A DNA stretch of 64,000 nt from Desulfofustis sp. PB-SRB1 (GTDB taxonomy: Bacteria; Desulfobacterota; Desulfobulbia; Desulfobulbales; Desulfocapsaceae): contig JAEQMT010000038.1 in the NCBI GenBank assembly GCA_016722945.1, positions 496,001 through 560,000 on the forward strand, in the 5' to 3' direction. A program made the position numbers and the translations under genes. Shown here one piece after another: positions 1 to 64,000 of this stretch (position 1 is the stretch's first letter; every line of letters begins with the position of its first letter). The notes under the pieces are model-generated. The model did not search any database. It had not been told where the DNA came from and was given only the letters and a program-made list of their open reading frames with translations.

Positions 1-1
1 C

Positions 2-286
2 GCCTTGCTGGCCACCATACCGGTGCCGGTCATGGGCGGTATTATGATCATGCTCTTTGGCATGATTACCGTTATCGGCATCAATACGCTGGTTAAATCG
101 GGCCAGGACCTTACCAGGCCGCGCAACCTGATTATCATTTCGGTTATTCTGGTTTGCGGGATCGGCGGCATGAAATTCACCGCCGGAGATAGTTTCGTCA
201 TCGAGAAGATCGGCCTGGCCGCCATTTTGGGACTTGTTCTCAACCTTATTCTTCCAGCCGAAAAGAGTGAGCCCGAGCAGCAATAA
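2..286 (+). CDS. uracil/xanthine (NCS2) permease, C-terminal fragment
   Basis: This is the C-terminal end of a gene that begins upstream of the window; 94 codons and a TAA stop remain. The residues visible at its start, IPVPVMGGIMIMLFGMI, match the conserved segment of nucleobase:cation symporter-2 permeases (UraA/PbuX type). Three hydrophobic segments follow, then a short charged tail ending EKSEPEQQ. The family imports uracil or xanthine across the inner membrane by proton symport; substrate cannot be told from this fragment. The frame is open from the first complete codon, so the apparent internal TTG start is not a real start. Confidence 0.8.
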   Translation, partial: ALLATIPVPVMGGIMIMLFGMITVIGINTLVKSGQDLTRPRNLIIISVILVCGIGGMKFTAGDSFVIEKIGLAAILGLVLNLILPAEKSEPEQQ

Positions 287-342
287 CAGAGCCGAAAACA
301 CTGGCCTACGTCATATCCGATACGGTACACACCATCTGGGAG

Positions 343-473
343 CCTTGAAAAATGAGAATTTTCGTTCAAGATCAAGGCGCGAGAAAAATTTTACCGCAGG
401 CATATGGCTGATATACCGAGGATAAAATTTTTTGAGCAACGCGGAGATTGGGCGAAAAGGCCATTTTTCAAGG
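343..473 (+). repeat. R1 dispersed repeat, copy 1 (best-preserved ends)
   Basis: A 131-bp element bounded by perfect 12-bp terminal inverted repeats, CCTTGAAAAATG at 343-354 and CATTTTTCAAGG at 462-473. It lies between the permease and acnA. Its interior (CAAGGCGCGAG, TTTTTTGAGCAACG, TTGGGCG) recurs in four further places in this window. No credible protein is encoded. Size and ends suggest a non-autonomous MITE-like element; this is inference. Confidence 0.85.
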
Positions 474-544
474 TTACCATGAATCGCACTGGGCCTATAT
501 TGAATAGTTAATCATTAAGAAATCACAGATCGTCACCAAACATC

Positions 545-3289
<2,745 letters not shown>

Positions 3290-3297
3290 GCAAATCG

Positions 3298-3627
3298 ATG
3301 CCGCCTGTGCCGAAATCACTGTTCCGCGTCCATTTTACCTGGAAGGAGAAGGAGTACAGCCTGAAGGCGAACAGCCTCGATATGACCCACCCCTATTTCG
3401 TGGCGATAAAGGATCTGGTGCTGCCGCGTGGTGGCGGGGTGCTTATCAATCCCGCCGATGACGATATCAGAAAGCTGTTCGGCGATGTTCGCCAGCTGAT
3501 GCTGCCGCTGCAGTCGGTCTCTTTGATCGAAGAGTTTACCGAAGACCCGGATGGGAAAAAAGAGGCGGAGGATGAGGGGAAAAAAGAGGTGCTGATCACC
3601 AATCGCTTTCCCAAAAAACCGTCCTGA
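3298..3627 (+). CDS. DUF1820 family protein
   Basis: A 109-residue soluble protein. The central stretch INPADDDIRKLFGDVRQLML followed by PLQSVSLIEE resembles the DUF1820 family of Proteobacteria, in which a similar block ends in a hydrophobic strand followed by acidic residues. The C-terminus is a charged tail rich in Lys and Glu (about residues 82-97). Function is unknown. It starts 8 bp after acnA and is probably cotranscribed with it. Its stop lies one base from the stop of the convergent ThiF-like gene, so no separate terminator fits between them. Confidence 0.75.
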   Translation: MPPVPKSLFRVHFTWKEKEYSLKANSLDMTHPYFVAIKDLVLPRGGGVLINPADDDIRKLFGDVRQLMLPLQSVSLIEEFTEDPDGKKEAEDEGKKEVLITNRFPKKPS

Positions 3628-3628
3628 C

Positions 3629-4513
3629 TTAATTGTTCGGAGATGCAATCGCCAGTTCTATCACGTCAGCATCAAACCCGCCGTAATCTATAACCAGCAA
3701 GCGGCCACGCAGTCGTGGCGAGCCCCAGGCAACAATATTGACCAGCTCACCACAGGCCGCACTGGCAATTCCCATTGCCGCAAACGGCAGGGTACCCATG
3801 GTCCGTTCGGCCCCCTGGTGCAGGCGTCGCTGGGGATCCCCGTAAATCAATCGTAACCCTGGATCAGATGCCATGATAGTGGTCACCTGGCCGGCACAGC
3901 CGCCGATGGCGGCCGAGATAAGGGGCACACTACATTGCCGGCATCCCTTTTCAAGCACGAAACGATCACCGATCGAATCGAGGCAGTCCATGACCACATC
4001 GACGCCGGTAAGCAGCCCTTGCCGGTTATCCTCTGTCAACATAATGGTATGAGTTGCGGTCAGCACCGCCGGGTTAAGCTCTGCTACCCGCCGTGCCGCC
4101 ACCTCCGCCTTGTTTTGGCCCAGTGCGGCGGGGCTGCTCAGCAGTTGCCGATTGAGGTTGCTGTCGGCAAAATGATCACCATCAATCAGGGTAAGATGGC
4201 CCACCCCAATTCTCGCCAGCACCTCGACCACGGCGCCGCCAAGCCCACCCAAGCCGACAACGGCAACGCCGGCACCTAACAGCCTAAGCTGATCGGCGGT
4301 GGACAGTTGCCGTTGATTGCGGGCATAGCGCTCCGGAACAATCTCCGCCATAAGGGCCGCGTGCTGGACTTTATGATGGCTGACGGCGCCGCCGTGGACG
4401 ATAGCGCATTCCGCTTCGTGGCTCAAAAAGCGATATGTTGAGCCGTCCGGACGGTGACTGATCCCGGCAGCCGCTTCTATCTGCTCAATTATTTGATTAT
4501 TTGGAGTTTTCAC
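3629..4513 (-). CDS. ThiF/MoeB/HesA family adenylyltransferase-like protein
   Basis: 294 residues. Members of this E1-like family adenylate the C-terminus of ubiquitin-like sulfur carriers (ThiS, MoaD). The nucleotide-binding core is visible: VAVVGLGGLGGAVVEVLARI (GxGGxG) near residues 83-102, then LIDGDHFADSNLNRQ with the Asp and Arg that bind ATP. The usual catalytic cysteine segment (TCxxxGV) is replaced by GTLPFAAMGI near residue 245, and I do not see the paired CxxC zinc motifs. It may therefore adenylate without forming a thioester, or act on another partner. No ThiS or MoaD gene is adjacent; plsY lies 12 bp upstream on the same strand. Confidence 0.85.
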   Translation of the reverse strand: MKTPNNQIIEQIEAAAGISHRPDGSTYRFLSHEAECAIVHGGAVSHHKVQHAALMAEIVPERYARNQRQLSTADQLRLLGAGVAVVGLGGLGGAVVEVLARIGVGHLTLIDGDHFADSNLNRQLLSSPAALGQNKAEVAARRVAELNPAVLTATHTIMLTEDNRQGLLTGVDVVMDCLDSIGDRFVLEKGCRQCSVPLISAAIGGCAGQVTTIMASDPGLRLIYGDPQRRLHQGAERTMGTLPFAAMGIASAACGELVNIVAWGSPRLRGRLLVIDYGGFDADVIELAIASPNN

Positions 4514-4525
4514 AGGGGTTCAGGT

Positions 4526-5134
4526 TCAGATCGCGTTGTCCTTGCCTTGCCGCCAGCTTTGCTCGGTGCCGTTCAGCAGTCTGCCGATATTTGCCCGATG
4601 TTTAATCCAGATAAGTGCTGCAATCAGCAGTGCTGCCGCCACCGTTGCCCAGCTTTTCCCGACAACCATGAGCCATAACGGAAACAGCCCGGAAGCAAGC
4701 AGGGAGCCGGCGGAAACATAGCCGGAAAGTGCCACCGCACCGGTAAAAACAACAACGCTGATCACCACCGCCGCGGGCGATAGAAACAAAAACACCCCCA
4801 GGGCGGTGGCAACCCCCTTACCGCCGCGAAACATCAGATAAACGGGAAACATATGGCCAACCACCGCCATGATTCCGCAGCCAAGAAGGATAAACTCATG
4901 CGTGTCGCCCGCCGGCACGACTATGGCGGCCAGACTGATGGGCACGAACCCCTTGAGCACGTCAAGAATCAGGGTCAGTGCTCCATATTTTTTACCCAGC
5001 AGACGGCCGACATTGGTGGCGCCGATATTGCCGCTGCCGCCGCCGCGTACATCGACTCCCGCCCATCTGCCAACCAGCAGACCAAAAGGGATCGCGCCGA
5101 TGAGATAACTTGCAATCAGCAAAAAAATGTTCAT
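4526..5134 (-). CDS. plsY: glycerol-3-phosphate acyltransferase PlsY
   Basis: 202 residues, normal for PlsY, the integral membrane enzyme that transfers an acyl group from acyl-phosphate to glycerol-3-phosphate in phospholipid synthesis. Family motifs are visible: AIPFGLLVGR near the N-terminus, GGGSGNIGATNVGR at about residues 32-45, and the loop VYLMFRGGKGVATALGVFL at about 98-116 with the conserved GGKG. Five to six hydrophobic segments are present. It reads away from def, and the ThiF-like gene follows 12 bp downstream. Confidence 0.95.
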   Translation of the reverse strand: MNIFLLIASYLIGAIPFGLLVGRWAGVDVRGGGSGNIGATNVGRLLGKKYGALTLILDVLKGFVPISLAAIVVPAGDTHEFILLGCGIMAVVGHMFPVYLMFRGGKGVATALGVFLFLSPAAVVISVVVFTGAVALSGYVSAGSLLASGLFPLWLMVVGKSWATVAAALLIAALIWIKHRANIGRLLNGTEQSWRQGKDNAI

Positions 5135-5271
5135 AATTTACCGACAGTTATAGTGATGATGGAGCAGTGTACCGATTGTTGCGACCCTTTACAAGAGCGA
5201 CCATCCCGCAGGCAAAGGGTTTAGTAGCAAATTCGTACAAAGTATTAATATACAAGCAGCGTTGTAATATA

Positions 5272-5787
5272 ATGGCCGTAAGAAAAATTATCGAGTATCC
5301 CGACCCCGTTCTCAGGCATACAGCGGAAAGCGTAAGCACTTTTGATGAATCTCTACGGACCCTCGTCGCCGATATGGCCGAAACCATGTACGCGGCCCCG
5401 GGGATCGGCTTGGCAGCACCGCAGGTAGCTGTCTCACAGCGGGTTATCGTGGTTGATGTCAGCAAGGGTGAGGAGGAAAAGCAGTTCCTCCCCATGGTCA
5501 ATCCGGAAATTATCGAGCATGAGGGCAGCCAGCTCGACGAGGAAGGATGCCTCAGTGTACCGGAGCTGACCGCCCAAGTAAAACGGTTCAAGAAAATTCA
5601 ACTGAGCTACCAGTCCCCCGATGGCGAGCACCATCAGCTCAGTGCTGAGGATCGGTTCGCGGTGGTGTTACAGCACGAGATAGATCACCTCAATGGGGTG
5701 CTGTTTATCGACCATCTCACTCCGCTTAAACGCAGCCTCTACAAAAAGAGAAGAAAGAAGATGCTGGAAACTCAGCAGGCCGCCTAA
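5272..5787 (+). CDS. def: peptide deformylase
   Basis: 171 residues when begun at the ATG at 5272 (MAVRKIIEYPDP), which is the standard N-terminus of the family; the 35 codons upstream in frame look non-coding. It removes the formyl group from the initiator methionine of new proteins. The three family motifs are complete: GIGLAAPQV at residues 44-52, EEGCLSVP with the metal-ligand Cys93, and QHEIDHLNG with ligands His135 and His139 and catalytic Glu136. The stop overlaps the fmt start by one base (TAATG), so the formylation and deformylation genes are translationally coupled. Confidence 0.96.
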   Translation: MAVRKIIEYPDPVLRHTAESVSTFDESLRTLVADMAETMYAAPGIGLAAPQVAVSQRVIVVDVSKGEEEKQFLPMVNPEIIEHEGSQLDEEGCLSVPELTAQVKRFKKIQLSYQSPDGEHHQLSAEDRFAVVLQHEIDHLNGVLFIDHLTPLKRSLYKKRRKKMLETQQAA

Positions 5788-6752
5788 TGGGTGGCAACGT
5801 CCCCTATCGCATCATATTTATGGGTACACCCGCATTTGGTGTACCCATTCTGCAGGCCCTTATCGACGGCCCTGATCAGGTTGTGGCGGTAGTGTGTCAG
5901 CCGGATCGGCCGGCCGGGCGCGGCCGCAAAAAAAACAGTCCACCGGTCAAGGAACTGGCCCTGCAACACGAAATCGAGGTTTTGCAGCCCACCGCCATCA
6001 AAACAGATGAATTCGCGGTAACCCTTGCCGCCTACAAGCCCGATCTCATCATCGTGGCCGCTTACGGCCGCATCCTGCCGCCGCATATTCTAAATTTGCC
6101 GCCGCTGGGCTGCATCAACGTGCATGGCTCACTACTTCCCCGCCATCGTGGAGCCGCCCCCATCCAGTGGGCGATCATCGAGGGTGACCCTGAGGTCGGC
6201 ATCACCATCATGCAGATGGATGAAGGCATGGATACCGGCGATGTGCTGGCTCAGAGCGCACTTACCCCCGCCCCCGACGAGACCAGCGGCAGCCTGCTTG
6301 CCAAACTTGCGCAACTGGGCGCTATTACTCTGCTCGAGGTAATCAATGCACTCCATTCAGGCGGAGTAGCCCCGACCGGGCAGGACCATGCCGGGGCCAC
6401 CAACGCTCCACCCCTTAAAAAAGAGGACGGATATATCGACTGGAACAGGCCGGCAATTGATCTCGAGCACCTTATTCGTGGGCTTGATCCATGGCCGGTG
6501 GCACGCTGCCTGATCCATGAACGGGAGGTTCAGCTTTTCAAGCCCGTGGTCGTCTACCGCGACTCTTCCCAACCGCCCGGCACCATTTTGTCGGCGGATC
6601 GCCAGGGACTGCTGATCGCCACCGGTAGGAAATGCCTGTTAATCGGCGAGCTAAAACCCGCCGGTAAAAAGCGGATGACGGTAGGGGAGATGCTCAACGG
6701 GTGGCCGCTCAAACCAGGCGATATCTGCCGGCAGCCGGTTACTGAGAAATGA
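5787..6752 (+). CDS. fmt: methionyl-tRNA formyltransferase
   Basis: 321 residues, typical for Fmt, which transfers a formyl group from 10-formyl-tetrahydrofolate to Met-tRNA(fMet). The N-terminal fold starts YRIIFMGTPAFGVPIL; the active-site stretch NVHGSLLPRHRGAAPIQWAI lies near residues 111-130, with the expected Asn and His, and MQMDEGMDTGDVL follows. A second in-frame ATG lies 11 codons into the frame, just before GTPAFG. The stop overlaps the larC start by four bases (ATGA). Confidence 0.96.
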   Translation: MGGNVPYRIIFMGTPAFGVPILQALIDGPDQVVAVVCQPDRPAGRGRKKNSPPVKELALQHEIEVLQPTAIKTDEFAVTLAAYKPDLIIVAAYGRILPPHILNLPPLGCINVHGSLLPRHRGAAPIQWAIIEGDPEVGITIMQMDEGMDTGDVLAQSALTPAPDETSGSLLAKLAQLGAITLLEVINALHSGGVAPTGQDHAGATNAPPLKKEDGYIDWNRPAIDLEHLIRGLDPWPVARCLIHEREVQLFKPVVVYRDSSQPPGTILSADRQGLLIATGRKCLLIGELKPAGKKRMTVGEMLNGWPLKPGDICRQPVTEK

Positions 6753-7936
6753 GCGCGCCCCATACCCTCTATCTGGACTGTTTTTCCGGTATCAGCGGCG
6801 ACATGCTGCTGAGCGCCCTGCTGGGCTGCGGCCTGGACGAATCGGTGCTCCGGGGTGAACTGGCAAAACTGCCCATTGATTCCTTCGAATTGTCCATTTC
6901 CAGCAAGACAGTAAGCGGTATCGGCGCCACTACGCTTGCCGTCACCGCGGCAACAGAGCCGCGCCTCCGAACCCTGCCGGATATTGAAACACTGCTTGCC
7001 AAAAGCAGTCTGTCCGAGCCGGTGGTGAATCGTTGCCGCCTCGTGTTCAGAAGACTCGCCGAGGCTGAGGCGAAGGTGCATCAGCAACCGATCGAGCGTG
7101 TTCATTTTCATGAAGTGGGAGCCCTTGATACCATTGTTGACGTTGTGGGGGCGATCGTCGCCCTTGACGCCCTTGGGGTAGATCGAGTCATCAGTGCGCC
7201 GCTGCCACTTGGCCGCGGCTTTGTCAAGTGTGCCCATGGTCGATTGCCGCTGCCGGCACCGGCGGTATGCGAACTGCTTGAAGGGATTCCGGTAGTGGGT
7301 ATCGAGGCAGATTTTGAGCTGGTGACCCCCACCGGTGCTGCCTTGCTGCGCGAGCTTGTTGATGAATTCGGGCCGCTGCCCTCCATGACTATGATCAAGA
7401 CCGGCTACGGCGCAGGCAGCCATCCGGGCAGCCCGGATCGGCCAAACCTGTTGCGTGCCATCCTCGGCCAGGCGCGGGAGGTGGAAGAGGCCCAGGATGT
7501 AGTGGTCATTGAAACCAACTTAGACGACTGGAATCCGGAAGGATTTGACTATGTATGCGGCAAACTTCTTGATCAGGGCGCCCTGGACGTAAGTCTGTCT
7601 CCACTGCACATGAAGAAATCGCGCCCTGGTTTCTGTCTACAGGTAATCTGCCGACCAAGCCACCAGCAGCCACTCATGCAGGTGATACTAAGCGAGACCA
7701 GCGCCATCGGCCTGCGTTTTCGCCGTGAACAGCGCTACACCCTGGCCCGGAGCCGGATTGAGGTCGCCACTCCCTGGGGCCCGGTTACCGCAAAGTATGT
7801 AGAAAAACCGCACGGCGCGGTCATCTATCCGGAATATGAAGCATGCCGGCGGGTCGCCGCCGAACAGAAGGTACCGCTGGCGCAGGTCTATCAGGAAATC
7901 TACCGGGCCGCTCCCCCCAAGACCCCACTACAATAA
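6749..7936 (+). CDS. larC: LarC-family nickel insertion protein (DUF111)
   Basis: 395 residues. LarC is the CTP-dependent chelatase that inserts nickel into the pincer cofactor of lactate racemase and related enzymes. The N-terminus LYLDCFSGISGDMLLSALLG and the segment HFHEVGALDTIVDVVGA (about residues 113-129) are characteristic. The C-terminal part has ETNLDDWNPEGFDYV and ALDVSLSPLHMKKSRPG. In the lactobacilli where LarC was characterised the gene needs a programmed frameshift; here both parts lie in one frame. LarB, LarE and LarA are not in the window, so what it activates is unknown. It overlaps fmt by four bases. Confidence 0.9.
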   Translation: MSAPHTLYLDCFSGISGDMLLSALLGCGLDESVLRGELAKLPIDSFELSISSKTVSGIGATTLAVTAATEPRLRTLPDIETLLAKSSLSEPVVNRCRLVFRRLAEAEAKVHQQPIERVHFHEVGALDTIVDVVGAIVALDALGVDRVISAPLPLGRGFVKCAHGRLPLPAPAVCELLEGIPVVGIEADFELVTPTGAALLRELVDEFGPLPSMTMIKTGYGAGSHPGSPDRPNLLRAILGQAREVEEAQDVVVIETNLDDWNPEGFDYVCGKLLDQGALDVSLSPLHMKKSRPGFCLQVICRPSHQQPLMQVILSETSAIGLRFRREQRYTLARSRIEVATPWGPVTAKYVEKPHGAVIYPEYEACRRVAAEQKVPLAQVYQEIYRAAPPKTPLQ

Positions 7937-7940
7937 AGTA

Positions 7941-7961
7941 AAACGGCAAAGCTAACCGTTT
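7941..7961. terminator. possible weak stem-loop between convergent larC and SDR genes
   Basis: A 6-bp perfect stem, AAACGG and CCGTTT, with a 9-base loop, lies 4 bp after the larC stop in the 80-bp convergent gap. No T tract follows, so termination here is only a guess. Confidence 0.25.
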
Positions 7962-8016
7962 CACAACACGTTACGCCACCCCCAAGAGGTCGCCCTTCCG
8001 GTCGACCGAGCAGAGA

Positions 8017-8751
8017 CTATCCGGCCAGGGCGCCATTGGCAAAGATGGTCTGGCCGCTGATCCAGGCGCTATCATCTGAGCAGAGCATGGCCACCACGCG
8101 GGCAATATCTTCAGGCCTACCGAGGCGGTTGAATGGTGACATGGCGGCCATGGCATCGATCCGTTCCCGGCTTTTACCGCGTCGAAACAACTCCGTATCG
8201 GTGGGCCCCGGCGATACCGTGTTAACGGTGATCATCCGTTCACCCAACTCCCTGGCCAGCACCCTGGTGATCTGCTCGACAGCCCCCTTGGTGGCGGCGT
8301 ATACCCCGTAGTTCGGCAACATGAGTTTGGTGACGGTGGTACCTATGTTGATGATCCTGCCGCCGTCACGCATCAGCCGGGCGGCCTGCCGGCAACAGAA
8401 AAAAAGGCCTTTGACATTAACATCAAACATCTGGCCGAATTCTTCCTCCTCGACCTCGGCAATGGCCCGGTTGACCATGACACCGGCGTTATTGACGAGG
8501 ATGTCGAGGCCGCCGAAATGCTCAACCACCTGATCAAAAAGCCTCTCAACATGCGCAACCTGAGAGATATCGGCCGCAATTGATACCGCCGTAGAGCCGC
8601 CGCTAGCAATATCGGCAACCACCTGATACGCCTCACGCTGGCCATGATGATACGCCACCGCAATATGGGCACCGTGGCGGGCCAACTCCACGGCAATGGC
8701 CCGGCCGATACCCCGACTGCCGCCGGTGATCAGGGCGATTTTGTTTTCCAT
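8017..8751 (-). CDS. SDR-family oxidoreductase (FabG-like)
   Basis: 244 residues, a classical short-chain dehydrogenase. The Rossmann motif ITGGSRGIGRAIAVELARHG is at residues 8-27, NNAG near 87 and the catalytic YAATK near 152. The usual catalytic serine region reads NIGTTVTKLML, so a Thr seems to take the place of Ser. The C-terminus WISGQTIFANGALAG resembles FabG-type ketoreductases, in which the common form is DGG. Substrate is not evident. It is last in a leuC-leuD-SDR run, 18 bp after leuD, which suggests cotranscription but not necessarily a role in leucine synthesis. Confidence 0.88.
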   Translation of the reverse strand: MENKIALITGGSRGIGRAIAVELARHGAHIAVAYHHGQREAYQVVADIASGGSTAVSIAADISQVAHVERLFDQVVEHFGGLDILVNNAGVMVNRAIAEVEEEEFGQMFDVNVKGLFFCCRQAARLMRDGGRIINIGTTVTKLMLPNYGVYAATKGAVEQITRVLARELGERMITVNTVSPGPTDTELFRRGKSRERIDAMAAMSPFNRLGRPEDIARVVAMLCSDDSAWISGQTIFANGALAG

Positions 8752-8769
8752 GGTGATGTATAGGGCGCG

Positions 8770-9378
8770 CTACCCGCCTAAATATGGAATACGATCATAT
8801 ACCGCATCGATTGCCGCCTCATTGGCGAGTAATTGTTCGAGGCTGTCCCAGGTGCCGGAGACAAGGGCCGATTGGGTGGTTTTGCTCATGGCAAGAGTAA
8901 CGGTCGTCGTCCCCATGGTGGCGGTGAGCTGTTCTATATCCAGGTATAGCACGGTATCGGGGTGGTTTGTTATGCGAGTCTGCAAATCACGCACCGTCGC
9001 CTGGTCCGCGGTAAAGGTGGGAATCCCCAGACTCAAACAGTTACCGGCAAAGATCTCGGCAAACGATTCCCCAATGATCGCCCTGATCCCGTATCGCATG
9101 ATTGCCTGCGGGGCATGCTCGCGGCTGGAACCACACCCGAAGTTGGCGTTGACGATTAAAATAGAGGCGCCGCTGAAGCGTGGATCGTTGAGTGGATGGT
9201 CAACGGGATTGTCCTGCTCATCAAACCGCTCGTCCCGAAATACCTGTTCTCCCAGTCCCTCAAAGGTAACGCAGCGCAAAAAGCGGGCCGGGATGATGCG
9301 GTCGGTATCGATATCGTTGCCGATAACCGGTACGGCGGTTCCTGCTATATGATTAATACGTGCACCATTGCTGGTCAT
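8770..9378 (-). CDS. leuD: 3-isopropylmalate dehydratase small subunit
   Basis: 202 residues, the length of the bacterial LeuD subunit. With LeuC it isomerises 2-isopropylmalate to 3-isopropylmalate in leucine synthesis. Motifs visible are GNDIDTDRIIPARFL near residue 20, NFGCGSSREHAPQAI near 77-91 and GIPTFTADQATVRDLQ near 121. The start (MTSNGARINHIAGTAVPV) gives the normal N-terminus. It follows leuC by 9 bp. No leuA or leuB is in the window. Confidence 0.95.
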   Translation of the reverse strand: MTSNGARINHIAGTAVPVIGNDIDTDRIIPARFLRCVTFEGLGEQVFRDERFDEQDNPVDHPLNDPRFSGASILIVNANFGCGSSREHAPQAIMRYGIRAIIGESFAEIFAGNCLSLGIPTFTADQATVRDLQTRITNHPDTVLYLDIEQLTATMGTTTVTLAMSKTTQSALVSGTWDSLEQLLANEAAIDAVYDRIPYLGG

Positions 9379-9387
9379 GACAGACTC

Positions 9388-10791
9388 CTATAAAAGCGTG
9401 CGGACATCGGCCACCGCCCCTTCCAGGGCGGCTGCCGCCACCATGGCCGGGCTCATCAGCAAGGTGCGGCCTTTTGCCGAACCCTGCCGGCCGATGAAAT
9501 TACGATTGGAAGAACTGGCGCAGATCTGGTTGCCCTGAAGCTTATCTGGATTCATCGCCAGACACATGGAGCACCCCGCTTCACGCCACTGAAAACCGGC
9601 TTCGGTGAAGATGGTATCCAGCCCCTCCGCCTCGGCCTGCATCTTCACCTGCCTGGAACCGGGCACCACTAGGGCCTGTACGCCGTTCTTCACCCGTCTT
9701 CCCTGGATCACCGCGGCGGCGCTGCGCAAATCACTAATCCGGCCATTGGTGCACGAGCCGATAAAGGCTACATCAATGGGGCGGCCCAGCAACATAGCGC
9801 CTTCGGAAAAGCCGGTATGCTCATACGCCTTGGCGCCGATCTCCTTATCACTCTCGCTCATCTCGGCCAAGCGGGGCAACGGTTTATCCACCTCGATGGC
9901 CTGGCCCGGGGTAATACCCCAGGTAACCATGGGCGCCAGCGAAGAGATGTCGAGATGATAGGAATCGTCATAGGGGCAGTCCAGATCAGAAGCCATCGAC
10001 TGCCAGAACTTTTTCATATCGGAGAATCGCTCCGGCGGTGGTGCAAAGGGTTTGCCTTCAAGATAATTGAAGGTCGTCTCATCGGGATTGACGTAACCGG
10101 CCCGGGCACCGCCTTCAATGCTCATATTGCAGATGGTCATGCGCTCTTCCATGGACAGTGCACTGAGCACCTCTCCCCCATACTCATAGGCGTAGCCGAT
10201 ACCGCCCTTGACGCCGAGCTCGGCGATGATCTTGAGGATGATATCCTTGGCAAAGACTCCCGGACCCCGTTTTCCCGTCACCTCTATGCGACGGACCCGT
10301 AACCGCTCCAGGGCCATGGTCTGGGTGGCGAGCACATCACGCACCTGAGAGGTGCCGATACCAAAGGCGATGGCACCGAAGGCGCCGTGCGTGGAGGTGT
10401 GCGAATCGCCACAGGCAATGGTCATGCCGGGCTGGGTCAGGCCGTTTTCCGGGCCAATAATATGGACGATGCCCTGCCGCTCCGAATCCAAGCCGAAAAA
10501 TCTGATCCCGAACTCCCTGGTGCTCTCTTCCAGCGCCTGCAGCATCTCTTCGGCCAGCCCGTCACGATAGGGGCGAATCATCTGGCTCTGAGTGGGTACG
10601 ATGTGGTCAACGGTGGCCACCGTACATTGTGGGTACTTAACCCGCAAGCCGCGCTCTTTTAAGGCGGCAAATGCCTGCGGCGAGGTCACTTCATGAACAA
10701 GATGCAGGCCGATGAAGAGCTGGTCGTGGGTCTCCGACAGAGACGCCACCTTGTGCAGATCCCACACCTTGTTGAATAAATTTCTTGCCAT
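9388..10791 (-). CDS. leuC: 3-isopropylmalate dehydratase large subunit
   Basis: 467 residues from the ATG at 10791 ([15 protein letters not shown]), the standard LeuC N-terminus; a 20-codon upstream extension to 10851 is probably not translated. It is the [4Fe-4S] subunit of isopropylmalate isomerase. Visible are [20 protein letters not shown], the first cluster cysteine in [14 protein letters not shown] and the other two in [14 protein letters not shown]. It heads the leuC-leuD-SDR run. No strong Shine-Dalgarno sequence precedes the chosen ATG. Confidence 0.95.
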
Positions 10792-10876
10792 TGCGGTATC
10801 CAGGAAAGATGAAAAAATAACACGACGGAAGGCAACCGGTTCCCGCCGCACCTTCTAGTTGTACGCCATGTGCATC

Positions 10877-10969
10877 TTACAGATTACCGGTTTTATCGAG
10901 CAGGTAAACCGATACCTTATATGAGGCGGCAATCAACACCACCCACGAGATCAGTAAAAATGCTTCCAT
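10877..10969 (-). CDS. 30-residue single-span membrane protein after cydB (CydX-like position)
   Basis: A 30-codon ORF with ATG at 10969 and TAA at 10877-10879. It begins MEAFLLISWVVLIAASYKV, one transmembrane helix, and ends with a short polar tail, YLLDKTGNL. A strong Shine-Dalgarno sequence, AAGGAG, sits 7 bases before the ATG, and the gene starts 18 bp after the cydB stop. Position, size and topology are those of CydX/CbdX accessory subunits of cytochrome bd oxidases, which stabilise the heme sites. The sequence itself does not show an obvious CydX signature, so the role is inferred from context. Confidence 0.75.
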   Translation of the reverse strand: MEAFLLISWVVLIAASYKVSVYLLDKTGNL

Positions 10970-10987
10970 TCTCTTTCTCCTTATTTG

Positions 10988-12121
10988 CTAGTACGCCTTA
11001 GAATCCGATATATCCTCATGGTCGATCTTTTTTGCATCCATCAGCCGCCATACGTAGGCGATATAGGCGAGCACAAACGGTATCACCATGGCCACATAGG
11101 TCATTGCCGTCAAGGTGTAGTGGCTCGACGACGCGTTATAGATCGATAGGCTCGACTGTAGATCATACTTGGACGGATAAAACGGGGTGCTATTGAAGCC
11201 GGCCGTGAAAAAGACCGCCAGCCCCACCAGCACGGTACCCAGCCCGCCGAACCAGATACCCCGCCGACCGCCGAGAAAGGCGGTGGCGATCACCCCATAC
11301 ACGACCAGCAGTAACCCCGCCAACAGCAGGCCCAGAACAATGGGCATAGCCAGCAGATTACCCAGATACTTGTAATCCACCATGCTGACCACGCCGTTTT
11401 CATCAAAACCAAAACCGGCCATGAAGACCAGGCGGATGAGTACGTACAGCAGAAACGGCAGGGCGCAGATCAGGCTGGTGAGACATGCCCGGCGCAGTCG
11501 CGTTTCAAGCTCCGGGGCGGAACTGAAATCGATGTTGTTAATCAGGTATTTAGCGCCCAGCACCCGGGCATTGAACACCAGAAACAACCCCAACGCCACG
11601 TTGAAGGGCGAAAAGGCCGCTTCCACTCCCATCAAGGGGTGGGTCCAGCGCACCTGGTTATACTCGTTAAGGACGAAGTTTGACCCGGTAAAGAAGGTGC
11701 CCACCGCCGCACCGATCAATAAAATACCCACCGAGCCGTTGATGAACAAAAAGATATCGTAGGTCTTCGTACCCAGCAAATTGTTTTCCTTTTTGCGATA
11801 CTCGTAGCTCACCGCCTGAATTATGAAGGTAAACAGAATCAGCATCCACACCCAGTAGGCACCACCGAAACTGGTGGCATAAAATTTGGGGAACGCGGCA
11901 AACAAGGCGCCGCCAAAGAGCACAAGGGTAGTGAAGGTCAACTCCCATTTCCGGCCCAGTGAATTGATGACCAGACTCTTTTCATAATCCGTTTTGGCAA
12001 CCTGCCAGAGCAGGGTCTGACCGCCCTGTACGAAGGTAAGGAACAAAAACAGCGAACCCACCACCGAGGCCAGCACCCACCACAACTGCTGTAAGGTGGT
12101 AATATCGAGGCTTCCGATCAT
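10988..12121 (-). CDS. cydB: cytochrome bd ubiquinol oxidase subunit II
   Basis: 377 residues, close to the usual CydB length, with eight to nine hydrophobic segments. The N-terminus LQQLWWVLASVVGSLFLFLTFVQGGQTLL and the following NSLGRKWELTFTTLVLFGGALFAAFP are characteristic (each longer than shown in its family). CydB pairs with CydA in the inner membrane and reduces O2 to water with quinol as donor; it holds no heme ligands in most types. It starts on the base after the cydA stop and is followed by the small membrane ORF. Confidence 0.95.
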   Translation of the reverse strand: MIGSLDITTLQQLWWVLASVVGSLFLFLTFVQGGQTLLWQVAKTDYEKSLVINSLGRKWELTFTTLVLFGGALFAAFPKFYATSFGGAYWVWMLILFTFIIQAVSYEYRKKENNLLGTKTYDIFLFINGSVGILLIGAAVGTFFTGSNFVLNEYNQVRWTHPLMGVEAAFSPFNVALGLFLVFNARVLGAKYLINNIDFSSAPELETRLRRACLTSLICALPFLLYVLIRLVFMAGFGFDENGVVSMVDYKYLGNLLAMPIVLGLLLAGLLLVVYGVIATAFLGGRRGIWFGGLGTVLVGLAVFFTAGFNSTPFYPSKYDLQSSLSIYNASSSHYTLTAMTYVAMVIPFVLAYIAYVWRLMDAKKIDHEDISDSKAY

Positions 12122-13654
12122 CTATGCACCCTCCGGTCCTTTGCTGATCACACGCAGCATTATTTTGATTTCCGCCAGCAGCAAGAGGGTAAAAAGCCCG
12201 GCAAACATCCAGAACGTTACGATGACATTGCCGGCCCCAATATTGCTGGTGGCCACTCCCACCGGCAGCATGCTCTGAATTGCCCAGGGCTGACGCCCCA
12301 CTTCGGCGACGATCCAGCCCGCCTGACTGGCCAGCATTGCCAGAAAAAACGAGGCGATGCCCAAAGGCAGCAGCCAGCGTTTATCGGCGATCGTCCCTTT
12401 CGTGGTGTATACAAGATAGGCAATACTGATGAAACCAAAGAAAACGGCGAGAAACACCATGATATGAAAGGCGTAGAACGACATCTGCACCGGCGGTACC
12501 GCATCTTCAGGTGTCTGCAAATAGCCGTAACCGAGAAAATCCCTGTTTAGGTCAAAATCCGCCAGAGCTATCTCAGCAGCGGCATCATCACCGGCGCCGC
12601 GGGCATCCTTGAAGGCGGCCAGATCGATTCTCGCCTGCCGGCCACGCTGCATCATCTCGTCAACCCCAACAATCCCTTCAGCCTCGTTGCCGTAGACCAG
12701 ATCGTTGATGCCCGGTACGAAAGAATCCGCCGAACGGTTCGCCAGTAGCGACAGCATGGCAGGAATTTTCACCGAGAAAAGAAATGGATCTTCATCGCTG
12801 CCGGGCAATACCGCCGGATTAAGAATACCGAACGCCACCAGATCGGCGCCGTGCTCTCCATCAAACAGACCTTCGTAGGCGGCCAGTTTCATCGGCTGGG
12901 TGTAGGCGTTGGAGTAGGCCGACTCGTCTCCGGTTAGTCCCAGATAGGCAAAGGAGAAAAGGCCGAATACCGAGGCCACCAGAATGGAGCGGGTCGCCAT
13001 CTGGATATGACGCCGTTTAAGCAGAAACCAGGAAGAGACAGCTATTACGAAGGCGGCGGCAATCATAAAGCCGGCGCTGGTGGTATGGGTAAACTTGGCA
13101 ATGGCCACCGGTGAGAAGAGTACCTCCCAGAAATTCTGCATCTCAAAGCGAACCGATTCGGGATTGAACTCCATGCCCACCGGGTGCTGCATCCAGCCGT
13201 TTGCCACAAGAATCCAGAGAGCGGAGAGGTTCGATCCCACCGCCACCATCCAGGTGGAAAAGAGATGAAACCCCTTGGAGACCCTCTCCCAGCCAAAAAA
13301 CATGACGGCAAAGAAGGTGGCCTCCAGGAAAAAGGCGACAATGCCCTCAACCGCCAGCGGCGCGCCGAAGATGTCCCCCACCATCCAGGAATAGTTTGAC
13401 CAGTTGGTACCGAATTCAAATTCCAGGATGATCCCGGTGGCAACGCCGATGGCAAAGTTAACGCCAAACAGGGTCATCCAGAATTTGGTCAGCTGTTTCC
13501 ATTTTTCATCACCGGTCTTCACATAAATCGTCTCAAAAAACGCACAGAGAAACGACAGCCCCAGAGTCAGCGGGACAAACATCCAGTGATACATTGCCGT
13601 CAAGGCAAATTGTGCCCTGGACCAGTTGACCAGGCCCAGATCTATTTCACTCAT
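12122..13654 (-). CDS. cydA: cytochrome bd ubiquinol oxidase subunit I
   Basis: 510 residues. CydA binds hemes b558, b595 and d and the quinol. The axial-ligand region RAQFALTAMYHWMFVPLTLG places a His at residue 23, and GWIVAEVGRQPW, the family signature, lies near residues 445-456. The periplasmic region between about residues 250 and 385 is long and hydrophilic, so this is the long Q-loop type. A clear AAGGAGG lies 8 bases before the ATG. In an anaerobe this high-affinity oxidase is usually linked to oxygen defence or microaerobic respiration. It follows the DUF4492 gene and directly precedes cydB. Confidence 0.96.
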   Translation of the reverse strand: MSEIDLGLVNWSRAQFALTAMYHWMFVPLTLGLSFLCAFFETIYVKTGDEKWKQLTKFWMTLFGVNFAIGVATGIILEFEFGTNWSNYSWMVGDIFGAPLAVEGIVAFFLEATFFAVMFFGWERVSKGFHLFSTWMVAVGSNLSALWILVANGWMQHPVGMEFNPESVRFEMQNFWEVLFSPVAIAKFTHTTSAGFMIAAAFVIAVSSWFLLKRRHIQMATRSILVASVFGLFSFAYLGLTGDESAYSNAYTQPMKLAAYEGLFDGEHGADLVAFGILNPAVLPGSDEDPFLFSVKIPAMLSLLANRSADSFVPGINDLVYGNEAEGIVGVDEMMQRGRQARIDLAAFKDARGAGDDAAAEIALADFDLNRDFLGYGYLQTPEDAVPPVQMSFYAFHIMVFLAVFFGFISIAYLVYTTKGTIADKRWLLPLGIASFFLAMLASQAGWIVAEVGRQPWAIQSMLPVGVATSNIGAGNVIVTFWMFAGLFTLLLLAEIKIMLRVISKGPEGA

Positions 13655-13716
13655 CTACCATCCTCCTTTTTGGGTTGCTTGTGATACATTCGAGCTTGTA
13701 GGAAGAGCCTCATTGT

Positions 13717-13932
13717 TCATGGTTCTCTGGTTATTTGTTCAAGGACGTATTGCGACCTTTGCTCATCCGAGTCAAAACGGGTGCTGAGAAAATCGGGAAA
13801 GAAAAACAGCTTGAGCACGGCAAACATGATGAAAAGCTTGATGAAAATGATTTTCCACAGGGTTCTGCCCACCGTCATGGCGGCAAAACCGTCCCGATAA
13901 AACCGATAAACCTTAACAAAAAGAGAACTCAT
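13717..13932 (-). CDS. DUF4492 protein, first gene of the cyd operon
   Basis: 71 residues. The sequence SSLFVKVYRFYRDGFAAMTV and the segment WKIIFIKLFIMFAVLKLFFF followed by PDFL are typical of DUF4492, a small family commonly encoded next to cytochrome bd oxidases in anaerobes and epsilonproteobacteria. It has one transmembrane helix (about residues 27-47) with basic residues on the N-terminal side and an acidic C-terminus. It lies 62 bp upstream of cydA in the same direction. Function is not established; assembly or accessory subunit is a reasonable guess from its neighbours. Confidence 0.85.
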   Translation of the reverse strand: MSSLFVKVYRFYRDGFAAMTVGRTLWKIIFIKLFIMFAVLKLFFFPDFLSTRFDSDEQRSQYVLEQITREP

Positions 13933-14014
13933 GTGTAAAACGAGGCGAACTGATTTATCTATAAGTGGCTATAATACCTTCTGATACCATTTGAAAACAA
14001 GCGTAATTATATCA

Positions 14015-14149
14015 TGATGCGCTCGTAAAAACCCATATGCCCGTCATATCCGAATTGATCCGACATCCATAATTAAATGAAATCACTGGATTCCCGCTTT
14101 CGCGGGAATGACGGCAGCGAGCAATTTTGATGTTTTTACGAATTCATCA
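14015..14149 (-). repeat. R2 dispersed repeat, copy A
   Basis: A 135-bp element with terminal repeats TGATGCGCTCGTAAAAA at 14015-14031 and TTTTTACGAATTCATCA at the other end. It contains the hairpin-forming ATTCCCGCTTTCGCGGGAAT, a palindromic core found in intergenic repeats of many proteobacteria. It is in reverse orientation relative to copy C. Copy B lies 5 bp away. Confidence 0.8.
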
Positions 14150-14154
14150 AATAA

Positions 14155-14277
14155 TGATGCACTCGTAAAAACCCTAAATCCTAACTTTGATGGGCAACAT
14201 ATAGTGTTTCAGATTCTAAAGTATATACAACAAGTAGTGTAAATGTGGTTTGTCGAGGACTTTTTACGAGAGCATCA
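14155..14277. repeat. R2 dispersed repeat, copy B (divergent interior)
   Basis: A 123-bp element with the same ends as copy A, TGATGCACTCGTAAAAA and TTTTTACGAGAGCATCA (15 of 17 positions complementary). It is flanked on both sides by AATAA, a possible 5-bp target duplication. The interior is AT-rich and lacks the GCGGGAAT hairpin, so it shares ends but not core with copy A. Together copies A and B fill most of the 369-bp gap between the cyd operon and the TraB-like gene; no gene is seen there. Confidence 0.75.
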
Positions 14278-14301
14278 AATAATAACATGACCTGAAAACC
14301 A

Positions 14302-15225
14302 ATGCATCCCAGTCCACCCATCCTCATGCTTCTTACCCGAACACTTATCAATGCCGCCGCACTCATCGTTTTACTGGCCGCGGCGCCGGTATGTGGATAT
14401 GGCGCCTCACCGGTCTGGAAAGTGAGCAACGGTGAGAACTATCTCTACCTGGGTGGCACTATCCACCTCCTGAGCATCACCGACTATCCGTTACCCGATG
14501 CCTTCAAAGAGGCGTACCGAAACGCGGAGCGACTTATCCTTGAGATAGACATTCAGGCTATGAACGCACCAGAGGTACAGCGTGCCCTGATGACCACCCT
14601 GATCTATCCCGGAGATACCACCATTGCCGACACACTGCAGCCGGCTACCTTTGCTCGGCTCAAGGAGTATCTGGAAAAGCGAAACCTGTACAGCTCGGTA
14701 TTGCTGAAATTCAAACCGGGCCTGCTGATCGTGACCCTGACCACTATTGAACTGCAAAAGCTTGGCATGGGCAGTGATGGAGTTGACGTCTATTTTGACG
14801 AATTGGCGAGAAACGATGGAAAACCACGGGGGTTTCTGGAGAGCATTGAGGAACAGCTGAGGTTTCTTGCCGAAATGGGAGTCGGCAACGAGGATGCCCT
14901 GATTCTCCAACAACTCGAAGATTTAGAGAACCTGCCGGCAATGCTTGCCCAGTTGAAAGAGTCGTGGCGGCGCGGCGACGTGGATGGTCTGGCCAGGATT
15001 GCCATTGATCCCTGGCGCGAACAGTTCCCAGAGATATACGAAACTCTGCTGGCGCGGCGTAACGCACGCTGGATAAGTGATATAGAAACAATGATGGAAA
15101 GCCCAGAAATTGAGATGGTGCTGGTGGGCGCCCTGCACCTGGCGGGCGAAGACGGTTTACTCGCGTTGCTCGCGGACCAAGGCTATGATATAGAGAATTT
15201 ACAATCACCACACAGAGAGCCATAA
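14302..15225 (+). CDS. TraB/GumN family protein, exported
   Basis: 307 residues. A signal peptide covers about residues 1-35 (LINAAALIVLLAAAPVCGYG). The mature part starts VWKVSNGENYLYLGGTIHLL, with the GTIH motif of the TraB/GumN/TIKI family, and includes an ILEIDI segment and the closing EMVLVGALHLAGEDGLL, where the second conserved GxxH occurs. The family adopts a metalloprotease-like fold; animal TIKI proteins cleave Wnt, while bacterial roles are mostly unknown. It begins 25 bp after R2 copy B, and a DinB-like gene follows after 5 bp. An internal ATG at 14326 is an alternative start. Confidence 0.85.
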   Translation: MHPSPPILMLLTRTLINAAALIVLLAAAPVCGYGASPVWKVSNGENYLYLGGTIHLLSITDYPLPDAFKEAYRNAERLILEIDIQAMNAPEVQRALMTTLIYPGDTTIADTLQPATFARLKEYLEKRNLYSSVLLKFKPGLLIVTLTTIELQKLGMGSDGVDVYFDELARNDGKPRGFLESIEEQLRFLAEMGVGNEDALILQQLEDLENLPAMLAQLKESWRRGDVDGLARIAIDPWREQFPEIYETLLARRNARWISDIETMMESPEIEMVLVGALHLAGEDGLLALLADQGYDIENLQSPHREP

Positions 15226-15230
15226 GTAAG

Positions 15231-15773
15231 TTGATCTTAAAAACCATTATTCAATCGCTGTTTGCCATTACCAGTCGGGCCAAGGCATCGCGCCAGGCGG
15301 AAAAGGCGTTGCACGACTATCTCGAGCTGGCAGAACAGATTGAACCGGTCCAGGGGTGCACTCCGGTGACGGTGCCGCCCATGCGGGGGTTGGACGAGGA
15401 TATGCGCGGTTGGTCTTTTTACCAGATCCTGGCGCACAACGGTATTGTCGCCCACACGATTTCGGCCATTATCAACCAGCTTGCCGTGGGAGAAACCCTG
15501 CATGGTGCAGCCGTCATCAATCCCAAAACAGACGTGATGCCGGCTACCGATGTAGGGGAAGAACAGGTGGCACGGCTACGAGACGAGGTAGATAAACACC
15601 TTGCCATGGTTGGCACCCTTGGTACGTTGCGGGGCGGCGCCACCACCCCGCACCCGCTTTTCGGCACATTCGACGCACACCGCTGGCACTGCATGTTCGC
15701 CTTCCACCTCAAGATCCATCTCGATCAGGCACGCTATGTGGTCAGCCGGTTCGCCACCGAAAACAAATCTTGA
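15231..15773 (+). CDS. DinB-like four-helix protein
   Basis: 180 residues from a TTG at 15231, 5 bp after the TraB-like stop; AGAGAG upstream could act as ribosome-binding site. No ATG in the first part of the frame would preserve the fold. The C-terminal segment HPLFGTFDAHRWHCMFAFHL with KIHLDQARYV, together with an earlier His in ILAHNGIVAH, resembles the DinB_2/DUF1569 superfamily, in which three histidines bind a metal. Many members use bacillithiol, mycothiol or glutathione; others are uncharacterised. No substrate can be named. It is probably cotranscribed with the TraB-like gene. Confidence 0.7.
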   Translation: MILKTIIQSLFAITSRAKASRQAEKALHDYLELAEQIEPVQGCTPVTVPPMRGLDEDMRGWSFYQILAHNGIVAHTISAIINQLAVGETLHGAAVINPKTDVMPATDVGEEQVARLRDEVDKHLAMVGTLGTLRGGATTPHPLFGTFDAHRWHCMFAFHLKIHLDQARYVVSRFATENKS

Positions 15774-15954
15774 TAAGAATCAGTGATGATTGCCTGGAAA
15801 GAAGTTGCTGAAATCAAAGAGTCTGATTAAGCTTGCGGCATTACAATCTTTTGACTCATAATCACCCGAAAGCGCTAACATTCACCAAATAACTCATCCG
15901 CCAGAAATGGCGTTCGATGCTCCGAGGCACGGAGTAGTATTGCCAGGATGACAT

Positions 15955-16773
15955 ATGCAAGATCATCACATGAACCCACGCGCGATGGTCGCTTCCATCC
16001 TGCATAATCGGTATCTCATCATAAAATCGATTCAGCGTGAAGTGTATGGCCGGTATCGGGGGTCGTTTCTCGGAATTCTCTGGTCGTTTTTTACCCCACT
16101 GCTGATGTTGGCCGTATACACCTTTGTTTTCAGCGTGGTATTCAAGGCACGGTGGGGCGGTGGAAGCGGATCCAAAACGGAATTCGCCCTGCTGCTTTTC
16201 GCCGGCCTTATTGTGTACAATCTTTTTGCCGAGTGCATCAATCGGGCGCCGTCGCTAATCATGAGTAATAACCATTACGTCACCAGGGTCGTCTATCCCA
16301 TTGAAATTTTCCCCGTTATTAACCTGGGCAGCGCGATCTTCCACATGGCCATAAGCCTTGTGGTCTGGCTCCTGGCATACACCGTGCTCTTTGGCATGCC
16401 ACATGCCACCACACTCTATCTCCCTGTTATTCTTTTCCCATTGGGATTCTTTATTCTTGGTCTCTGTTGGCTGCTATCTTCGCTGGGTGTCTACCTGCGA
16501 GACGTCAACCAGATCATATCGATCATCACCACCGCCCTGCTCTTTCTCTCACCGATTTTCTATTCCGCCGACCGTCTTCCCCCACAATTCCAGATTATCA
16601 TGCATATCAACCCGCTTTCCGGTGTCATCGAGCAGACCCGAAATGCCCTTTTCTGGGGCATCGGTCCGTCTCCATCTCTTCTTGCCCTGCAATATGTCGG
16701 TGCGGCCTTGGTCTGCTGTCTCGGTTTTGCCTGGTTCCAAAAAACGAGAAAGGGGTTTGCCGATGTCATCTGA
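15955..16773 (+). CDS. polysaccharide ABC exporter permease (Wzm type)
   Basis: 272 residues with six hydrophobic segments, an ABC-2 type permease. The N-terminal LIIKSIQREVYGRYRGSFLG and LGILWSFFTPLLMLAVYTFV are characteristic of Wzm/KpsM/TagG exporters of O-antigen, capsule or teichoic acid. A second in-frame ATG lies four codons in. The stop overlaps the next gene by 11 bp, and that gene is the matching ATPase, so the two form a complete exporter. No O-antigen biosynthesis cluster is adjacent. Confidence 0.92.
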   Translation: MQDHHMNPRAMVASILHNRYLIIKSIQREVYGRYRGSFLGILWSFFTPLLMLAVYTFVFSVVFKARWGGGSGSKTEFALLLFAGLIVYNLFAECINRAPSLIMSNNHYVTRVVYPIEIFPVINLGSAIFHMAISLVVWLLAYTVLFGMPHATTLYLPVILFPLGFFILGLCWLLSSLGVYLRDVNQIISIITTALLFLSPIFYSADRLPPQFQIIMHINPLSGVIEQTRNALFWGIGPSPSLLALQYVGAALVCCLGFAWFQKTRKGFADVI

Positions 16774-18139
16774 TGTAGCGATACAGACGGATTGCCTGTC
16801 GAAGTGCTACCTTATATACGACAAGCCGCACTACCGTCTGCTGCAGATGATCTGGCGAGGGAAAAGACAGTATTACCGGGAATTCTGGGCTGTTCAGGAT
16901 GTTTCACTGACTGTCGGCAGAGGTGAAACCGTCGGAATAATCGGTAAAAACGGATCGGGTAAATCAACCCTGCTGAAGATGATCTGCGGCACCCTCAACC
17001 CCACCCGCGGCTCTTACACCACGAAAGGGAGAATTGCGGCAATTTTGGAGCTGGGTTCAGGTTTCAATCCTGATTTTACCGGAAGAGAAAACGTCTACAT
17101 GAAGGCTTCCATCTTAGGGCTTACCAGTGAGGAAATCGACGCCCGTTTTCAATCAATCGCCGATTTTGCCGAAATAGGCGAATTCATGGAGCAGCCAACA
17201 CGCACCTACTCGAGCGGGATGATGGTGAGGCTGGCCTTTGCCGTTTCCGTCAATGTCGACCCCGAGATTCTCGTCATCGATGAGGCATTGGCGGTCGGTG
17301 ACGAGAAATTTCAGCGGAAGTGCTTTGCCCGGATCGAGCAGATCAAGGAAAAGGGTGCAACGATTCTGTTCGTTTCTCACTCAGGGGCCTCTGTCGTGCA
17401 GCTCTGTGATCGCGCGGTGTTAATGGATCACGGAGAGTTGCTTGCGGTTGGGTTGCCAAAAGAGATATATGGGCGCTATCAGCAGTTATTGTACGCTCCC
17501 GATGAAAACAGAGCCGTGGTACGAGATGAAATCAGACAGCTGTCCAGACAATCCGTTGCCGGCACACGTAAAATAGAGCAGCCATCTCCACCGGCTGCCA
17601 AAGATGCCGTTAAACCCAAGAAAGTGGTGGTGGCCGTATCTGAGGACCGCTATGACCCCAACATGGTGCCCACCAGCACCATCTCCTACGAGGGCACGGA
17701 CGCCGTTATCGGTAAGCCGATGATACTTTCAGGAAACGGCGAGCGGGTTAACCATCTTGTACGGGGAAAACGATATCGCTATGTCTACTGTGTTGAGTTT
17801 AAACGGGAAGTCTTTTATGTGCGATTCGGTATGCTTATCAAAACAAAATTGGGAGTCGAGCTTGGTGGGGCGGTATCCTCACCTGATCGGAATAGCTCAT
17901 TGCAGCGCGTGAAACAGGGCGATATCTACCGGGTCGAATTTGATTTTCACTGCTGCCTGAATACCGGCGACTATTTTCTCAACGCGGGAGCATTGGGATG
18001 TCTCAATGAGTCAGGCGCCGAACAATATCTGCACCGAACCCTCGACGCCGCCATGTTCAAGGTCCAGCCGGAGAAACATAACACCAGTACCGCAATTGTC
18101 GACTTTGACTGCAGAACCAGAATTCTGGCTGAAGAGTAA
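16763..18139 (+). CDS. polysaccharide ABC exporter ATPase with C-terminal carbohydrate-binding domain (Wzt type)
   Basis: 458 residues from the ATG at 16763 (MSSDVAIQTDCLSKCYLIYD); the frame is open much further upstream but that part is a shadow of the permease gene. ABC motifs are IIGKNGSGKSTLLKMICG (Walker A, about residues 60-77), YSSGMMVRLAFA (signature) and ILVIDEALAVGDEKF (Walker B). After about residue 290 a second domain of some 165 residues resembles the Wzt C-terminal beta-sandwich (pfam14524 type) that recognises the capped end of the polysaccharide before export. The presence of this domain argues for an O-antigen whose chain carries a terminal modification. Confidence 0.92.
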   Translation: MSSDVAIQTDCLSKCYLIYDKPHYRLLQMIWRGKRQYYREFWAVQDVSLTVGRGETVGIIGKNGSGKSTLLKMICGTLNPTRGSYTTKGRIAAILELGSGFNPDFTGRENVYMKASILGLTSEEIDARFQSIADFAEIGEFMEQPTRTYSSGMMVRLAFAVSVNVDPEILVIDEALAVGDEKFQRKCFARIEQIKEKGATILFVSHSGASVVQLCDRAVLMDHGELLAVGLPKEIYGRYQQLLYAPDENRAVVRDEIRQLSRQSVAGTRKIEQPSPPAAKDAVKPKKVVVAVSEDRYDPNMVPTSTISYEGTDAVIGKPMILSGNGERVNHLVRGKRYRYVYCVEFKREVFYVRFGMLIKTKLGVELGGAVSSPDRNSSLQRVKQGDIYRVEFDFHCCLNTGDYFLNAGALGCLNESGAEQYLHRTLDAAMFKVQPEKHNTSTAIVDFDCRTRILAEE

Positions 18140-18180
18140 GAATGCTTATCATCCGGGGTAGATCGACACCAAGCAAACAA

Positions 18181-18315
18181 TGATGGACTCGCAAAAACCT
18201 CAAAATTGCTTGCTTTCGTCATTCCCGCGAAAGCGGGAATCCAGTAATTTCAATTGATTATGAATGTCAGGTCAGCTCCGTTATGACTGGAATATGGGTT
18301 TTTACGAAAGCATCA
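18181..18315 (+). repeat. R2 dispersed repeat, copy C
   Basis: A 135-bp element with ends TGATGGACTCGCAAAAA and TTTTTACGAAAGCATCA and an internal palindrome ATTCCCGCGAAAGCGGGAAT. It is flanked by AACAA on both sides, a possible 5-bp target duplication. It reaches into the apparent 5' extension of the following gene, which shows that the ATG at 18283 is not the true start. Confidence 0.85.
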
Positions 18316-18357
18316 AACAATACAGGCTCTACAAATCGAATCTGGGCTAAACATGAT

Positions 18358-18738
18358 ATGAACGAACACTACGTGGCCAATCCGGCGATGTTCAAAAACA
18401 ACCCGCTCGGATTTATCATCTCGCTGCTGCTCATCCCGGTGGGGGTCGGGCTTATCATCCTGCTCTGGTGGCACCTGAAGAACAAAGCGTCAAAGCTGAT
18501 CATCACCGATGATACCATCCTGTACGAAAAGGGGCTGCTCAGCAAGGAACGTTCGGAGATCGATATCGACAGCGTCCGCACCGTAAAAATCAAGCAATCG
18601 TTTTTCAATCGCATTTTCGGGGTGGGCGCCATCGAAATCTATACCGCCGGTGACGCCCCGGAGATTATCGCGGCGGGCATGCCGGATCCCAACCGCGTCC
18701 GTGAACTGGTCAGAGCCGGCAAAGAGGATGAGCACTGA
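18358..18738 (+). CDS. bacterial PH domain (bPH2/DUF304) membrane protein
   Basis: 126 residues from the ATG at 18358 (MNEHYVANPAMFKNNPLGF). A start at 18283 is in frame, but its first 11 codons lie in repeat R2 copy C and are unlike a protein. Two hydrophobic stretches around residues 19-40 (IISLLLIPVGVGLIILLWW) are followed by a beta-rich domain: SKLIITDDTILYEKGLLSKE, then IDIDSVRTVKIKQSFFNRIF and GVGAIEIYTAGD. This is the layout of YdbS/YdbT-like bPH2 proteins. Role unknown. A small membrane gene follows after 2 bp. Confidence 0.8.
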   Translation: MNEHYVANPAMFKNNPLGFIISLLLIPVGVGLIILLWWHLKNKASKLIITDDTILYEKGLLSKERSEIDIDSVRTVKIKQSFFNRIFGVGAIEIYTAGDAPEIIAAGMPDPNRVRELVRAGKEDEH

Positions 18739-18740
18739 GC

Positions 18741-19055
18741 ATGACCGGCCAGTCCGACCAGAAAGACCAGAAAGAGGCGCGCACCATCGCCATCTTCTTG
18801 ATCGCCCTGATGGTTGCCCTTGGAGTTGCGGCCCTGTTATTGCTACCGGCTCTTTCAGGCATCGCCGCCGACCACCTATCTCCGGGACTGGGTTTGAAAA
18901 ATGCGGCCATCATCTCGTTTTTTCTCACTATCACTCTCATGATCGTCTTTGCCATTGCAGCGGGCGATGGAATAATCGGCGAGATTCAATTCATGCTCGG
19001 CAGCTTTTTTCTGTTCTTTTCCGTGCTGTGGCTGCTTCTTGCCTGGGTTTTCTAA
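18741..19055 (+). CDS. small three-helix membrane protein of unknown function
   Basis: 104 residues. A charged N-terminus (QSDQKDQKEAR) precedes three hydrophobic segments at about residues 15-38, 52-73 and 80-103. I do not recognise the family. It starts 2 bp after the PH-domain gene and is almost certainly cotranscribed with it. Its stop is followed after 5 bp by a stretch resembling one end of repeat R1. Confidence 0.65.
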   Translation: MTGQSDQKDQKEARTIAIFLIALMVALGVAALLLLPALSGIAADHLSPGLGLKNAAIISFFLTITLMIVFAIAAGDGIIGEIQFMLGSFFLFFSVLWLLLAWVF

Positions 19056-19123
19056 TGGGAACCTTGCAAAACGACTTTCCCGCCCGACTCATACTACCGA
19101 ATATCGAAATCGCCCTACTGCAA

Positions 19124-20728
19124 CTACCCGTAGCCAAGATCTTCGCTCCTCTGTGGTAAGAAGGAGTCGGGATTGCGCGACTCACCTTCGCTGGTCACCC
19201 GCACCGCCGATGCTCCCGGTAAGGGGCATTTCGTTTCGCAGATACCGCAGCCGATGCAGAGCTCATCGATAACATACGGCTGCTTGACGAGGACGCGGAC
19301 GCCAAACTGATCAATCACCTCAACCAGCTGAAATTTGATAGCCTTATCCGGAGTCGGACAATGTTCCTCGCAGACTATGCAAGACACCTCCCTGGCATAG
19401 GGCAGACAGCGGGTGGTGTCAAACCAGGCGGTGCCGATCTTGGTGGTCTGTTTATCCGTAAGAGTCAGATGTTTGATCGCCCCGGTAGGACAGACCTGTC
19501 CGCACAAGGTGCAGTTAAATTCGCAATAGCCGGTGCGAGCCACCAGATGCGGGGAGAAAATACCCTCGAAGCCGGACTCGAGCCAGGCCGGCTGCAGGGC
19601 ATTGCCGATGCATACCTGAATACACTCGGCGCAGCGCACGCAGCGTTGTAAAAACTCAGCTTCGGCCAAAGCGCCCGGCGGCCTGATCGGCCCACCGGCA
19701 GGTCTCGCCCGCACTCTGCTTACCCCCAGGAGCGGGGCAAGCGCCAGTGCTGCCGCGCCGGCCGCCACCAACTGCCGGCGGCGGGAAGAGATGGCCGGTT
19801 GGGGAGCACCGGTCCGGCTCACGGTAAAATCGATAACCTGGCGTGGACAGCGCACCAGGCAATCCATGCAGACAATGCAAAAACGCATGTCGATCCGTCG
19901 CTCTGCATCAATTGCCCCCATCCGGCAGGTGGCGCCGCACAGCCGGCAGTTCCCGCACTCATCATCACCGCCGCGCAAACGCATCACCCCAACAGATGCG
20001 CACAGCCCGAGCATGCTGCCAAGGGGACAGATGGTGCGACAGAAAAAACGGCGCCTGATCAGCTCCAGCAGAAATACACCGATCAACATAACACCGCTGA
20101 TCAAGGCCAGATCAAAGTAGTGCTGGGTAAACGGTAACACCGTATCACGCAATACCCCGTATAGCGGCTCGGTCACCGCATTAATAAAATCCGGTCCATG
20201 CTGGTAGGTAAGGGTGAAAAAGGTATCCGCTGCCGCATTGAAAGATGGATAGATCGCCACCGCCAGGCCACGTACGAGAATGGAAAACGGATCGACATAA
20301 CCGGCCAGCGGCACCCGCACCAATGCCGCAACCACCAGAAAGACCAGAATTGTCGTTCCCAGCCACGGCCACAGGGTCCGGTTATCGGTCCGCCGGGCTG
20401 TCACCAGCGGTCGGCTTGCATCCAACAATGTTCCCAGCGGACAGAGCCAGCCGCAAAACGTGCGCCCGGCCACCAGTGACAAGAATACCACCAGCAGGGC
20501 CGGCGCCATCAGGGCGATCACGGTACGGGCTGCCAGCATGGTTACCAGGGCGAGCAGCGGATCGATGCGGAAGAGAACGTTTACCGCCTGATTGATCGTA
20601 TCAGAGCCGGAATAGTCGGTACTGATAAACAGGTAGAGAAACAACCCCACAAACAGGGCCTGGCTGATCCGGCGGCTCCAGCGCAGCAGACGAAAACGGT
20701 GGCTGGAACCAGATCGCGCACCATTCAT
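19124..20728 (-). CDS. membrane polyferredoxin, NapH-like and NapG-like modules in one chain
   Basis: 534 residues. The first half has about four transmembrane segments (near 22-36, 57-87, 127-140 and 207-222) and the NapH-type motifs FCGWLCPLG (about 91-99) and CRTICPLGSMLG (230-241), then two cysteine-rich motifs CGNCRLCGATC and CIVCMDCLVRC. At about 316-336 the stretch RRRQLVAAGAAALALAPLLG looks like a Tat signal, the start of a NapG-like half with four more motifs: CVRCAECIQVC, CTLCGQVC, CIVCEEHC and CIGCGICETKC. It probably moves electrons from quinol to a periplasmic partner through many [4Fe-4S] clusters. It overlaps the DUF362 gene by four bases, which suggests a working pair. Confidence 0.88.
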   Translation of the reverse strand: MNGARSGSSHRFRLLRWSRRISQALFVGLFLYLFISTDYSGSDTINQAVNVLFRIDPLLALVTMLAARTVIALMAPALLVVFLSLVAGRTFCGWLCPLGTLLDASRPLVTARRTDNRTLWPWLGTTILVFLVVAALVRVPLAGYVDPFSILVRGLAVAIYPSFNAAADTFFTLTYQHGPDFINAVTEPLYGVLRDTVLPFTQHYFDLALISGVMLIGVFLLELIRRRFFCRTICPLGSMLGLCASVGVMRLRGGDDECGNCRLCGATCRMGAIDAERRIDMRFCIVCMDCLVRCPRQVIDFTVSRTGAPQPAISSRRRQLVAAGAAALALAPLLGVSRVRARPAGGPIRPPGALAEAEFLQRCVRCAECIQVCIGNALQPAWLESGFEGIFSPHLVARTGYCEFNCTLCGQVCPTGAIKHLTLTDKQTTKIGTAWFDTTRCLPYAREVSCIVCEEHCPTPDKAIKFQLVEVIDQFGVRVLVKQPYVIDELCIGCGICETKCPLPGASAVRVTSEGESRNPDSFLPQRSEDLGYG

Positions 20729-21624
20729 GAAGCATTCCCAAGAAGTCTCATCTTGTCGATATTCATCTCGCCAAGTCCCATTTCATGAGCCGCCACGGTG
20801 GAAGATATCTCATCAGGGCGCCGGTCAAACAGAGTGGTGGCATAGGCATCGGCCGCCACCGGATCGGTGGAGGCAACGAGGGTGTCGGCCCGTTTGACAT
20901 CGCTGATGCGGCCGCCCTGTGGGCCGTTGCGCAACAACATGCGGGTGGCATCAACAACGGTGAGATCGGCCCGGACCACGGTTGCCAGATCGGCCAGCTT
21001 CTGGCCGAGGCTGAAGTGCAGTCGGCCGCGTGCCTCAATCACCCCCATTGAATTTTTCAACCCCAGCGACAGGCCGCTCAAGCCATGATGCTTGGCCACC
21101 GGCACGTTGATATAGCAATCGGCCTCCATGGCCGGCCGGTAGATATCCCAGCGGGTAATTTTTTTGCCGCGGGGGATATCATATTCCACAAACTTGCGGT
21201 GATCGATATGTTCCAACCGGACCGTACCACTTGCCAGCGACTCGACAGCATCTTTGATGCCACTGTTCTGATACGCACGACGCGGTTCATTGCAGGTGTA
21301 ATCAAACACCTCGACACGTCCGGCACCTGCCGTCAGAGCCAGCTCCACCAGGGTTTTGACCACCAGCGGATGGGTGTTGGCGCCCAGTTCCGGGGCTCGA
21401 TCCCAGCCCATATTGGGCTTGATCACCACCGTGTTGCCCGGCTGCACAAAGCGGGACATTCCGCCCACCAGATCAATGGTCTGGCGTACCAGCGCCGCAT
21501 AATCACCATTGGTGACTACCGCTACTTCAGGGGCGACACCGGCCTGAACCAGGCGCGGAACGCAGGCAGTCGCGCTCAAACCGGCGACAGCCATCATGTT
21601 CTTTAAAAATATACGACGATGCAT
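20725..21624 (-). CDS. Tat-exported DUF362 protein
   Basis: 299 residues. The N-terminus MHRRIFLKNMMAVAGLSATA is a twin-arginine signal (RRIFLK), so the protein is probably folded with a cofactor before export. The body has VVIKPNMGWDRAPE, INVPVAKHHGLSGLSLGLKN and STDPVAADAYATTLF, all typical of DUF362, a family usually found next to iron-sulfur proteins. No cysteine cluster motif is visible here, so the clusters would come from the partner encoded directly downstream with a four-base overlap. Function is unknown. Confidence 0.88.
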   Translation of the reverse strand: MHRRIFLKNMMAVAGLSATACVPRLVQAGVAPEVAVVTNGDYAALVRQTIDLVGGMSRFVQPGNTVVIKPNMGWDRAPELGANTHPLVVKTLVELALTAGAGRVEVFDYTCNEPRRAYQNSGIKDAVESLASGTVRLEHIDHRKFVEYDIPRGKKITRWDIYRPAMEADCYINVPVAKHHGLSGLSLGLKNSMGVIEARGRLHFSLGQKLADLATVVRADLTVVDATRMLLRNGPQGGRISDVKRADTLVASTDPVAADAYATTLFDRRPDEISSTVAAHEMGLGEMNIDKMRLLGNAS

Positions 21625-21645
21625 TGTTCTCCTCTATGTTACGAA

Positions 21646-22764
21646 TTACCCCTCAGGTGTACGCAGCCACCTGGTGGTGCGCTGTTCGATGATCACATCG
21701 GGCTTCTGTTCAGTCGCTATACGTTTGAAATCCTCTAGTTTAACCGGGCTGTGGGGCACATAGTAGGCGTATGCAAACGACTCTGAGAGATACGGCATGA
21801 GCGCCAGGGAGTAGGAATCGCGAAACATCAGCAGGCGGTTGTCGCGCCCTTCACACTGAGTGGAAAACCATTGCTGGTTACGAGCGGCGGGGCCGTCTTC
21901 GCCCGCAATAGTGGAGTTCGTGATACAGCTCAGCTCAACCTTGGTAGGTACCGGTTTTTCCTCAATAATGCGGTTTTGCAGGTTGAGGGCCGCGGCCAGA
22001 TCTCCGCTCGGCCCTTCCACCATGGCAAAATGGGTATGGTTCATGCGAATGATATGGATATCGGACAAATGCTCTTTGAGGTACTGGACAATATCATAGT
22101 AGCCGACGAAACCACCATACTCGTTCCAGTGTGTGTCGGTTTTATGATAGGGGCGGAGCAGTTCTTTTTTGCGCAGCAGAGAGGGACGCAGATCGATTAT
22201 CGGCACCTCGGTGTGGCGACCAAGATAGTCCACCAACTGATCAGCCCTGGAATCAGGATTGACCGGTTGAAATGCGGCCGGCAGTTTTTCCGGGTAAATC
22301 AGATGTTTGCTGGGAGTCAGCACAAAGGCGTAGACAATTCCGTGATCACGGCACCACTGGTACTTTGCCGATAAAATATTGGCCCAATGGCGCAGTTCAT
22401 CTTCGGAAAACGGCCAGAGGTTACGCATGTCACGAACATGCATGGGATGATTCTGAAAGAGCCACCCATCGGCACCGACGATTACCCGATCCGAGGTCGA
22501 GGTGCCCAGCAAGCTTACCTGCAACAGGTTGAAACGCTCCACCAGCGGCGCCCGCAATCCGAAGTGGTCATTGTAAAACGCTTCAAATGCAGCGGGAAAC
22601 GAGGCCAGATCACCAGCGTCAATTGCCGGCATCGGCGCCAATTGCCGTCGCTCCACCGTGGAAACTTCCTCGATCGGACTGGTCAGCGTCACCAGCGGCG
22701 GGACCCACAGCCCGATAAAAAACAAAGCTATCAGAACAAAACGCAATACAAAGAGTACCATCAT
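21646..22764 (-). CDS. AlgJ/AlgX-like SGNH-type polysaccharide acetylation protein
   Basis: 373 residues from the ATG at 22764 (MMVLFVLRFVLIALFFIGLW); the frame is open for 62 more codons but that stretch overlaps the MBOAT gene. One N-terminal anchor helix is followed by a periplasmic domain. It shows YNDHFGLRAPLVERFN, VIVGADGWLFQ, the DxH motif in YHKTDTHWNEYGGFVGYYD (about residue 218) and a possible Ser nucleophile in LLMFRDSYSLALMPYL (about 308). This is the AlgJ/AlgX/PatB layout, in which acetyl groups moved across the membrane by an MBOAT protein are placed on a polysaccharide. It starts 1 bp after the MBOAT stop, so the two act together. Confidence 0.88.
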   Translation of the reverse strand: MMVLFVLRFVLIALFFIGLWVPPLVTLTSPIEEVSTVERRQLAPMPAIDAGDLASFPAAFEAFYNDHFGLRAPLVERFNLLQVSLLGTSTSDRVIVGADGWLFQNHPMHVRDMRNLWPFSEDELRHWANILSAKYQWCRDHGIVYAFVLTPSKHLIYPEKLPAAFQPVNPDSRADQLVDYLGRHTEVPIIDLRPSLLRKKELLRPYHKTDTHWNEYGGFVGYYDIVQYLKEHLSDIHIIRMNHTHFAMVEGPSGDLAAALNLQNRIIEEKPVPTKVELSCITNSTIAGEDGPAARNQQWFSTQCEGRDNRLLMFRDSYSLALMPYLSESFAYAYYVPHSPVKLEDFKRIATEQKPDVIIEQRTTRWLRTPEG

Positions 22765-22765
22765 A

Positions 22766-24205
22766 TCAAAACCTGAAATAGATAAAGGGATTATATGCGC
22801 CCGCCGCCAGTGCCATGGCGCACAGAATAAACAATGCCGCGGAGCCGCACATCCGGCACAGGTATACGATACCCTGCCATGCCGGATTGTTTTCAGCGAC
22901 CAACACCAGCCGCCGAAAGCCCAGCGATACCAACGGAGTCGACGCGACAATACCGATCACCGCAACGAGAAGATGAGCCGGCGACCAGTAGAGGCCAACG
23001 GGATGAGCAATAGAGAAAAGGCTGCCAAATGAAAACATGGCGCTGAGGTAAGCAATGGCCATCGCCAATGTCTCCGCCCTGAAAAACACCCAGGTTATCA
23101 GCAAAAAGACAAGAAAATAGGCGTGTCTAAGCGGCCGCCACACCGTCTCAAGCAGGCGTCCGAAGCGACCGCGCTCAAGCACCAGAAAAACGCCGTGGAG
23201 CAGTCCCCAGATAATAAACGTCCAGCTCGCCCCATGCCACAGCCCGCAGAGGAAAAAAACCAGCAACAGGTTAAGGCCGGTGCGCCACCTGCCCCGACGA
23301 TTTCCGCCCAGGGGGATATAGAGATAATCGCGAAACCAGGTGGACAGGGAAATATGCCAGCGTCGCCAGAACTCACGGAAGGACGAACTGATATATGGGT
23401 AGTTAAAGTTGATCCGCAGCTCAAAGCCGAACATCTTGCCCAGCCCGATGGCCATGTCGGAATAACCGGAAAAATCAAAGTAAATCTGCAGCCCGTAGGC
23501 AAGGGCACCACTCCACGCAACCAGGGCCGGCAGCTCGCCGACGGGGACGGCGAAGATCTGGTCGGCCACTTCGCCCATGGGGTTGGCCAGCAACATTTTC
23601 TTGCCCAACCCACAGATAAACAGCACGATGCCGTCGGCCAGCCGTTCCACGGTATGGCGCCGGCTGGTGATCTGCCGGGCAATGTGCTCGTAACGCACAA
23701 TGGGACCGGCGATCAACTGGGGAAAGAGCGCTATGTAGAGGCCACACTCCAGAGGATTTGACCGGGGTTCGGCATGTCCGCGATAGACGTCGACAATATA
23801 GGAAATGGCCTGAAAGGTAAAAAAGGAAATACCGATGGGCAGATGCACCGGCGCCAGCACAACGGGTGCGATGTTGATGGGTGCAAGGATTGCGTTGAGG
23901 CCGTCAACCAAAAAATTGGCGTACTTGAAGACACCGAGCAGGGCGAGGTTGATTGCAATACCCGCGCTCAAGCAGAGCAGGCGCGATCGCTGCTGGGTTG
24001 AACCTGCCACCAGCAGACCAACCAGATAATTTGCGCCTATGGAAAAAAGCATGATGAGCAGGTATAGTCCTTCTCCCCATGCATAAAAGAAGAGGCTGGC
24101 CGCCAGCAAAAAAAGATTGCGCAGCCGAATGGTGGGTATCAGAACATAGCCGGTGAGAACCACCGGCAGAAACATAAATAAAAAAACGGTAGAACTAAAA
24201 ACCAC
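22766..24205 (-). CDS. MBOAT-family O-acyltransferase (AlgI-like)
   Basis: 479 residues with about ten to twelve hydrophobic segments. AlgI-type motifs are complete: FVPVVLTGY-like N-terminus (FMFLPVVLTGYVLIP), the SFFTFQAISYIVDVYRG segment, YFDFSGYSDMAIGLGKMFGF, and FFLCGLWHGASWTFIIWGLL with the catalytic His. The enzyme moves acyl groups, usually acetyl, through the inner membrane for attachment to an exported polysaccharide. It is transcribed with the AlgJ-like gene and divergently from the epimerase gene, 175 bp away. Confidence 0.94.
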   Translation of the reverse strand: MVFSSTVFLFMFLPVVLTGYVLIPTIRLRNLFLLAASLFFYAWGEGLYLLIMLFSIGANYLVGLLVAGSTQQRSRLLCLSAGIAINLALLGVFKYANFLVDGLNAILAPINIAPVVLAPVHLPIGISFFTFQAISYIVDVYRGHAEPRSNPLECGLYIALFPQLIAGPIVRYEHIARQITSRRHTVERLADGIVLFICGLGKKMLLANPMGEVADQIFAVPVGELPALVAWSGALAYGLQIYFDFSGYSDMAIGLGKMFGFELRINFNYPYISSSFREFWRRWHISLSTWFRDYLYIPLGGNRRGRWRTGLNLLLVFFLCGLWHGASWTFIIWGLLHGVFLVLERGRFGRLLETVWRPLRHAYFLVFLLITWVFFRAETLAMAIAYLSAMFSFGSLFSIAHPVGLYWSPAHLLVAVIGIVASTPLVSLGFRRLVLVAENNPAWQGIVYLCRMCGSAALFILCAMALAAGAYNPFIYFRF

Positions 24206-24264
24206 GAGATGCGATTAGGTTACCGGTGAATGGGAAAAACAGGAAAATACAATTCGTATAGAGA

Positions 24265-24288
24265 TGTGCGGGAAATTATATCCGCACA
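24265..24288. promoter_or_regulatory. inverted repeat in the divergent MBOAT/epimerase intergenic region
   Basis: TGTGCGG at 24265-24271 and CCGCACA at 24282-24288 are perfect 7-bp arms around a 10-base AT-rich spacer. The spacer contains TATAAT when read on the minus strand, placed 60-80 bp before the MBOAT start, so this could be an operator over a promoter -10 element. No good -35 element was found. Confidence 0.4.
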
Positions 24289-24380
24289 CCCTACTGTAAT
24301 TTTTCCGTTCTGTCCACGGCAATCGGCACTACCAACTCACAGCTTGTTTTAAACACGGACGTCGGCGCGACATTTCAGCT

Positions 24381-25358
24381 ATGGAACAACTACTGATTAC
24401 CGGAGGAAATGGATTTCTGGGCTCACATCTGGCAGAAGGCCTGCACCAGGCCGGCTACCGAATCAAAATTCTCGCCAGAAACCGAGGCTCCGACACACCC
24501 GCGCCTGAGTTTGAAACCGTATGGGGCGATATCAGGGATGAGGCCGTAGTTGACCATGCGGTGCGCGGGGTTGACCGAGTTATCCACACCGTCTCAAATT
24601 TTCGAAAGGGCGGCTCGGATAAGGATCAGGCGCACGGCATCAACGTCGAGGGTACCAAAGTGGTTCTGGAAGCTGTCCGCCGTCACAAGGTAAAACAGTA
24701 TGTTCACTGTTCCACCATCGGTGTGCACGGCTCGGTGCTGGAAATCCCGGCCACGGAAACTACCGCCTTTAACCCCGGAGATATCTACCAGCAAACCAAG
24801 CTGGAAGCTGAAGAGCTGGTGTGGGAGTTTACCCGGCACCATTGCCTAACCACCACCGTTATCCGTCCCATCTCACTGATCGGTCCCGGCGACACCAGGA
24901 TGCTCAAGCTTTTCAGGATGATAAAAAAGGGCCGTTTCATCAAGTTCGGCCCCTGCAACGCCTACTTTCAGCCGGCCTACATTGATGACGTGGTGGAAGG
25001 ATTCAGGCTCTGCTTAGACAACCCCAAGGCCTTTGGCGAGGTATTCATTATCGGTGGCGACGAGTATGTTCCCCTGGAAACCCTTTTCACCATTATCGCC
25101 GAAGAACTCCAGGTAAAACCGCCGGCCATCAGGATACCGCTCACCCCGATGTTGTGGGCCGCCTCTCTGTGCGAAACCATCTGCGTTCCACTGGGTATTG
25201 AGCCTCCCCTGCATCGTCGAAGGATGAGTTTTTTCCAGAACAACCGGGCATTTTCCATCGCCAAGGCAAAAAAACGACTTGACTATCGCCCGCGCATCAA
25301 CCTGCGTGAATCCATCCGTAGAACAATTGTCTGGTACGAGCAGGAGGGATGGCTATGA
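24381..25358 (+). CDS. NAD-dependent epimerase/dehydratase (extended SDR)
   Basis: 325 residues. The Rossmann motif ITGGNGFLGSHLAEGLHQAG is at residues 6-25, the catalytic serine region VHCSTIGVHG near 112 and the YxxxK motif in YQQTKLEAEEL near 138. A C-terminal helix region with hydrophobic stretch ends in VWYEQEGWL. It resembles 3-beta-HSD/UDP-sugar-type enzymes that act on nucleotide sugars or lipid-linked substrates; which one cannot be told. Its last ten bases overlap the acyltransferase gene, and the divergent neighbour is a polysaccharide acylation gene, so a role in glycan tailoring is likely. Confidence 0.85.
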   Translation: MEQLLITGGNGFLGSHLAEGLHQAGYRIKILARNRGSDTPAPEFETVWGDIRDEAVVDHAVRGVDRVIHTVSNFRKGGSDKDQAHGINVEGTKVVLEAVRRHKVKQYVHCSTIGVHGSVLEIPATETTAFNPGDIYQQTKLEAEELVWEFTRHHCLTTTVIRPISLIGPGDTRMLKLFRMIKKGRFIKFGPCNAYFQPAYIDDVVEGFRLCLDNPKAFGEVFIIGGDEYVPLETLFTIIAEELQVKPPAIRIPLTPMLWAASLCETICVPLGIEPPLHRRRMSFFQNNRAFSIAKAKKRLDYRPRINLRESIRRTIVWYEQEGWL

Positions 25359-26146
25359 AACCGGCCCCCGACAACGAACCGAGGGAAATCTACAGCGCCC
25401 GGGAAGCCGCCCACGGCAAAACCGAACTGCAGGCGACCCTCACCGATGAGCGCCGCTCCGCACTGCGCACCTATCAGGAGTTGACGATTGGCCGACCGGG
25501 CCTGTTACGCCTGGTGCTCCATGAACTGGTAAATATGTTCATTGCTCCTTTACCGGGGGCGGCAGGGCTTTTTTTGCGCGCCAAACTGTATCCGCTCCTG
25601 CTTGGTTCGGTGGGCAAAAAGGTCATATTCGGTAGATCCATGACCATCCGCCACCCCCACAAGATTCATATCGGTGATCACTGCGTATTCGACGATTACA
25701 CGGTGCTCGACGCCAAGGGTACAAACAACCAGGGTATTACCATCGGTCACAACGTACTGATCGGACGCGCAACCGTGCTGAGCTGCAAAGACGGCGATCT
25801 CACCATCGGCGACAACACCAACATCGCCATGAACTGCTTTATCCAGTCGGCCCGCACCGTCACCATCGGCAGCCATGTGCTGTTTGGTGCCTTCTGCTAC
25901 ATCATCGGTGGCGGCGATCACCAGACGAAGCGCACCGATATCCCTATTATCCGCCAGGGGCAGGTAGTACACGGCATCACTATTGAAGATAACTGCTGGC
26001 TCGGCGGTGGTGTACTGGTACAGGATGGGTCCGCCATCGGCAAAGATTGTATTATTGGCAGCGGCGCCGTGGTACGCGGCACAATTCCCTCCTTCAGCGT
26101 TGCCGCCGGTGTTCCGGCGGTGGTGAAAAAATCCCGGCTCGGGTAG
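25349..26146 (+). CDS. left-handed beta-helix (hexapeptide) acyltransferase
   Basis: 265 residues. From about residue 85 onward hexapeptide repeats are clear: IHIGDHCVFDDYTVL, GITIGHNVLIGRATVL, LTIGDNTNIAMNCFIQ, VTIGSHVLFGAFCYIIGG and later ITIEDNCWLGGGVLV, then AIGKDCIIGSGAVVRGTIP ending with SVAAGVPAVVKK. The loop GGDHQTKRTDIPI has the His expected at the active site. Members acetylate sugars or other small acceptors using acetyl-CoA. A hydrophobic stretch near 55-75 may bind membrane. It overlaps the epimerase gene and probably belongs to the same glycan-modifying unit. Confidence 0.9.
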   Translation: MAMKPAPDNEPREIYSAREAAHGKTELQATLTDERRSALRTYQELTIGRPGLLRLVLHELVNMFIAPLPGAAGLFLRAKLYPLLLGSVGKKVIFGRSMTIRHPHKIHIGDHCVFDDYTVLDAKGTNNQGITIGHNVLIGRATVLSCKDGDLTIGDNTNIAMNCFIQSARTVTIGSHVLFGAFCYIIGGGDHQTKRTDIPIIRQGQVVHGITIEDNCWLGGGVLVQDGSAIGKDCIIGSGAVVRGTIPSFSVAAGVPAVVKKSRLG

Positions 26147-26157
26147 CAGCCCCGCCG

Positions 26158-26358
26158 GTGTCTCCTCGTTTTTCCTATTTCATCAGGCTGGCAATCAGCC
26201 TCGCCATTGTCGGCTTCGTGGTTTCCCGAACAGACTGGAAACAGAAGCTAGTGTTAGCACAGGCGGCCAATATCGGCATGCTGGTTCTTGCGTTTGTCTT
26301 GCTTTGGGTGGAACGGATCTGGGCCATAATCAAATGGTACTATCTACTGCATGCCTAA
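26158..26358 (+). pseudogene. truncated N-terminus of a flippase-like (UPF0104/LPG synthase TM) membrane protein
   Basis: A 66-codon frame from a GTG at 26158, 11 bp after the acyltransferase stop. It has a basic start (SPRFSYFIRLAISLAIVGFV), SRTDWKQKLVLAQAANIGML, a second hydrophobic segment and RIWAIIKWYYLLHA, then a stop. This pattern (helix, SxxDW, helix, then a W..LL.A end) is how UPF0104/lysylphosphatidylglycerol-synthase-like flippases begin, but those run to 300 or more residues with about eight helices. Nothing in the following 170 bp continues the protein in any frame I read. A degenerate R2 copy lies beyond. I take it as a decayed gene of the same operon; a real small two-helix protein is possible. 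Confidence 0.5.
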
Positions 26359-26526
26359 CGACGATCCGTCAGCCCGTGGGGCCTGTTTGTCCGCTAAAGC
26401 GAGCATCAAACTTGACTGTCTCGGATGCAACGGAAACGGCGCTTTTTGGGAAAACGTCACTGATTTGAACAGCCTTTCAAGGGGGTTACCTGTCAGCAGA
26501 TTGGTGGTCTAGGCAGCATTACAGAG

Positions 26527-26650
26527 TGAACTCGACAAACCCCCTGAAATTGCTTCCTGCCGTCATTACCGCGAAAGTGGAAACCCATTAATTTTGGTTA
26601 GTTCTGGATACCGGATCAAGCCATGCATGGCGGGTATAGGAGCTTTTATG
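26527..26650 (+). repeat. R2 dispersed repeat, copy D (degenerate)
   Basis: About 124 bp aligning with copy C over most of its length: ACTCGACAAACCCCCTGAAA, ATTGCTTCCTGCCGTCATTA, CCGCGAAAGTGGAAACCC and the closing GGAGCTTTTATGGG. The hairpin core and both ends are eroded. It lies in the 401-bp gap between the truncated flippase-like frame and the DUF2868 gene; I see no other gene in that gap. Confidence 0.6.
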
Positions 26651-26759
26651 GGAACATCATTGCAGGTGAGACAAGAAGATTTGCAATTGCCGGTTTACAT
26701 GCATTATTCTTTTCCGCATCCTGGCACCTATTCATCCTCACCTCACACACCGTAAACCG

Positions 26760-28310
26760 ATGCCCCATTCCTGGACGCTGGCCGACACAATCGATCTTGA
26801 ATATTTTATGGCTCAGGATCAGGGAGACGACCCCCGGAAGCTGCACCGGCGCGACCGGCAGCTGCTTGCCGACCGGGGGGCCCCGGAAGAGCTTGGCGAT
26901 ACGGCACTACTGTCGATATGGCTGGCAGCGCGACGAAAAAAGCCGGCACACGACCACCCCCCACCAGGAAATGTGATAACGGCGGCGCTGTCCGCCACAT
27001 TTCGCCTGGGTGCAATTATCGCGGCGATAGCCGGAGTGGCGGCTGGTTTTGGTTTCTTCAGCTATTCGGGAACAACGCCGGTTAACGTCTTTTATTTTTT
27101 GGCCCTGTGTATCCTTCCGCAAATCATTTTTATGATCGGCGCCGCCCTGCTGCTTATGAAACGAATGGCAGCAGGCGCCAAACCAATGGGGCAGCCATCG
27201 GCGGGCTACCACTATCTGTTCAACCATGTCCTGAAACGGGTCATGGGCCGAACCGGCACACCTCTGGCCGGTGAACGACAGGCAACTTATGAAGCCGTTC
27301 TCGGCCTTATCCGGGCTCGGGGTACCCGGTTCAGCACCCTGCTGGGCTGGCGGCTGGCGGCACAATCGCAGCTTATCCTGGCAATCGCCAATGGCGGCGT
27401 TCTGATCGCCGGCTTCATCAGCATCGCAACCCGCGATATCGCCTTTGGCTGGCAGTCGACCATGGATTTTTCCATTGGTTCGATTTATCGCTTTGTGCAA
27501 CTGGTCTCCCTGCCCTGGTCCTGGCTTTTCCCCGAACCTGTCGGCCACCCGTCACTGGCCGAGATCGAGGGAAGCAGGATCATCCTCAAAGAAGGCATCG
27601 GCCATCTGGCCACCGAGAATCTGGTCTCGTGGTGGCCGTTTCTGCTGCTCAGCCTGCTTGTCTACGGTATTCTGGTTCGGTTGCTTATCTATGGTGCGGC
27701 CCAGTATCGATACCTGCGCCTGAACCGACCGGATACCGCCCTGCCCGACTCCCGCCTTCTCCTGAGGCGACTACGCAGTCCGCTGGTGAGCAGTCAGGCG
27801 CCAAAACCGGAGCAGGCCCGCGGTGAACCTCAACCAGCCATCGCCCAGGAAGCATCAATTTCGCTGGACACCTCATCCCCACAGCCGGTGACCATGTTCA
27901 TTGCCATGGATATTGAGCAGGAGTACGGAAGATCCCTTCTTGACGCGCTTGCCCGCCGCCACGGCTTTGCGCCGATAGATACGACAAGGATCACCGACGG
28001 CCCGGACCATTTTGGAGCAGGCGCCGGCCAAACCTTCGATGCCGCCGTCTCTTCACGCGCCGGGTTGCTGCTGGCGGAGGCGTGGATGGCGCCCATTGGC
28101 GATACCCTTGATCTGATCAAAGCAGTACGGGCCGGGCTTGAAGATGAAATACCGCTCTACGTCGGCTTGCTGGGTCGCATGGATTATGAAACGGGATGCC
28201 CGACGCCGGTAGCAGCGGATGACTGGGCGGTATGGCGAAAAAAAATTGGCGCGCTTGGCGATCCGTTCGTGGCGCCCGTTGTCCTCGGATCAGCGGAGAA
28301 TAGCAGATGA
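26760..28310 (+). CDS. DUF2868 membrane protein, partner of the DUF3482 GTPase
   Basis: 516 residues. The N-terminus ADTIDLEYFMAQDQGDDPRK followed by LHRRDRQL matches the start of DUF2868 proteins. Hydrophobic segments lie near residues 80-103, 108-130, 203-225 and 298-320. A soluble C-terminal domain begins after about 375 (PVTMFIAMDIEQEYGRSLLD) and includes EIPLYVGLLGRMDYET. Its stop overlaps the start of the DUF3482 gene by four bases, an arrangement seen in several proteobacteria. No biochemical role is established. Confidence 0.85.
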   Translation: MPHSWTLADTIDLEYFMAQDQGDDPRKLHRRDRQLLADRGAPEELGDTALLSIWLAARRKKPAHDHPPPGNVITAALSATFRLGAIIAAIAGVAAGFGFFSYSGTTPVNVFYFLALCILPQIIFMIGAALLLMKRMAAGAKPMGQPSAGYHYLFNHVLKRVMGRTGTPLAGERQATYEAVLGLIRARGTRFSTLLGWRLAAQSQLILAIANGGVLIAGFISIATRDIAFGWQSTMDFSIGSIYRFVQLVSLPWSWLFPEPVGHPSLAEIEGSRIILKEGIGHLATENLVSWWPFLLLSLLVYGILVRLLIYGAAQYRYLRLNRPDTALPDSRLLLRRLRSPLVSSQAPKPEQARGEPQPAIAQEASISLDTSSPQPVTMFIAMDIEQEYGRSLLDALARRHGFAPIDTTRITDGPDHFGAGAGQTFDAAVSSRAGLLLAEAWMAPIGDTLDLIKAVRAGLEDEIPLYVGLLGRMDYETGCPTPVAADDWAVWRKKIGALGDPFVAPVVLGSAENSR

Positions 28311-29743
28311 ATTCAAGCCCGGATTTCGTGCCGGAAATTGCCGTCATCGGCCACCCCAATGAGGGCAAGTCCTCGGTGCTCTCCACCTTGGCCGAGGACG
28401 ACTCGGTTCGTATCAGCTCCTTTCCCGGCGAGACCACCGTCTGCCGCGGCTATCCGGTTCGTATCGACGGCCGTGAAGTGCTGCGTTTTACCGACACTCC
28501 CGGTTTTCAGCACCCGTCCCGGCTGCTGAGCCTGCTTTCTCGCGGTGAAGGGCTCAGCGAACAGCGGCTGCATGATTTGCTTGCCCAGGTGGGCGCCGAC
28601 CCTGAGCTACGTGAGGATTATGAGTTGTTACAGCCGGTTGCACGCGGCGCCGGGCTCATCTTCGTGGCCGACGGTTCACGGCCGCTGCGCTCGGTGGACA
28701 CGATGGAAATGGAGGTGCTGCGGTTGCTCAACCGGCCGCGAATGGCGGTGCTCAACTGCAAGGGCGAGAATACTCGCCATCTTGAGTCATGGCGGGACGA
28801 ACTCAACAAACATTTCAACCTTGTGCGCCTGTTCAATGCCCACCAGGCATCGTATCGGGAGCGTATCGAACTGCTGCGGGCATTAGGCGCCATCGATCAG
28901 GGCTGGCAGGGAGTTATCAGCGAAGTCGTACGTGCGTTTGAGACGGATTGGGCGATGCGGCTGCAAGAGGTGGCAACGCACATCATCGAGATGTTGCGCA
29001 CGACGCTTACCCATTCAATCACCATATCTTGGAAACCGCCGGCTTCCGAGGAGTCAGTAAAAAATAAACTGTTTACACGTTTCACCACGGATATTGGTGA
29101 TCTTGAACGCGAAACTCAGGAGAAAATCAGAGCACTATTTAAACACAACATCTTCAACTATCGGTTGCCGCCCCACTCAATCCTGCGAGAAGAACTGTTC
29201 AGTACCAGGACATGGCAGCTGCTCGGCCTGGGCCGCCGGCAATTGGCAACGGTTGGCGGGCTTGGCGGCGCCGCCGCCGGTGCGGTTTTCGATGTAGCGG
29301 CCCTGGGCCACAGCCTCGGCGCCTTTACCGCTCTGGGCGGCGCCATCGGCGGGATCAGCGGCTGGCTGACCCCAGAACGATTACCCCGTGCCGCCCTGCT
29401 GGGCATGGAAATTAGTGCAACAAAGATGCAGATGGGGCCGGTTCGTGATATCTCCTTGCTCTTCGTACTGCTCAATCGCGCTCTGCTCTTTACCCGCCAT
29501 ACCAGCAACTGGGCGCACGGAAGACGCGACTATCCCACCGCCGAAGACGCTTCCCCGCAAACATCTGACAGCACCGCTACCAGTAGCTTTTCCACCTCCC
29601 AGCTACGCATCTGCCGCGATTATTTCACCGCCCTGCAAAAGGATGACCCGGGCAAACTGCACACCACCGAACAGGCCATGCACAACCTTATGTTCACGGA
29701 ACTTTCAGCCATCACCATGGACAGTGGCGGCAACAACGGCTGA
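28307..29743 (+). CDS. DUF3482-domain GTPase
   Basis: 478 residues. An N-terminal TRAFAC-type G domain has G1 GHPNEGKSSVLSTL (about residues 15-28), G3 DTPGFQHPS near 62 and a G4-like LNCKGEN near 149. The C-terminal DUF3482 part includes a Gly/Ala-rich hydrophobic region (ATVGGLGGAAAGAVFDVAAL and on, about 320-365) likely to enter or cross the membrane. It is coupled to the DUF2868 gene. Members of the pair are predicted to work together at the membrane; the process is unknown. Confidence 0.88.
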   Translation: MNSSPDFVPEIAVIGHPNEGKSSVLSTLAEDDSVRISSFPGETTVCRGYPVRIDGREVLRFTDTPGFQHPSRLLSLLSRGEGLSEQRLHDLLAQVGADPELREDYELLQPVARGAGLIFVADGSRPLRSVDTMEMEVLRLLNRPRMAVLNCKGENTRHLESWRDELNKHFNLVRLFNAHQASYRERIELLRALGAIDQGWQGVISEVVRAFETDWAMRLQEVATHIIEMLRTTLTHSITISWKPPASEESVKNKLFTRFTTDIGDLERETQEKIRALFKHNIFNYRLPPHSILREELFSTRTWQLLGLGRRQLATVGGLGGAAAGAVFDVAALGHSLGAFTALGGAIGGISGWLTPERLPRAALLGMEISATKMQMGPVRDISLLFVLLNRALLFTRHTSNWAHGRRDYPTAEDASPQTSDSTATSSFSTSQLRICRDYFTALQKDDPGKLHTTEQAMHNLMFTELSAITMDSGGNNG

Positions 29744-29763
29744 TGGCATCGTCCATATGAGGA

Positions 29764-29894
29764 GTTTGAAACATGAGAATGTTCGTTCAGGATCAAGGCG
29801 CGAGGAGCATGTTACCGCGGACAGATAACTGATATTGCCAGGACAACATGTTTTGAGCAATGAAAAGGTTGGGCGGTAAGGCCATGTTGCAAGG
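29764..29894 (+). repeat. R1 dispersed repeat, copy 2
   Basis: 131 bp, same orientation as copy 1. Ends are TTTGAAACATG and CATGTTGCAAGG, an imperfect inverted pair whose match can be extended outward to ATATG on both sides. The interior CAAGGCGCGAG, TTTTGAGCAATG and TTGGGCG blocks are conserved. It fills the gap between the convergent DUF3482 and phospholipase-like genes. Confidence 0.8.
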
Positions 29895-29941
29895 TTCCCA
29901 TATCTTTTCGTCCGCTGAGCAGCACGGTTACCCCTGCTTGT

Positions 29942-30550
29942 TCACTTACATTCAGGCCAGCCATATCCCCAGCGCCACGGCAACCCACTGCAGGGGACGC
30001 CGCCGACCCGCACGGCTCGGTACATGAGACCGGCAATAACCCGATAAAGATCGGCTACCTCATCTTCATTGAGCCCATACGCCTCGCTCAACTCGAAAAC
30101 CCGATTCTCGCCGACCTGCTCGACACAGTCGCGCAACTCCTCATCGGCCTGACGACGGGCCATAAAGCTCTCATCCGGGGTGGCCGGAGGCGCCCCACCC
30201 TGATGGTAGGAGAAATCATGGATAACACAGCAGTCGCGCCAGGGAGGTTCATCAGAATGCACCTGGGCAAACAAATCGATGCGCTCAGCCAGATAACTCC
30301 AGCCAATGGAGAGCCCACCGCTACACCCATCGGTAGCAAACCTACTCAGGGTTGCATCCGGTTGGCTGACACGCGCCGTTAACCGCTCATGCCGACTCAC
30401 CTCAAGCGATTTTTCCATGGATTCAATATCAACAACAGCGCTCGCCTCACCCGGATTAACGGATACTTCAACGACAACCATCACTATCCATATGCGTACG
30501 ATTGCTTTCAGCATACCTCCGCCGGAACTACTATCACCCAAACTTCCCAT
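29942..30550 (-). CDS. secreted phospholipase A2-like protein
   Basis: 202 residues from the ATG at 30550, which has GAGGT about nine bases upstream; an ATG at 30514 is also possible and leaves the signal peptide intact. The signal is around IVRIWIVMVVVEVSVNPGEASA. The mature protein has DGCSGGLSIGW near residue 75 and PPWRDCCVIHDFSYHQGG near 102-119. The CCxxHDxxY arrangement with an upstream Gly-rich Ca-binding-like loop is the hallmark of the phospholipase A2 fold, with the catalytic His-Asp pair present. Further cysteines may form disulfides in the periplasm. Lipid hydrolysis is plausible but unproven; no partner is adjacent. Confidence 0.65.
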   Translation of the reverse strand: MGSLGDSSSGGGMLKAIVRIWIVMVVVEVSVNPGEASAVVDIESMEKSLEVSRHERLTARVSQPDATLSRFATDGCSGGLSIGWSYLAERIDLFAQVHSDEPPWRDCCVIHDFSYHQGGAPPATPDESFMARRQADEELRDCVEQVGENRVFELSEAYGLNEDEVADLYRVIAGLMYRAVRVGGVPCSGLPWRWGYGWPECK

Positions 30551-30760
30551 CACATTTACACCTCATTTTTACCTGCCCCTTAGAGGCACTGAGATAATAT
30601 ACTTTGCCCTCTTCTGTCCCGAATTGCTTGCATTTCTTGACCAAGTATTCAATGATGGCGCAGGAAATAGTAATCCCCGCCCGCGCCTTTGGTTTTAACA
30701 GGAATGATAAATAGGGTGATCCGGGCTGTTGGGGTTTTATATTGAATACTGTTCGACCTT

Positions 30761-31894
30761 ATGCGCACTAACGAGCCGATTCATCCACAGTTTTTTACCG
30801 ACAGATATCTCAGGGTGTTTATCCTTGCCCTGATGGTTATCGCCTTTATGTTCGGGTTCGCCGATCAGGTGTGGGACAAGAATTTTGAGCGGCTTCACAT
30901 TTTCTTGTTCAACCTCTGCGCCGGCGGCTTTATTATTGTCTATCATACCGAAAACAAAGCCTCCCCAACCATCGGTTGCTATCTCTTCCTGGTGCTCAGC
31001 CTGGCCTATGCGCTCAGTGCTTTTTTACAGAATCACCCCATCGCGGCATTTTTGTCACTGGCTCTGGGAATACTGGTTGAGTGGATACGCGGCCGCCACT
31101 TTCCCCGCCTGCCGGTAGATCTGTTCAGTTCCCGCACCAGCGCCGCCGATAAATTCCATCACGCCTCGATCCTGTGTCTGTCACTGGCCCTGTTCATCGC
31201 CACCTTCGTGCTGCTCAACGATGAAATCATGCACTGGCTGCCCTATGAGAAACTCACCCTCAACGTCTTTTTCCTGGGCTATTCCTTTCCCGTCTCGCTG
31301 ATCACCATGTCAGTGATGTTTTCATTTATCCGGCGAGACGAAAACCCGCTCATTCGCGGGCTCAAGCAGGGGTTTTTCTGGACGATCAACCTCGGCGTCA
31401 TCATCTTTTTTCTGGTTATCGTCTTTGAGCTGGAGATCGCGAAAATCATCATTGCAACAATTTTATTCGTCGCCGTCATCCTGATTTTCACCTTTTTCCT
31501 CTTCCTTGGCAAAAACGTGCAGCAGAAACTTTTCCTGCTCTCCGGCATGATGTTTCTGGTGTTTACCGGCATTACCGGCATCGGCTACATCATGCTGGAC
31601 GAATCCCCCTCGCTGTACCGAAGCTACGGCAGGCTCCTGCTCGACTCCCACTCCTATCTGTCGCTCTATGGCTGGGGGCTGAGCGGACTGCTCATTTTGA
31701 TGCGATGGAACGATTTTCCCATGCGCCTGAATTCCTGGGGGATCATCACCTTCCACTGGCTGGTTATCATGATCCTGGCGCCGCTGGGCAAGACCAATAT
31801 CTATCTCGCGGTGGCCAGCCTGATATCGTTTTGCCTCTTTCTCCACCTCTTTTTCGAGGAGATCAAGGTGGAATCGTTCGCGCGGGAAGACTAA
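30761..31894 (+). CDS. polytopic membrane protein of unknown function
   Basis: 377 residues with about ten to eleven hydrophobic helices spread from residue 17 to 365. I do not recognise the family. A stretch near 290-310, LDSHSYLSLYGWGLSGLLIL, resembles the histidine-containing helix (HxHLxxxGW) found in NnrS and heme-copper-oxidase-like membrane proteins, and several other His residues are present (FHHASILCL, IMHWLP). This is only a hint that it binds metal or heme. It stands alone: the upstream gene reads away and the downstream gene is convergent, 7 bp away. Confidence 0.65.
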   Translation: MRTNEPIHPQFFTDRYLRVFILALMVIAFMFGFADQVWDKNFERLHIFLFNLCAGGFIIVYHTENKASPTIGCYLFLVLSLAYALSAFLQNHPIAAFLSLALGILVEWIRGRHFPRLPVDLFSSRTSAADKFHHASILCLSLALFIATFVLLNDEIMHWLPYEKLTLNVFFLGYSFPVSLITMSVMFSFIRRDENPLIRGLKQGFFWTINLGVIIFFLVIVFELEIAKIIIATILFVAVILIFTFFLFLGKNVQQKLFLLSGMMFLVFTGITGIGYIMLDESPSLYRSYGRLLLDSHSYLSLYGWGLSGLLILMRWNDFPMRLNSWGIITFHWLVIMILAPLGKTNIYLAVASLISFCLFLHLFFEEIKVESFARED

Positions 31895-31901
31895 GACCGC
31901 C

Positions 31902-32834
31902 TTATGGGAGCCGCAGGTAATTATCCTGGTCGATCAGCATCGATTCATCGATCAGAGCGTTGATGATGGTATCCACCCGAGCCGCATCCTCATCAAGCAA
32001 TCCGGCTACACTACCGCGCTCAAGGCGCCGATTATCAAGCAGCAGTTGCAGAATCCTGCCTCTGAGCTGCCGGTTGGAGCCGGCAAAGGGCGATTGCCTG
32101 GTGTAGTGGCGGCTGGCTCGTGACACATTGCCCACCGTTTTCTTGAGAAAGACCCCATAATCCATCAGCGCCGAGTACCAGGCACGTGGTGCGGTGCGGT
32201 CAAGGGCGCGGGTAACCAGCGGCAGGATGTCGCGGTCATGAACCTGGCCTTGTGCATTGAAGAAAAAATAGAGAAATACGCTCCGGATATTGGTCTCAAT
32301 AAAGACCACCGGCTGATTGAAGGCAAAGGCGCAGATCGATGATGCGGTGGCCCCTCCGATACCCGGCAGGGTCGCCAGGGTTTTCTCATCATCGGGCAAA
32401 ACACCGCCATGTTCGGCAACGATCCGTTGGGCAGATTCATGCAGGAAACGGGCCCGGCGATTGTAACCGAGTCCCTTCCACATTCGCAGTACTTCACTCA
32501 GCGGCGCCTCGGCCAGCTCCTGAAACGTGCCGAAACGGGCGATAAAGGCGGGAAATTTTTCATCGACCCGGCTGGTTTGCGTCTGCTGCAACATGATCTC
32601 GGAAACCAGCACTCGATACGGCGTGATATCCCGGCGCCAGCTAAAGTTCCGGCCGTAGGTTGCATAGTAGGCCTTGATGAGATCGCGAAACCGGGCAATC
32701 GCCGCATCGGGCACGGTGGTTCCCGCCCAGCTCAGCGGTTCATGAACCGCGGGCGGCGGGAGCGGTTGGCGTGCTTCGTACCCCCCATACTCTCCCTCAG
32801 TCAAGCCTTCTTCTTCGGTATCGTCTGGCCGCAA
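31902..32834 (-). CDS. MutY-like HhH-GPD adenine DNA glycosylase lacking the Fe-S cluster
   Basis: 310 residues. The core NFSWRRDITPYRVLVSEIML followed by QQTQTSRV matches the MutY adenine-recognition start, and LPGIGGATASSICAFAFNQP is the helix-hairpin-helix. Two differences stand out. The usual catalytic Asp (DGNV) is ETNI here, with Glu in its place. The Cys-x6-Cys-x2-Cys-x5-Cys cluster loop is replaced by FLKKTVGNVSRASRHYTRQS, with no cysteines, followed by PFAGSNRQLRGRI. Both occur together in a recognisable subfamily of anaerobes and thermophiles annotated as A/G-specific glycosylases. The C-terminus is a winged-helix-like segment rather than the MutT-like domain. It overlaps the DUF2062 gene by 38 bp. 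Confidence 0.8.
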   Translation of the reverse strand: MRPDDTEEEGLTEGEYGGYEARQPLPPPAVHEPLSWAGTTVPDAAIARFRDLIKAYYATYGRNFSWRRDITPYRVLVSEIMLQQTQTSRVDEKFPAFIARFGTFQELAEAPLSEVLRMWKGLGYNRRARFLHESAQRIVAEHGGVLPDDEKTLATLPGIGGATASSICAFAFNQPVVFIETNIRSVFLYFFFNAQGQVHDRDILPLVTRALDRTAPRAWYSALMDYGVFLKKTVGNVSRASRHYTRQSPFAGSNRQLRGRILQLLLDNRRLERGSVAGLLDEDAARVDTIINALIDESMLIDQDNYLRLP

Positions 32835-33327
32835 GGCTCCTCATCACGGTCATCGAGGCCACATAGACCAGCCCCGCCGCAACGGCGCCGACCATAACGC
32901 TGCCGATCATGAGCGGGACAATGATATCGGTGCTCAGGTTCAGCACTGTCCGAAATTGATCCAGCATGTCCCAGAGCTCCATTTTTACCAATGTGTTGGT
33001 CAACTCCATAAATACAGAGGCCACCTCTTTCACCGAAGGACCTGACCAGAACAACGAGCCGACCATATAATTGAAGGTGAAAATCGGCGTCATAGTGGCA
33101 ACGTTGGTAATCCATATCGTCACCAGCGCCGCTCCCCGGTTAAGGTTGAAGATGGTAGCCAGAAAAATGACAATGGCGAACTGAATACCCACCGTCGGCG
33201 TGAACGCGACAAAGGTGCCAAGGGCAAAGCCGCCGGCAATGGCACGCGGCGAGCGCCTGAGACGAACCAGCCACTTGATGAGCGGCCGATATGGGATAAC
33301 GATTTTAGATTTATATTTTCTGATCAC
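32797..33327 (-). CDS. DUF2062 membrane protein
   Basis: 176 residues. The motif LRRSPRAIAGGFALGTFVAF followed by TPTVGIQF is the DUF2062 signature; three hydrophobic segments are seen (about 32-70, 73-95 and 135-160). The family is often linked to glycosyltransferases or found alone, and its role is unknown. It begins 32 bp after the lipB-lipA fusion and its end overlaps the MutY-like gene, so these look cotranscribed with the gcv cluster. Confidence 0.8.
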   Translation of the reverse strand: MIRKYKSKIVIPYRPLIKWLVRLRRSPRAIAGGFALGTFVAFTPTVGIQFAIVIFLATIFNLNRGAALVTIWITNVATMTPIFTFNYMVGSLFWSGPSVKEVASVFMELTNTLVKMELWDMLDQFRTVLNLSTDIIVPLMIGSVMVGAVAAGLVYVASMTVMRSLAARRYRRRRLD

Positions 33328-33359
33328 GGCACGCCCGGCCTCGCTTGTGACGGGAAAAA

Positions 33360-34919
33360 CTAGCGGACGTGGGCGGCGGCACGCCGGTAGAGCCGTGCCG
33401 CCTGATAGGAACTGCGCACATGCACCCCCGCGGCAACGCCGCCAAAACCAAGCTCTTCAGCCTGCCGGCTCAACTCCTCAAACCACTCCGGCGGATAAAA
33501 ATGCTCTACCACATGATGGTTCGTGGTTGGCTGGAGATACTGACCGACGGTGAGAATATCGCAGCCCGCCCGGCGAAGATCCTTTAGGGTGTGGCGGAGT
33601 TCTTCTTCGGTTTCTCCCAGGCCCACCATAATCCCCGATTTTGTAACGATATCGGGGTAATGGTGCGATACCCAACCGATCAGTTCCAGGGATCGACGAT
33701 AGTCAGCCTCGGGTCGAACCGTATCATATAACCGAGCCACGGTTTCGATATTGTGGTTGAGCACCGCCGGCGCGGCCTCACAGATGAGCGCAAGAGCTTC
33801 ACTATTTCCTTTAAGATCAGGGATCAACACCTCCACCTCGATATCGGAACAGCGCTCATGCAGGGCGTTAATGGTGGCCGCGAAGTGGGCGGCGCCGCCG
33901 TCGGCCAGATCGTCGCGGGTTACCGAGGTCACCACCACGTATTCCAGCCCCATCCGCGCCGCCGCATCGGCAACGCGGTTAGGTTCATCCGGTTCAAGCC
34001 TGGTGATCGGCCCGTGATCAACCGCGCAGAACCAGCAGTTGCGGGTGCACCTATCACCCATAATCAGAAAGGTGGCGGTTCCTTCACCGAAACATTCAAA
34101 CTGGTTGGGACAACGCGCCTCACGGCACACCGTATGAAGCCGGTTGTCGCGCACCAGTTTTCTCGTCTGTTCATAGCGCGGCGAGGCGGGAAGCGGCTTT
34201 TTCAGCCACTTCGGCTTGGCGCTCCGCGCCACCGCCGGCTGATTGTTGGTGCCGGTCTCGCCGGTCACCGGCCGGACGATTGTCGGCTGCGCAAAAATGG
34301 ACTCCACCACACCAATAAAGCGATCCTTAACCTCCTGCATATCAACAGGTTTGCCCGCTTCTTTGGCCAGAGAAGTCATTGCCACCCCGGCAAGACCGCA
34401 GGGCGTTATCATGCTAAACGGGGCAAGGTCGCAATGTACATTTAACGCGAGTCCATGGAAGGTGATGCCGTGTTTGATGGCGATACCGACGCTGCCGAGC
34501 TTACGCCCACCCACCCAGATACCGTGATTTCGACGGTCTCGCCCGGCCTCAACACCGTAGTGCGCCGCCACTTGAATCATTATCTTTTCAAGCTGAAAGG
34601 TGAATTCCGCCACCCGCAACCCCGCCGCCTTGAGATTGACGATGGGATAGCAGACTAATTGACCGGGCCCATGGTAGGTGATCTCACCGCCGCGCTCTAC
34701 CCGGATAAGATCGATGCCCCGCTCTTGCAGGGTGGTTTCGGCGACCGTGAGATGTGTGGTGCTGCCGTTGCGGCCGATGGTGAACACTGGTGGATGCTCC
34801 ACCAGCATGAAAAGATCCCGGTCTTGTTGCCCGCTCCTTTTCTCTTCCACCAGCCGTAGTTGCCGTGCATGGGCGTCACCATAGTCAACAACGCCGTGAT
34901 CTTCAATGAGGATCGCCAT
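33360..34919 (-). CDS. lipB-lipA: bifunctional octanoyltransferase-lipoyl synthase (LipB-LipA fusion)
   Basis: 519 residues from the ATG at 34919; a TTG at 34952 with TAGGGG upstream is an alternative. Residues 1-215 are LipB: RGGEITYHGPGQLVCYPIVN, the conserved Lys140 in GGRKLGSVGI and the acyl-accepting Cys174 in MITPCGL. A Pro/Ala/Lys linker follows. Residues 245-519 are LipA: auxiliary-cluster cysteines Cys265, Cys270 and Cys276, radical-SAM cysteines Cys291, Cys295 and Cys298 (CTRNCWFC), and the C-terminal RSSY. LipB moves octanoate from acyl-carrier protein to GcvH and LipA inserts two sulfurs. All key residues of both enzymes are present. It follows gcvPB by 7 bp at the TTG (40 bp at the ATG). 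Confidence 0.95.
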   Translation of the reverse strand: MAILIEDHGVVDYGDAHARQLRLVEEKRSGQQDRDLFMLVEHPPVFTIGRNGSTTHLTVAETTLQERGIDLIRVERGGEITYHGPGQLVCYPIVNLKAAGLRVAEFTFQLEKIMIQVAAHYGVEAGRDRRNHGIWVGGRKLGSVGIAIKHGITFHGLALNVHCDLAPFSMITPCGLAGVAMTSLAKEAGKPVDMQEVKDRFIGVVESIFAQPTIVRPVTGETGTNNQPAVARSAKPKWLKKPLPASPRYEQTRKLVRDNRLHTVCREARCPNQFECFGEGTATFLIMGDRCTRNCWFCAVDHGPITRLEPDEPNRVADAAARMGLEYVVVTSVTRDDLADGGAAHFAATINALHERCSDIEVEVLIPDLKGNSEALALICEAAPAVLNHNIETVARLYDTVRPEADYRRSLELIGWVSHHYPDIVTKSGIMVGLGETEEELRHTLKDLRRAGCDILTVGQYLQPTTNHHVVEHFYPPEWFEELSRQAEELGFGGVAAGVHVRSSYQAARLYRRAAAHVR

Positions 34920-34959
34920 ACAGTCACAAGTAGCCGGCAGGCTTTGCGGCAAAGCGCCC

Positions 34960-36423
34960 CTACATATCTCCGGTCAGCTTCGGCTTGCGGGCCGCCCGGG
35001 TTTCATCCAGACGCCGCAGCTTGGGCCGGCGGGGCGCCTCGTGCAGGGCTTCGGGGTCAGTGCTGCTCTGGGCGACCACCTCCTTGAACGAGGCGATGAA
35101 CGTATCCAGATCATCCTTGCTCTCGGTCTCGGTGGGCTCGATCATGATGGCGCCGGGTACCACCAGGGGAAAATAGATGGTGGGTGGATGAAATCCGTGA
35201 TCGATCAAGGCCTTGGCCATATCCAGGGTGGTAACCTTATCGCCCCGTTGAAGCTTATCGGAAAAGACGCATTCGTGCATACAGGGACGGTCAAAGGCAA
35301 GATGCAGGACGTCGCGCAGCGCCTCTTTCACGTAACCGGCATTGAGTACCGCCAGTTGGCTGGCCTTTTTCAGGTTCTCCGGACCCATGGACAAAATGTA
35401 GCAATACGCCTTTACCAGTACGCTGAAGTTACCGAAAAAGCCATGAACCCGGCCGATGGAATCGGGAAGGTTATCCACCAGGCGGTAGCTATCGCCATCT
35501 TTTTCCACCACCGGGGTCGGCAGAAAGGGCACCAGCTCGTCGACAACGCACACCGGACCCGCGCCCGGGCCGCCGCCGCCATGCGGCGTGGAAAAAGTCT
35601 TGTGCAGGTTGAGATGCAGTGCATCGACCCCGCACCGCTTGATATCGACAATGCCCATCACCGCGTTCATATTGGCGCCGTCGCCATAGACCAGCCCGCC
35701 GTGGCGATGGACGATATCGGTAATCTCGCGTACCGATTCCTCGAACAAGCCAAGGGTGTTGGGGTTGGTCAGCATGATGCCGGCGGTCTGATCATCCATG
35801 CGTGCCGCCACATCCACCGGCTCGACGTAGCCGCGTGGACCCGATGGCAGGCTGACCGCGGTAAAACCGCAGAGCGCCGCACTGGCCGGGTTGGTGCCGT
35901 GGGCCGTATCGGGAATGATAATCTTGGTGCGCTGTTCGCCTTTTTTGCGAAAATAGGCGGCAAACATAAGCATCGCGGTCAATTCGCCCTGGGCGCCCGC
36001 GGCCGGCTGCAGGCTCACCTGATCCATACCGGTTATGGCGGCGAGAAACTGCTTGAGCTCATATATCAGCCGCAGCATTCCCTGGCTCAACTCATCTTCG
36101 AGCAAGGGGTGAGCAGCGGCAATAGGCGCCAGCGAGGCAAGTTTTTCATGCAGCTTGGGATTGTATTTCATGGTGCATGAACCCAGCGGATACATCCCGG
36201 TGTCGATGGCGAAATTGTATTGCGACAGCCTGGTGTAATGCCTGATCACATCAACCTCGCTGAGATCGGGCAGATCGACCCCGTCGCCGTACCAGGAGCC
36301 TTCACAGGGGGCGGACGGCACATCACTTTCCGGCATGCTGAAGCCGGTTCGCCCCGGTTTTCCTTTTTCCCACAGCAGCGGCTCATCAAGAATCAAACCG
36401 CTGATTCCCGGCCCATTACTCAT
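34960..36423 (-). CDS. gcvPB: glycine dehydrogenase (decarboxylating) subunit 2
   Basis: 487 residues, the C-terminal half of P-protein in organisms with a split enzyme. It binds pyridoxal phosphate: the Schiff-base lysine lies in LHLNLHKTFSTPHGGGGPGA (about residues 265-284). MKYNPKLHEKLA and PAAGAQGELTAMLMFAAYF are also typical. It forms a heterotetramer with GcvPA and releases CO2 from glycine, passing aminomethyl to lipoyl-GcvH. The gene overlaps the gcvPA stop by four bases. Confidence 0.96.
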   Translation of the reverse strand: MSNGPGISGLILDEPLLWEKGKPGRTGFSMPESDVPSAPCEGSWYGDGVDLPDLSEVDVIRHYTRLSQYNFAIDTGMYPLGSCTMKYNPKLHEKLASLAPIAAAHPLLEDELSQGMLRLIYELKQFLAAITGMDQVSLQPAAGAQGELTAMLMFAAYFRKKGEQRTKIIIPDTAHGTNPASAALCGFTAVSLPSGPRGYVEPVDVAARMDDQTAGIMLTNPNTLGLFEESVREITDIVHRHGGLVYGDGANMNAVMGIVDIKRCGVDALHLNLHKTFSTPHGGGGPGAGPVCVVDELVPFLPTPVVEKDGDSYRLVDNLPDSIGRVHGFFGNFSVLVKAYCYILSMGPENLKKASQLAVLNAGYVKEALRDVLHLAFDRPCMHECVFSDKLQRGDKVTTLDMAKALIDHGFHPPTIYFPLVVPGAIMIEPTETESKDDLDTFIASFKEVVAQSSTDPEALHEAPRRPKLRRLDETRAARKPKLTGDM

Positions 36424-37754
36424 TGGCGCACCTCATCAATTAATTCATCCATAAGCTCACGACTCACCGTCTCCGTTGCACAGAAGAGAAATGCCCCCTC
36501 ATACTCAGGGTAGAACCGTGTACAGTCAAGACCGGCGATGATTCCCTTATCCATCAATTTGGCGCGAACCGAAGTAAAATCAACATCAAAGCGCATGACA
36601 AATTCGTTGAAATGGGGCGCCTCAAAAAGCAGTTTACCGCCCGCCTCACGCAGACCGTTCTTCAGATACGCCGCCTTGTCGTAGTTGAGCTTTGCCAGTT
36701 GTCTCAGTCCGCTGCCGCCCAGCGCGGCCAGATAGGCCGCCGCCGTCAACGCGCAGATCCCCTGATTGGAACAGATGTTCGACGTCGCTTTTTCCCGCCT
36801 GATATGTTGTTCACGGGTGGAAAGGGTCAAAACGAAACCGCGTTTACCATCCATATCAACGGTCTCACCCACCACCCGGCCCGGCATATTACGGATAAAC
36901 TCGGAGCGGCAACCGAACAGGCCGAGGCCGGCGCCGCCAAACGACTGCGCTATGCCAAAGCTCTGGCCTTCGCCGCAGACGATGTCGGCCCCGAGTGAGC
37001 CGGGACTGCGCAGCAGCCCGTAGGCCAGCGGCTCGCTGAAACAGCTCACGAACAGTGCGTCGCGGTCATGAATTACGGTTGCCGCCTGTTCCAGATCCTC
37101 GATCACGCCGAAGAAATTAGGCGATTGCAGGGCAACCGCGGCGCACTCATCAATCTTATCCAACCCACTCAGGTCGGTACGGCCGGAAGCGTCAACCGGC
37201 AGTTCCACAATAGTAAAGGAGGAAGGGGCAAGATAGGTCTTGACCACCTGCCGGTAGTGGGGATGAATCGCCCTGCTGATGGCCACCGTTGTTTTCTTGC
37301 GCTTGATACGCAGGGCCATGAGCAGTGCCTCGGCCAGCGCCGAACCCCCGTCATACATGGAGGCGTTGGCTACCTGCACACCGAGCAACCTGGCAATCAG
37401 GGTCTGAAACTCAAAAATACCCTGCAGGGTGCCCTGCGACACCTCCGGCTGGTATGGGGTGTATGAGGTGAGAAATTCGGCCCGCCCCATAACGCTCTTG
37501 ACCGCCTCGGGTATGTAGTGATGATAGCTGCCGGCGCCGAGCAACACGGCGCGGGCATGGCCAACGGCCATGGATTGCCCCAGCCCTTCCAGCCTCCTGG
37601 TCAGGTCCCACTCGGTAAGCGGTCCCGGCACCTCGATATCGCCCGCAAAGCGACACTCGTCCGGGATGTGGGAAAACAATCCGGCAAGATCGTCAATGCC
37701 CACCGCTTCCATCATTGCCGACACTTCAGCATCCGTATGAGGGAAATAACGCAT
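36420..37754 (-). CDS. gcvPA: glycine dehydrogenase (decarboxylating) subunit 1
   Basis: 444 residues, the N-terminal-half homologue of P-protein. The start MRYFPHTDAEVSAMMEAVGI and GAGSYHHYIPEAVKSVMGRA, then SYTPYQPEVSQGTLQGIFEF and NASMYDGGSALAEALLMALR, are standard. It lies 3 bp after gcvH and overlaps gcvPB by four bases, so the two subunits are made together. Confidence 0.96.
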   Translation of the reverse strand: MRYFPHTDAEVSAMMEAVGIDDLAGLFSHIPDECRFAGDIEVPGPLTEWDLTRRLEGLGQSMAVGHARAVLLGAGSYHHYIPEAVKSVMGRAEFLTSYTPYQPEVSQGTLQGIFEFQTLIARLLGVQVANASMYDGGSALAEALLMALRIKRKKTTVAISRAIHPHYRQVVKTYLAPSSFTIVELPVDASGRTDLSGLDKIDECAAVALQSPNFFGVIEDLEQAATVIHDRDALFVSCFSEPLAYGLLRSPGSLGADIVCGEGQSFGIAQSFGGAGLGLFGCRSEFIRNMPGRVVGETVDMDGKRGFVLTLSTREQHIRREKATSNICSNQGICALTAAAYLAALGGSGLRQLAKLNYDKAAYLKNGLREAGGKLLFEAPHFNEFVMRFDVDFTSVRAKLMDKGIIAGLDCTRFYPEYEGAFLFCATETVSRELMDELIDEVRQ

Positions 37755-37757
37755 AAC

Positions 37758-38153
37758 TTACCCCGTCAATGTCTCCAAGTACTCTTCCCGGCTGAGCAGC
37801 TTGTCGAATTGCTCTTCCTTGCTCGGCCGAACCACAACGATCCAGTTTTCGTAAGGATCTTCATTGATGAGCTCGGGCTCGTCTTCCAGGGCGTCGTTGA
37901 TGGCGATGATTTCTCCGCTCACCGGCAGGTAAATCTCGGAAACCGCCTTCACCGACTCCAGGGTGCCGAACTCCTCGCCCTGTTCAAAACTGCTGCCTAC
38001 CTCGGGCATTTCCGCAAAGACGATGTCGCCCAACTGATCCTGGGCGTAATCGGTGATCCCGATAACGATGGTATCGTCTTCTTTTTTCGCCCACTCATGG
38101 TCCTTGCTGTACATCAGCTCTCCCGGCAGATTTAACTCCTCCAACTCTTTCAT
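37758..38153 (-). CDS. gcvH: glycine cleavage system H protein
   Basis: 131 residues. It is the lipoyl carrier of the glycine cleavage system. The lipoylation site is Lys69 in TLESVKAVSEIYLPVSGEI, the usual ESVKA context, followed by the NDALEDEPELINEDPYENW segment. It lies between gcvT (22 bp) and gcvPA (3 bp). The fused LipB-LipA enzyme three genes downstream is its likely modifier. Confidence 0.96.
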   Translation of the reverse strand: MKELEELNLPGELMYSKDHEWAKKEDDTIVIGITDYAQDQLGDIVFAEMPEVGSSFEQGEEFGTLESVKAVSEIYLPVSGEIIAINDALEDEPELINEDPYENWIVVVRPSKEEQFDKLLSREEYLETLTG

Positions 38154-38175
38154 GTCTCTCCTCCCGTTAGGTGGC

Positions 38176-39453
38176 CTAAACCATTTTCTCCATTGATCGC
38201 CGCGCCGTTCGATGCGGCCTGATGTCGGTGCGTATTTCCACCGTTAAACGCCGTTTGCCTTCAACCAGTACAACCACTTCACCCGGACTCAGCGCTTTGT
38301 CCACCCTGATGAATCCGCAACTCAGACCGCGCGGGCTGAACGCCTCCGGCCGCCCCGCCGACACCGGTGAGGCGATGCTGAAGATAGTGCCATCCACGCG
38401 GTCAATCGCCATGTCGGTGGTACAACTCGTAACCACGCCGATCTTTTTATCGCCTTCATCCAGCACCGCCGCCTTGTGGAGATGGGCGATTTTGCGCGGA
38501 TCATAACCGGCAAAACCGTAAGTGTAGTTTTGTGCTAGATTATCGTAAACGGCGGCCCCGCCCACAAATGTTTTGGAAAATTGCGCCTTCCCGGCGTCAT
38601 AGGGCAGGACAAATGACCAGGGGGTGGTACCAAAATCCCATGCCCCGATATCCTGATGGGAAAGCGGCAACCCGGCCCCGGTGCGAAGCGAGTCGCGCGC
38701 CGCCAGACCGCAGGCGACAATACCATTGCCCGCCCCCGCCGCAAGGAGCTGCTCCCAGATGGAAACAAGAGCATCGCGGCGCATAAAAAGCTCAAAGCCG
38801 AACTCACCGGTATAGCCGGTACGCGAGACCAGAAGCTCGGTACCGTCACGGCAGCGTACCTCTTGCCCATCGCCGCCAAACAAGGTCCCCCGGCACGAGA
38901 AGTAGCTCAGCCCGGCAAATACGGCGCCGGCATCGGCCAGCACCGAACCAAGGATTTTGCCGGCGGCGGGACCCTGAAGGTCGATCTTGCCAAATTCATC
39001 GGTAACCTCATCAATCTCGCAACCCGATGTGCGATGCTCATCCAGGTGGCGTCCCACCGCCCCCCCCATGGCCGCATTGACCACCAGCAGATAGCGGTTC
39101 TCGCCCAGCTGGGTGATAATCGCATCATCGAGCACGGTACCGTCCTCATGAAAGAACATGCCGTATACCGCCCGCCCGGTGTGCAGGGCAGCGGCAGGTT
39201 TGCCGATACAATATCTGAGGTCGCGGGAAAAGGTGCGCTGCAGCAGGTCAAAAGAGCTGTCGCCCGTCAGGGTGAGCATTGACATATGGGAGGTGTCAAA
39301 CAGCCCCGCCTTGACGATGGTGTTGATATGTTCATGCTTGGCGCCGCTTGCATACCACAGCGGCATGGAGTAACCGGAAAAGTTTCCCATGGTGGCATGG
39401 TTGCGACCATGCCACTGGTGCAGCGGGGTGGTAAGAGGCTTGTGATCACTCAT
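38176..39453 (-). CDS. gcvT: glycine cleavage system T protein (aminomethyltransferase)
   Basis: 425 residues, some 60 longer than the common bacterial form. It transfers the methylene carbon from aminomethyl-lipoyl-GcvH to tetrahydrofolate and releases ammonia. TPLHQWHGRNHATMGNFSGY and GLFDTSHMSMLTLTG mark the N-terminus; RTGYTGEFGFELFM near 215 and GLAARDSLRTGAGLPLSHQD near 255 the folate domain. The C-terminal barrel is present. Its start is 15 bp after the Lrp-type regulator, and it is the first enzyme gene of the cluster. Confidence 0.94.
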   Translation of the reverse strand: MSDHKPLTTPLHQWHGRNHATMGNFSGYSMPLWYASGAKHEHINTIVKAGLFDTSHMSMLTLTGDSSFDLLQRTFSRDLRYCIGKPAAALHTGRAVYGMFFHEDGTVLDDAIITQLGENRYLLVVNAAMGGAVGRHLDEHRTSGCEIDEVTDEFGKIDLQGPAAGKILGSVLADAGAVFAGLSYFSCRGTLFGGDGQEVRCRDGTELLVSRTGYTGEFGFELFMRRDALVSIWEQLLAAGAGNGIVACGLAARDSLRTGAGLPLSHQDIGAWDFGTTPWSFVLPYDAGKAQFSKTFVGGAAVYDNLAQNYTYGFAGYDPRKIAHLHKAAVLDEGDKKIGVVTSCTTDMAIDRVDGTIFSIASPVSAGRPEAFSPRGLSCGFIRVDKALSPGEVVVLVEGKRRLTVEIRTDIRPHRTARRSMEKMV

Positions 39454-39468
39454 CTTGCAAAACTCGCT

Positions 39469-39930
39469 TTATTCGTTTTCACCTTTTTTTCCATCGGCTG
39501 GTAACGATACGCTGAGGTTGAAACTCTTGTATATAACAAAGGTCTCCACCGACTGGATATTATCCAGCTTTGAGACCTCTTGGGTATAAAATTCAAGAAT
39601 ACCAAAGTCTTTTTGCAGAACCACCATCACCATAAGATCGAAACGGCCGGTTACCACGCACACCGACACCACCCCGCGCAGGTTGCTGAATTCCTCCGCC
39701 TTGCGCACCAGATTCATGTCCCGGACGCGCACGCCAATCATTACCACGGAGTGATCGGGCAAAGAATCGGGATCGACCCGACCGGAGATGTCCAGCACAC
39801 CCGCCTCACGCAGACGGCGAACCCGGTTGCGCACCGTCGCCTCAGCCAGCCCTAGACGCCGTCCCACCTCTTTGAACGGAACGCGACCATCAGTCAACTC
39901 CCGAATTATGGCAAGATCGGTATCGTCCAT
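39469..39930 (-). CDS. Lrp/AsnC-family transcriptional regulator heading the gcv cluster
   Basis: 153 residues. An N-terminal winged helix-turn-helix (VPFKEVGRRLGLAEATVRNR, about residues 17-36) is followed by a RAM ligand domain (VVMIGVRVRDMNLVRKAEEF, VCVVTGRFDLMVMVVLQ). Such proteins sense amino acids as oligomers. Its position 15 bp before gcvT, in the same direction, suggests it controls the glycine cleavage genes and perhaps itself; which amino acid it binds is not known. GAGGT lies about 13 bases before its ATG. Confidence 0.88.
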   Translation of the reverse strand: MDDTDLAIIRELTDGRVPFKEVGRRLGLAEATVRNRVRRLREAGVLDISGRVDPDSLPDHSVVMIGVRVRDMNLVRKAEEFSNLRGVVSVCVVTGRFDLMVMVVLQKDFGILEFYTQEVSKLDNIQSVETFVIYKSFNLSVSLPADGKKGENE

Positions 39931-40305
39931 TGCTACCCACTTACCTCATGCCACATACTTACAATGTCACCAAAAAATCGACAATTAATTAGCGTATACA
40001 TCAACATATCATAAAAATAATGTGGAATACAGCAAACACAACGGCAAATCTCGACTCCATCCATCAATTCCTCCGCCATGACCACGGGCAGGTGACTGCA
40101 CCGTCAGCTATGAGTACACTCATCCACGCTAAACCGCCAGATAATTTAGGACATCCAACCCCTTGTCACGCCCGGTTCTTCTCTCTGTGTCAGACTAGTT
40201 GTCGCCTCCGTTTGAGGAGGTTATTAATGAGGGGGCGTCTCTATGGCAGAAATGGCGGTCAGGTGCAATTGCGATCTATCGCCGGCTGGCGAGACGTTGA
40301 CGGCT
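39931..40305. other. 375-bp intergenic region upstream of the lrp-gcv cluster
   Basis: The region holds the likely promoter of the lrp-gcv operon. On the minus strand TTGTCG and TAAGTA lie 17 bases apart, about 40-65 bp before the lrp start; this is a weak match. I see no glycine-riboswitch-like tandem structure. On the plus strand a 33-codon frame at 40227 has a well-spaced GAGGAGG but runs into the end of the histidine kinase gene in antisense, and I do not call it. Confidence 0.35.
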
Positions 40306-41688
40306 TCAGGATAGTATCGGTAAGGTGAAGGTGATTGCGGTCCACTGTCCGGGCACGCTTTCTGCCGATATTGTACCGTTGTGGAGTTCAACTATTTTTT
40401 TGACGATAGTCAAGCCAAGGCCGGAGCCGCCATGACGAGCGGCGCGGGATTTTTCGACCCGGTAAAATTGCTCGAATACACGCACGATACTGTCGGCCGG
40501 TATACCAATTCCCGTATCAGATATCTTAACCGTTGCGTAGCCCTTATCAGCAGTGATTCGATATCTTATTGTGCCGCCAGGCTTGTTATACTTGATCGCG
40601 TTATCAGAAAGATTGATGAAAATTTGTCTGATCAGGTCGCGTGATCCAGACATCATGCACCTGTCATTGAAGCTGACAGTGAGTGTCATGTGGTGGGCCT
40701 CGGCGATCGGCCTGAATTCTTCGACTACCTCCATGGCAAGATCGTTGAGTGAGAAACGATCGGTTTTTACTGAACCTTTGAATTCAAGAACGGAGAGATT
40801 AAGCAAATTTTCCACCAGCCTGTTTAGACGAAGCAGGATGATGTATTGATCAGACAGTTTTTTGCGCAGCGGTTCTGCAATAGAGTTGTCCCCTATGGCT
40901 TCCTCCATAGCAAGGCGTAGGATAGAGAGCGGGGTTTTCAGCTCGTGCGATGCGTTGGCGACGAATTCCTTTTGTCTGGCAAATGAGAATTCCAGTCGAT
41001 CAAACATGGTGTTGAGTGATACTGTCAGTTCATGTAACTCATCCCGGCTCTTGGCCGGCGTAATTCTTTTATCCAGTGTATTTTCCGAGATTTCCCGAAC
41101 AAGCCTGTTAATCGTCTTGATCGGGCGCAGGATTCGTCCGGCGATAGCATAGCTCATGGCCAGCAAGCATAGGGAGGAAATGGCCAGACCGATGAAAATG
41201 GATTGGATCAGCTCACTTGTTTCCCTTGTCAAATCCTCCAGCGGCCGAGCGATGTAGAGCATAACGGGCGAACCGCCATCATCAAACTGAGCGAAGTGTA
41301 CCCGGAATTGGGCTTTTTCTTCACTATCCGCCCCCGTGAAGAACTGACCCAATGGGGCTTGGGTATTGACGTTGTAAAACGAGGGTGCCTGTTTCAGGGG
41401 GATATCGACAAGAGCTACCAGATCAGAGGAGAAGATCACCTCATTTTTGTGGTCGAAAAGCTGGATCCAATATGGTCTGCTCAGAGATTTGAGCACCGAC
41501 GCAACCTCGGCGTCAGATCGGTTTTCCCGCAAGAAGTCGGCAATTGAGTTAACCTGGGAAAGCAGCTCATCGTCGATGAGCTCATATGGGAGAGTTGCTT
41601 TCTCATAAACGACAAAGAGTGATAGAAGCAGGGTCGAAAGCAGACCGCCGCCGATAAACCAGAGACTGATACGATAGCGGATTTTCAT
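40306..41688 (-). CDS. sensor histidine kinase, HAMP-containing
   Basis: 460 residues. Two transmembrane segments (about 8-27 and 158-178) enclose a periplasmic sensor of roughly 130 residues with no recognised fold. A HAMP domain follows (RILRPIKTINRLVREISENT), then HisKA with the phospho-acceptor His in ASHELKTPLSILRLAMEEAI, and the ATPase boxes NLSDNAIKYNKPGG, DTGIGIP and GSGLGLTIVKKIVELHNG. It is encoded 2 bp after the response regulator gene and is its cognate kinase. The signal is unknown. Confidence 0.93.
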   Translation of the reverse strand: MKIRYRISLWFIGGGLLSTLLLSLFVVYEKATLPYELIDDELLSQVNSIADFLRENRSDAEVASVLKSLSRPYWIQLFDHKNEVIFSSDLVALVDIPLKQAPSFYNVNTQAPLGQFFTGADSEEKAQFRVHFAQFDDGGSPVMLYIARPLEDLTRETSELIQSIFIGLAISSLCLLAMSYAIAGRILRPIKTINRLVREISENTLDKRITPAKSRDELHELTVSLNTMFDRLEFSFARQKEFVANASHELKTPLSILRLAMEEAIGDNSIAEPLRKKLSDQYIILLRLNRLVENLLNLSVLEFKGSVKTDRFSLNDLAMEVVEEFRPIAEAHHMTLTVSFNDRCMMSGSRDLIRQIFINLSDNAIKYNKPGGTIRYRITADKGYATVKISDTGIGIPADSIVRVFEQFYRVEKSRAARHGGSGLGLTIVKKIVELHNGTISAESVPGQWTAITFTLPILS

Positions 41689-41690
41689 GA

Positions 41691-42365
41691 TCAGCTATCT
41701 TTGATCATATAGCCGATCCCGCGCACCGTAGCGATGATTCGTGCATCCCGATCACACAGCTTGCGGCGAAGATTCTTGATATGGACATCGATGTTGTTGG
41801 ACATGGTAAACGGGTCAAATTCATCACCCCAGATATGTTCCGCCAGAGAGAAACGGGAGACGGCCCGGTTTTTATTGTAGAGCAGAAATTCCAACAGGGA
41901 AAATTCTCGCGGGGTCAGACTCACCAGCGCGCCGGATACCGTAACCTCGCGGTTTGCGGTATTCAGCGCTAAGCCTTCAACTTCTAGACAAGGGGTGTGG
42001 TGCCCTTTGCCTCGACGGAGGAGGGCTCGAATGCGGGCGAAAAGTTCCGCCATTGAAAACGGTTTTTTCAGGTAATCGTCGGCCCCGAGATCAAGTCCTT
42101 TGACGCGATCTTCCACCTGTTGTCTGGCTGTGAGCATGAGTACCGGTGTGGTGATTTTTTCTTTTCGGATATAATCAAGTACGGAAAACCCGTCTAATTC
42201 CGGCAACATTACGTCAAGAAGAATGAGGTCATAAGGATCCGCGCAAATACGGTCGAGAGCGGCTTCGCCATCAGTCGCCGTATCGACCGCATAGTTCTGA
42301 GTGGTCAGTGCTCGGCTGATTTGAATGAGCAAATCAACCTCATCATCAACGACTAATATTCGCAT
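41691..42365 (-). CDS. OmpR-family response regulator
   Basis: 224 residues. The receiver domain starts MRILVVDDEVDLL; phosphorylation is expected at the Asp of LILLDVMLPELDGFSVLDYI, with KKPF as the conserved Lys switch. The C-terminal winged helix has LTPREFSLLEFLLYNKNRAV, HIWGDEFDPFTMSNNIDVHI and the final RGIGYMIKDS. It precedes its kinase in the same operon. Targets are not evident from the neighbourhood; the nearest divergent gene is the glycosyltransferase 640 bp away. Confidence 0.95.
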   Translation of the reverse strand: MRILVVDDEVDLLIQISRALTTQNYAVDTATDGEAALDRICADPYDLILLDVMLPELDGFSVLDYIRKEKITTPVLMLTARQQVEDRVKGLDLGADDYLKKPFSMAELFARIRALLRRGKGHHTPCLEVEGLALNTANREVTVSGALVSLTPREFSLLEFLLYNKNRAVSRFSLAEHIWGDEFDPFTMSNNIDVHIKNLRRKLCDRDARIIATVRGIGYMIKDS

Positions 42366-43002
42366 TTACCGTCTCCAAAATTTTAGTAACCATTCTCGCT
42401 GCATGGTGAAGGGCTGGCAACCGAGGCTAAAATATTCGCTCTGCACCGATGAAGAAATAATGAAGAATAACGGATGCGATGTGGATACCTTTCTTCATGC
42501 ATTGCCCATTGAACCATGATTATCAGGGTATACAGACAAAATCAGTTTGGAGCATTGGCATATAGCGCGGGTTGAGATCATACCCTCGGCACCAAATAGT
42601 GTTTCCCGAAAAGCCCCCCCGAAGTTCAAGATGTGGCACGAAATGATCACCCTATCGAGTGGGTGCTCGGTACCGCTTTCCTTTTTCCGTTATGCCGAAC
42701 CTTCTGATCGGTCAATGCCGATGCCGGTTCAACCGATCTGGGATGTCGCTGCTCACCTTCCCTAAGATTCACATCACCAGGCCGTAATCCGCCAGGAAGA
42801 CGTCGGGCAACATCAGTCCTTCGGTATTTTTCATTTTTTGTTGAATAGGCCTCTCTCTCCCCTTTCACCAATTCTTCATCTTCAACTGCTAAACTGCAAT
42901 CCTTCAAGCGGTGCGTCATGAACGTTCAGACTTCTTTGTCAGGACCGGAGATTGTGGTATATTGCCGCTGGTTAATGGTGATAATGCCATGAGTAAACTG
43001 CA
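42366..43002. other. 637-bp intergenic region between divergent two-component and glycosyltransferase genes
   Basis: It must hold the promoters of both flanking units, but I find no strong -35/-10 pair. A 90-codon minus-strand frame (42647-42919) rich in Arg, Lys and Glu looks like no protein I know and is probably not translated. No repeat of either family is present. Confidence 0.4.
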
Positions 43003-44592
43003 ATGAAAACAGAAAAACGGGGTGATACATGGTATCTGGTGATTGCCGTAATGCTTGTTGCCGTGTTTACGGTTTTTCGGTTATTTTATGCCGATCTCTT
43101 CCTGCTCGCCCAGGATGAGCCGTATTATTGGCAGTGGAGCAGACACCCGGCATGGGGATACTACGACCACGGGCCCTTCATCAGCTGGACTATCCGCCTG
43201 AGTACTTATCTGTTCGGGGTTTCGGAAGTCACCGTAAGGCTGCCGTCGATTGTTGCCATCGCCATCGCCTCATGCTACCTGATACTCATTGCCTGGCGCT
43301 GGTTTTCATCGTCCGCCGCCCTGTATGTTTCGATTCTAACTCAATCGATTATCATTTTTAATGCCGGTGCCCTGATCGCAACGACCGATGGATTGCTGAG
43401 CGCCGCGTGGGCAGGGGCTAGCTATCACGTCGCCCGCGCCTATGAAGATGGTACATGGAAGCAGTGGCTGTTGGGCGGCTTTGTGTTCGGCATCGGGATG
43501 CTCAGTAAAATCACGATGGTCTTTTTCCTGCCATGTGCCTTTATCTTTGGGCTATGCAGCCCTCAACATCGCCGACGGCTCAAGAGCATCAAGCCATATA
43601 TGGGGGTGCTGCTTGGGCTCACCATGTTTACTCCGGTTATACTCTGGAACGTAACTCATGGGCTGGTATCGTTTCGCCATGCTGCCTTTCAGGCCGGAGT
43701 CGGACAGAGAAGTACCATCACCTTGCGATACATAGGCGACTATATGGCTTCGCAGGTGGGTATCATTACTCCTCTGGTCTTTATTCTGGTGGTACTGGCA
43801 TGGGTCAAGGCATTTGCCGAGCGCCGCGTGCGGTGGGTTTCGTATTATCTGTTATGGACGTCGTTGCCGGTTGTGGTGATATTTGGAATTTTAAGTCTTC
43901 ATACAAGGGTGTACGCCAATTGGCCGGCGGCGGCTTACCTTACTGCATCAATTCTGGTTGCCGCCTATTTTGGCGGAAGATCAAATACCGCGGTTACCCG
44001 CGTTGATCGCTTCGGCAAAGGTCTTTTTCCCTGGGCGCTGGCGAGTTCATATGCCCTGAGTGCCGTTGCACTTCTTCATCTGGTGATGCCAATTATCCCG
44101 TTGAGTCCACGGCTTGATCCCATCGCACAGGAGATGGCCGGCTGGGATCGTCTTGGCGACGCTGTAGACAAAGTGAGGCAGGAAATGGCAAATCCTGAAG
44201 AGACATTTTTGTTTGGTGTTCGCTATCAGATTGCCAGCCAGCTTGCCTTCTATGTTCCCGGACAACCTCGTACCGTGTCGATAAATGGGTGGAGTCGGCC
44301 TAATGCATACGATTTTTGGTACGATGATGATGATTACATCGGCAAGAATGCGGTAGGCGTTACCCGCGAGCCAAACGATCATGAAACCCGGCTGCTTGAG
44401 GTGTTCGAGCGCGTCGATCCACCGCTTTCGATCAATCTCTATCGAACGTCACCAGTAGCTTTTCTCAGCGTGTCGTGTGAACCTGCTCGAACTCTCTATA
44501 TATATCGGGCTTATAATTTCAGGGGCGGGATGAAGTGGAAGCCGCGCAATGAGGAAGATATACGCTTAAGCGCGGAGGTTGGGCCAAGGTAA
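43003..44592 (+). CDS. GT39/ArnT-like polyprenyl-phosphate-dependent glycosyltransferase
   Basis: 529 residues with about eleven hydrophobic segments. The first periplasmic loop has LAQDEPYYWQWSRHPAWGYY followed by DHGPFISW, the acidic DE pair and the PPL-like layout of ArnT/PMT (GT39/GT83) enzymes that use polyprenyl-phosphate sugars. A soluble periplasmic tail of about 130 residues follows the last helix (VDKVRQEMANPEETFLFGVR and on). It probably glycosylates lipid A, a polysaccharide or a protein; the acceptor is unknown. It stands alone, preceded by a 637-bp gap. Confidence 0.87.
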   Translation: MKTEKRGDTWYLVIAVMLVAVFTVFRLFYADLFLLAQDEPYYWQWSRHPAWGYYDHGPFISWTIRLSTYLFGVSEVTVRLPSIVAIAIASCYLILIAWRWFSSSAALYVSILTQSIIIFNAGALIATTDGLLSAAWAGASYHVARAYEDGTWKQWLLGGFVFGIGMLSKITMVFFLPCAFIFGLCSPQHRRRLKSIKPYMGVLLGLTMFTPVILWNVTHGLVSFRHAAFQAGVGQRSTITLRYIGDYMASQVGIITPLVFILVVLAWVKAFAERRVRWVSYYLLWTSLPVVVIFGILSLHTRVYANWPAAAYLTASILVAAYFGGRSNTAVTRVDRFGKGLFPWALASSYALSAVALLHLVMPIIPLSPRLDPIAQEMAGWDRLGDAVDKVRQEMANPEETFLFGVRYQIASQLAFYVPGQPRTVSINGWSRPNAYDFWYDDDDYIGKNAVGVTREPNDHETRLLEVFERVDPPLSINLYRTSPVAFLSVSCEPARTLYIYRAYNFRGGMKWKPRNEEDIRLSAEVGPR

Positions 44593-44628
44593 TGGGGTCG
44601 CATCTTTATCTTTGACAAAGCGCCCCAT
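44592..44628 (+). terminator. possible terminator after the glycosyltransferase gene
   Basis: An imperfect stem pairs ATGGGGTCGC with GCGCCCCAT, interrupted by one bulge, right at the stop codon. A T-rich stretch (TTTATTTTTTTATTC) begins about 12 bases later. The distance makes it a weak candidate. Confidence 0.35.
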
Positions 44629-44675
44629 GTAACCGATTTCTTTATTTTTTTATTCGTACCAGTAATACACCATTG

Positions 44676-44748
44676 GCGGCGGGCAGAGCACCTTCGGCCG
44701 CCGCTGCACTAAAGCTGTGTCCCGCACGGCCTTTGGCTATGGCCGTGC
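44676..44748. other. structured stretch with two consecutive hairpins
   Basis: GCGGCGG at 44676-44682 pairs with CCGCCGC at 44698-44704. GCACGGCC at 44724-44731 pairs with GGCCGTGC at 44741-44748. A third weak GGGG/CCCC pair follows near 44772. They sit in the 583-bp gap between the glycosyltransferase and the sugar kinase. No coding function or known RNA was recognised. Confidence 0.4.
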
Positions 44749-44821
44749 CGCTTGTTCTTGTGGAGGTTCCGGGGCACCAACCCCTGTAGCGCAAGCCTCT
44801 CCCTATACCTTTTGCTTGGCC

Positions 44822-45121
44822 CTATGATGAGTGAGTTACTTTTATGATAAAGATGTAAGCGCCGACTACGTGGGTCCGGTGAACGTATCTTAACTCGAGC
44901 AGATGATACTCGCCGGAAACGATATCTTCGGCGTTGATCTCCAGGGCACAGGCCAGAAATTTATTATCCCTGCAACCAGCGGCTATTGGGTATGTTTCGA
45001 AGGTGTCTCGGGCAATCATTGCCTCAGGATGGTACAGTGTTAAATCCCTGACTTTGACAATACTCCTGTAACCTTTATACCCAGCGGCTCCGCACGATGC
45101 AGTGGTACTACAGGCCGGCAA
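44822..45121 (-). CDS. hypothetical protein, possible fragment of a lipoprotein
   Basis: A 99-codon frame from a TTG at 45121. It starts LPACSTTASCGAAGYKGYRS, where L-P-A-C resembles a lipobox, but the frame is closed three codons before NLLPAC, so no signal peptide can precede it. The rest (ALEINAEDIVSGEYHLLELR, YVHRTHVVGAYIFIIKV) has alternating strands like a small beta-sandwich domain. I do not recognise the family. It may be a truncated gene, or a chance frame. A minus-strand TATAAT lies about 45 bp upstream. Confidence 0.35.
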   Translation of the reverse strand: MPACSTTASCGAAGYKGYRSIVKVRDLTLYHPEAMIARDTFETYPIAAGCRDNKFLACALEINAEDIVSGEYHLLELRYVHRTHVVGAYIFIIKVTHSS

Positions 45122-45175
45122 TAAATTGGCATCTTGTTAGAAATCTCTAAAAAAATTGTTAGCATTATACTCGCT

Positions 45176-46075
45176 ATGGTTGGTGCTTGTACAAAAATCA
45201 GACCGGTAGTTGCCGGGATCGGTGAGTTGCTGTGGGATATCCTGCCGGGTGGCGAGAATCTGGGCGGTGCCCCGATAAATTTTGCCTATATGATAGCGGC
45301 CATGGGGGGAGTCGGTATACCCGTCTCCACCGTTGGCGATGATGAGCGTGGGCACCGGGCATTGGCTGAGCTGGCGCACACCGGCCTCAGTGTTGAGTGC
45401 ATCAGCACAATAACCGGGCCGCCCACCGGCACGGTGGACGCCCGCATCGATGATGAAGGGGTTGCCTCCTACTCATTTCCTGACGATGTCGCCTGGGACC
45501 ATCTGCTCATCAACGAACCGGCTCACCTGCTGAAAAAATCATTGCGGGCCATCTGTTTCGGCACCCTTGCGCAACGGTATGCGGCCAACCGGCGGACCCT
45601 GCGAAGCTATCTCGACACCCTGAATCCCGAATGCATACGGGTGTGCGATCTCAACCTGCGCCAGCATTTCTATTCTAAGGAGACCCTTCTCTTTTGCCTG
45701 CACTGCTGCACGGTGTTGAAAATAAATGACGAGGAGCTGGAGGTTCTGGCAAAAATGATGTCACTTTCAGGTAATACACCTGAGCAATTGTCGAGGCTAA
45801 TCTCTGAATTTGATCTGGATATGGCGGCACTGACCCGGGGCGGCCGCGGCAGCATCATCATGACCAGGGATTGCTTTGCCAGTCACCCCGGCTATGGCGC
45901 CACACCGGTGGACACCATCGGCGCCGGCGACTCCTTTACCGCGGCGGTGGTGCTTGGCCTGCTGCACGGCCGGGAGTTGGCGGAAATCAGCAGTGTCGCC
46001 AACCGGCTGGCGGCCTATGTCTGCACCCAGTCCGGGGCAATGGTGCGGATACCACCGCACTATCGGTATCAATAA
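45176..46075 (+). CDS. PfkB-family carbohydrate kinase (fructokinase-like)
   Basis: 299 residues from the ATG at 45176 (MVGACTKIRPVVAGIGELLW); a 14-codon extension upstream is open but unlikely. PfkB motifs are GGAPINFAYMIAAMGG (about residues 28-43) and DTIGAGDSFTAAVVLG near 253, with the catalytic Asp in the GAGD sequence. The N-terminus GIGELLWDILPGG is like fructokinases that convert fructose to fructose-6-phosphate. No sugar transporter is near. An R1 repeat follows 6 bp after the stop. Confidence 0.88.
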   Translation: MVGACTKIRPVVAGIGELLWDILPGGENLGGAPINFAYMIAAMGGVGIPVSTVGDDERGHRALAELAHTGLSVECISTITGPPTGTVDARIDDEGVASYSFPDDVAWDHLLINEPAHLLKKSLRAICFGTLAQRYAANRRTLRSYLDTLNPECIRVCDLNLRQHFYSKETLLFCLHCCTVLKINDEELEVLAKMMSLSGNTPEQLSRLISEFDLDMAALTRGGRGSIIMTRDCFASHPGYGATPVDTIGAGDSFTAAVVLGLLHGRELAEISSVANRLAAYVCTQSGAMVRIPPHYRYQ

Positions 46076-46081
46076 AGAAAA

Positions 46082-46212
46082 CCTTACAAAATGGCCTTTT
46101 CGCCCAATCTCAGCGTTGCTAAAAAAAATTTATCCTGGCAATATCAGTTATATACCTGCGCTAACATGTTCCCCGCGCCTCAATCTTGACCGGACCTTCT
46201 CATTTTTTAACG
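46082..46212 (-). repeat. R1 dispersed repeat, copy 3
   Basis: 131 bp in reverse orientation relative to copy 1: CCTTACAAAATGGCCTTTTC, CGCCCAATCTCAGCGTTGCT, TTATCCTGGCAATATCAG, CCCCGCGCCTCAATCTTGAC and the end CATTTTTTAACG. It lies between the sugar kinase stop and the PsiE start, and it supplies the first codons of a longer but unlikely PsiE frame. Confidence 0.8.
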
Positions 46213-46221
46213 TTTAAGCCC

Positions 46222-46668
46222 ATGAAAATTATCGATAAATCGGACGACGCATTTCTCAAGCTGCTGAAAAAGATTATCCATTTCTGCCTGAAAGTACTGG
46301 GACTGTTGATGATCCTGGTCATCATCTTCGGGGTAATCGATGTTGGCTGGACCCTGTATCAGCGGCTGATATCGCCGCCCGGCTTCATCCTGACGATCGG
46401 TGACATGCTGGCAACCTTTGGCGCGTTTATGGTGGTGCTCATCGCCATCGAGATATTTCAGAATATCATCATGTATCTGCGCGATGACGTTATTCATGTG
46501 AAAATCGTCCTGGCCACCGCCCTTATGGCAATCGCCCGAAAGGTAATCATTCTCGACTACGATGAGCTTGCCCCGCTCTACATTTTTGCTACCGGCGCGG
46601 TACTGGTGGCCACCGGAATAACCTATTACCTGGTCTTTAAGTTGCCGGAGAAAATCCATGAAGAGTAG
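46222..46668 (+). CDS. PsiE-family (phosphate-starvation-inducible) membrane protein
   Basis: 148 residues from the ATG at 46222 (MKIIDKSDDAFLKLLKKIIH); the frame extends 12 codons upstream into repeat R1 and that part is not family-like. Four hydrophobic segments are present. The stretch FGAFMVVLIAIEIFQNIIMY with LRDDVIHVKIVLATALMAIA and RKVIILDYDE is the conserved core of the PsiE family. Its function is unknown; the name derives from E. coli phosphate control, and no Pho box was found. The next gene is convergent. Confidence 0.85.
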   Translation: MKIIDKSDDAFLKLLKKIIHFCLKVLGLLMILVIIFGVIDVGWTLYQRLISPPGFILTIGDMLATFGAFMVVLIAIEIFQNIIMYLRDDVIHVKIVLATALMAIARKVIILDYDELAPLYIFATGAVLVATGITYYLVFKLPEKIHEE

Positions 46669-46672
46669 AGAC

Positions 46673-47083
46673 TCAGGCAAGATATACTCGGGCTATGTCA
46701 AGACCGCTCACCGCACTCCACAAGATGGTACGAAACCAGTTTGCCGCCACCAATCGCCTGATTACCGCTATATCGTAGCCCCGGCTCAGCCGGGCGTGCA
46801 GGGGAACGAAAAGAAAAAAGGTCAGACCCCAGGCAATGGCCACGAGGCTCGCTTGGACAAGTAAAAGTGCGGAAAAATTGGTAACCAGGCCATAGCCGAC
46901 CAGCAGCGCTTGCCCACTCATGAGCGGGATGACCAGCAGACTGATCCGGCTGGTATACCAGCGATGAATGGCACAAAAAGATGGCAGCGGCCAATGCACC
47001 ATGGCTGGATAGATAATGAGCTGCACCAGCCAGATGAGCACCACCAGACCGCCGTTCAGGCAGACCAGCAGACAGTCGCTCAT
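46673..47083 (-). CDS. conserved four-helix membrane protein
   Basis: 136 residues with four hydrophobic segments (about 5-28, 48-67, 70-93 and 112-130). The pattern WLVQLIIYPAM in the first helix and VPLHARLSRGYDIAVIRRLV with ANWFRTILW near the end looks like a conserved uncharacterised bacterial family that is distantly like DUF1772 proteins. No function is known to me. Its start overlaps the bactofilin-domain gene by four bases, so the two are cotranscribed. Confidence 0.7.
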   Translation of the reverse strand: MSDCLLVCLNGGLVVLIWLVQLIIYPAMVHWPLPSFCAIHRWYTSRISLLVIPLMSGQALLVGYGLVTNFSALLLVQASLVAIAWGLTFFLFVPLHARLSRGYDIAVIRRLVAANWFRTILWSAVSGLDIARVYLA

Positions 47084-47994
47084 GGAACGTCCGCCGGCAG
47101 TTCAATGAGGCAATCCGGCTCGTCCATCAAGGCGAGGCCCCCTCTTGCTGAAAAAAGCTCTTTGAGTTCCCTGTTGCCGAAAATAACGGCGTGTACCGAG
47201 CAGGTGTCGGTATGCATGGTGTTCAGGTAGCGGATAAACCCTTCCAGGGCAGCGGGGAAGAGCTCATCAGACCAGTGGACGCAGACCAGTATTGCTGATT
47301 TCCGGCTTTGCCCGACACTACCTACAATGGCCTCGGCCAGCACCTTCTTGTCGCCATCGGCATCCACCGGCACCGCTAGTTCGGCGGCCACCATCCCCAG
47401 CATCTCCAGAACCGAGCGCCCAGGCTTGGCAAGCAGCGCACAGGCATGGCTGCCGCGCAGTCGCTCGGCAATGATTTCGCCGATGATATGCCGTCTATCA
47501 AGTTCCGGGGCAACTACCACGATAAGCCGGCAGCCGGCGTGAATCGCCTGTTCAAGGCTCTCCACGTAATGGGTAAGAGCAGGTTTTGACTGTTGTCTTT
47601 CATCATACACCGCCTCTGTTTGGGGTGGCACACCGGCGGCCGTCTGGGCGCTACTATTTGCCGAAAGAACCGGGAGGCATGACGGCAGCAGGTGGTTGAT
47701 CACCGCCTTGGCGGGTTGGCTGGTTTCAAACAGACCATGCAGACGCGAACCGGGACGCAGGGCAAGATGCTGGGTACACACGGCGCCGCCCACCGTACCG
47801 CTTATATCAAGCGCGTTGCTCGTTATTGTTCCCTCCATGGTGCCGCTTCGGGACACTTCGATGTCATCACCCACCACGATACCGCGCATTATCCCATGAA
47901 CGACGAGCGGATCGGGGCAATGAATCTCCCCGTCAATCTTCATGCCCGCCCCCACGACGGCGCCACGGTGATTACTCCCCACTGCCTTTTTCAT
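47080..47994 (-). CDS. bactofilin-domain protein fused to an AAA-like domain without P-loop
   Basis: 304 residues. Residues 10-90 are a bactofilin (polymer-forming) domain: GAGMKIDGEIHCPDPLVVHG, then IVVGDDIEVSRSGTMEGTIT and repeats of a beta-helix type ending in LRPGSRLHGLFE. A Ser/Ala/Pro-rich linker runs to about 135. The C-terminal half (SLEQAIHAGCRLIVVVAPEL, LLAKPGRSVLEMLGMVAAEL and SAILVCVHWSDELFPAALEG) follows the strand-helix plan of ExeA/GspA-type AAA proteins, but the GxxGxGKT loop is replaced by APELDRRH. It may be a scaffold with an inactive NTPase module. It overlaps the four-helix membrane gene. Confidence 0.7.
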   Translation of the reverse strand: MKKAVGSNHRGAVVGAGMKIDGEIHCPDPLVVHGIMRGIVVGDDIEVSRSGTMEGTITSNALDISGTVGGAVCTQHLALRPGSRLHGLFETSQPAKAVINHLLPSCLPVLSANSSAQTAAGVPPQTEAVYDERQQSKPALTHYVESLEQAIHAGCRLIVVVAPELDRRHIIGEIIAERLRGSHACALLAKPGRSVLEMLGMVAAELAVPVDADGDKKVLAEAIVGSVGQSRKSAILVCVHWSDELFPAALEGFIRYLNTMHTDTCSVHAVIFGNRELKELFSARGGLALMDEPDCLIELPADVP

Positions 47995-48155
47995 TACTAC
48001 TGAATCATGGTTGTGAGCAGATACGAGGTAAAAAGAAAATCTTCATGAACTACCGGATGGTATTATAGTAGCATAAAGTTGATTGCCCTTGGCACCTTGT
48101 GTCAAGCACCTAGTTACCACATTCAAAATAGGTTGTCTTTTCTGAAAAGAGTACC

Positions 48156-49166
48156 ATGTACCTCGCCACCAGCGGAAGAGGAGCGGATCGGCGCTTCGAG
48201 ATCAGGCAAAGCCGCCCGGCGGCGGAGCATACAGAACCCGGCTACCGGGTCATTTTTGAGCTTGGCTCCCGACCCGATAAGTACATTATCTGCCCTTCCG
48301 AAGACATCTGTTACTTTGATGAGAGGCTGGAAGACTGCGTCAGTCAATACGCCGACCGCGACGCCAGCCTCATCCTCGAAGAGCTTCTCTACGATTTTCT
48401 GCCCGAATCCGAGAAACATCGGCTGAGCTATTTCAGCCAGCGCGGCAAGGCCTCCATCACCCCATTATCGGCCCGTGATACATCGCGGCTGAAAACCGAT
48501 ATCCATCTTTTCGACCAACGACGCCTCTACTACCTTCGCTATGGTGCGGTGGATCAGAGCAGGATCTTTCGCCTCAATCCCAAGCTGTATCGGCCGCTTC
48601 TGGATAAATGCCGGGATGAGCGTGAATTTTATTTCATGAATATGGAAAAGGTGCTGCAGGAACATGAAATGCGCACCTATGTGTTTGCCATCTTCGATCT
48701 ACAGCGCCACTTCAGCCAGTCATTTTCGGCCACCATGCCCGAGGCCTTGAACCAGATCGATATCGCCGATTACTTTCTCGAAGATGTCTGCACCCTCAAC
48801 ACCGATGACGACTTTTGGGCGGATCTGGGAATGAGTGACAGCCTGCACGAGCATCTGATTCGCTACGTGGTAATGTTTTTCGACTATGGTTATGGCCGCC
48901 GCTCACTCTTTGATGATTTTCTGCGAGAATTCATGGGAAGACATCGCAACTTCAGCTGGCCTGAGAAAAAACCAAGTGTGTCCACCAGCCAGGCGGCGGA
49001 AATCTTCAATGAAGAGTGGCAGACCCTGCAAAAGATGAGCAAAAAAGAGCTCGGACGGCTCTATCGCCAACGGGCGAAGGAGCTACATCCCGACAGCGGC
49101 GGTGATCATGAGCAATTTATTCAGCTCAAGGCGGCATATGGTTCGCTGCTTCTGAGAAAGCGGTAA
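48156..49166 (+). CDS. J-domain protein with a novel N-terminal region
   Basis: 336 residues. The C-terminal 60 residues are a J domain: LGRLYRQRAKELHPDSGGDH with the HPD tripeptide, followed by EQFIQLKAAYGSLL, so it can be expected to stimulate a DnaK-type ATPase. The first 270 residues are soluble, rich in charged and aromatic residues, and match no family I recognise. No DnaK is adjacent. A 59-codon coiled-coil gene follows after 46 bp. Confidence 0.75.
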   Translation: MYLATSGRGADRRFEIRQSRPAAEHTEPGYRVIFELGSRPDKYIICPSEDICYFDERLEDCVSQYADRDASLILEELLYDFLPESEKHRLSYFSQRGKASITPLSARDTSRLKTDIHLFDQRRLYYLRYGAVDQSRIFRLNPKLYRPLLDKCRDEREFYFMNMEKVLQEHEMRTYVFAIFDLQRHFSQSFSATMPEALNQIDIADYFLEDVCTLNTDDDFWADLGMSDSLHEHLIRYVVMFFDYGYGRRSLFDDFLREFMGRHRNFSWPEKKPSVSTSQAAEIFNEEWQTLQKMSKKELGRLYRQRAKELHPDSGGDHEQFIQLKAAYGSLLLRKR

Positions 49167-49212
49167 GACAATGTTCCCGATAACCTGATGACAGTCACAG
49201 CTAACATGAAGC

Positions 49213-49392
49213 ATGTCTATTAAAGCGATAGCCCGTGAGCTCTATCGGGCACGGCAGCAGGTGGAGCAGCTGGAAAAACAGCTGGCCGCGGCCGAGTTTT
49301 CTCAACAAGAAGCGATTAAGGGTAAACTTCGCACCGCCCGCGCCGAGTATGAGCAATTACGCCGGATGCTTAATGGTCGCAAAGCGTGCTGA
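49213..49392 (+). CDS. small coiled-coil protein, 59 residues
   Basis: A 59-codon ORF, ATG at 49213 and TGA at 49390-49392. It starts MSIKAIARELYRARQQVEQL, continues with heptad-like EKQLAAAEFSQQEAIKGKLR and ends EYEQLRRMLNGRKAC. It would form one long helix pair, broken near residue 30. Function unknown. It follows the J-domain gene in the same direction and its stop is 12 bp from that of the convergent tungstate transport ATPase gene. The good coding bias and helical regularity make it a likely real gene. Confidence 0.65.
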   Translation: MSIKAIARELYRARQQVEQLEKQLAAAEFSQQEAIKGKLRTARAEYEQLRRMLNGRKAC

Positions 49393-49404
49393 TTGGTGTT
49401 GCCC

Positions 49405-50442
49405 TCAGGGATCGAAAATTACCGCATCCGGTGGAACCTCAACCAGAATCCGTTCGCCGACAGAGGGTCTGAAACTTTCATATTCCTGGCTGGACAACAG
49501 CACATCTATCGACACAGCCACGTCAACCACCACCCGGATGCCTGCCTTGTCCGCCTGTATGCCGGTTATCGTGCCGGGCAGGTTAGGATGTTTTCCGTTT
49601 CCATATTCGGCCCAACCGGGCCGTTGCAAACTCAACAGATGGGGGGAAAGGTGCACCCGTTGGCCGCGGGTATATGAGATTCCGGCAGGAAACGGGCCAG
49701 TCTCAAGCACCGCGTTTTCGGCAAATACAATCTGATGGCTGCCACCTTCCGTCTTTCGTAGATGAACGCCGTACCAGTTCAGCTGGCGATCGGTGTTCAC
49801 CCGGCCATGTTGCAGTACCACCGTTTCATGGGCGATCCGGTTGCTGTGCGAGATATCGTGGGTGGCGAAAATAATGGTGGTGTGGTTCAGTTCGTTGGCG
49901 TGCACCAGAATTTTCAGCATCGCCTCCTGGTGTTCGCGATCCACATTGGCGGTGGGTTCATCGCAGAGCAGCACCTCAGGATCAAGGGCCAGGGCACGGG
50001 CCAGGGCGACCCGTTTTCCCTCACCACCGGAAAGCGTGCGTGCATCAGCCGTGGCAAAAGCTCTCATGTCGACCCGTTCAAGGGCGCCGGTCACCCGCAG
50101 TTCACGCTGTTTGGCGCTTAGTTTGCGCACCTTCAAACCATACTCGACATTGCTCCACACCGTACCGGTGAACATAATCGGGTTCTGGTCAACAAGGACG
50201 ATACGGCGCCGCATACGGGTAAGCGCGGCGGATTCATACACCACCGGCTCCCCCCGGAAACGGATCGTTCCCGCACTGGGCCGATCAAGCAGCGCCAGAA
50301 GATTGAGCAGGGTCGACTTACCGGCCCCATTGGCGCCGCGCAGAGCATAGATTTTCCGGGCCGAAAAGCTCAGCCGCGGCAGAGAGAGCACCGTATTGCC
50401 GCCGTACTGTCTGGTGAGGTTGTGCAGCTCAAACATCATCAC
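49405..50442 (-). CDS. tupC: tungstate ABC transporter ATP-binding protein
   Basis: 345 residues. Walker A is GANGAGKSTLLNLLALLDRP (about residues 36-55), the signature LSGGEGKRVALARALALDPE and Walker B VLLCDEPTANVD. A C-terminal extension of about 110 residues (from 235) carries a TOBE-like beta domain ending VEVPPDAVIFDP, which in this family can bind oxyanion and regulate transport. It overlaps the permease gene by 14 bp and is the last gene of the tup operon. Confidence 0.9.
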   Translation of the reverse strand: MMMFELHNLTRQYGGNTVLSLPRLSFSARKIYALRGANGAGKSTLLNLLALLDRPSAGTIRFRGEPVVYESAALTRMRRRIVLVDQNPIMFTGTVWSNVEYGLKVRKLSAKQRELRVTGALERVDMRAFATADARTLSGGEGKRVALARALALDPEVLLCDEPTANVDREHQEAMLKILVHANELNHTTIIFATHDISHSNRIAHETVVLQHGRVNTDRQLNWYGVHLRKTEGGSHQIVFAENAVLETGPFPAGISYTRGQRVHLSPHLLSLQRPGWAEYGNGKHPNLPGTITGIQADKAGIRVVVDVAVSIDVLLSSQEYESFRPSVGERILVEVPPDAVIFDP

Positions 50443-51151
50443 CCCGTATCCTGCCCTGGAGAAAGTGAAACATCAGGTTGATGGAGAAGGCGAAGGTGAG
50501 CAGGATGGCACCCAGGGCAATTGCCAGGACAAATTCGCCCTTGTCGTACTCCAGTGCCATGGCAGTGGTCATGGTGCGGGTGAACCCTTTGGCGTTGCCG
50601 CCGAGCATCATGGAAATGCCGACCTCGGCAATGACCCTGCCGAAGGCGGCAATAACCGCGGCCATCACCCCGAACCGGGCCTCTTTGAGGATCACCCAGC
50701 CCATCTGCACCGAGGTCGCTCCCAGGGTAAGGGCGGTTCGCCGGTAGCGCCGGTCAATCCTGCTGATTGCGGCAATGGTCAGGGTGGTGACCACCGGAAT
50801 GATGAGGATGACCTGGCCGATAATGATCGCTTTCTGGGTGTAGAGCAATTCCAGCGGGCCGAACACCCCCCGGCGCGAGATGAACGAATAGACGAGCAGG
50901 CCGATGACCACGGTAGGAAGGGCCAGCAAAGTATTGAGCACGGTGAGGCATAACCGCTTTCCGGGAAAACGGTTCAGGGCGATGACAACGCCCGACGGCA
51001 CCCCGACCAGAGCCGCCACCAGGGTTGACGCACAACTCACCCGTAACGAGACGGCAACAATTTCGATCATCTCAGCATCCCACGAAACCAGCAGGAGAAA
51101 GGCCGAATGAAGGCTGTCGAGGATCATGGGTGTGAAATACTTTGGCTGCAA
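50429..51151 (-). CDS. tupB: tungstate ABC transporter permease
   Basis: 240 residues with five to six hydrophobic segments. The cytoplasmic loop has RRTALTLGATSVQMGWVILK followed by EARFGVMAAVIAAFGRVIAE, the EAA motif that contacts the ATPase, and IAEVGISMMLGGNAKG, typical of the TupB/WtpB type. It follows tupA after a 32-bp gap that is almost filled by an 11-bp stem-loop. Confidence 0.92.
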   Translation of the reverse strand: MQPKYFTPMILDSLHSAFLLLVSWDAEMIEIVAVSLRVSCASTLVAALVGVPSGVVIALNRFPGKRLCLTVLNTLLALPTVVIGLLVYSFISRRGVFGPLELLYTQKAIIIGQVILIIPVVTTLTIAAISRIDRRYRRTALTLGATSVQMGWVILKEARFGVMAAVIAAFGRVIAEVGISMMLGGNAKGFTRTMTTAMALEYDKGEFVLAIALGAILLTFAFSINLMFHFLQGRIRGDDV

Positions 51152-51178
51152 TCAGCGCCCGGCCTGACCGGGCGCTGA
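51152..51178 (-). promoter_or_regulatory. perfect 11-bp stem-loop between tupA and tupB
   Basis: TCAGCGCCCGG at 51152-51162 and CCGGGCGCTGA at 51168-51178 are perfectly complementary around a 5-base loop. No T tract follows on the minus strand, so it is not a typical terminator. It would stabilise the upstream tupA mRNA or reduce expression of tupBC relative to the binding protein, a common design in ABC operons. Confidence 0.65.
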
Positions 51179-51183
51179 GGTGG

Positions 51184-52080
51184 CTATTGAGCGATGGCGT
51201 CGGGGAAGAAAAGCTGCTTACCTTCCAGCCGATATGAACCGATGAGCTGCTGAGCCTGCTCGGACACAAGCCATCTAGCAAAGGTGTCCGCCTGGTCATA
51301 CTTCACATGGGGGAATTTTTCCGGATTGACCGGAATCACCCCATACGGGTTGGCCAGTTCCGGTGCGCCTTCGTTTACTATCTCCAGGGAGATGGGGGGA
51401 TCGATGCCATATTTATACTTGATGAAGGTGCCCCTGTCGGTGAGGGTATAGGCGCCCATCTCATCGGCAAAGGTCAGCACCTTGCCCATGCCCTGGCCGA
51501 TGGAGCGGTACCACCCTTCACTGTCGGCGGGGACGACAAACGACAGGGTTACGGGCGTACCGCCCTTGACGATTTCGGTACCGACTTCCTCGGTGGGGAC
51601 TCCCGACAACCGCCAGATCTGCTGTTCCTTGGTATGCGTGCCGGAGTCATCCCCGCGTGAAACAAACAATGCCGAGTGATCGGCAATCCGTTTCATCGCC
51701 TCCTGCACGTCACCACTGCCACGCACCCCGGCCGGGTCGTCGGCGGGGCCAACGATGACAAAGTCATTATGCATAACCGCATATCGCTTGGTACCGTAGC
51801 CTTCGGCAACAAATTGCTCCTCGCGCTCTCTGGCATGGACAAAGATTACGTCTACATTGCCGTCCATACCGTCTCTGATCGCGGCACCAGTGCCTTTCGC
51901 CACCACCTTGACCTCAATCCCGCTGGCCTCGGTAAATTGCGGCAGCAGAATATCAAGCAGCCCCGATGCCTGGGTGGAAGTGGTGGTGGACATGGTAATA
52001 ACCTCATCCGCAGCTGCCGTGACGGCAACCGATGTCATCATGATTAATCCGGCCAAAGCGGCCCATAGGGTAACTCTCAT
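51184..52080 (-). CDS. tupA: tungstate-binding periplasmic protein
   Basis: 298 residues. A signal peptide (LWAALAGLIMMTSVAVTAAA) precedes the motif ITMSTTTSTQASGLLDILLP, the TTTST oxyanion-binding segment of TupA, and VHAREREEQFVAEGYGTKRY with FVSRGDDSGTHTKEQQIW, both typical of the family. It captures tungstate with high affinity for tungsten enzymes such as formate dehydrogenases or aldehyde oxidoreductases. It lies 14 bp after the regulator gene. Substrate specificity for tungstate over molybdate is inferred from the family. Confidence 0.9.
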   Translation of the reverse strand: MRVTLWAALAGLIMMTSVAVTAAADEVITMSTTTSTQASGLLDILLPQFTEASGIEVKVVAKGTGAAIRDGMDGNVDVIFVHAREREEQFVAEGYGTKRYAVMHNDFVIVGPADDPAGVRGSGDVQEAMKRIADHSALFVSRGDDSGTHTKEQQIWRLSGVPTEEVGTEIVKGGTPVTLSFVVPADSEGWYRSIGQGMGKVLTFADEMGAYTLTDRGTFIKYKYGIDPPISLEIVNEGAPELANPYGVIPVNPEKFPHVKYDQADTFARWLVSEQAQQLIGSYRLEGKQLFFPDAIAQ

Positions 52081-52094
52081 CTTCCTCTCCTCTT

Positions 52095-53018
52095 TTATTG
52101 TTCCAAACGTTCCGGATATAGAATCCGACCGGTCATAGACAGATCATAACCGCTGAACTGCCCGGCAAAAGCAAACATATCGGGATGGGTAAGCAGCTGT
52201 AAAAAACGCTGCACCGGATCATCAAACACACAGTCCCGATCGACCAGCAGATCAAACCGCTCCCAGCGAAGCGGCAGAAAATCTAGCCCCAGCATCTCCG
52301 CCACCGGCTCAATAGCCGGCGCCGCATCCGCCCATCCTTTCAGCACCGCGACACCCGCCTCAAGGTGACGGGCGGCGGTTTTGTCGTAGCCGGCAATGGC
52401 GGCCGGGGAAATATCGGCCCGACTCAATTCGTAATCGAGCAATAACCTGGTCCCGGTGTTGATCGGGCGATTGACAATGCGCATCCCGGGACGGGCAAGA
52501 TCTTTTATGGAGCCAATGTTATGCGGATTGGCGGGGGCCAGCAAAAGCCCCTGGCGTCGTTTGCTGAGGTTGATGAATACCGGCGCCCGGCTCAACTCAT
52601 CTTCGGCAAATCGAAAATTATACTCATCGTTGTCGTCCTGCAGCAGGTGACACCCGGCAATATGACATAAACCGCTGCGCAGGGCATGGAGTCCCCCCAT
52701 ACTGCCGGTGTTGGCAAAAAAAGCACACTGGTCGGAATCGGCGCTGTTGAACCGCGCCACGACCCAATCAAGCAACAAATCGTCACTGCCGGCAACCAGA
52801 AGGGCTGGGCCGGTGCTTCCAGCCTTGTGCGTGCGGGGGTGGTTGAGGGTATAAATATCCAGCCACTCTTCGACAAAGTGTTGCGGAAAAAGCCACTTCC
52901 CGGTGACCTTGATGGCCGGCAACTGCTTATCATTAATCAACCGATACACCGCCTTTTCATGAACATTCAACAGCCGTGCCACCTCTTTGGTGGTCAAATA
53001 TCGTTTTTCCTGTTTCAT
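52095..53018 (-). CDS. helix-turn-helix regulator with periplasmic-binding-like sensor domain
   Basis: 307 residues from the ATG at 53018 (MKQEKRYLTTKEVARLLNVH); seven more codons upstream are open. The N-terminal 60 residues are an excisionase/MerR-type HTH (TTKEVARLLNVHEKAVYRLI, then GKWLFPQHFVEEWL). The rest, from about residue 70, resembles a PBP2 substrate-binding domain of the pfam12727 type (LLVAGSDDLLLDWVVARFNS, GLLLAPANPHNIGSIKDLAR, RPINTGTRLLLDYELSRADI). This architecture accompanies molybdate or tungstate transport genes and probably senses the oxyanion. It is the first gene of the regulator-tupA-tupB-tupC unit. Confidence 0.88.
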   Translation of the reverse strand: MKQEKRYLTTKEVARLLNVHEKAVYRLINDKQLPAIKVTGKWLFPQHFVEEWLDIYTLNHPRTHKAGSTGPALLVAGSDDLLLDWVVARFNSADSDQCAFFANTGSMGGLHALRSGLCHIAGCHLLQDDNDEYNFRFAEDELSRAPVFINLSKRRQGLLLAPANPHNIGSIKDLARPGMRIVNRPINTGTRLLLDYELSRADISPAAIAGYDKTAARHLEAGVAVLKGWADAAPAIEPVAEMLGLDFLPLRWERFDLLVDRDCVFDDPVQRFLQLLTHPDMFAFAGQFSGYDLSMTGRILYPERLEQ

Positions 53019-53084
53019 AGTGAACGACCTTTCTGGCAAAAAAATGGAAACCCGTCAACAATAAGACCGGAAAATAACTTAAGA

Positions 53085-53103
53085 TTACTATAAATTACCA
53101 TAA
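53085..53103. promoter_or_regulatory. tandem direct repeat upstream of the tungstate regulator
   Basis: TTACTATAA at 53085-53093 and TTACCATAA at 53095-53103 repeat a 9-base unit with a 10-bp period, 67 bp before the regulator start. The spacing of one helix turn fits a protein-binding operator, perhaps for the regulator itself. The rest of the 365-bp gap (53019-53383) shows nothing I can name. Confidence 0.4.
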
Positions 53104-53383
53104 TTCAGGCAGGATATTGGTACATGCCCATCTGCCGTATCGAGATAAACGGTTCACGAAACTGCCTAGAAGTCACGCTGATAAAGGATGTCAATCTTTG
53201 TTGAAAGGTATCCCTCAAGCGTAAAATCAGTAAGAAATCCCTTGTGTTAGAGTAGAAATACTGCTATCTCTGAGAATATTTCCTGCCCGATCGGCAGGTT
53301 TACCGGCAACATGAAACCGGCCTCATGATCGCCATAACCGACGAAAGCTTGACACCAGTCGATATCTCACAGCTGTGAGCGTT

Positions 53384-55075
53384 ATGAAAACCGTGTCCCG
53401 CCAGCATGACGCAACTACCACTTCCCAGCGGGTAACGCCTCTAGGAGATGGCACATTGCGGCGCCGCATCGTTCAGTTGGAGACGGTGAATGCTATTTTT
53501 CACCACTCCTTGGGGCCTGCCCCGTTCAGCCAGCGACTACAACGCATACTGGCCTATATCGTTTCCCTGAAAGAGCTGGACCTGATGCCCAGAGCGGCGC
53601 TGTTTCTGGCCGACCACAATGACAAACGACTGTCATTGGTCGCCCGGTACGGAACGGATGAATATTCACAGCCATGCCCAGCCATAACACCCGGTAGATG
53701 TTACTGCGGCACAGCGATAGCAACCAACACCCTGCAATTCACCCCGGCAGCGGTCAAATGCTCTCATAAAAAAAACGAACGGCCCTTTGCGCACGGCCAC
53801 TATTGCCTTCCTCTTGCACATCACGGTGCGGTTGTCGGGGTCTTGTGCCTTTACACTGAACCCAATCATCGGCAAAATCCTCAGATAATTGCCCTGCTGG
53901 AAGTTATCGGTGAAACCGTCGGGGCAATTGTGGAAGACCAGAAGCCAACCGGTCAACACCTGGGCCAAACAAATAATATTGGTAAATCCCTGATTCAGCT
54001 TATGGAGAACGGGGATTTTTCCGACACCACCCTGCAATCACTCAACCACGGCATTCTCATATGCGATACGCACACCGTCCTGAGGCGCTACAACCACATT
54101 GCCGCCTCGATTATAAGCTCATTGTGCGGCCATCTTGAGGAAAAATCCCTGGCAGATATCTTCGGCCCTGAAAACAGTTTTCGCATTATCTCAAAAGCAG
54201 CGAATACGCCACCCGCTCTTGACCATGAGCTTCACCTCGTCCATGACACCGGTGATGAGTTCATTTTTCATTATGCCGCCGTCAAAGGGGCGGGCGGCGA
54301 GACAATCATCGGCATCACCGATGTTACTGAGTGGAAGTTCATGCAAAAAGAGCTGGAAAAGATGAATCGCCTCTCCACCGTAGCCGAAATTGCCTCCGCC
54401 GTTGCCCACGAAGTACGAAATCCCCTGGCCGGCATCAAGATCATGGCCCAGTCCATCGAAGAACATACCGATACTGAGGAAGAACGGATGGAGTGTGCCC
54501 AGCGAATCATTCGCCAGGTGGACCGACTCAATGAGCTGCTTACCGATTTCTTTTCATATGCACGCCCGGTTGTTCCAAAAAAACAGCCGACCAGGCTTGA
54601 TTCGATACTTGCCGAGACCAAACCGCTGATCATCAACAAACTGGTCAAACACAAGATCTCGCTGATCGAGGATTTTCAGCCGGGTATCCCCGAGGTTCAG
54701 GTGGACGCCAATCAGATTCAGCAGGTCTTTCTCAATCTGTTTCTCAACGCCATCGATGCCATCAAACAGGAGGGAAACATCGAGATCATCGCCCGCGTCC
54801 TCAGCAGCGCCGAAGTTGCCGCCCAGCGCAAAAGAAACCCATCCATCGGCGCCCCAAAACAGCATGTTCTGCTGATGTTCAAAGACAATGGTGCCGGTAT
54901 GTCACGAGATGTGGCGGCAAAGGTTTTCGAACCTTTTTTCACCACCAAACCCAACGGCGCCGGACTCGGCATGTCCATCGTCTATCGTACTCTTGCTGAA
55001 AATGACGCCTCCATCCAGGTGGAGAGCGAGAAAGGGGTCGGCACCTCCTACTCCATCATATTCACCGCGGCCTGA
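53384..55075 (+). CDS. GAF-PAS sensor histidine kinase, NtrB type
   Basis: 563 residues from the ATG at 53384; a GTG three codons upstream is an alternative. There is no transmembrane segment, so it is cytoplasmic. A GAF domain covers about residues 25-185 (ALFLADHNDKRLSLVARYGT and PLAHHGAVVGVLCLYTEP), with several cysteines near 100-125 that could bind metal or redox signal. A PAS-like region follows (about 205-310). HisKA has the His in VAHEVRNPLAGIKIMAQSIE; the ATPase has NLFLNAIDAIKQEGN, DNGAGMS and GAGLGMSIVYRTLAEN. It lies 5 bp before an NtrC-type regulator, its likely partner. Confidence 0.93.
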   Translation: MKTVSRQHDATTTSQRVTPLGDGTLRRRIVQLETVNAIFHHSLGPAPFSQRLQRILAYIVSLKELDLMPRAALFLADHNDKRLSLVARYGTDEYSQPCPAITPGRCYCGTAIATNTLQFTPAAVKCSHKKNERPFAHGHYCLPLAHHGAVVGVLCLYTEPNHRQNPQIIALLEVIGETVGAIVEDQKPTGQHLGQTNNIGKSLIQLMENGDFSDTTLQSLNHGILICDTHTVLRRYNHIAASIISSLCGHLEEKSLADIFGPENSFRIISKAANTPPALDHELHLVHDTGDEFIFHYAAVKGAGGETIIGITDVTEWKFMQKELEKMNRLSTVAEIASAVAHEVRNPLAGIKIMAQSIEEHTDTEEERMECAQRIIRQVDRLNELLTDFFSYARPVVPKKQPTRLDSILAETKPLIINKLVKHKISLIEDFQPGIPEVQVDANQIQQVFLNLFLNAIDAIKQEGNIEIIARVLSSAEVAAQRKRNPSIGAPKQHVLLMFKDNGAGMSRDVAAKVFEPFFTTKPNGAGLGMSIVYRTLAENDASIQVESEKGVGTSYSIIFTAA

Positions 55076-55080
55076 TTGCA

Positions 55081-56382
55081 ATGGGATCAGTACTCATTGT
55101 CGATGACAACGAGACGCTTCGTCACGGACTCGCCATCCTGGTCAAAGATCAGGGGTTTAGCGTCGAACTTGCGCCGTCGGCACAGGCGGCCCGTGACATC
55201 GTGCGCACCGCCCTTATTGATGTGGTGTTTTTGGACATAACCCTTCCAGACGGCAACGGCCTCGCCCTGATTGGAGAACTCAGGGAACTGTCCCCCGGGA
55301 TCGGCATCATCATGCTCACCGGTGACAATAGTGCCCGATCGGCGGTGGAGGCCCTCAAGGCCGGCGCCCAGGATTATATCGTAAAGCCATTTGAAACCAT
55401 CGAGTTTACCGCGGTTCTCAAGCAGGCGATGAGTTCGCGGCTCATGGAAAAACAGGCGGCGCTTGCCGCCAAACGAGACACCGGCAGATCGGTTATCGGC
55501 TCATGCCAGGCCATGCAGCAGGTAAACGAGATCGTGGCCAGCGCCGCGACCGTTACCTCACCGGTTCTCATAACCGGCGAAACCGGCACCGGCAAGGAGG
55601 TTATCGCCCGTGCCGTGCATGAACGCAGTCAATTACAAGGCGGGCTTTTCGTCAAGGTTGACTGTGGTACCCTGTCGGAGAGCATTATTGAATCTGAGTT
55701 GTTCGGCTACAAGAGAGGGGCTTTTACCGATGCCGCCGGCGACAAACAGGGGCTGGTTGAGCTTGCCCATGGCGGGACCCTGTTTCTCGATGAGATAGGC
55801 AATCTCCCGGTCACCGTCCAGCCCACCCTGTTACGCCTCATCGAGGAAGGGACCTTTCGCAAAGTCGGTGGCCTGGAAGACGTACGTGTCCGCCTTCGAG
55901 TTATTGCCGCCACCAACAATAATCTCGAACAGGCGGTCACCGGCGGCTCTTTCCGCGAAGATCTCTATTACCGGCTCTGCGTTCTGCCCATCTCCCTGCC
56001 GCCATTGCGAGAACGCGGCGAAGACGTATTGATGCTGGCGGACTATTTTCTCCATCGTTTCACCAATGAAATGAACAAACGTATCAAGGGATTCACTCCC
56101 GCCGCGCACGATGCTATGCTTCGCTACACCTGGCCCGGCAACATCAGAGAGCTGCGAAACGTTATCGAGCGTGCCGTAATTTTCAGCAAGAATGGGTGGC
56201 TGGACCACGGCGCCCTGAAACTTCAGCCGCTTCGTTCAACCGATCCCGACCATATCCCACTCAAGCAGCTGGAACACTCCCATATCGAGAAAATCCTGAA
56301 ACAGGCCAACAACAACAAATCTAAGGCGGCACGGATTCTCGGCATCTCTCGAACGACCCTGAGAAAAAAATTGTCCACCTGA
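55081..56382 (+). CDS. sigma-54-dependent response regulator, NtrC type
   Basis: 433 residues. The receiver has IVDDNETLRHGLAIL, the phospho-acceptor Asp in VVFLDITLPDGNGLALIGEL and YIVKPF. The AAA domain has Walker A ITGETGTGKEVIARAVHERS (about residues 164-183), the sigma-54 contact loop KRGAFTDAAGDKQGLV, in which the canonical GAFTGA reads GAFTDA, and Walker B GTLFLDEIGNLP. The Fis-type HTH is at the C-terminus (ILKQANNNKSKAARILGISR). It activates sigma-54 promoters; its targets are not obvious nearby. Confidence 0.94.
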   Translation: MGSVLIVDDNETLRHGLAILVKDQGFSVELAPSAQAARDIVRTALIDVVFLDITLPDGNGLALIGELRELSPGIGIIMLTGDNSARSAVEALKAGAQDYIVKPFETIEFTAVLKQAMSSRLMEKQAALAAKRDTGRSVIGSCQAMQQVNEIVASAATVTSPVLITGETGTGKEVIARAVHERSQLQGGLFVKVDCGTLSESIIESELFGYKRGAFTDAAGDKQGLVELAHGGTLFLDEIGNLPVTVQPTLLRLIEEGTFRKVGGLEDVRVRLRVIAATNNNLEQAVTGGSFREDLYYRLCVLPISLPPLRERGEDVLMLADYFLHRFTNEMNKRIKGFTPAAHDAMLRYTWPGNIRELRNVIERAVIFSKNGWLDHGALKLQPLRSTDPDHIPLKQLEHSHIEKILKQANNNKSKAARILGISRTTLRKKLST

Positions 56383-56404
56383 AACCGGCCAGAAACTGAT
56401 CGGT

Positions 56405-56421
56405 TGGTCAATTCTTGACCA
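56405..56421. promoter_or_regulatory. inverted repeat after the NtrC-type gene
   Basis: TGGTCAA at 56405-56411 and TTGACCA at 56415-56421 form a perfect palindrome around TTC, 22 bp after the stop codon. No T tract follows. It may be an operator or a weak terminator. The rest of the 365-bp gap (56383-56747) holds nothing I can identify apart from the promoter it must contain for the next gene. Confidence 0.3.
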
Positions 56422-56747
56422 CCTTGCAGCGCTGGAAAAAGGTCGATATATTCAATAATAACAATATCCTGAGAGCAATTGGCAAACGTGTATCCTATTT
56501 GCTTCTTATGGCGGTGAATAGTACCGATTCAACGGCCACGGATCTATCAAGTACCATGTAAAGTTTAAAATGTCGTACTAGAGCGCCGCTATTGTTGTGT
56601 TTGGTGCAATAGACGATTGAGGGAGCATGCAGCGATCGGTGACTGAAAGAGTGACGAAGCATACAACAAAACAGAGCAGGCGCGGTGATATCTCAAGCTC
56701 TAGAGGATACTGGTTTTTTTTATTTTTGCACAATGATATGAACGCCA

Positions 56748-58073
56748 ATGAGTAAGAAACGGGTGCTCGTCGTCGATGATGAGCAGGATATGCTCTGGAT
56801 GCTCCAGAGAAATCTCAACAAGGGCATGCCTGATGTCGAGGTCCTTACCGCCAGCTCGGGCGAGGAAGCGCTCGCCCTGTTGAGCGACACCCCCGTCGAA
56901 CTGGTCATCACCGACATCAATATGCCCGGCATGAACGGGCTTGATCTGCTGATCGAGATCAATAATCGTTACCCGGAAACCGGGGTTATCATCATGACCG
57001 CCTACCCCTCCATCGCTTATGAACGTGAAGCGATGATGAGCGGAAGTCTACGTTTCGTCGAAAAGCCATTTGATATCAAAGACATGCGGGCTATTGTCAA
57101 AACGGTCTTGAAAGAGAGCGACGGTTTCCAGGGCACGGTGAGCGGGATCGACCTGCTCGACATTATCCAATTCAATGGATTATCACGGGCAACATCGGCT
57201 CTTAAGGTGACAACCTCCGACGATGAAGGAATGATTTTCTTTCGTGAGGGCGAGGTTGTTCACGCCATGTGCGACCAGCTAACCGGCGAAGACGCCTTTT
57301 TCAAGATTATTGGATTGACCGACGGCACCATTCAGAACATCCGTGGTGTCGAAGCTCCCATCGTCAGTATCAAAAAAAGTCTCGATTCACTGCTGCTGGA
57401 GACCGCGGTTCGCGGCGATGAAGAGGCCGATGACGATGAGGATTATGACGATGAGGATTATGACGATGACGACCAGATTGCCGGCCTCTCTGATTCGGAA
57501 AGCATCGTCGCTGAGCCGGACGAAGATGATCTTGAGATTGGGCTTGAACCGGGGGAGATCGCAAACATATCCGAGCCCTACGAACCGCGGGCGGCATCAC
57601 AAACTGAAGATGATAGGGGCAGCGAGCCAGCACTGCGTGCGAAGTTTACGGATACACCATCCGTTGATGATGAAGATACTGATATTGCTGAACATAACGA
57701 GGAGGATCCCGAGATGACTGAAATTCAAAAAATTCTTACTGAATTCACCAACATTGAAGGAGTGCACACCGCCTGTCTGGTGGGACGCGACGGTTTCATC
57801 CTGGACAACATTGCCCGCACCGGTATCGACGCGGAAATGATAGGGGCAATTGCTTCATCAGGCTTCGGTTCGGCTGAATCGATGGGGGGGCAATTAGGTC
57901 AGGGCAATTTGAATCTGACCATGATCGAGTATGCCGAGGGTCCGGTCATGTTTGCCCCGGTGGGCTCAGAGGCATTTCTGGTGATCGTTGCCGATAAGGA
58001 CACCAACCTCGGCTGGATTCGCCTCACCATCAAGAAAAATTCGAAGGTAATCGAAAAAGCGGCAAACCTGTAA
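56748..58073 (+). CDS. response regulator with DUF4388 (PATAN) and roadblock/LC7 domains
   Basis: 441 residues. Receiver (about 1-120): LVVDDEQDMLWML, the Asp of ELVITDINMPGMNGLDLL, ITMTAYPS-like IIMTAYPS and EKPFD. DUF4388/PATAN (about 125-205): GTVSGIDLLDIIQFNGLSRA, EGMIFFREGEVVHAMCDQLT. An acidic linker (about 222-325) starts with a duplicated DDEDYDDEDYDDDD and is rich in Asp and Glu. C-terminal roadblock/LC7 (about 326-441): MTEIQKILTEFTNIEGVHTA, CLVGRDGFILDNIARTGID. In Myxococcota-type systems such domains regulate Ras-like GTPases (MglA) that control polarity or motility. No DNA-binding or enzyme output domain is present. A convergent LC7-like gene follows after 51 bp. Confidence 0.9.
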   Translation: MSKKRVLVVDDEQDMLWMLQRNLNKGMPDVEVLTASSGEEALALLSDTPVELVITDINMPGMNGLDLLIEINNRYPETGVIIMTAYPSIAYEREAMMSGSLRFVEKPFDIKDMRAIVKTVLKESDGFQGTVSGIDLLDIIQFNGLSRATSALKVTTSDDEGMIFFREGEVVHAMCDQLTGEDAFFKIIGLTDGTIQNIRGVEAPIVSIKKSLDSLLLETAVRGDEEADDDEDYDDEDYDDDDQIAGLSDSESIVAEPDEDDLEIGLEPGEIANISEPYEPRAASQTEDDRGSEPALRAKFTDTPSVDDEDTDIAEHNEEDPEMTEIQKILTEFTNIEGVHTACLVGRDGFILDNIARTGIDAEMIGAIASSGFGSAESMGGQLGQGNLNLTMIEYAEGPVMFAPVGSEAFLVIVADKDTNLGWIRLTIKKNSKVIEKAANL

Positions 58074-58124
58074 GTTAGTTGCAGGCTACCTCATCTGGGT
58101 GGGCTGGAAGCAAGCTCCCGCCTA

Positions 58125-58532
58125 TCATGATTCCGCCTGCTGAAACTGATCCGTCAATTGCTGGGCAAAGGTGGCCAGCTCATCGTCAAACTTTTTGACG
58201 ATATGCCGGGCCTTGCCAAGCCACTCTCCCTTGGTGGTCATAAAAAAGATAAAAAACGGCAGGGACGGATTGTGCCTGATGATAAAATGGTAGTGGTTCG
58301 TTGTGATAAGAATATCGTCCGTTACCTCATCGTCCGCCAGTAGATTAATGGCCTTGGAGTTTGATTTGACAATAGAGGCAAGGTAGGCGGAGGCAGCCGC
58401 CGTATCCGTCCCCTCTTTCTTGCTGAAATCGACAATGGAGAGGCCGTCGTCCACGGTCACCACCGCGGCCGCCAGAATTCCCGGCATTTCCGCCGACAAT
58501 TCTTCCATCATCTTCTTTACTTTCTCAATCAT
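58125..58532 (-). CDS. roadblock/LC7-like protein
   Basis: 135 residues with no transmembrane segment. The pattern PGILAAAVVTVDDGLSIVDF, then ASAYLASIVKSNSKAINLL and ILITTNHYHFIIRHNPSLPF, matches the alpha-beta fold of roadblock/LC7 proteins such as MglB and the profilin-like family. It may form a dimer with, or compete with, the LC7 domain of the convergent response regulator. No MglA-type GTPase is encoded in the window. Its role is inferred from fold and neighbour only. Confidence 0.7.
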   Translation of the reverse strand: MIEKVKKMMEELSAEMPGILAAAVVTVDDGLSIVDFSKKEGTDTAAASAYLASIVKSNSKAINLLADDEVTDDILITTNHYHFIIRHNPSLPFFIFFMTTKGEWLGKARHIVKKFDDELATFAQQLTDQFQQAES

Positions 58533-59131
58533 TACTCACTCCTTTAAATCATGATGGGTGGCAGCACGCCGCTTGTATGTATTTCTATAGTTACATCAAC
58601 CTATTACAATATATGCACAAATAGTCGAGTTGCATCCCACCTCTCGTCTGCAAGAACACCAGTAGCGCAGCTCGCCGCAATGTACGTTGTCACTCACCCG
58701 TCTTGTCTACCTGCGTCGGCAATAGCAGCCGATGGCCCACAGACAGATATTCGCCCAATCTCATCGTTGCTCAAAAAGATTTTATCCTGGCAATATCAGC
58801 CATATGCCCGCGATAGCATGTTTCTCGCGCCTTGGTCTTGAACAAAAACTCCCTTCTTCAACGTTCCCCTGTGGCTCTGTTTTCAGTCGTTTCATCCGCG
58901 ATGAGTATGCCACACAACCCGCCTGTCATTCCATGCAAATATCATCCGGCAATTTACCTTTATGGGGTAATCGAAACGCTCTGCCTGCCCCACGGGAACA
59001 CACCGGCAAAGACATTTTCCAGGTTATCGTTTGATTTTATGGGATTGGTTTGGTAATGCGTGCGGTTGCTGGTTACTTGTTCACCAGTTCGTCTGTTTAT
59101 CCATACCCCCACCAATTACCAAGGAGGCGCT
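58533..59131. other. 599-bp intergenic region upstream of the TRAP operon
   Basis: It contains R1 copy 4 (58731-58862). Short frames in it lack ribosome-binding sites and resemble no family. The dctP ribosome-binding site AAGGAGG lies at its 3' end. No tRNA or other RNA was recognised. Confidence 0.5.
58731..58862 (-). repeat. R1 dispersed repeat, copy 4
   Basis: About 132 bp, reverse orientation. It shares TTCGCCCAATCTCATCGTTG, CTCAAAAAGATTTTATCCTG, GCAATATCAGCCATATGCCC and TTTCTCGCGCCTTGGTCTTG with copies 1 and 3. The right end is TTCTTCAACG; the left end is disrupted by an insertion of about ten bases, so its boundary is approximate. Confidence 0.75.
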
Positions 59132-60160
59132 ATGACACACCGAAGCTCAATCTTCCCGTTTTTTGTTGCTTTACTTTTTTTCTGTACCATCCCGTCGCTG
59201 GCGATAGCCGATTACAAGGACGAATACAAAATGAGTGTGGTGGTAGGCTCGAAACTGCCCTGGGGTCAGGGGGCGGAACGATTTGCCGAGCTGGTTCGGG
59301 AACGAACCGACGGCCGCATCAATATCAAGGTGTATCCCTCATCATCGCTGATGGCCGGCAAACAGACCAACGAGTTTCTTATCCACCGCCAGGGGGTGGC
59401 TGATTTTTGCCTGGCCTCGACCATTAACTGGTCTTCATCCATCCAGGAGCTGAATCTTTTCAATCTGCCCTTCTTTTTTCCCGACTATGCCGCTTTGGAC
59501 GCCGTCACCGAAGGTGAGGTGGGCGATGAAATCGGCGCCCTGCTGGCAGAAAAAGGGGTAACCCTGCTGGCCTGGGGAGAAAACGGTTTCCGGGAGCTGA
59601 CCAACTCCAGGCGTCCGGTGGCCACCCCCGCCGATATGGAGGGGTTGAAGATCCGTGTGGTCGGCACCCCGATCTTCATTGATACCATGAAAGCGCTGGG
59701 AGCAAACCCGGTAAACATGAACTGGGGAGATGCCCAGGTGGCATTTCAGCAGGGGGTCGTTGACGGCCAGGAAAACCCGGTGGTGGCCATCGAGATTCCC
59801 GTCAAGATCTGGCAGTTCCATCAATACATCACGGTCTGGCACTATGTTATCGATCCACTTATGCTTACCGTAAATAACAAGGTCATGGCATCATTTTCCG
59901 AGCAGGACCAGGAGATCATCCGCCAGGCCGCGCAAGAGGCGGCTTTAGAGCAGCGGGCCATCGTTCGTAAGGGGCTGATCGCACCCGATCTGTCGGCCTT
60001 CGACCTGCTTAGGGAAAACGGCATGGAAGTCACCTTTGTGGATGATACGGCACGCACCCAATTCATTGAGAAGACAATGGGTGTGCGCCAGTCTTGGACG
60101 GAAAAAATTGGTGCCGATCTGGTGGCCAAGGCACAAGCGGCAATAGACGCAAGCCGCTAA
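59132..60160 (+). CDS. dctP: TRAP transporter substrate-binding protein
   Basis: 342 residues from the ATG at 59132, which has AAGGAGG seven bases upstream; the 24 codons before it are not coding. A signal peptide (FFVALLFFCTIPSLAIA) precedes a DctP fold: SKLPWGQGAERFAELVRERT, LKIRVVGTPIFIDTMKALGA, the carboxylate-binding Arg in this stretch, and FQQGVVDGQENPVVAIEIPV. TRAP binding proteins carry C4-dicarboxylates or other organic acids; the ligand is unknown here. It is the first gene of a complete dctPQM unit. Confidence 0.94.
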   Translation: MTHRSSIFPFFVALLFFCTIPSLAIADYKDEYKMSVVVGSKLPWGQGAERFAELVRERTDGRINIKVYPSSSLMAGKQTNEFLIHRQGVADFCLASTINWSSSIQELNLFNLPFFFPDYAALDAVTEGEVGDEIGALLAEKGVTLLAWGENGFRELTNSRRPVATPADMEGLKIRVVGTPIFIDTMKALGANPVNMNWGDAQVAFQQGVVDGQENPVVAIEIPVKIWQFHQYITVWHYVIDPLMLTVNNKVMASFSEQDQEIIRQAAQEAALEQRAIVRKGLIAPDLSAFDLLRENGMEVTFVDDTARTQFIEKTMGVRQSWTEKIGADLVAKAQAAIDASR

Positions 60161-60231
60161 ACACAAGTAGGGTATGGGCGGCTCAGTCAAGAAGAGCCTG
60201 TAGGGTTGCCCATGTTCCTTTGCAAATCACT

Positions 60232-60717
60232 ATGAAGTCAATCGTTACCTGGCTGGCCACGCACCTGGAAGAACTACTCGGCGCATGTTTGCTGGGGGCG
60301 ATGGCCGTTCTGGCAATGGCTAATGTCCTCACCCGCTATCTCATCGACCTGCCCATCGCCTTTACCGAAGAACTTGAGGTAAATGCCATGGTGTGGATGA
60401 CCCTGTTTGGGGCGGCCGCCGCATTTCGAAAAAAACGGCATCTACGTCTCACCTTTTTCCTGCAAAACTTACCTGCCCGCGGCCGCTGGTTCATCGAGCG
60501 GTTTACCAGTCTTTGCGCCGTCATTCTCTTTGCTTGCCTGGGATATCTTGGCTGGCTTCAGCTCTTGGATGAGCGGCTTCTGGGAATCACCAGTGAATCT
60601 CTGGGCTACCCACAATGGATATATACGGTGGCAATACCGGCCGGGGCCGTCCTCGTGATCATCCGCATCATAATCGTTGAAATCACTGCCTGGCAGAGCG
60701 AACGGCCATGGGCGTAG
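60232..60717 (+). CDS. dctQ: TRAP transporter small permease
   Basis: 161 residues from the ATG at 60232 (MKSIVTWLATHLEELLGACL); longer open frame upstream is not coding. Four transmembrane segments. The stretch FTEELEVNAMVWMTLFGAAA followed by AFRKKRHLRL is the signature of the family, where the FTEEL and RxxxH parts are conserved. It joins DctM in the sodium-driven transporter. It overlaps dctM by ten bases. Confidence 0.93.
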   Translation: MKSIVTWLATHLEELLGACLLGAMAVLAMANVLTRYLIDLPIAFTEELEVNAMVWMTLFGAAAAFRKKRHLRLTFFLQNLPARGRWFIERFTSLCAVILFACLGYLGWLQLLDERLLGITSESLGYPQWIYTVAIPAGAVLVIIRIIIVEITAWQSERPWA

Positions 60718-61988
60718 TATTGTTCGTACTGTTTTTCATCCTTTTGCTGCTGGGGGCGCCGCTGGCCGTGGCAATCGGGATACCGGCGTTTGTCGTCATT
60801 ATTTTCGGGGATCTGGGAACACCGGTGATCGCCCCAAACTTTTTTGCCGGAATTGCCAAATTTCCTCTACTGGCCATCCCGCTATTCATTCTTGCCGGAT
60901 TCGTCCTCGAACGATGCGGCATCTCCGAGCGCATCATCCGCTTCGCCAACCTGGTGGTGGGACAGCGGGCCGGTGGGCTGGTTATCGTGGCGGTGGCGGT
61001 GTGCGTCTTTTTTGGCGGCGTATCCGGTTCCGGCCCCGCCGATGCCGCCGCCATCGGCGCCATCCTCATCCCGGCAATGTTCGCCCAGGGATACAGCAAA
61101 TCATACTCTGCATCGCTCATTGCGGCGGCCGGTTCCACCGCCATTATCGTACCGCCGAGCATCGCCCTGATCGTCTACGGGGCGATCACCAATACCTCCA
61201 TCCCCGCCCTGTTTGCGGCCGGCGCCATACCGGGCCTGATTGCCGGTCTGGCCATTTTCCTGCCGGCGTTTTTTATTGCCCGCAGAAGGGGCTACGGCGC
61301 CGGTCGTGAAGACGCGCCCAGGCAGAGCATTCGTAAGGCATTTTTCGAGGCATTTTGGGGATTGCTGGCTCCCGTAATTATTTTAGGCGGCCTTTATGGA
61401 GGCATCTTTACGCCCACCGAGGCAGCGGTGGTGGCGGTATTTTATTCGCTGCTGCTCGGCCTGGTTATCTATCGCAGCCTTACCATGGCGATGATTTACC
61501 AGATTCTTGTAGACGCCTGTGAGGCCTCGGCGGTGGTTATGCTTATCGTCGCCTTTGCCGGACTCTTTTCGTGGGCGGGATCAACAGTCGGCATCCTGGA
61601 CGACTTGGCCGAATTCCTGCTTACCATATCGACCAATGAATGGATCATCCTCGCGGTCATCAACGGGCTTATTTTCGTGGGCGGCATGCTGATGGACGCC
61701 ATCTCCATCTATTATATTTTCCTGCCGATTTTTCTGCCGATCATGGCCCACTTTGACTGGAACCCCATCTGGTTCGGTATTATGATGACATTTAACCTCG
61801 CTATCGGCCAATTTACCCCGCCGGTGGCGGTAAATCTCTATGTCACCACCCAGCTGGCCGACATCGACCTTGAGCAGACCTTCGCCGCCGTGCTCCCCCT
61901 GGTTGCCTCGATGCTCATCGGTCTGGTGATTATCATCGCTTTTCCCTGGTTGTCTCTGTTTATTCCACGCATACTTGGCCTTGGGTAA
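60708..61988 (+). CDS. dctM: TRAP transporter large permease
   Basis: 426 residues with about twelve hydrophobic segments. Motifs include FILLLLGAPLAVAIGIPAFV, AIPLFILAGFVLERCGISER and VFFGGVSGSGPADAAAIGAI, plus TEAAVVAVFYSL near 243 and IGQFTPPVAVNLYVTTQLAD near 365. This is the ion-coupled translocation subunit of the TRAP system. A 67-bp gap separates it from dtd, which is on the same strand. Confidence 0.96.
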   Translation: MGVVLFVLFFILLLLGAPLAVAIGIPAFVVIIFGDLGTPVIAPNFFAGIAKFPLLAIPLFILAGFVLERCGISERIIRFANLVVGQRAGGLVIVAVAVCVFFGGVSGSGPADAAAIGAILIPAMFAQGYSKSYSASLIAAAGSTAIIVPPSIALIVYGAITNTSIPALFAAGAIPGLIAGLAIFLPAFFIARRRGYGAGREDAPRQSIRKAFFEAFWGLLAPVIILGGLYGGIFTPTEAAVVAVFYSLLLGLVIYRSLTMAMIYQILVDACEASAVVMLIVAFAGLFSWAGSTVGILDDLAEFLLTISTNEWIILAVINGLIFVGGMLMDAISIYYIFLPIFLPIMAHFDWNPIWFGIMMTFNLAIGQFTPPVAVNLYVTTQLADIDLEQTFAAVLPLVASMLIGLVIIIAFPWLSLFIPRILGLG

Positions 61989-62055
61989 CGGCCGAAATGG
62001 ATATGAAACCCGCCGTGGTTGGGTTTTCCCCACCACTACACCTCAATAGCAAGAG

Positions 62056-62508
62056 ATGCGGGCTGTAATCCAGCGGGTCACAAAAGCACGCGTCGTGGTT
62101 GCACACCGCACCGTCGGCAGCATTGACGCCGGTGTCGCGGTGCTTCTGGCCGTCCACCACGATGATGGCGACAGGCAGATTCAATGGCTTGCCGAAAAAA
62201 TCATCAATCTGCGGATCTTCAGTGATTCAGACGGAAGAATGAACCGCTCTCTGGCTGATATCGGCGGTGAGATGCTTATTGTCTCGCAATTCACCCTTTA
62301 CGGTGATTGCCGGAAAGGGCGGCGGCCAAGCTATCATGAAGCAGCGCCGCCCGCCCGTGCACGGGAGTTGTATGAACGCTTTATCAAAGAGGTTGCCCAC
62401 CACGGCACCAAAACCGCCACCGGCTGCTTTGGTGCTGAGATGGAGCTCAGCGTAACAAATGACGGCCCGGTCACCATCATTATAGATACGCCAGCGATGA
62501 ACCCGTAA
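62056..62508 (+). CDS. dtd: D-aminoacyl-tRNA deacylase
   Basis: 150 residues, the usual size. It removes D-amino acids (and glycine) wrongly attached to tRNA. The active-site stretch SQFTLYGDCRKGRRPSYHEA (about residues 76-95) and the second motif GCFGAEMELSVTNDGPVTII, with NDGPVT, are complete. It is followed by repeat R1 copy 5. Confidence 0.96.
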   Translation: MRAVIQRVTKARVVVAHRTVGSIDAGVAVLLAVHHDDGDRQIQWLAEKIINLRIFSDSDGRMNRSLADIGGEMLIVSQFTLYGDCRKGRRPSYHEAAPPARARELYERFIKEVAHHGTKTATGCFGAEMELSVTNDGPVTIIIDTPAMNP

Positions 62509-62545
62509 TGAGCCACATAACAATGAGTTGTAAAGCATGGGGAGA

Positions 62546-62673
62546 TCGTGAAAAATGAGCATTTTCGGTCAGGATCGAGGCGCGAGGAACATGTTGCCGC
62601 GGGACGACCTGCAATTACGAAGATAAATTTTTTGAGCGACGAAGAGGGTGGGCGATACGGCCGTTTTATAAGG
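62546..62673 (+). repeat. R1 dispersed repeat, copy 5
   Basis: 128 bp, same orientation as copy 1. It starts TCGTGAAAAATGAGCATTTT and contains TCAGGATCGAGGCGCGAGGA, TTTTTTGAGCGACGAAGAGG and ends CCGTTTTATAAGG. It lies between dtd and the M16 protease gene. Confidence 0.8.
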
Positions 62674-62736
62674 CTCCAATAGTTTTTGCGACACCGTCAA
62701 TCATCAAACTGCCAACACATAGCTACGAGAATTTTC

Positions 62737-64000
62737 ATGCACTATAAAGCCGGAGACTCGGTGGCCGGATTTACCGTCAAGCGCGCCGAGCATATTGCGG
62801 AAATCGATTCCGCCGTCTACCTGATGGAACATCAGATCCTTGGCTGCCCACTGCTGGCAATCAAAAACGATGATCCGAACAAGACCTTCTGCATCGCCTT
62901 TCACACCATCCCCACCGATTCCACGGGTGTAGCCCATATTCTGGAGCATGCGGTGCTCAGCGGCTCGGTCAAATATCCCATCAAAGATGTGTTCGGCGAG
63001 TTGCACAGGGGAGGGCTCATGACCTTTCTCAACGCCATGACCGGCGCCGATATTACCTACTATCCCTTTGCCACCAAAAACCGCAAAGAGTATTTCAATC
63101 TGATGGATGTCTACTGTGACGTGGTATTTAATCCACTGCTTACCCGTCAGACATTTGACCAGGAAGGGTACCATTTTCACAAAGAGGCGGTGGATCAACC
63201 ACTTGCCTATCAAGGGGTGGTCTACAACGAAATGAAGGGCGCCTTCTCAGACCCCATCCGGCTGATCTTCCACCACCTGTTTCGCGGCCTGATGCCTGGC
63301 TCTACCTACGCATTTGAGTCGGGCGGTGACCCCGCCGTCATCCCCGAGCTGAGCTATGAGCAGTTTCGCAATTTTCATGCGGCGCACTATCATCCCAGCA
63401 ACAGTATGATCTTTGTCTATGGCGACGCCCCACTGGAAGAAGAAGTGGACTTTCTGCACGCCAACTATCTCAACAGGTTTGCGGAAAAGGAGCAGCGCCG
63501 CACCATTGACCCGGGCACCATCATTACCGAGCCGGTTCTGATTGAAGACCGCTACGGGGTGGAAACAACCGACACGGCCAACAAGACCTATCTTGCCGTC
63601 GGCACCCTGGTGGGAACCGTCTCCCAGCGCGAACGCAACGCCGCCCTGCAGGTGATTGCCAACATCTTATACAACTCCGACGGCTCGCCCTTAAAAAAAC
63701 GGATCATGGAGAGTGGCATCTGTCAGGATTTCGGCGGTCTTTACCTCTCCTCGTCATCTTTCAACACCTTGATGATAACCTATCTGGTGGGCAGTGAACC
63801 AGACTACCTTGAACGCTTCACCGAAATCTACCAGCAGGCGCTGACCGAGATAGCACAAAACGGCATCGACCAGGAGCTGGTGCTGGCCGAACTCAATAAA
63901 TTCGAGTTTACCGTGCGTGAAGAGGCCGGTAAGGCGCAACGCGGCCTGGATCTGATGGGCAAGGCGCAGACCGCGCTGAAGTACGGCAATGACCCGTTCG
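62737..64000 (+). CDS. M16C zinc metalloprotease (PreP/Cym1-like), 5' part
   Basis: The gene starts at the ATG at 62737 and is open for 421 codons to the window end; the family usually has 950-1000 residues. The inverted zinc motif HILEHAVLSGSVKYPIKD (HxxEH) lies near residues 69-86, and the downstream Glu ligand lies in YNEMKGAFSDPIRLIFHHLF near 168. MHYKAGDSVAGFTVKRAEHI is the typical presequence-protease start. In mitochondria and chloroplasts PreP clears targeting peptides; bacterial members degrade peptides, location unknown. No signal peptide is seen, so it is likely cytoplasmic. Confidence 0.9.
   Translation, partial: MHYKAGDSVAGFTVKRAEHIAEIDSAVYLMEHQILGCPLLAIKNDDPNKTFCIAFHTIPTDSTGVAHILEHAVLSGSVKYPIKDVFGELHRGGLMTFLNAMTGADITYYPFATKNRKEYFNLMDVYCDVVFNPLLTRQTFDQEGYHFHKEAVDQPLAYQGVVYNEMKGAFSDPIRLIFHHLFRGLMPGSTYAFESGGDPAVIPELSYEQFRNFHAAHYHPSNSMIFVYGDAPLEEEVDFLHANYLNRFAEKEQRRTIDPGTIITEPVLIEDRYGVETTDTANKTYLAVGTLVGTVSQRERNAALQVIANILYNSDGSPLKKRIMESGICQDFGGLYLSSSSFNTLMITYLVGSEPDYLERFTEIYQQALTEIAQNGIDQELVLAELNKFEFTVREEAGKAQRGLDLMGKAQTALKYGNDPF

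Follow-up and report, generated by a model that had tools for sequence, protein, structure and literature searches.

Bactofilins (PF04519; BacA, BacM and the Thermus bactofilin) possess a beta-helix domain with a hydrophobic residue at the polymer-interface position. In one study, their assembly is described as nucleotide-independent, the F130R substitution in BacA disrupts the polymer interface, and polymerisation promotes client binding by BacA (PMC12448750). The closest concept of an ATPase linked to bactofilins comes from Myxococcus, where PadC recruits ParA to them (PMC12704722). ExeA of type II secretion is reported to bind peptidoglycan and to work with ExeB in secretin assembly (PMC4098917). 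A fusion of a bactofilin with an AAA domain was not found in the bactofilin literature searched, a scope without preprints and most subscription journals.

We analysed a stretch of 64,000 nucleotides from Desulfofustis sp. PB-SRB1 (the window), in which one gene encodes a protein with the beta-helix domain and the hydrophobic interface residue of the bactofilins. It differs from them in an additional C-terminal AAA-like domain and in being without an N-terminus of the MFSKKKK type. The gene, the elements of its product (the window fusion) and two neighbours are as follows.

47080..47994, minus strand: window fusion (bactofilin + pseudo-AAA fusion protein), ORF of 304 aa, from Pfam, profile and single-query searches
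47692..47961, minus strand: bactofilin beta-helix domain, aa 12-101, from Pfam, the AlphaFold2 model, the 6ria match and alignments
47089..47607, minus strand: AAA+-like domain without lid, aa 130-302, from the model, fold matches and profiles, with the absence of the lid from alignments
47488..47511, minus strand: APELDRRH, aa 162-169, a degenerate Walker A at the site of GxxGxGK[ST] in 16 relatives
47266..47292, minus strand: ILVCVHWSD, aa 235-243, a degenerate Walker B with H240 and W241 in place of the two acids
47224..47259, minus strand: retained helix FPAALEGFIRYL, aa 246-257, alike in P-loop and P-loop-less members
47098..47121, minus strand: C-terminal motif EPDCLIEL, aa 292-299, with the Cys in 19/20 fusions and absent only from a frame-disrupted one
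46673..47083, minus strand: hydrophobic membrane ORF, 136 aa, ATGA overlap with the window fusion, without Pfam family
48156..49166, plus strand: divergent J-domain-like protein with HPD, its DnaJ match (E 1e-4) not reaching the Pfam cut-off

Domain composition of the window fusion

Residues 13-91 of the window fusion matched Pfam Bactofilin with an E-value of 4.1e-11, above the cut-off. This was the sole Pfam domain; SPOR was not detected, and the C-terminal half gave no Pfam match at E<=1, AAA_22 included. The C-terminal half was nevertheless recognised by a profile constructed from P-loop-bearing relatives only (E 5.6e-12; best of 1000 shuffles, 0.41) and by a profile of three standalone ExeA-type proteins (E 9.4e-12; best of 1000 shuffles, 0.098). 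The ExeA-type profile gave an E-value of only 0.0079 with L004, one of three other fusions lacking the P-loop. These three (L003, L004 and L005) showed weak AAA_22 matches below the cut-off (3.6e-4, 2.3e-5 and 1.3e-3), starting after model positions 19 to 36, the region of the P-loop. When three P-loop relatives were tested, both Bactofilin (4.6e-16 to 1.8e-14) and AAA_22 (3e-15 to 2e-12) were above the cut-off in all of them.

The AlphaFold2 model of the window fusion (pLDDT 75.6, pTM 0.59) consisted of strands at residues 12-91 and an alpha/beta domain at about 130-300. It matched the Thermus bactofilin 6ria with a Z-score of 15.0 (rmsd 1.5, 88 residues). The top fold match was chain C of the Drosophila ORC, 7jk2_C (Z 15.9, rmsd 2.7, 164 residues), which we take to be Orc3, a degenerate AAA+ subunit; this chain belongs to a eukaryotic DNA-bound complex, and the likeness observed is one of fold. 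Further AAA+ matches were MuB (8xvc_A, Z 15.3), TnsC (7plh_A, Z 14.9) and Cdc6 (1fnn_A, Z 14.0), and Foldseek alone gave seven matches at E<=0.001, the best being 4.6e-5. The model of the P-loop relative L080 (pLDDT 79.7) matched 1fnn_A with a Z-score of 19.8 over 244 residues. The window model leans on the P-loop relatives, because the other 12 rows of its 13-row alignment all carry P-loops; the profile and shuffle test is independent of them.

The original prediction, a bactofilin joined to an ExeA-like AAA domain without P-loop, was thus borne out by the sequence, the predicted structure and the relatives that carry a P-loop. Structure prediction had been named as the check on which an AAA-like C-terminal half would stand or fall, and the model matched AAA+ folds at Z 14-16. 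The profile searches and the model together confirmed the predicted composition of the window fusion, a bactofilin domain followed by an AAA+-like domain that is of ExeA/AAA_22 type but lacks Walker A.

In the bactofilin half, residue 130 of chain 2n3d corresponded to profile position 100, where all 20 fusions identified in this study have Leu, Ile or Val. Ile99 of the window fusion aligns with Phe130 of BacA at the polymer interface, an alignment that assumes native residue numbering in chain 2n3d. Polymerisation of the window fusion could be weakened, because the last rung of its bactofilin domain has three residues fewer than that of the other 19 fusions. The model confidence for this rung was low (pLDDT 63 then 37), and it was just as low in a P-loop relative (68 then 35). 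The N-terminus of the window fusion, MKKAVGSNHR, does not contain a membrane-targeting peptide resembling MFSKKKK. According to the BacA study, such a motif is not universal: the commonest motif of Thermodesulfobacteriota differs and may not bind membranes, and a subset of the bactofilins of this phylum has MTS-like sequences (PMC12448750). One further bactofilin is encoded in the window's genome.

Distribution of the fusion and loss of the nucleotide site

With the window fusion as the sole query, matches spanning both halves, with E-values of 2.8e-21 to 4.0e-11, came from five of 57 other related genomes, and two of these five relatives (L006 and L007) retained complete Walker A and Walker B motifs. 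A search for the same architecture had been proposed together with the original prediction, and a six-sequence profile located the fusion in 20 of 93 genomes from the bacterial family to which the window belongs, with the window's genome among the 20. The window fusion was among the six sequences, and the E-values of this profile for the window carry no evidential weight. No match across both halves was found in the 164 other genomes of the order (up to 8 candidates scored per genome) or in the further genomes of a 395-genome draw from the phylum (up to 5 candidates per genome); the class comprises the same 257 genomes as the order.

Outside the phylum, the architecture search covered a pattern scan of genome_contigs, plasmids and viral contigs. 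The scan of genome_contigs (84,980 species) detected 12 fusion loci, all with an intact P-loop. They were labelled Desulforhopalus (two loci), which is placed in Desulfocapsaceae, Desulfobulbaceae (six) and, for the rest, higher groups; several are the same contigs as in the surveyed genomes, and the counts are not independent. Among viral contigs, 53 stretches fitted a pattern and none was confirmed as a relative of the fusion; 35 plasmid records matched, none of which covered 80% of the query. Judged by these sequence searches, the window fusion is the branch without a nucleotide site of a small bactofilin-ATPase family, found among the searches made in one bacterial family only. Separately, a bactofilin match within a 488-aa open frame was noted in genome G045 (contig C38:5573-5893), which is possibly another bactofilin fusion.

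The Walker A motif GxxGxGK[ST] was intact in 16 of the 20 fusions and lost in four, namely the window fusion (genus g1), L003 and L004 (g6) and L005 (g17). All four carry substitutions at each of the three loop glycines and at the Ser/Thr, and the Lys was changed to Arg in three and to Cys in one. The Walker B pair was DD or DE in 15 of the 16 P-loop members and DA in L046; the corresponding residues were HW in the window fusion, EN in L003, DN in L004 and TE in L005, so that both acids were lost in the window fusion only and one was kept in each of the others. The PWSxR box preceding the AAA domain was missing from all four P-loop-less fusions; among the 16 P-loop members, 15 have it and L046 has PCSGR instead. 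The alignment also showed the C-terminal lid to be missing from all four, which end within about 10 residues of the PDC motif; the window fusion, without lid, ends nine residues past Cys295.

The four P-loop-less fusions formed a single clade with support of 99/95, and of 100/99 on the AAA part alone. One P-loop fusion, L045 of genome G014, has a frame disrupted near its end, after the PATMEG helix, which reflects an assembly error or recent decay; it was included in the fusion tree and dropped from the AAA-domain tree and the P-loop profile. The data support a later loss of the phosphate-binding loop, the lid and the PWSxR box in one clade, comprising the window fusion and three others, with the rest of the fold kept. 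The C-terminal half had been expected to bind a partner rather than nucleotide. Of this claim, the absence of the phosphate-binding loop and the lid supports the nucleotide part only.

Origin of the AAA half

In the tree of AAA domains, the fusions grouped with five larger ATPases (about 600-760 aa) of the same bacteria with support of 100/99. We call these larger proteins DamX-like, presuming a likeness to E. coli DamX. They are the nearest AAA sequence relatives of the fusions, but they keep Walker A, have no bactofilin and carry a membrane segment, which was read by eye. All three tested contained AAA_22, and Pfam SPOR was found in one of them (L141, 3.1e-4, just above the cut-off). The fusions' own branch within this tree had support of 92/75 only.

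DamX-like ATPases were detected at E<=7.4e-40 in 18 of the 20 genomes with a fusion; the other two, G077 and G092 (85% and 84% complete), gave only weaker matches. This co-occurrence is weak evidence, because DamX-like ATPases also occur without the fusion, as with L142 of G032, a genome without fusion. The window's genome encodes a DamX-like ATPase with intact Walker A, on contig C39.

The window fusion and ExeA/GspA of type II secretion have in common a domain of the AAA_22 class, in line with the match of the ExeA-type profile, but the GspA-type proteins lay on a separate branch of the tree. The window genome's GspA adjoins a GspB-like ORF on the separate contig C6 (both names being our presumption), while no adjacent GspB/ExeB gene was present among the neighbours of the window fusion. 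The insertion-sequence (IS) ATPase of the genome was likewise placed apart from the group of fusions and DamX-like proteins. Derivation of the AAA half from GspA or from the IS ATPase was thus unsupported by the AAA-domain tree. The data support the joining, in this bacterial family, of a bactofilin to an ExeA-class AAA+ domain closest to the DamX-like membrane ATPases.

When 150 of 270 candidates in the window's genome were scored, at least 27 proved to be AAA_22 ORFs of 273-275 aa, all with almost the same score. One copy, in L125 (56-2175), overlaps by four bases a 439-aa ORF, presumably of the integrase-like kind. These high-copy ORFs look as if they belong to an insertion element whose helper ATPase is ExeA-like.

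Candidate roles of the window fusion

A scaffold role is our best guess for the window fusion from its sequence and predicted structure, and we assign a probability of roughly 0.5 to its being a pseudo-ATPase scaffold. The bactofilin half would form nucleotide-independent filaments, along which the AAA-like half would be displayed as a fixed docking surface. The docking partner would probably be a component of envelope assembly. A first candidate is the P-loop-bearing DamX-like ATPase of the same genome, which the dead domain might join as a non-catalytic subunit; the fusion would then have exchanged a membrane anchor for a cytoskeletal one.

More tentatively, the whole family may form a bactofilin cytoskeleton into which an ATP switch is built. 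Assembly or client loading in the P-loop clade would then be ATP-dependent, and in the window's clade the switch would be locked, giving a constant scaffold or a non-catalytic DamX-like subunit.

The genes around the fusion bear on a rather unlikely role, in which it gathers membrane or envelope-lipid proteins encoded nearby. The gene directly upstream of the fusion belongs to the CDP-alcohol phosphatidyltransferase family in all six g15 loci and in two g14 loci, and encodes a heptosyltransferase in both g6 loci (Pfam was tested on one of each enzyme family). In the window, the membrane ORF overlaps the fusion. The neighbour varies by genus, however, and in 9 of the 20 loci neither upstream enzyme nor the membrane ORF is beside the fusion; moreover, three genomes that lack the fusion (L100, L101 and L103) have the phosphatidyltransferase gene in this neighbourhood as well. 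The membrane ORF had been described as a four-helix protein coupled to the fusion by overlap. The ATGA overlap is indeed present, but hydropathy gave three clear membrane segments, with a fourth below threshold, and the overlap is not conserved. Matches to this ORF were found in 18 of the 93 family genomes including the window's, only one of which (G089) otherwise has a fusion, on a separate contig; in this sole other genome with both, the two are unlinked, and the ORF was rejected as a conserved partner. Two homologues tested gave no Pfam match at E<=1.

The remaining neighbours differed between clades, and none was common to all fusion loci. A J-domain-like gene was near the fusion in 9 of 19 loci, with one more in G086; its matches in 51 of 93 family genomes, many without fusion, led us to reject it as an exclusive partner. 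In 13 of 19 loci, the surrounding sequence retrieved also included a gene that we take from its sequence to be gcvT-like. Neighbours were picked as the longest ORFs, and overlapping ORFs displaced the L070 and L074 fusions; the J-domain gene of L070 was missed in this way and found separately. A scan of 46600-48250 for promoters and terminators found 1 and 1, compared with 0.8 and 1.7 expected. A PsiE-family membrane protein (46222-46668, Pfam 2.9e-34) is encoded on the opposite strand, next to the fusion and the membrane ORF that overlaps it.

A tether to DNA or the nucleoid is distinctly unlikely. According to this idea, the domain keeps a DNA-binding role like that of ORC, MuB or TnsC and links DNA to the bactofilin polymer, somewhat like PadC. 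The best fold matches are indeed ORC, MuB, TnsC and Cdc6 chains, and the recruitment of ParA to the bactofilin cytoskeleton by PadC offers a precedent (PMC12704722). A common fold does not establish function, however, and the nearest sequence relatives are ATPases of the membrane type. MuB and TnsC bind DNA as ATP-loaded filaments, which the window domain cannot form in their manner.

We regard it as improbable that the AAA-like half is a functionless relic carried by a working bactofilin. In favour of decay, Walker A, the PWSxR box and the lid were lost together, the window fusion and L005 are on long branches in the fusion tree, and genus g12, close to the window by its J-domain protein, is without any fusion in five genomes. 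Against this, the frames are open in four copies from three genera, and constraint by codon position was detected in the AAA-like half of the two closest copies. Between L003 and L004, codon positions 1, 2 and 3 of this part matched at 0.54, 0.71 and 0.38 (156 codons), and the excess of position 2 over position 3 was equalled in 0 of 10000 permutations. The comparison indicates that the AAA-like domain of this closest P-loop-less pair is under purifying selection. The window fusion shares 22-25% identity with the other P-loop-less fusions, at which third positions are near saturation; matches at position 2 still outnumbered those at position 3 in each half. Conservation in the three pairs that include the window fusion was somewhat higher for the AAA-like part than for the bactofilin part (0.28/0.26/0.29 vs 0.25/0.22/0.20), and in the three pairs without it the bactofilin half was the more conserved (0.49/0.41, 0.33/0.32 and 0.28/0.27). 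That the window fusion still binds nucleotide at a non-canonical site is very improbable: three of the four P-loop-less members have Arg in place of the Walker A Lys and one Walker B acid is kept in three (none in the window fusion), but all four lack the lid and have other residues at the three loop glycines and the Ser/Thr.

The pseudo-ATPase scaffold thus remains our preferred reading of the window fusion. If the family as a whole did carry a built-in ATP switch, its P-loop clade would represent a nucleotide-regulated bactofilin. The fusions with intact motifs and their sister clade without a nucleotide site are well suited to a comparison that asks whether nucleotide can control a filament scaffold and what use remains for a dead ATPase domain.
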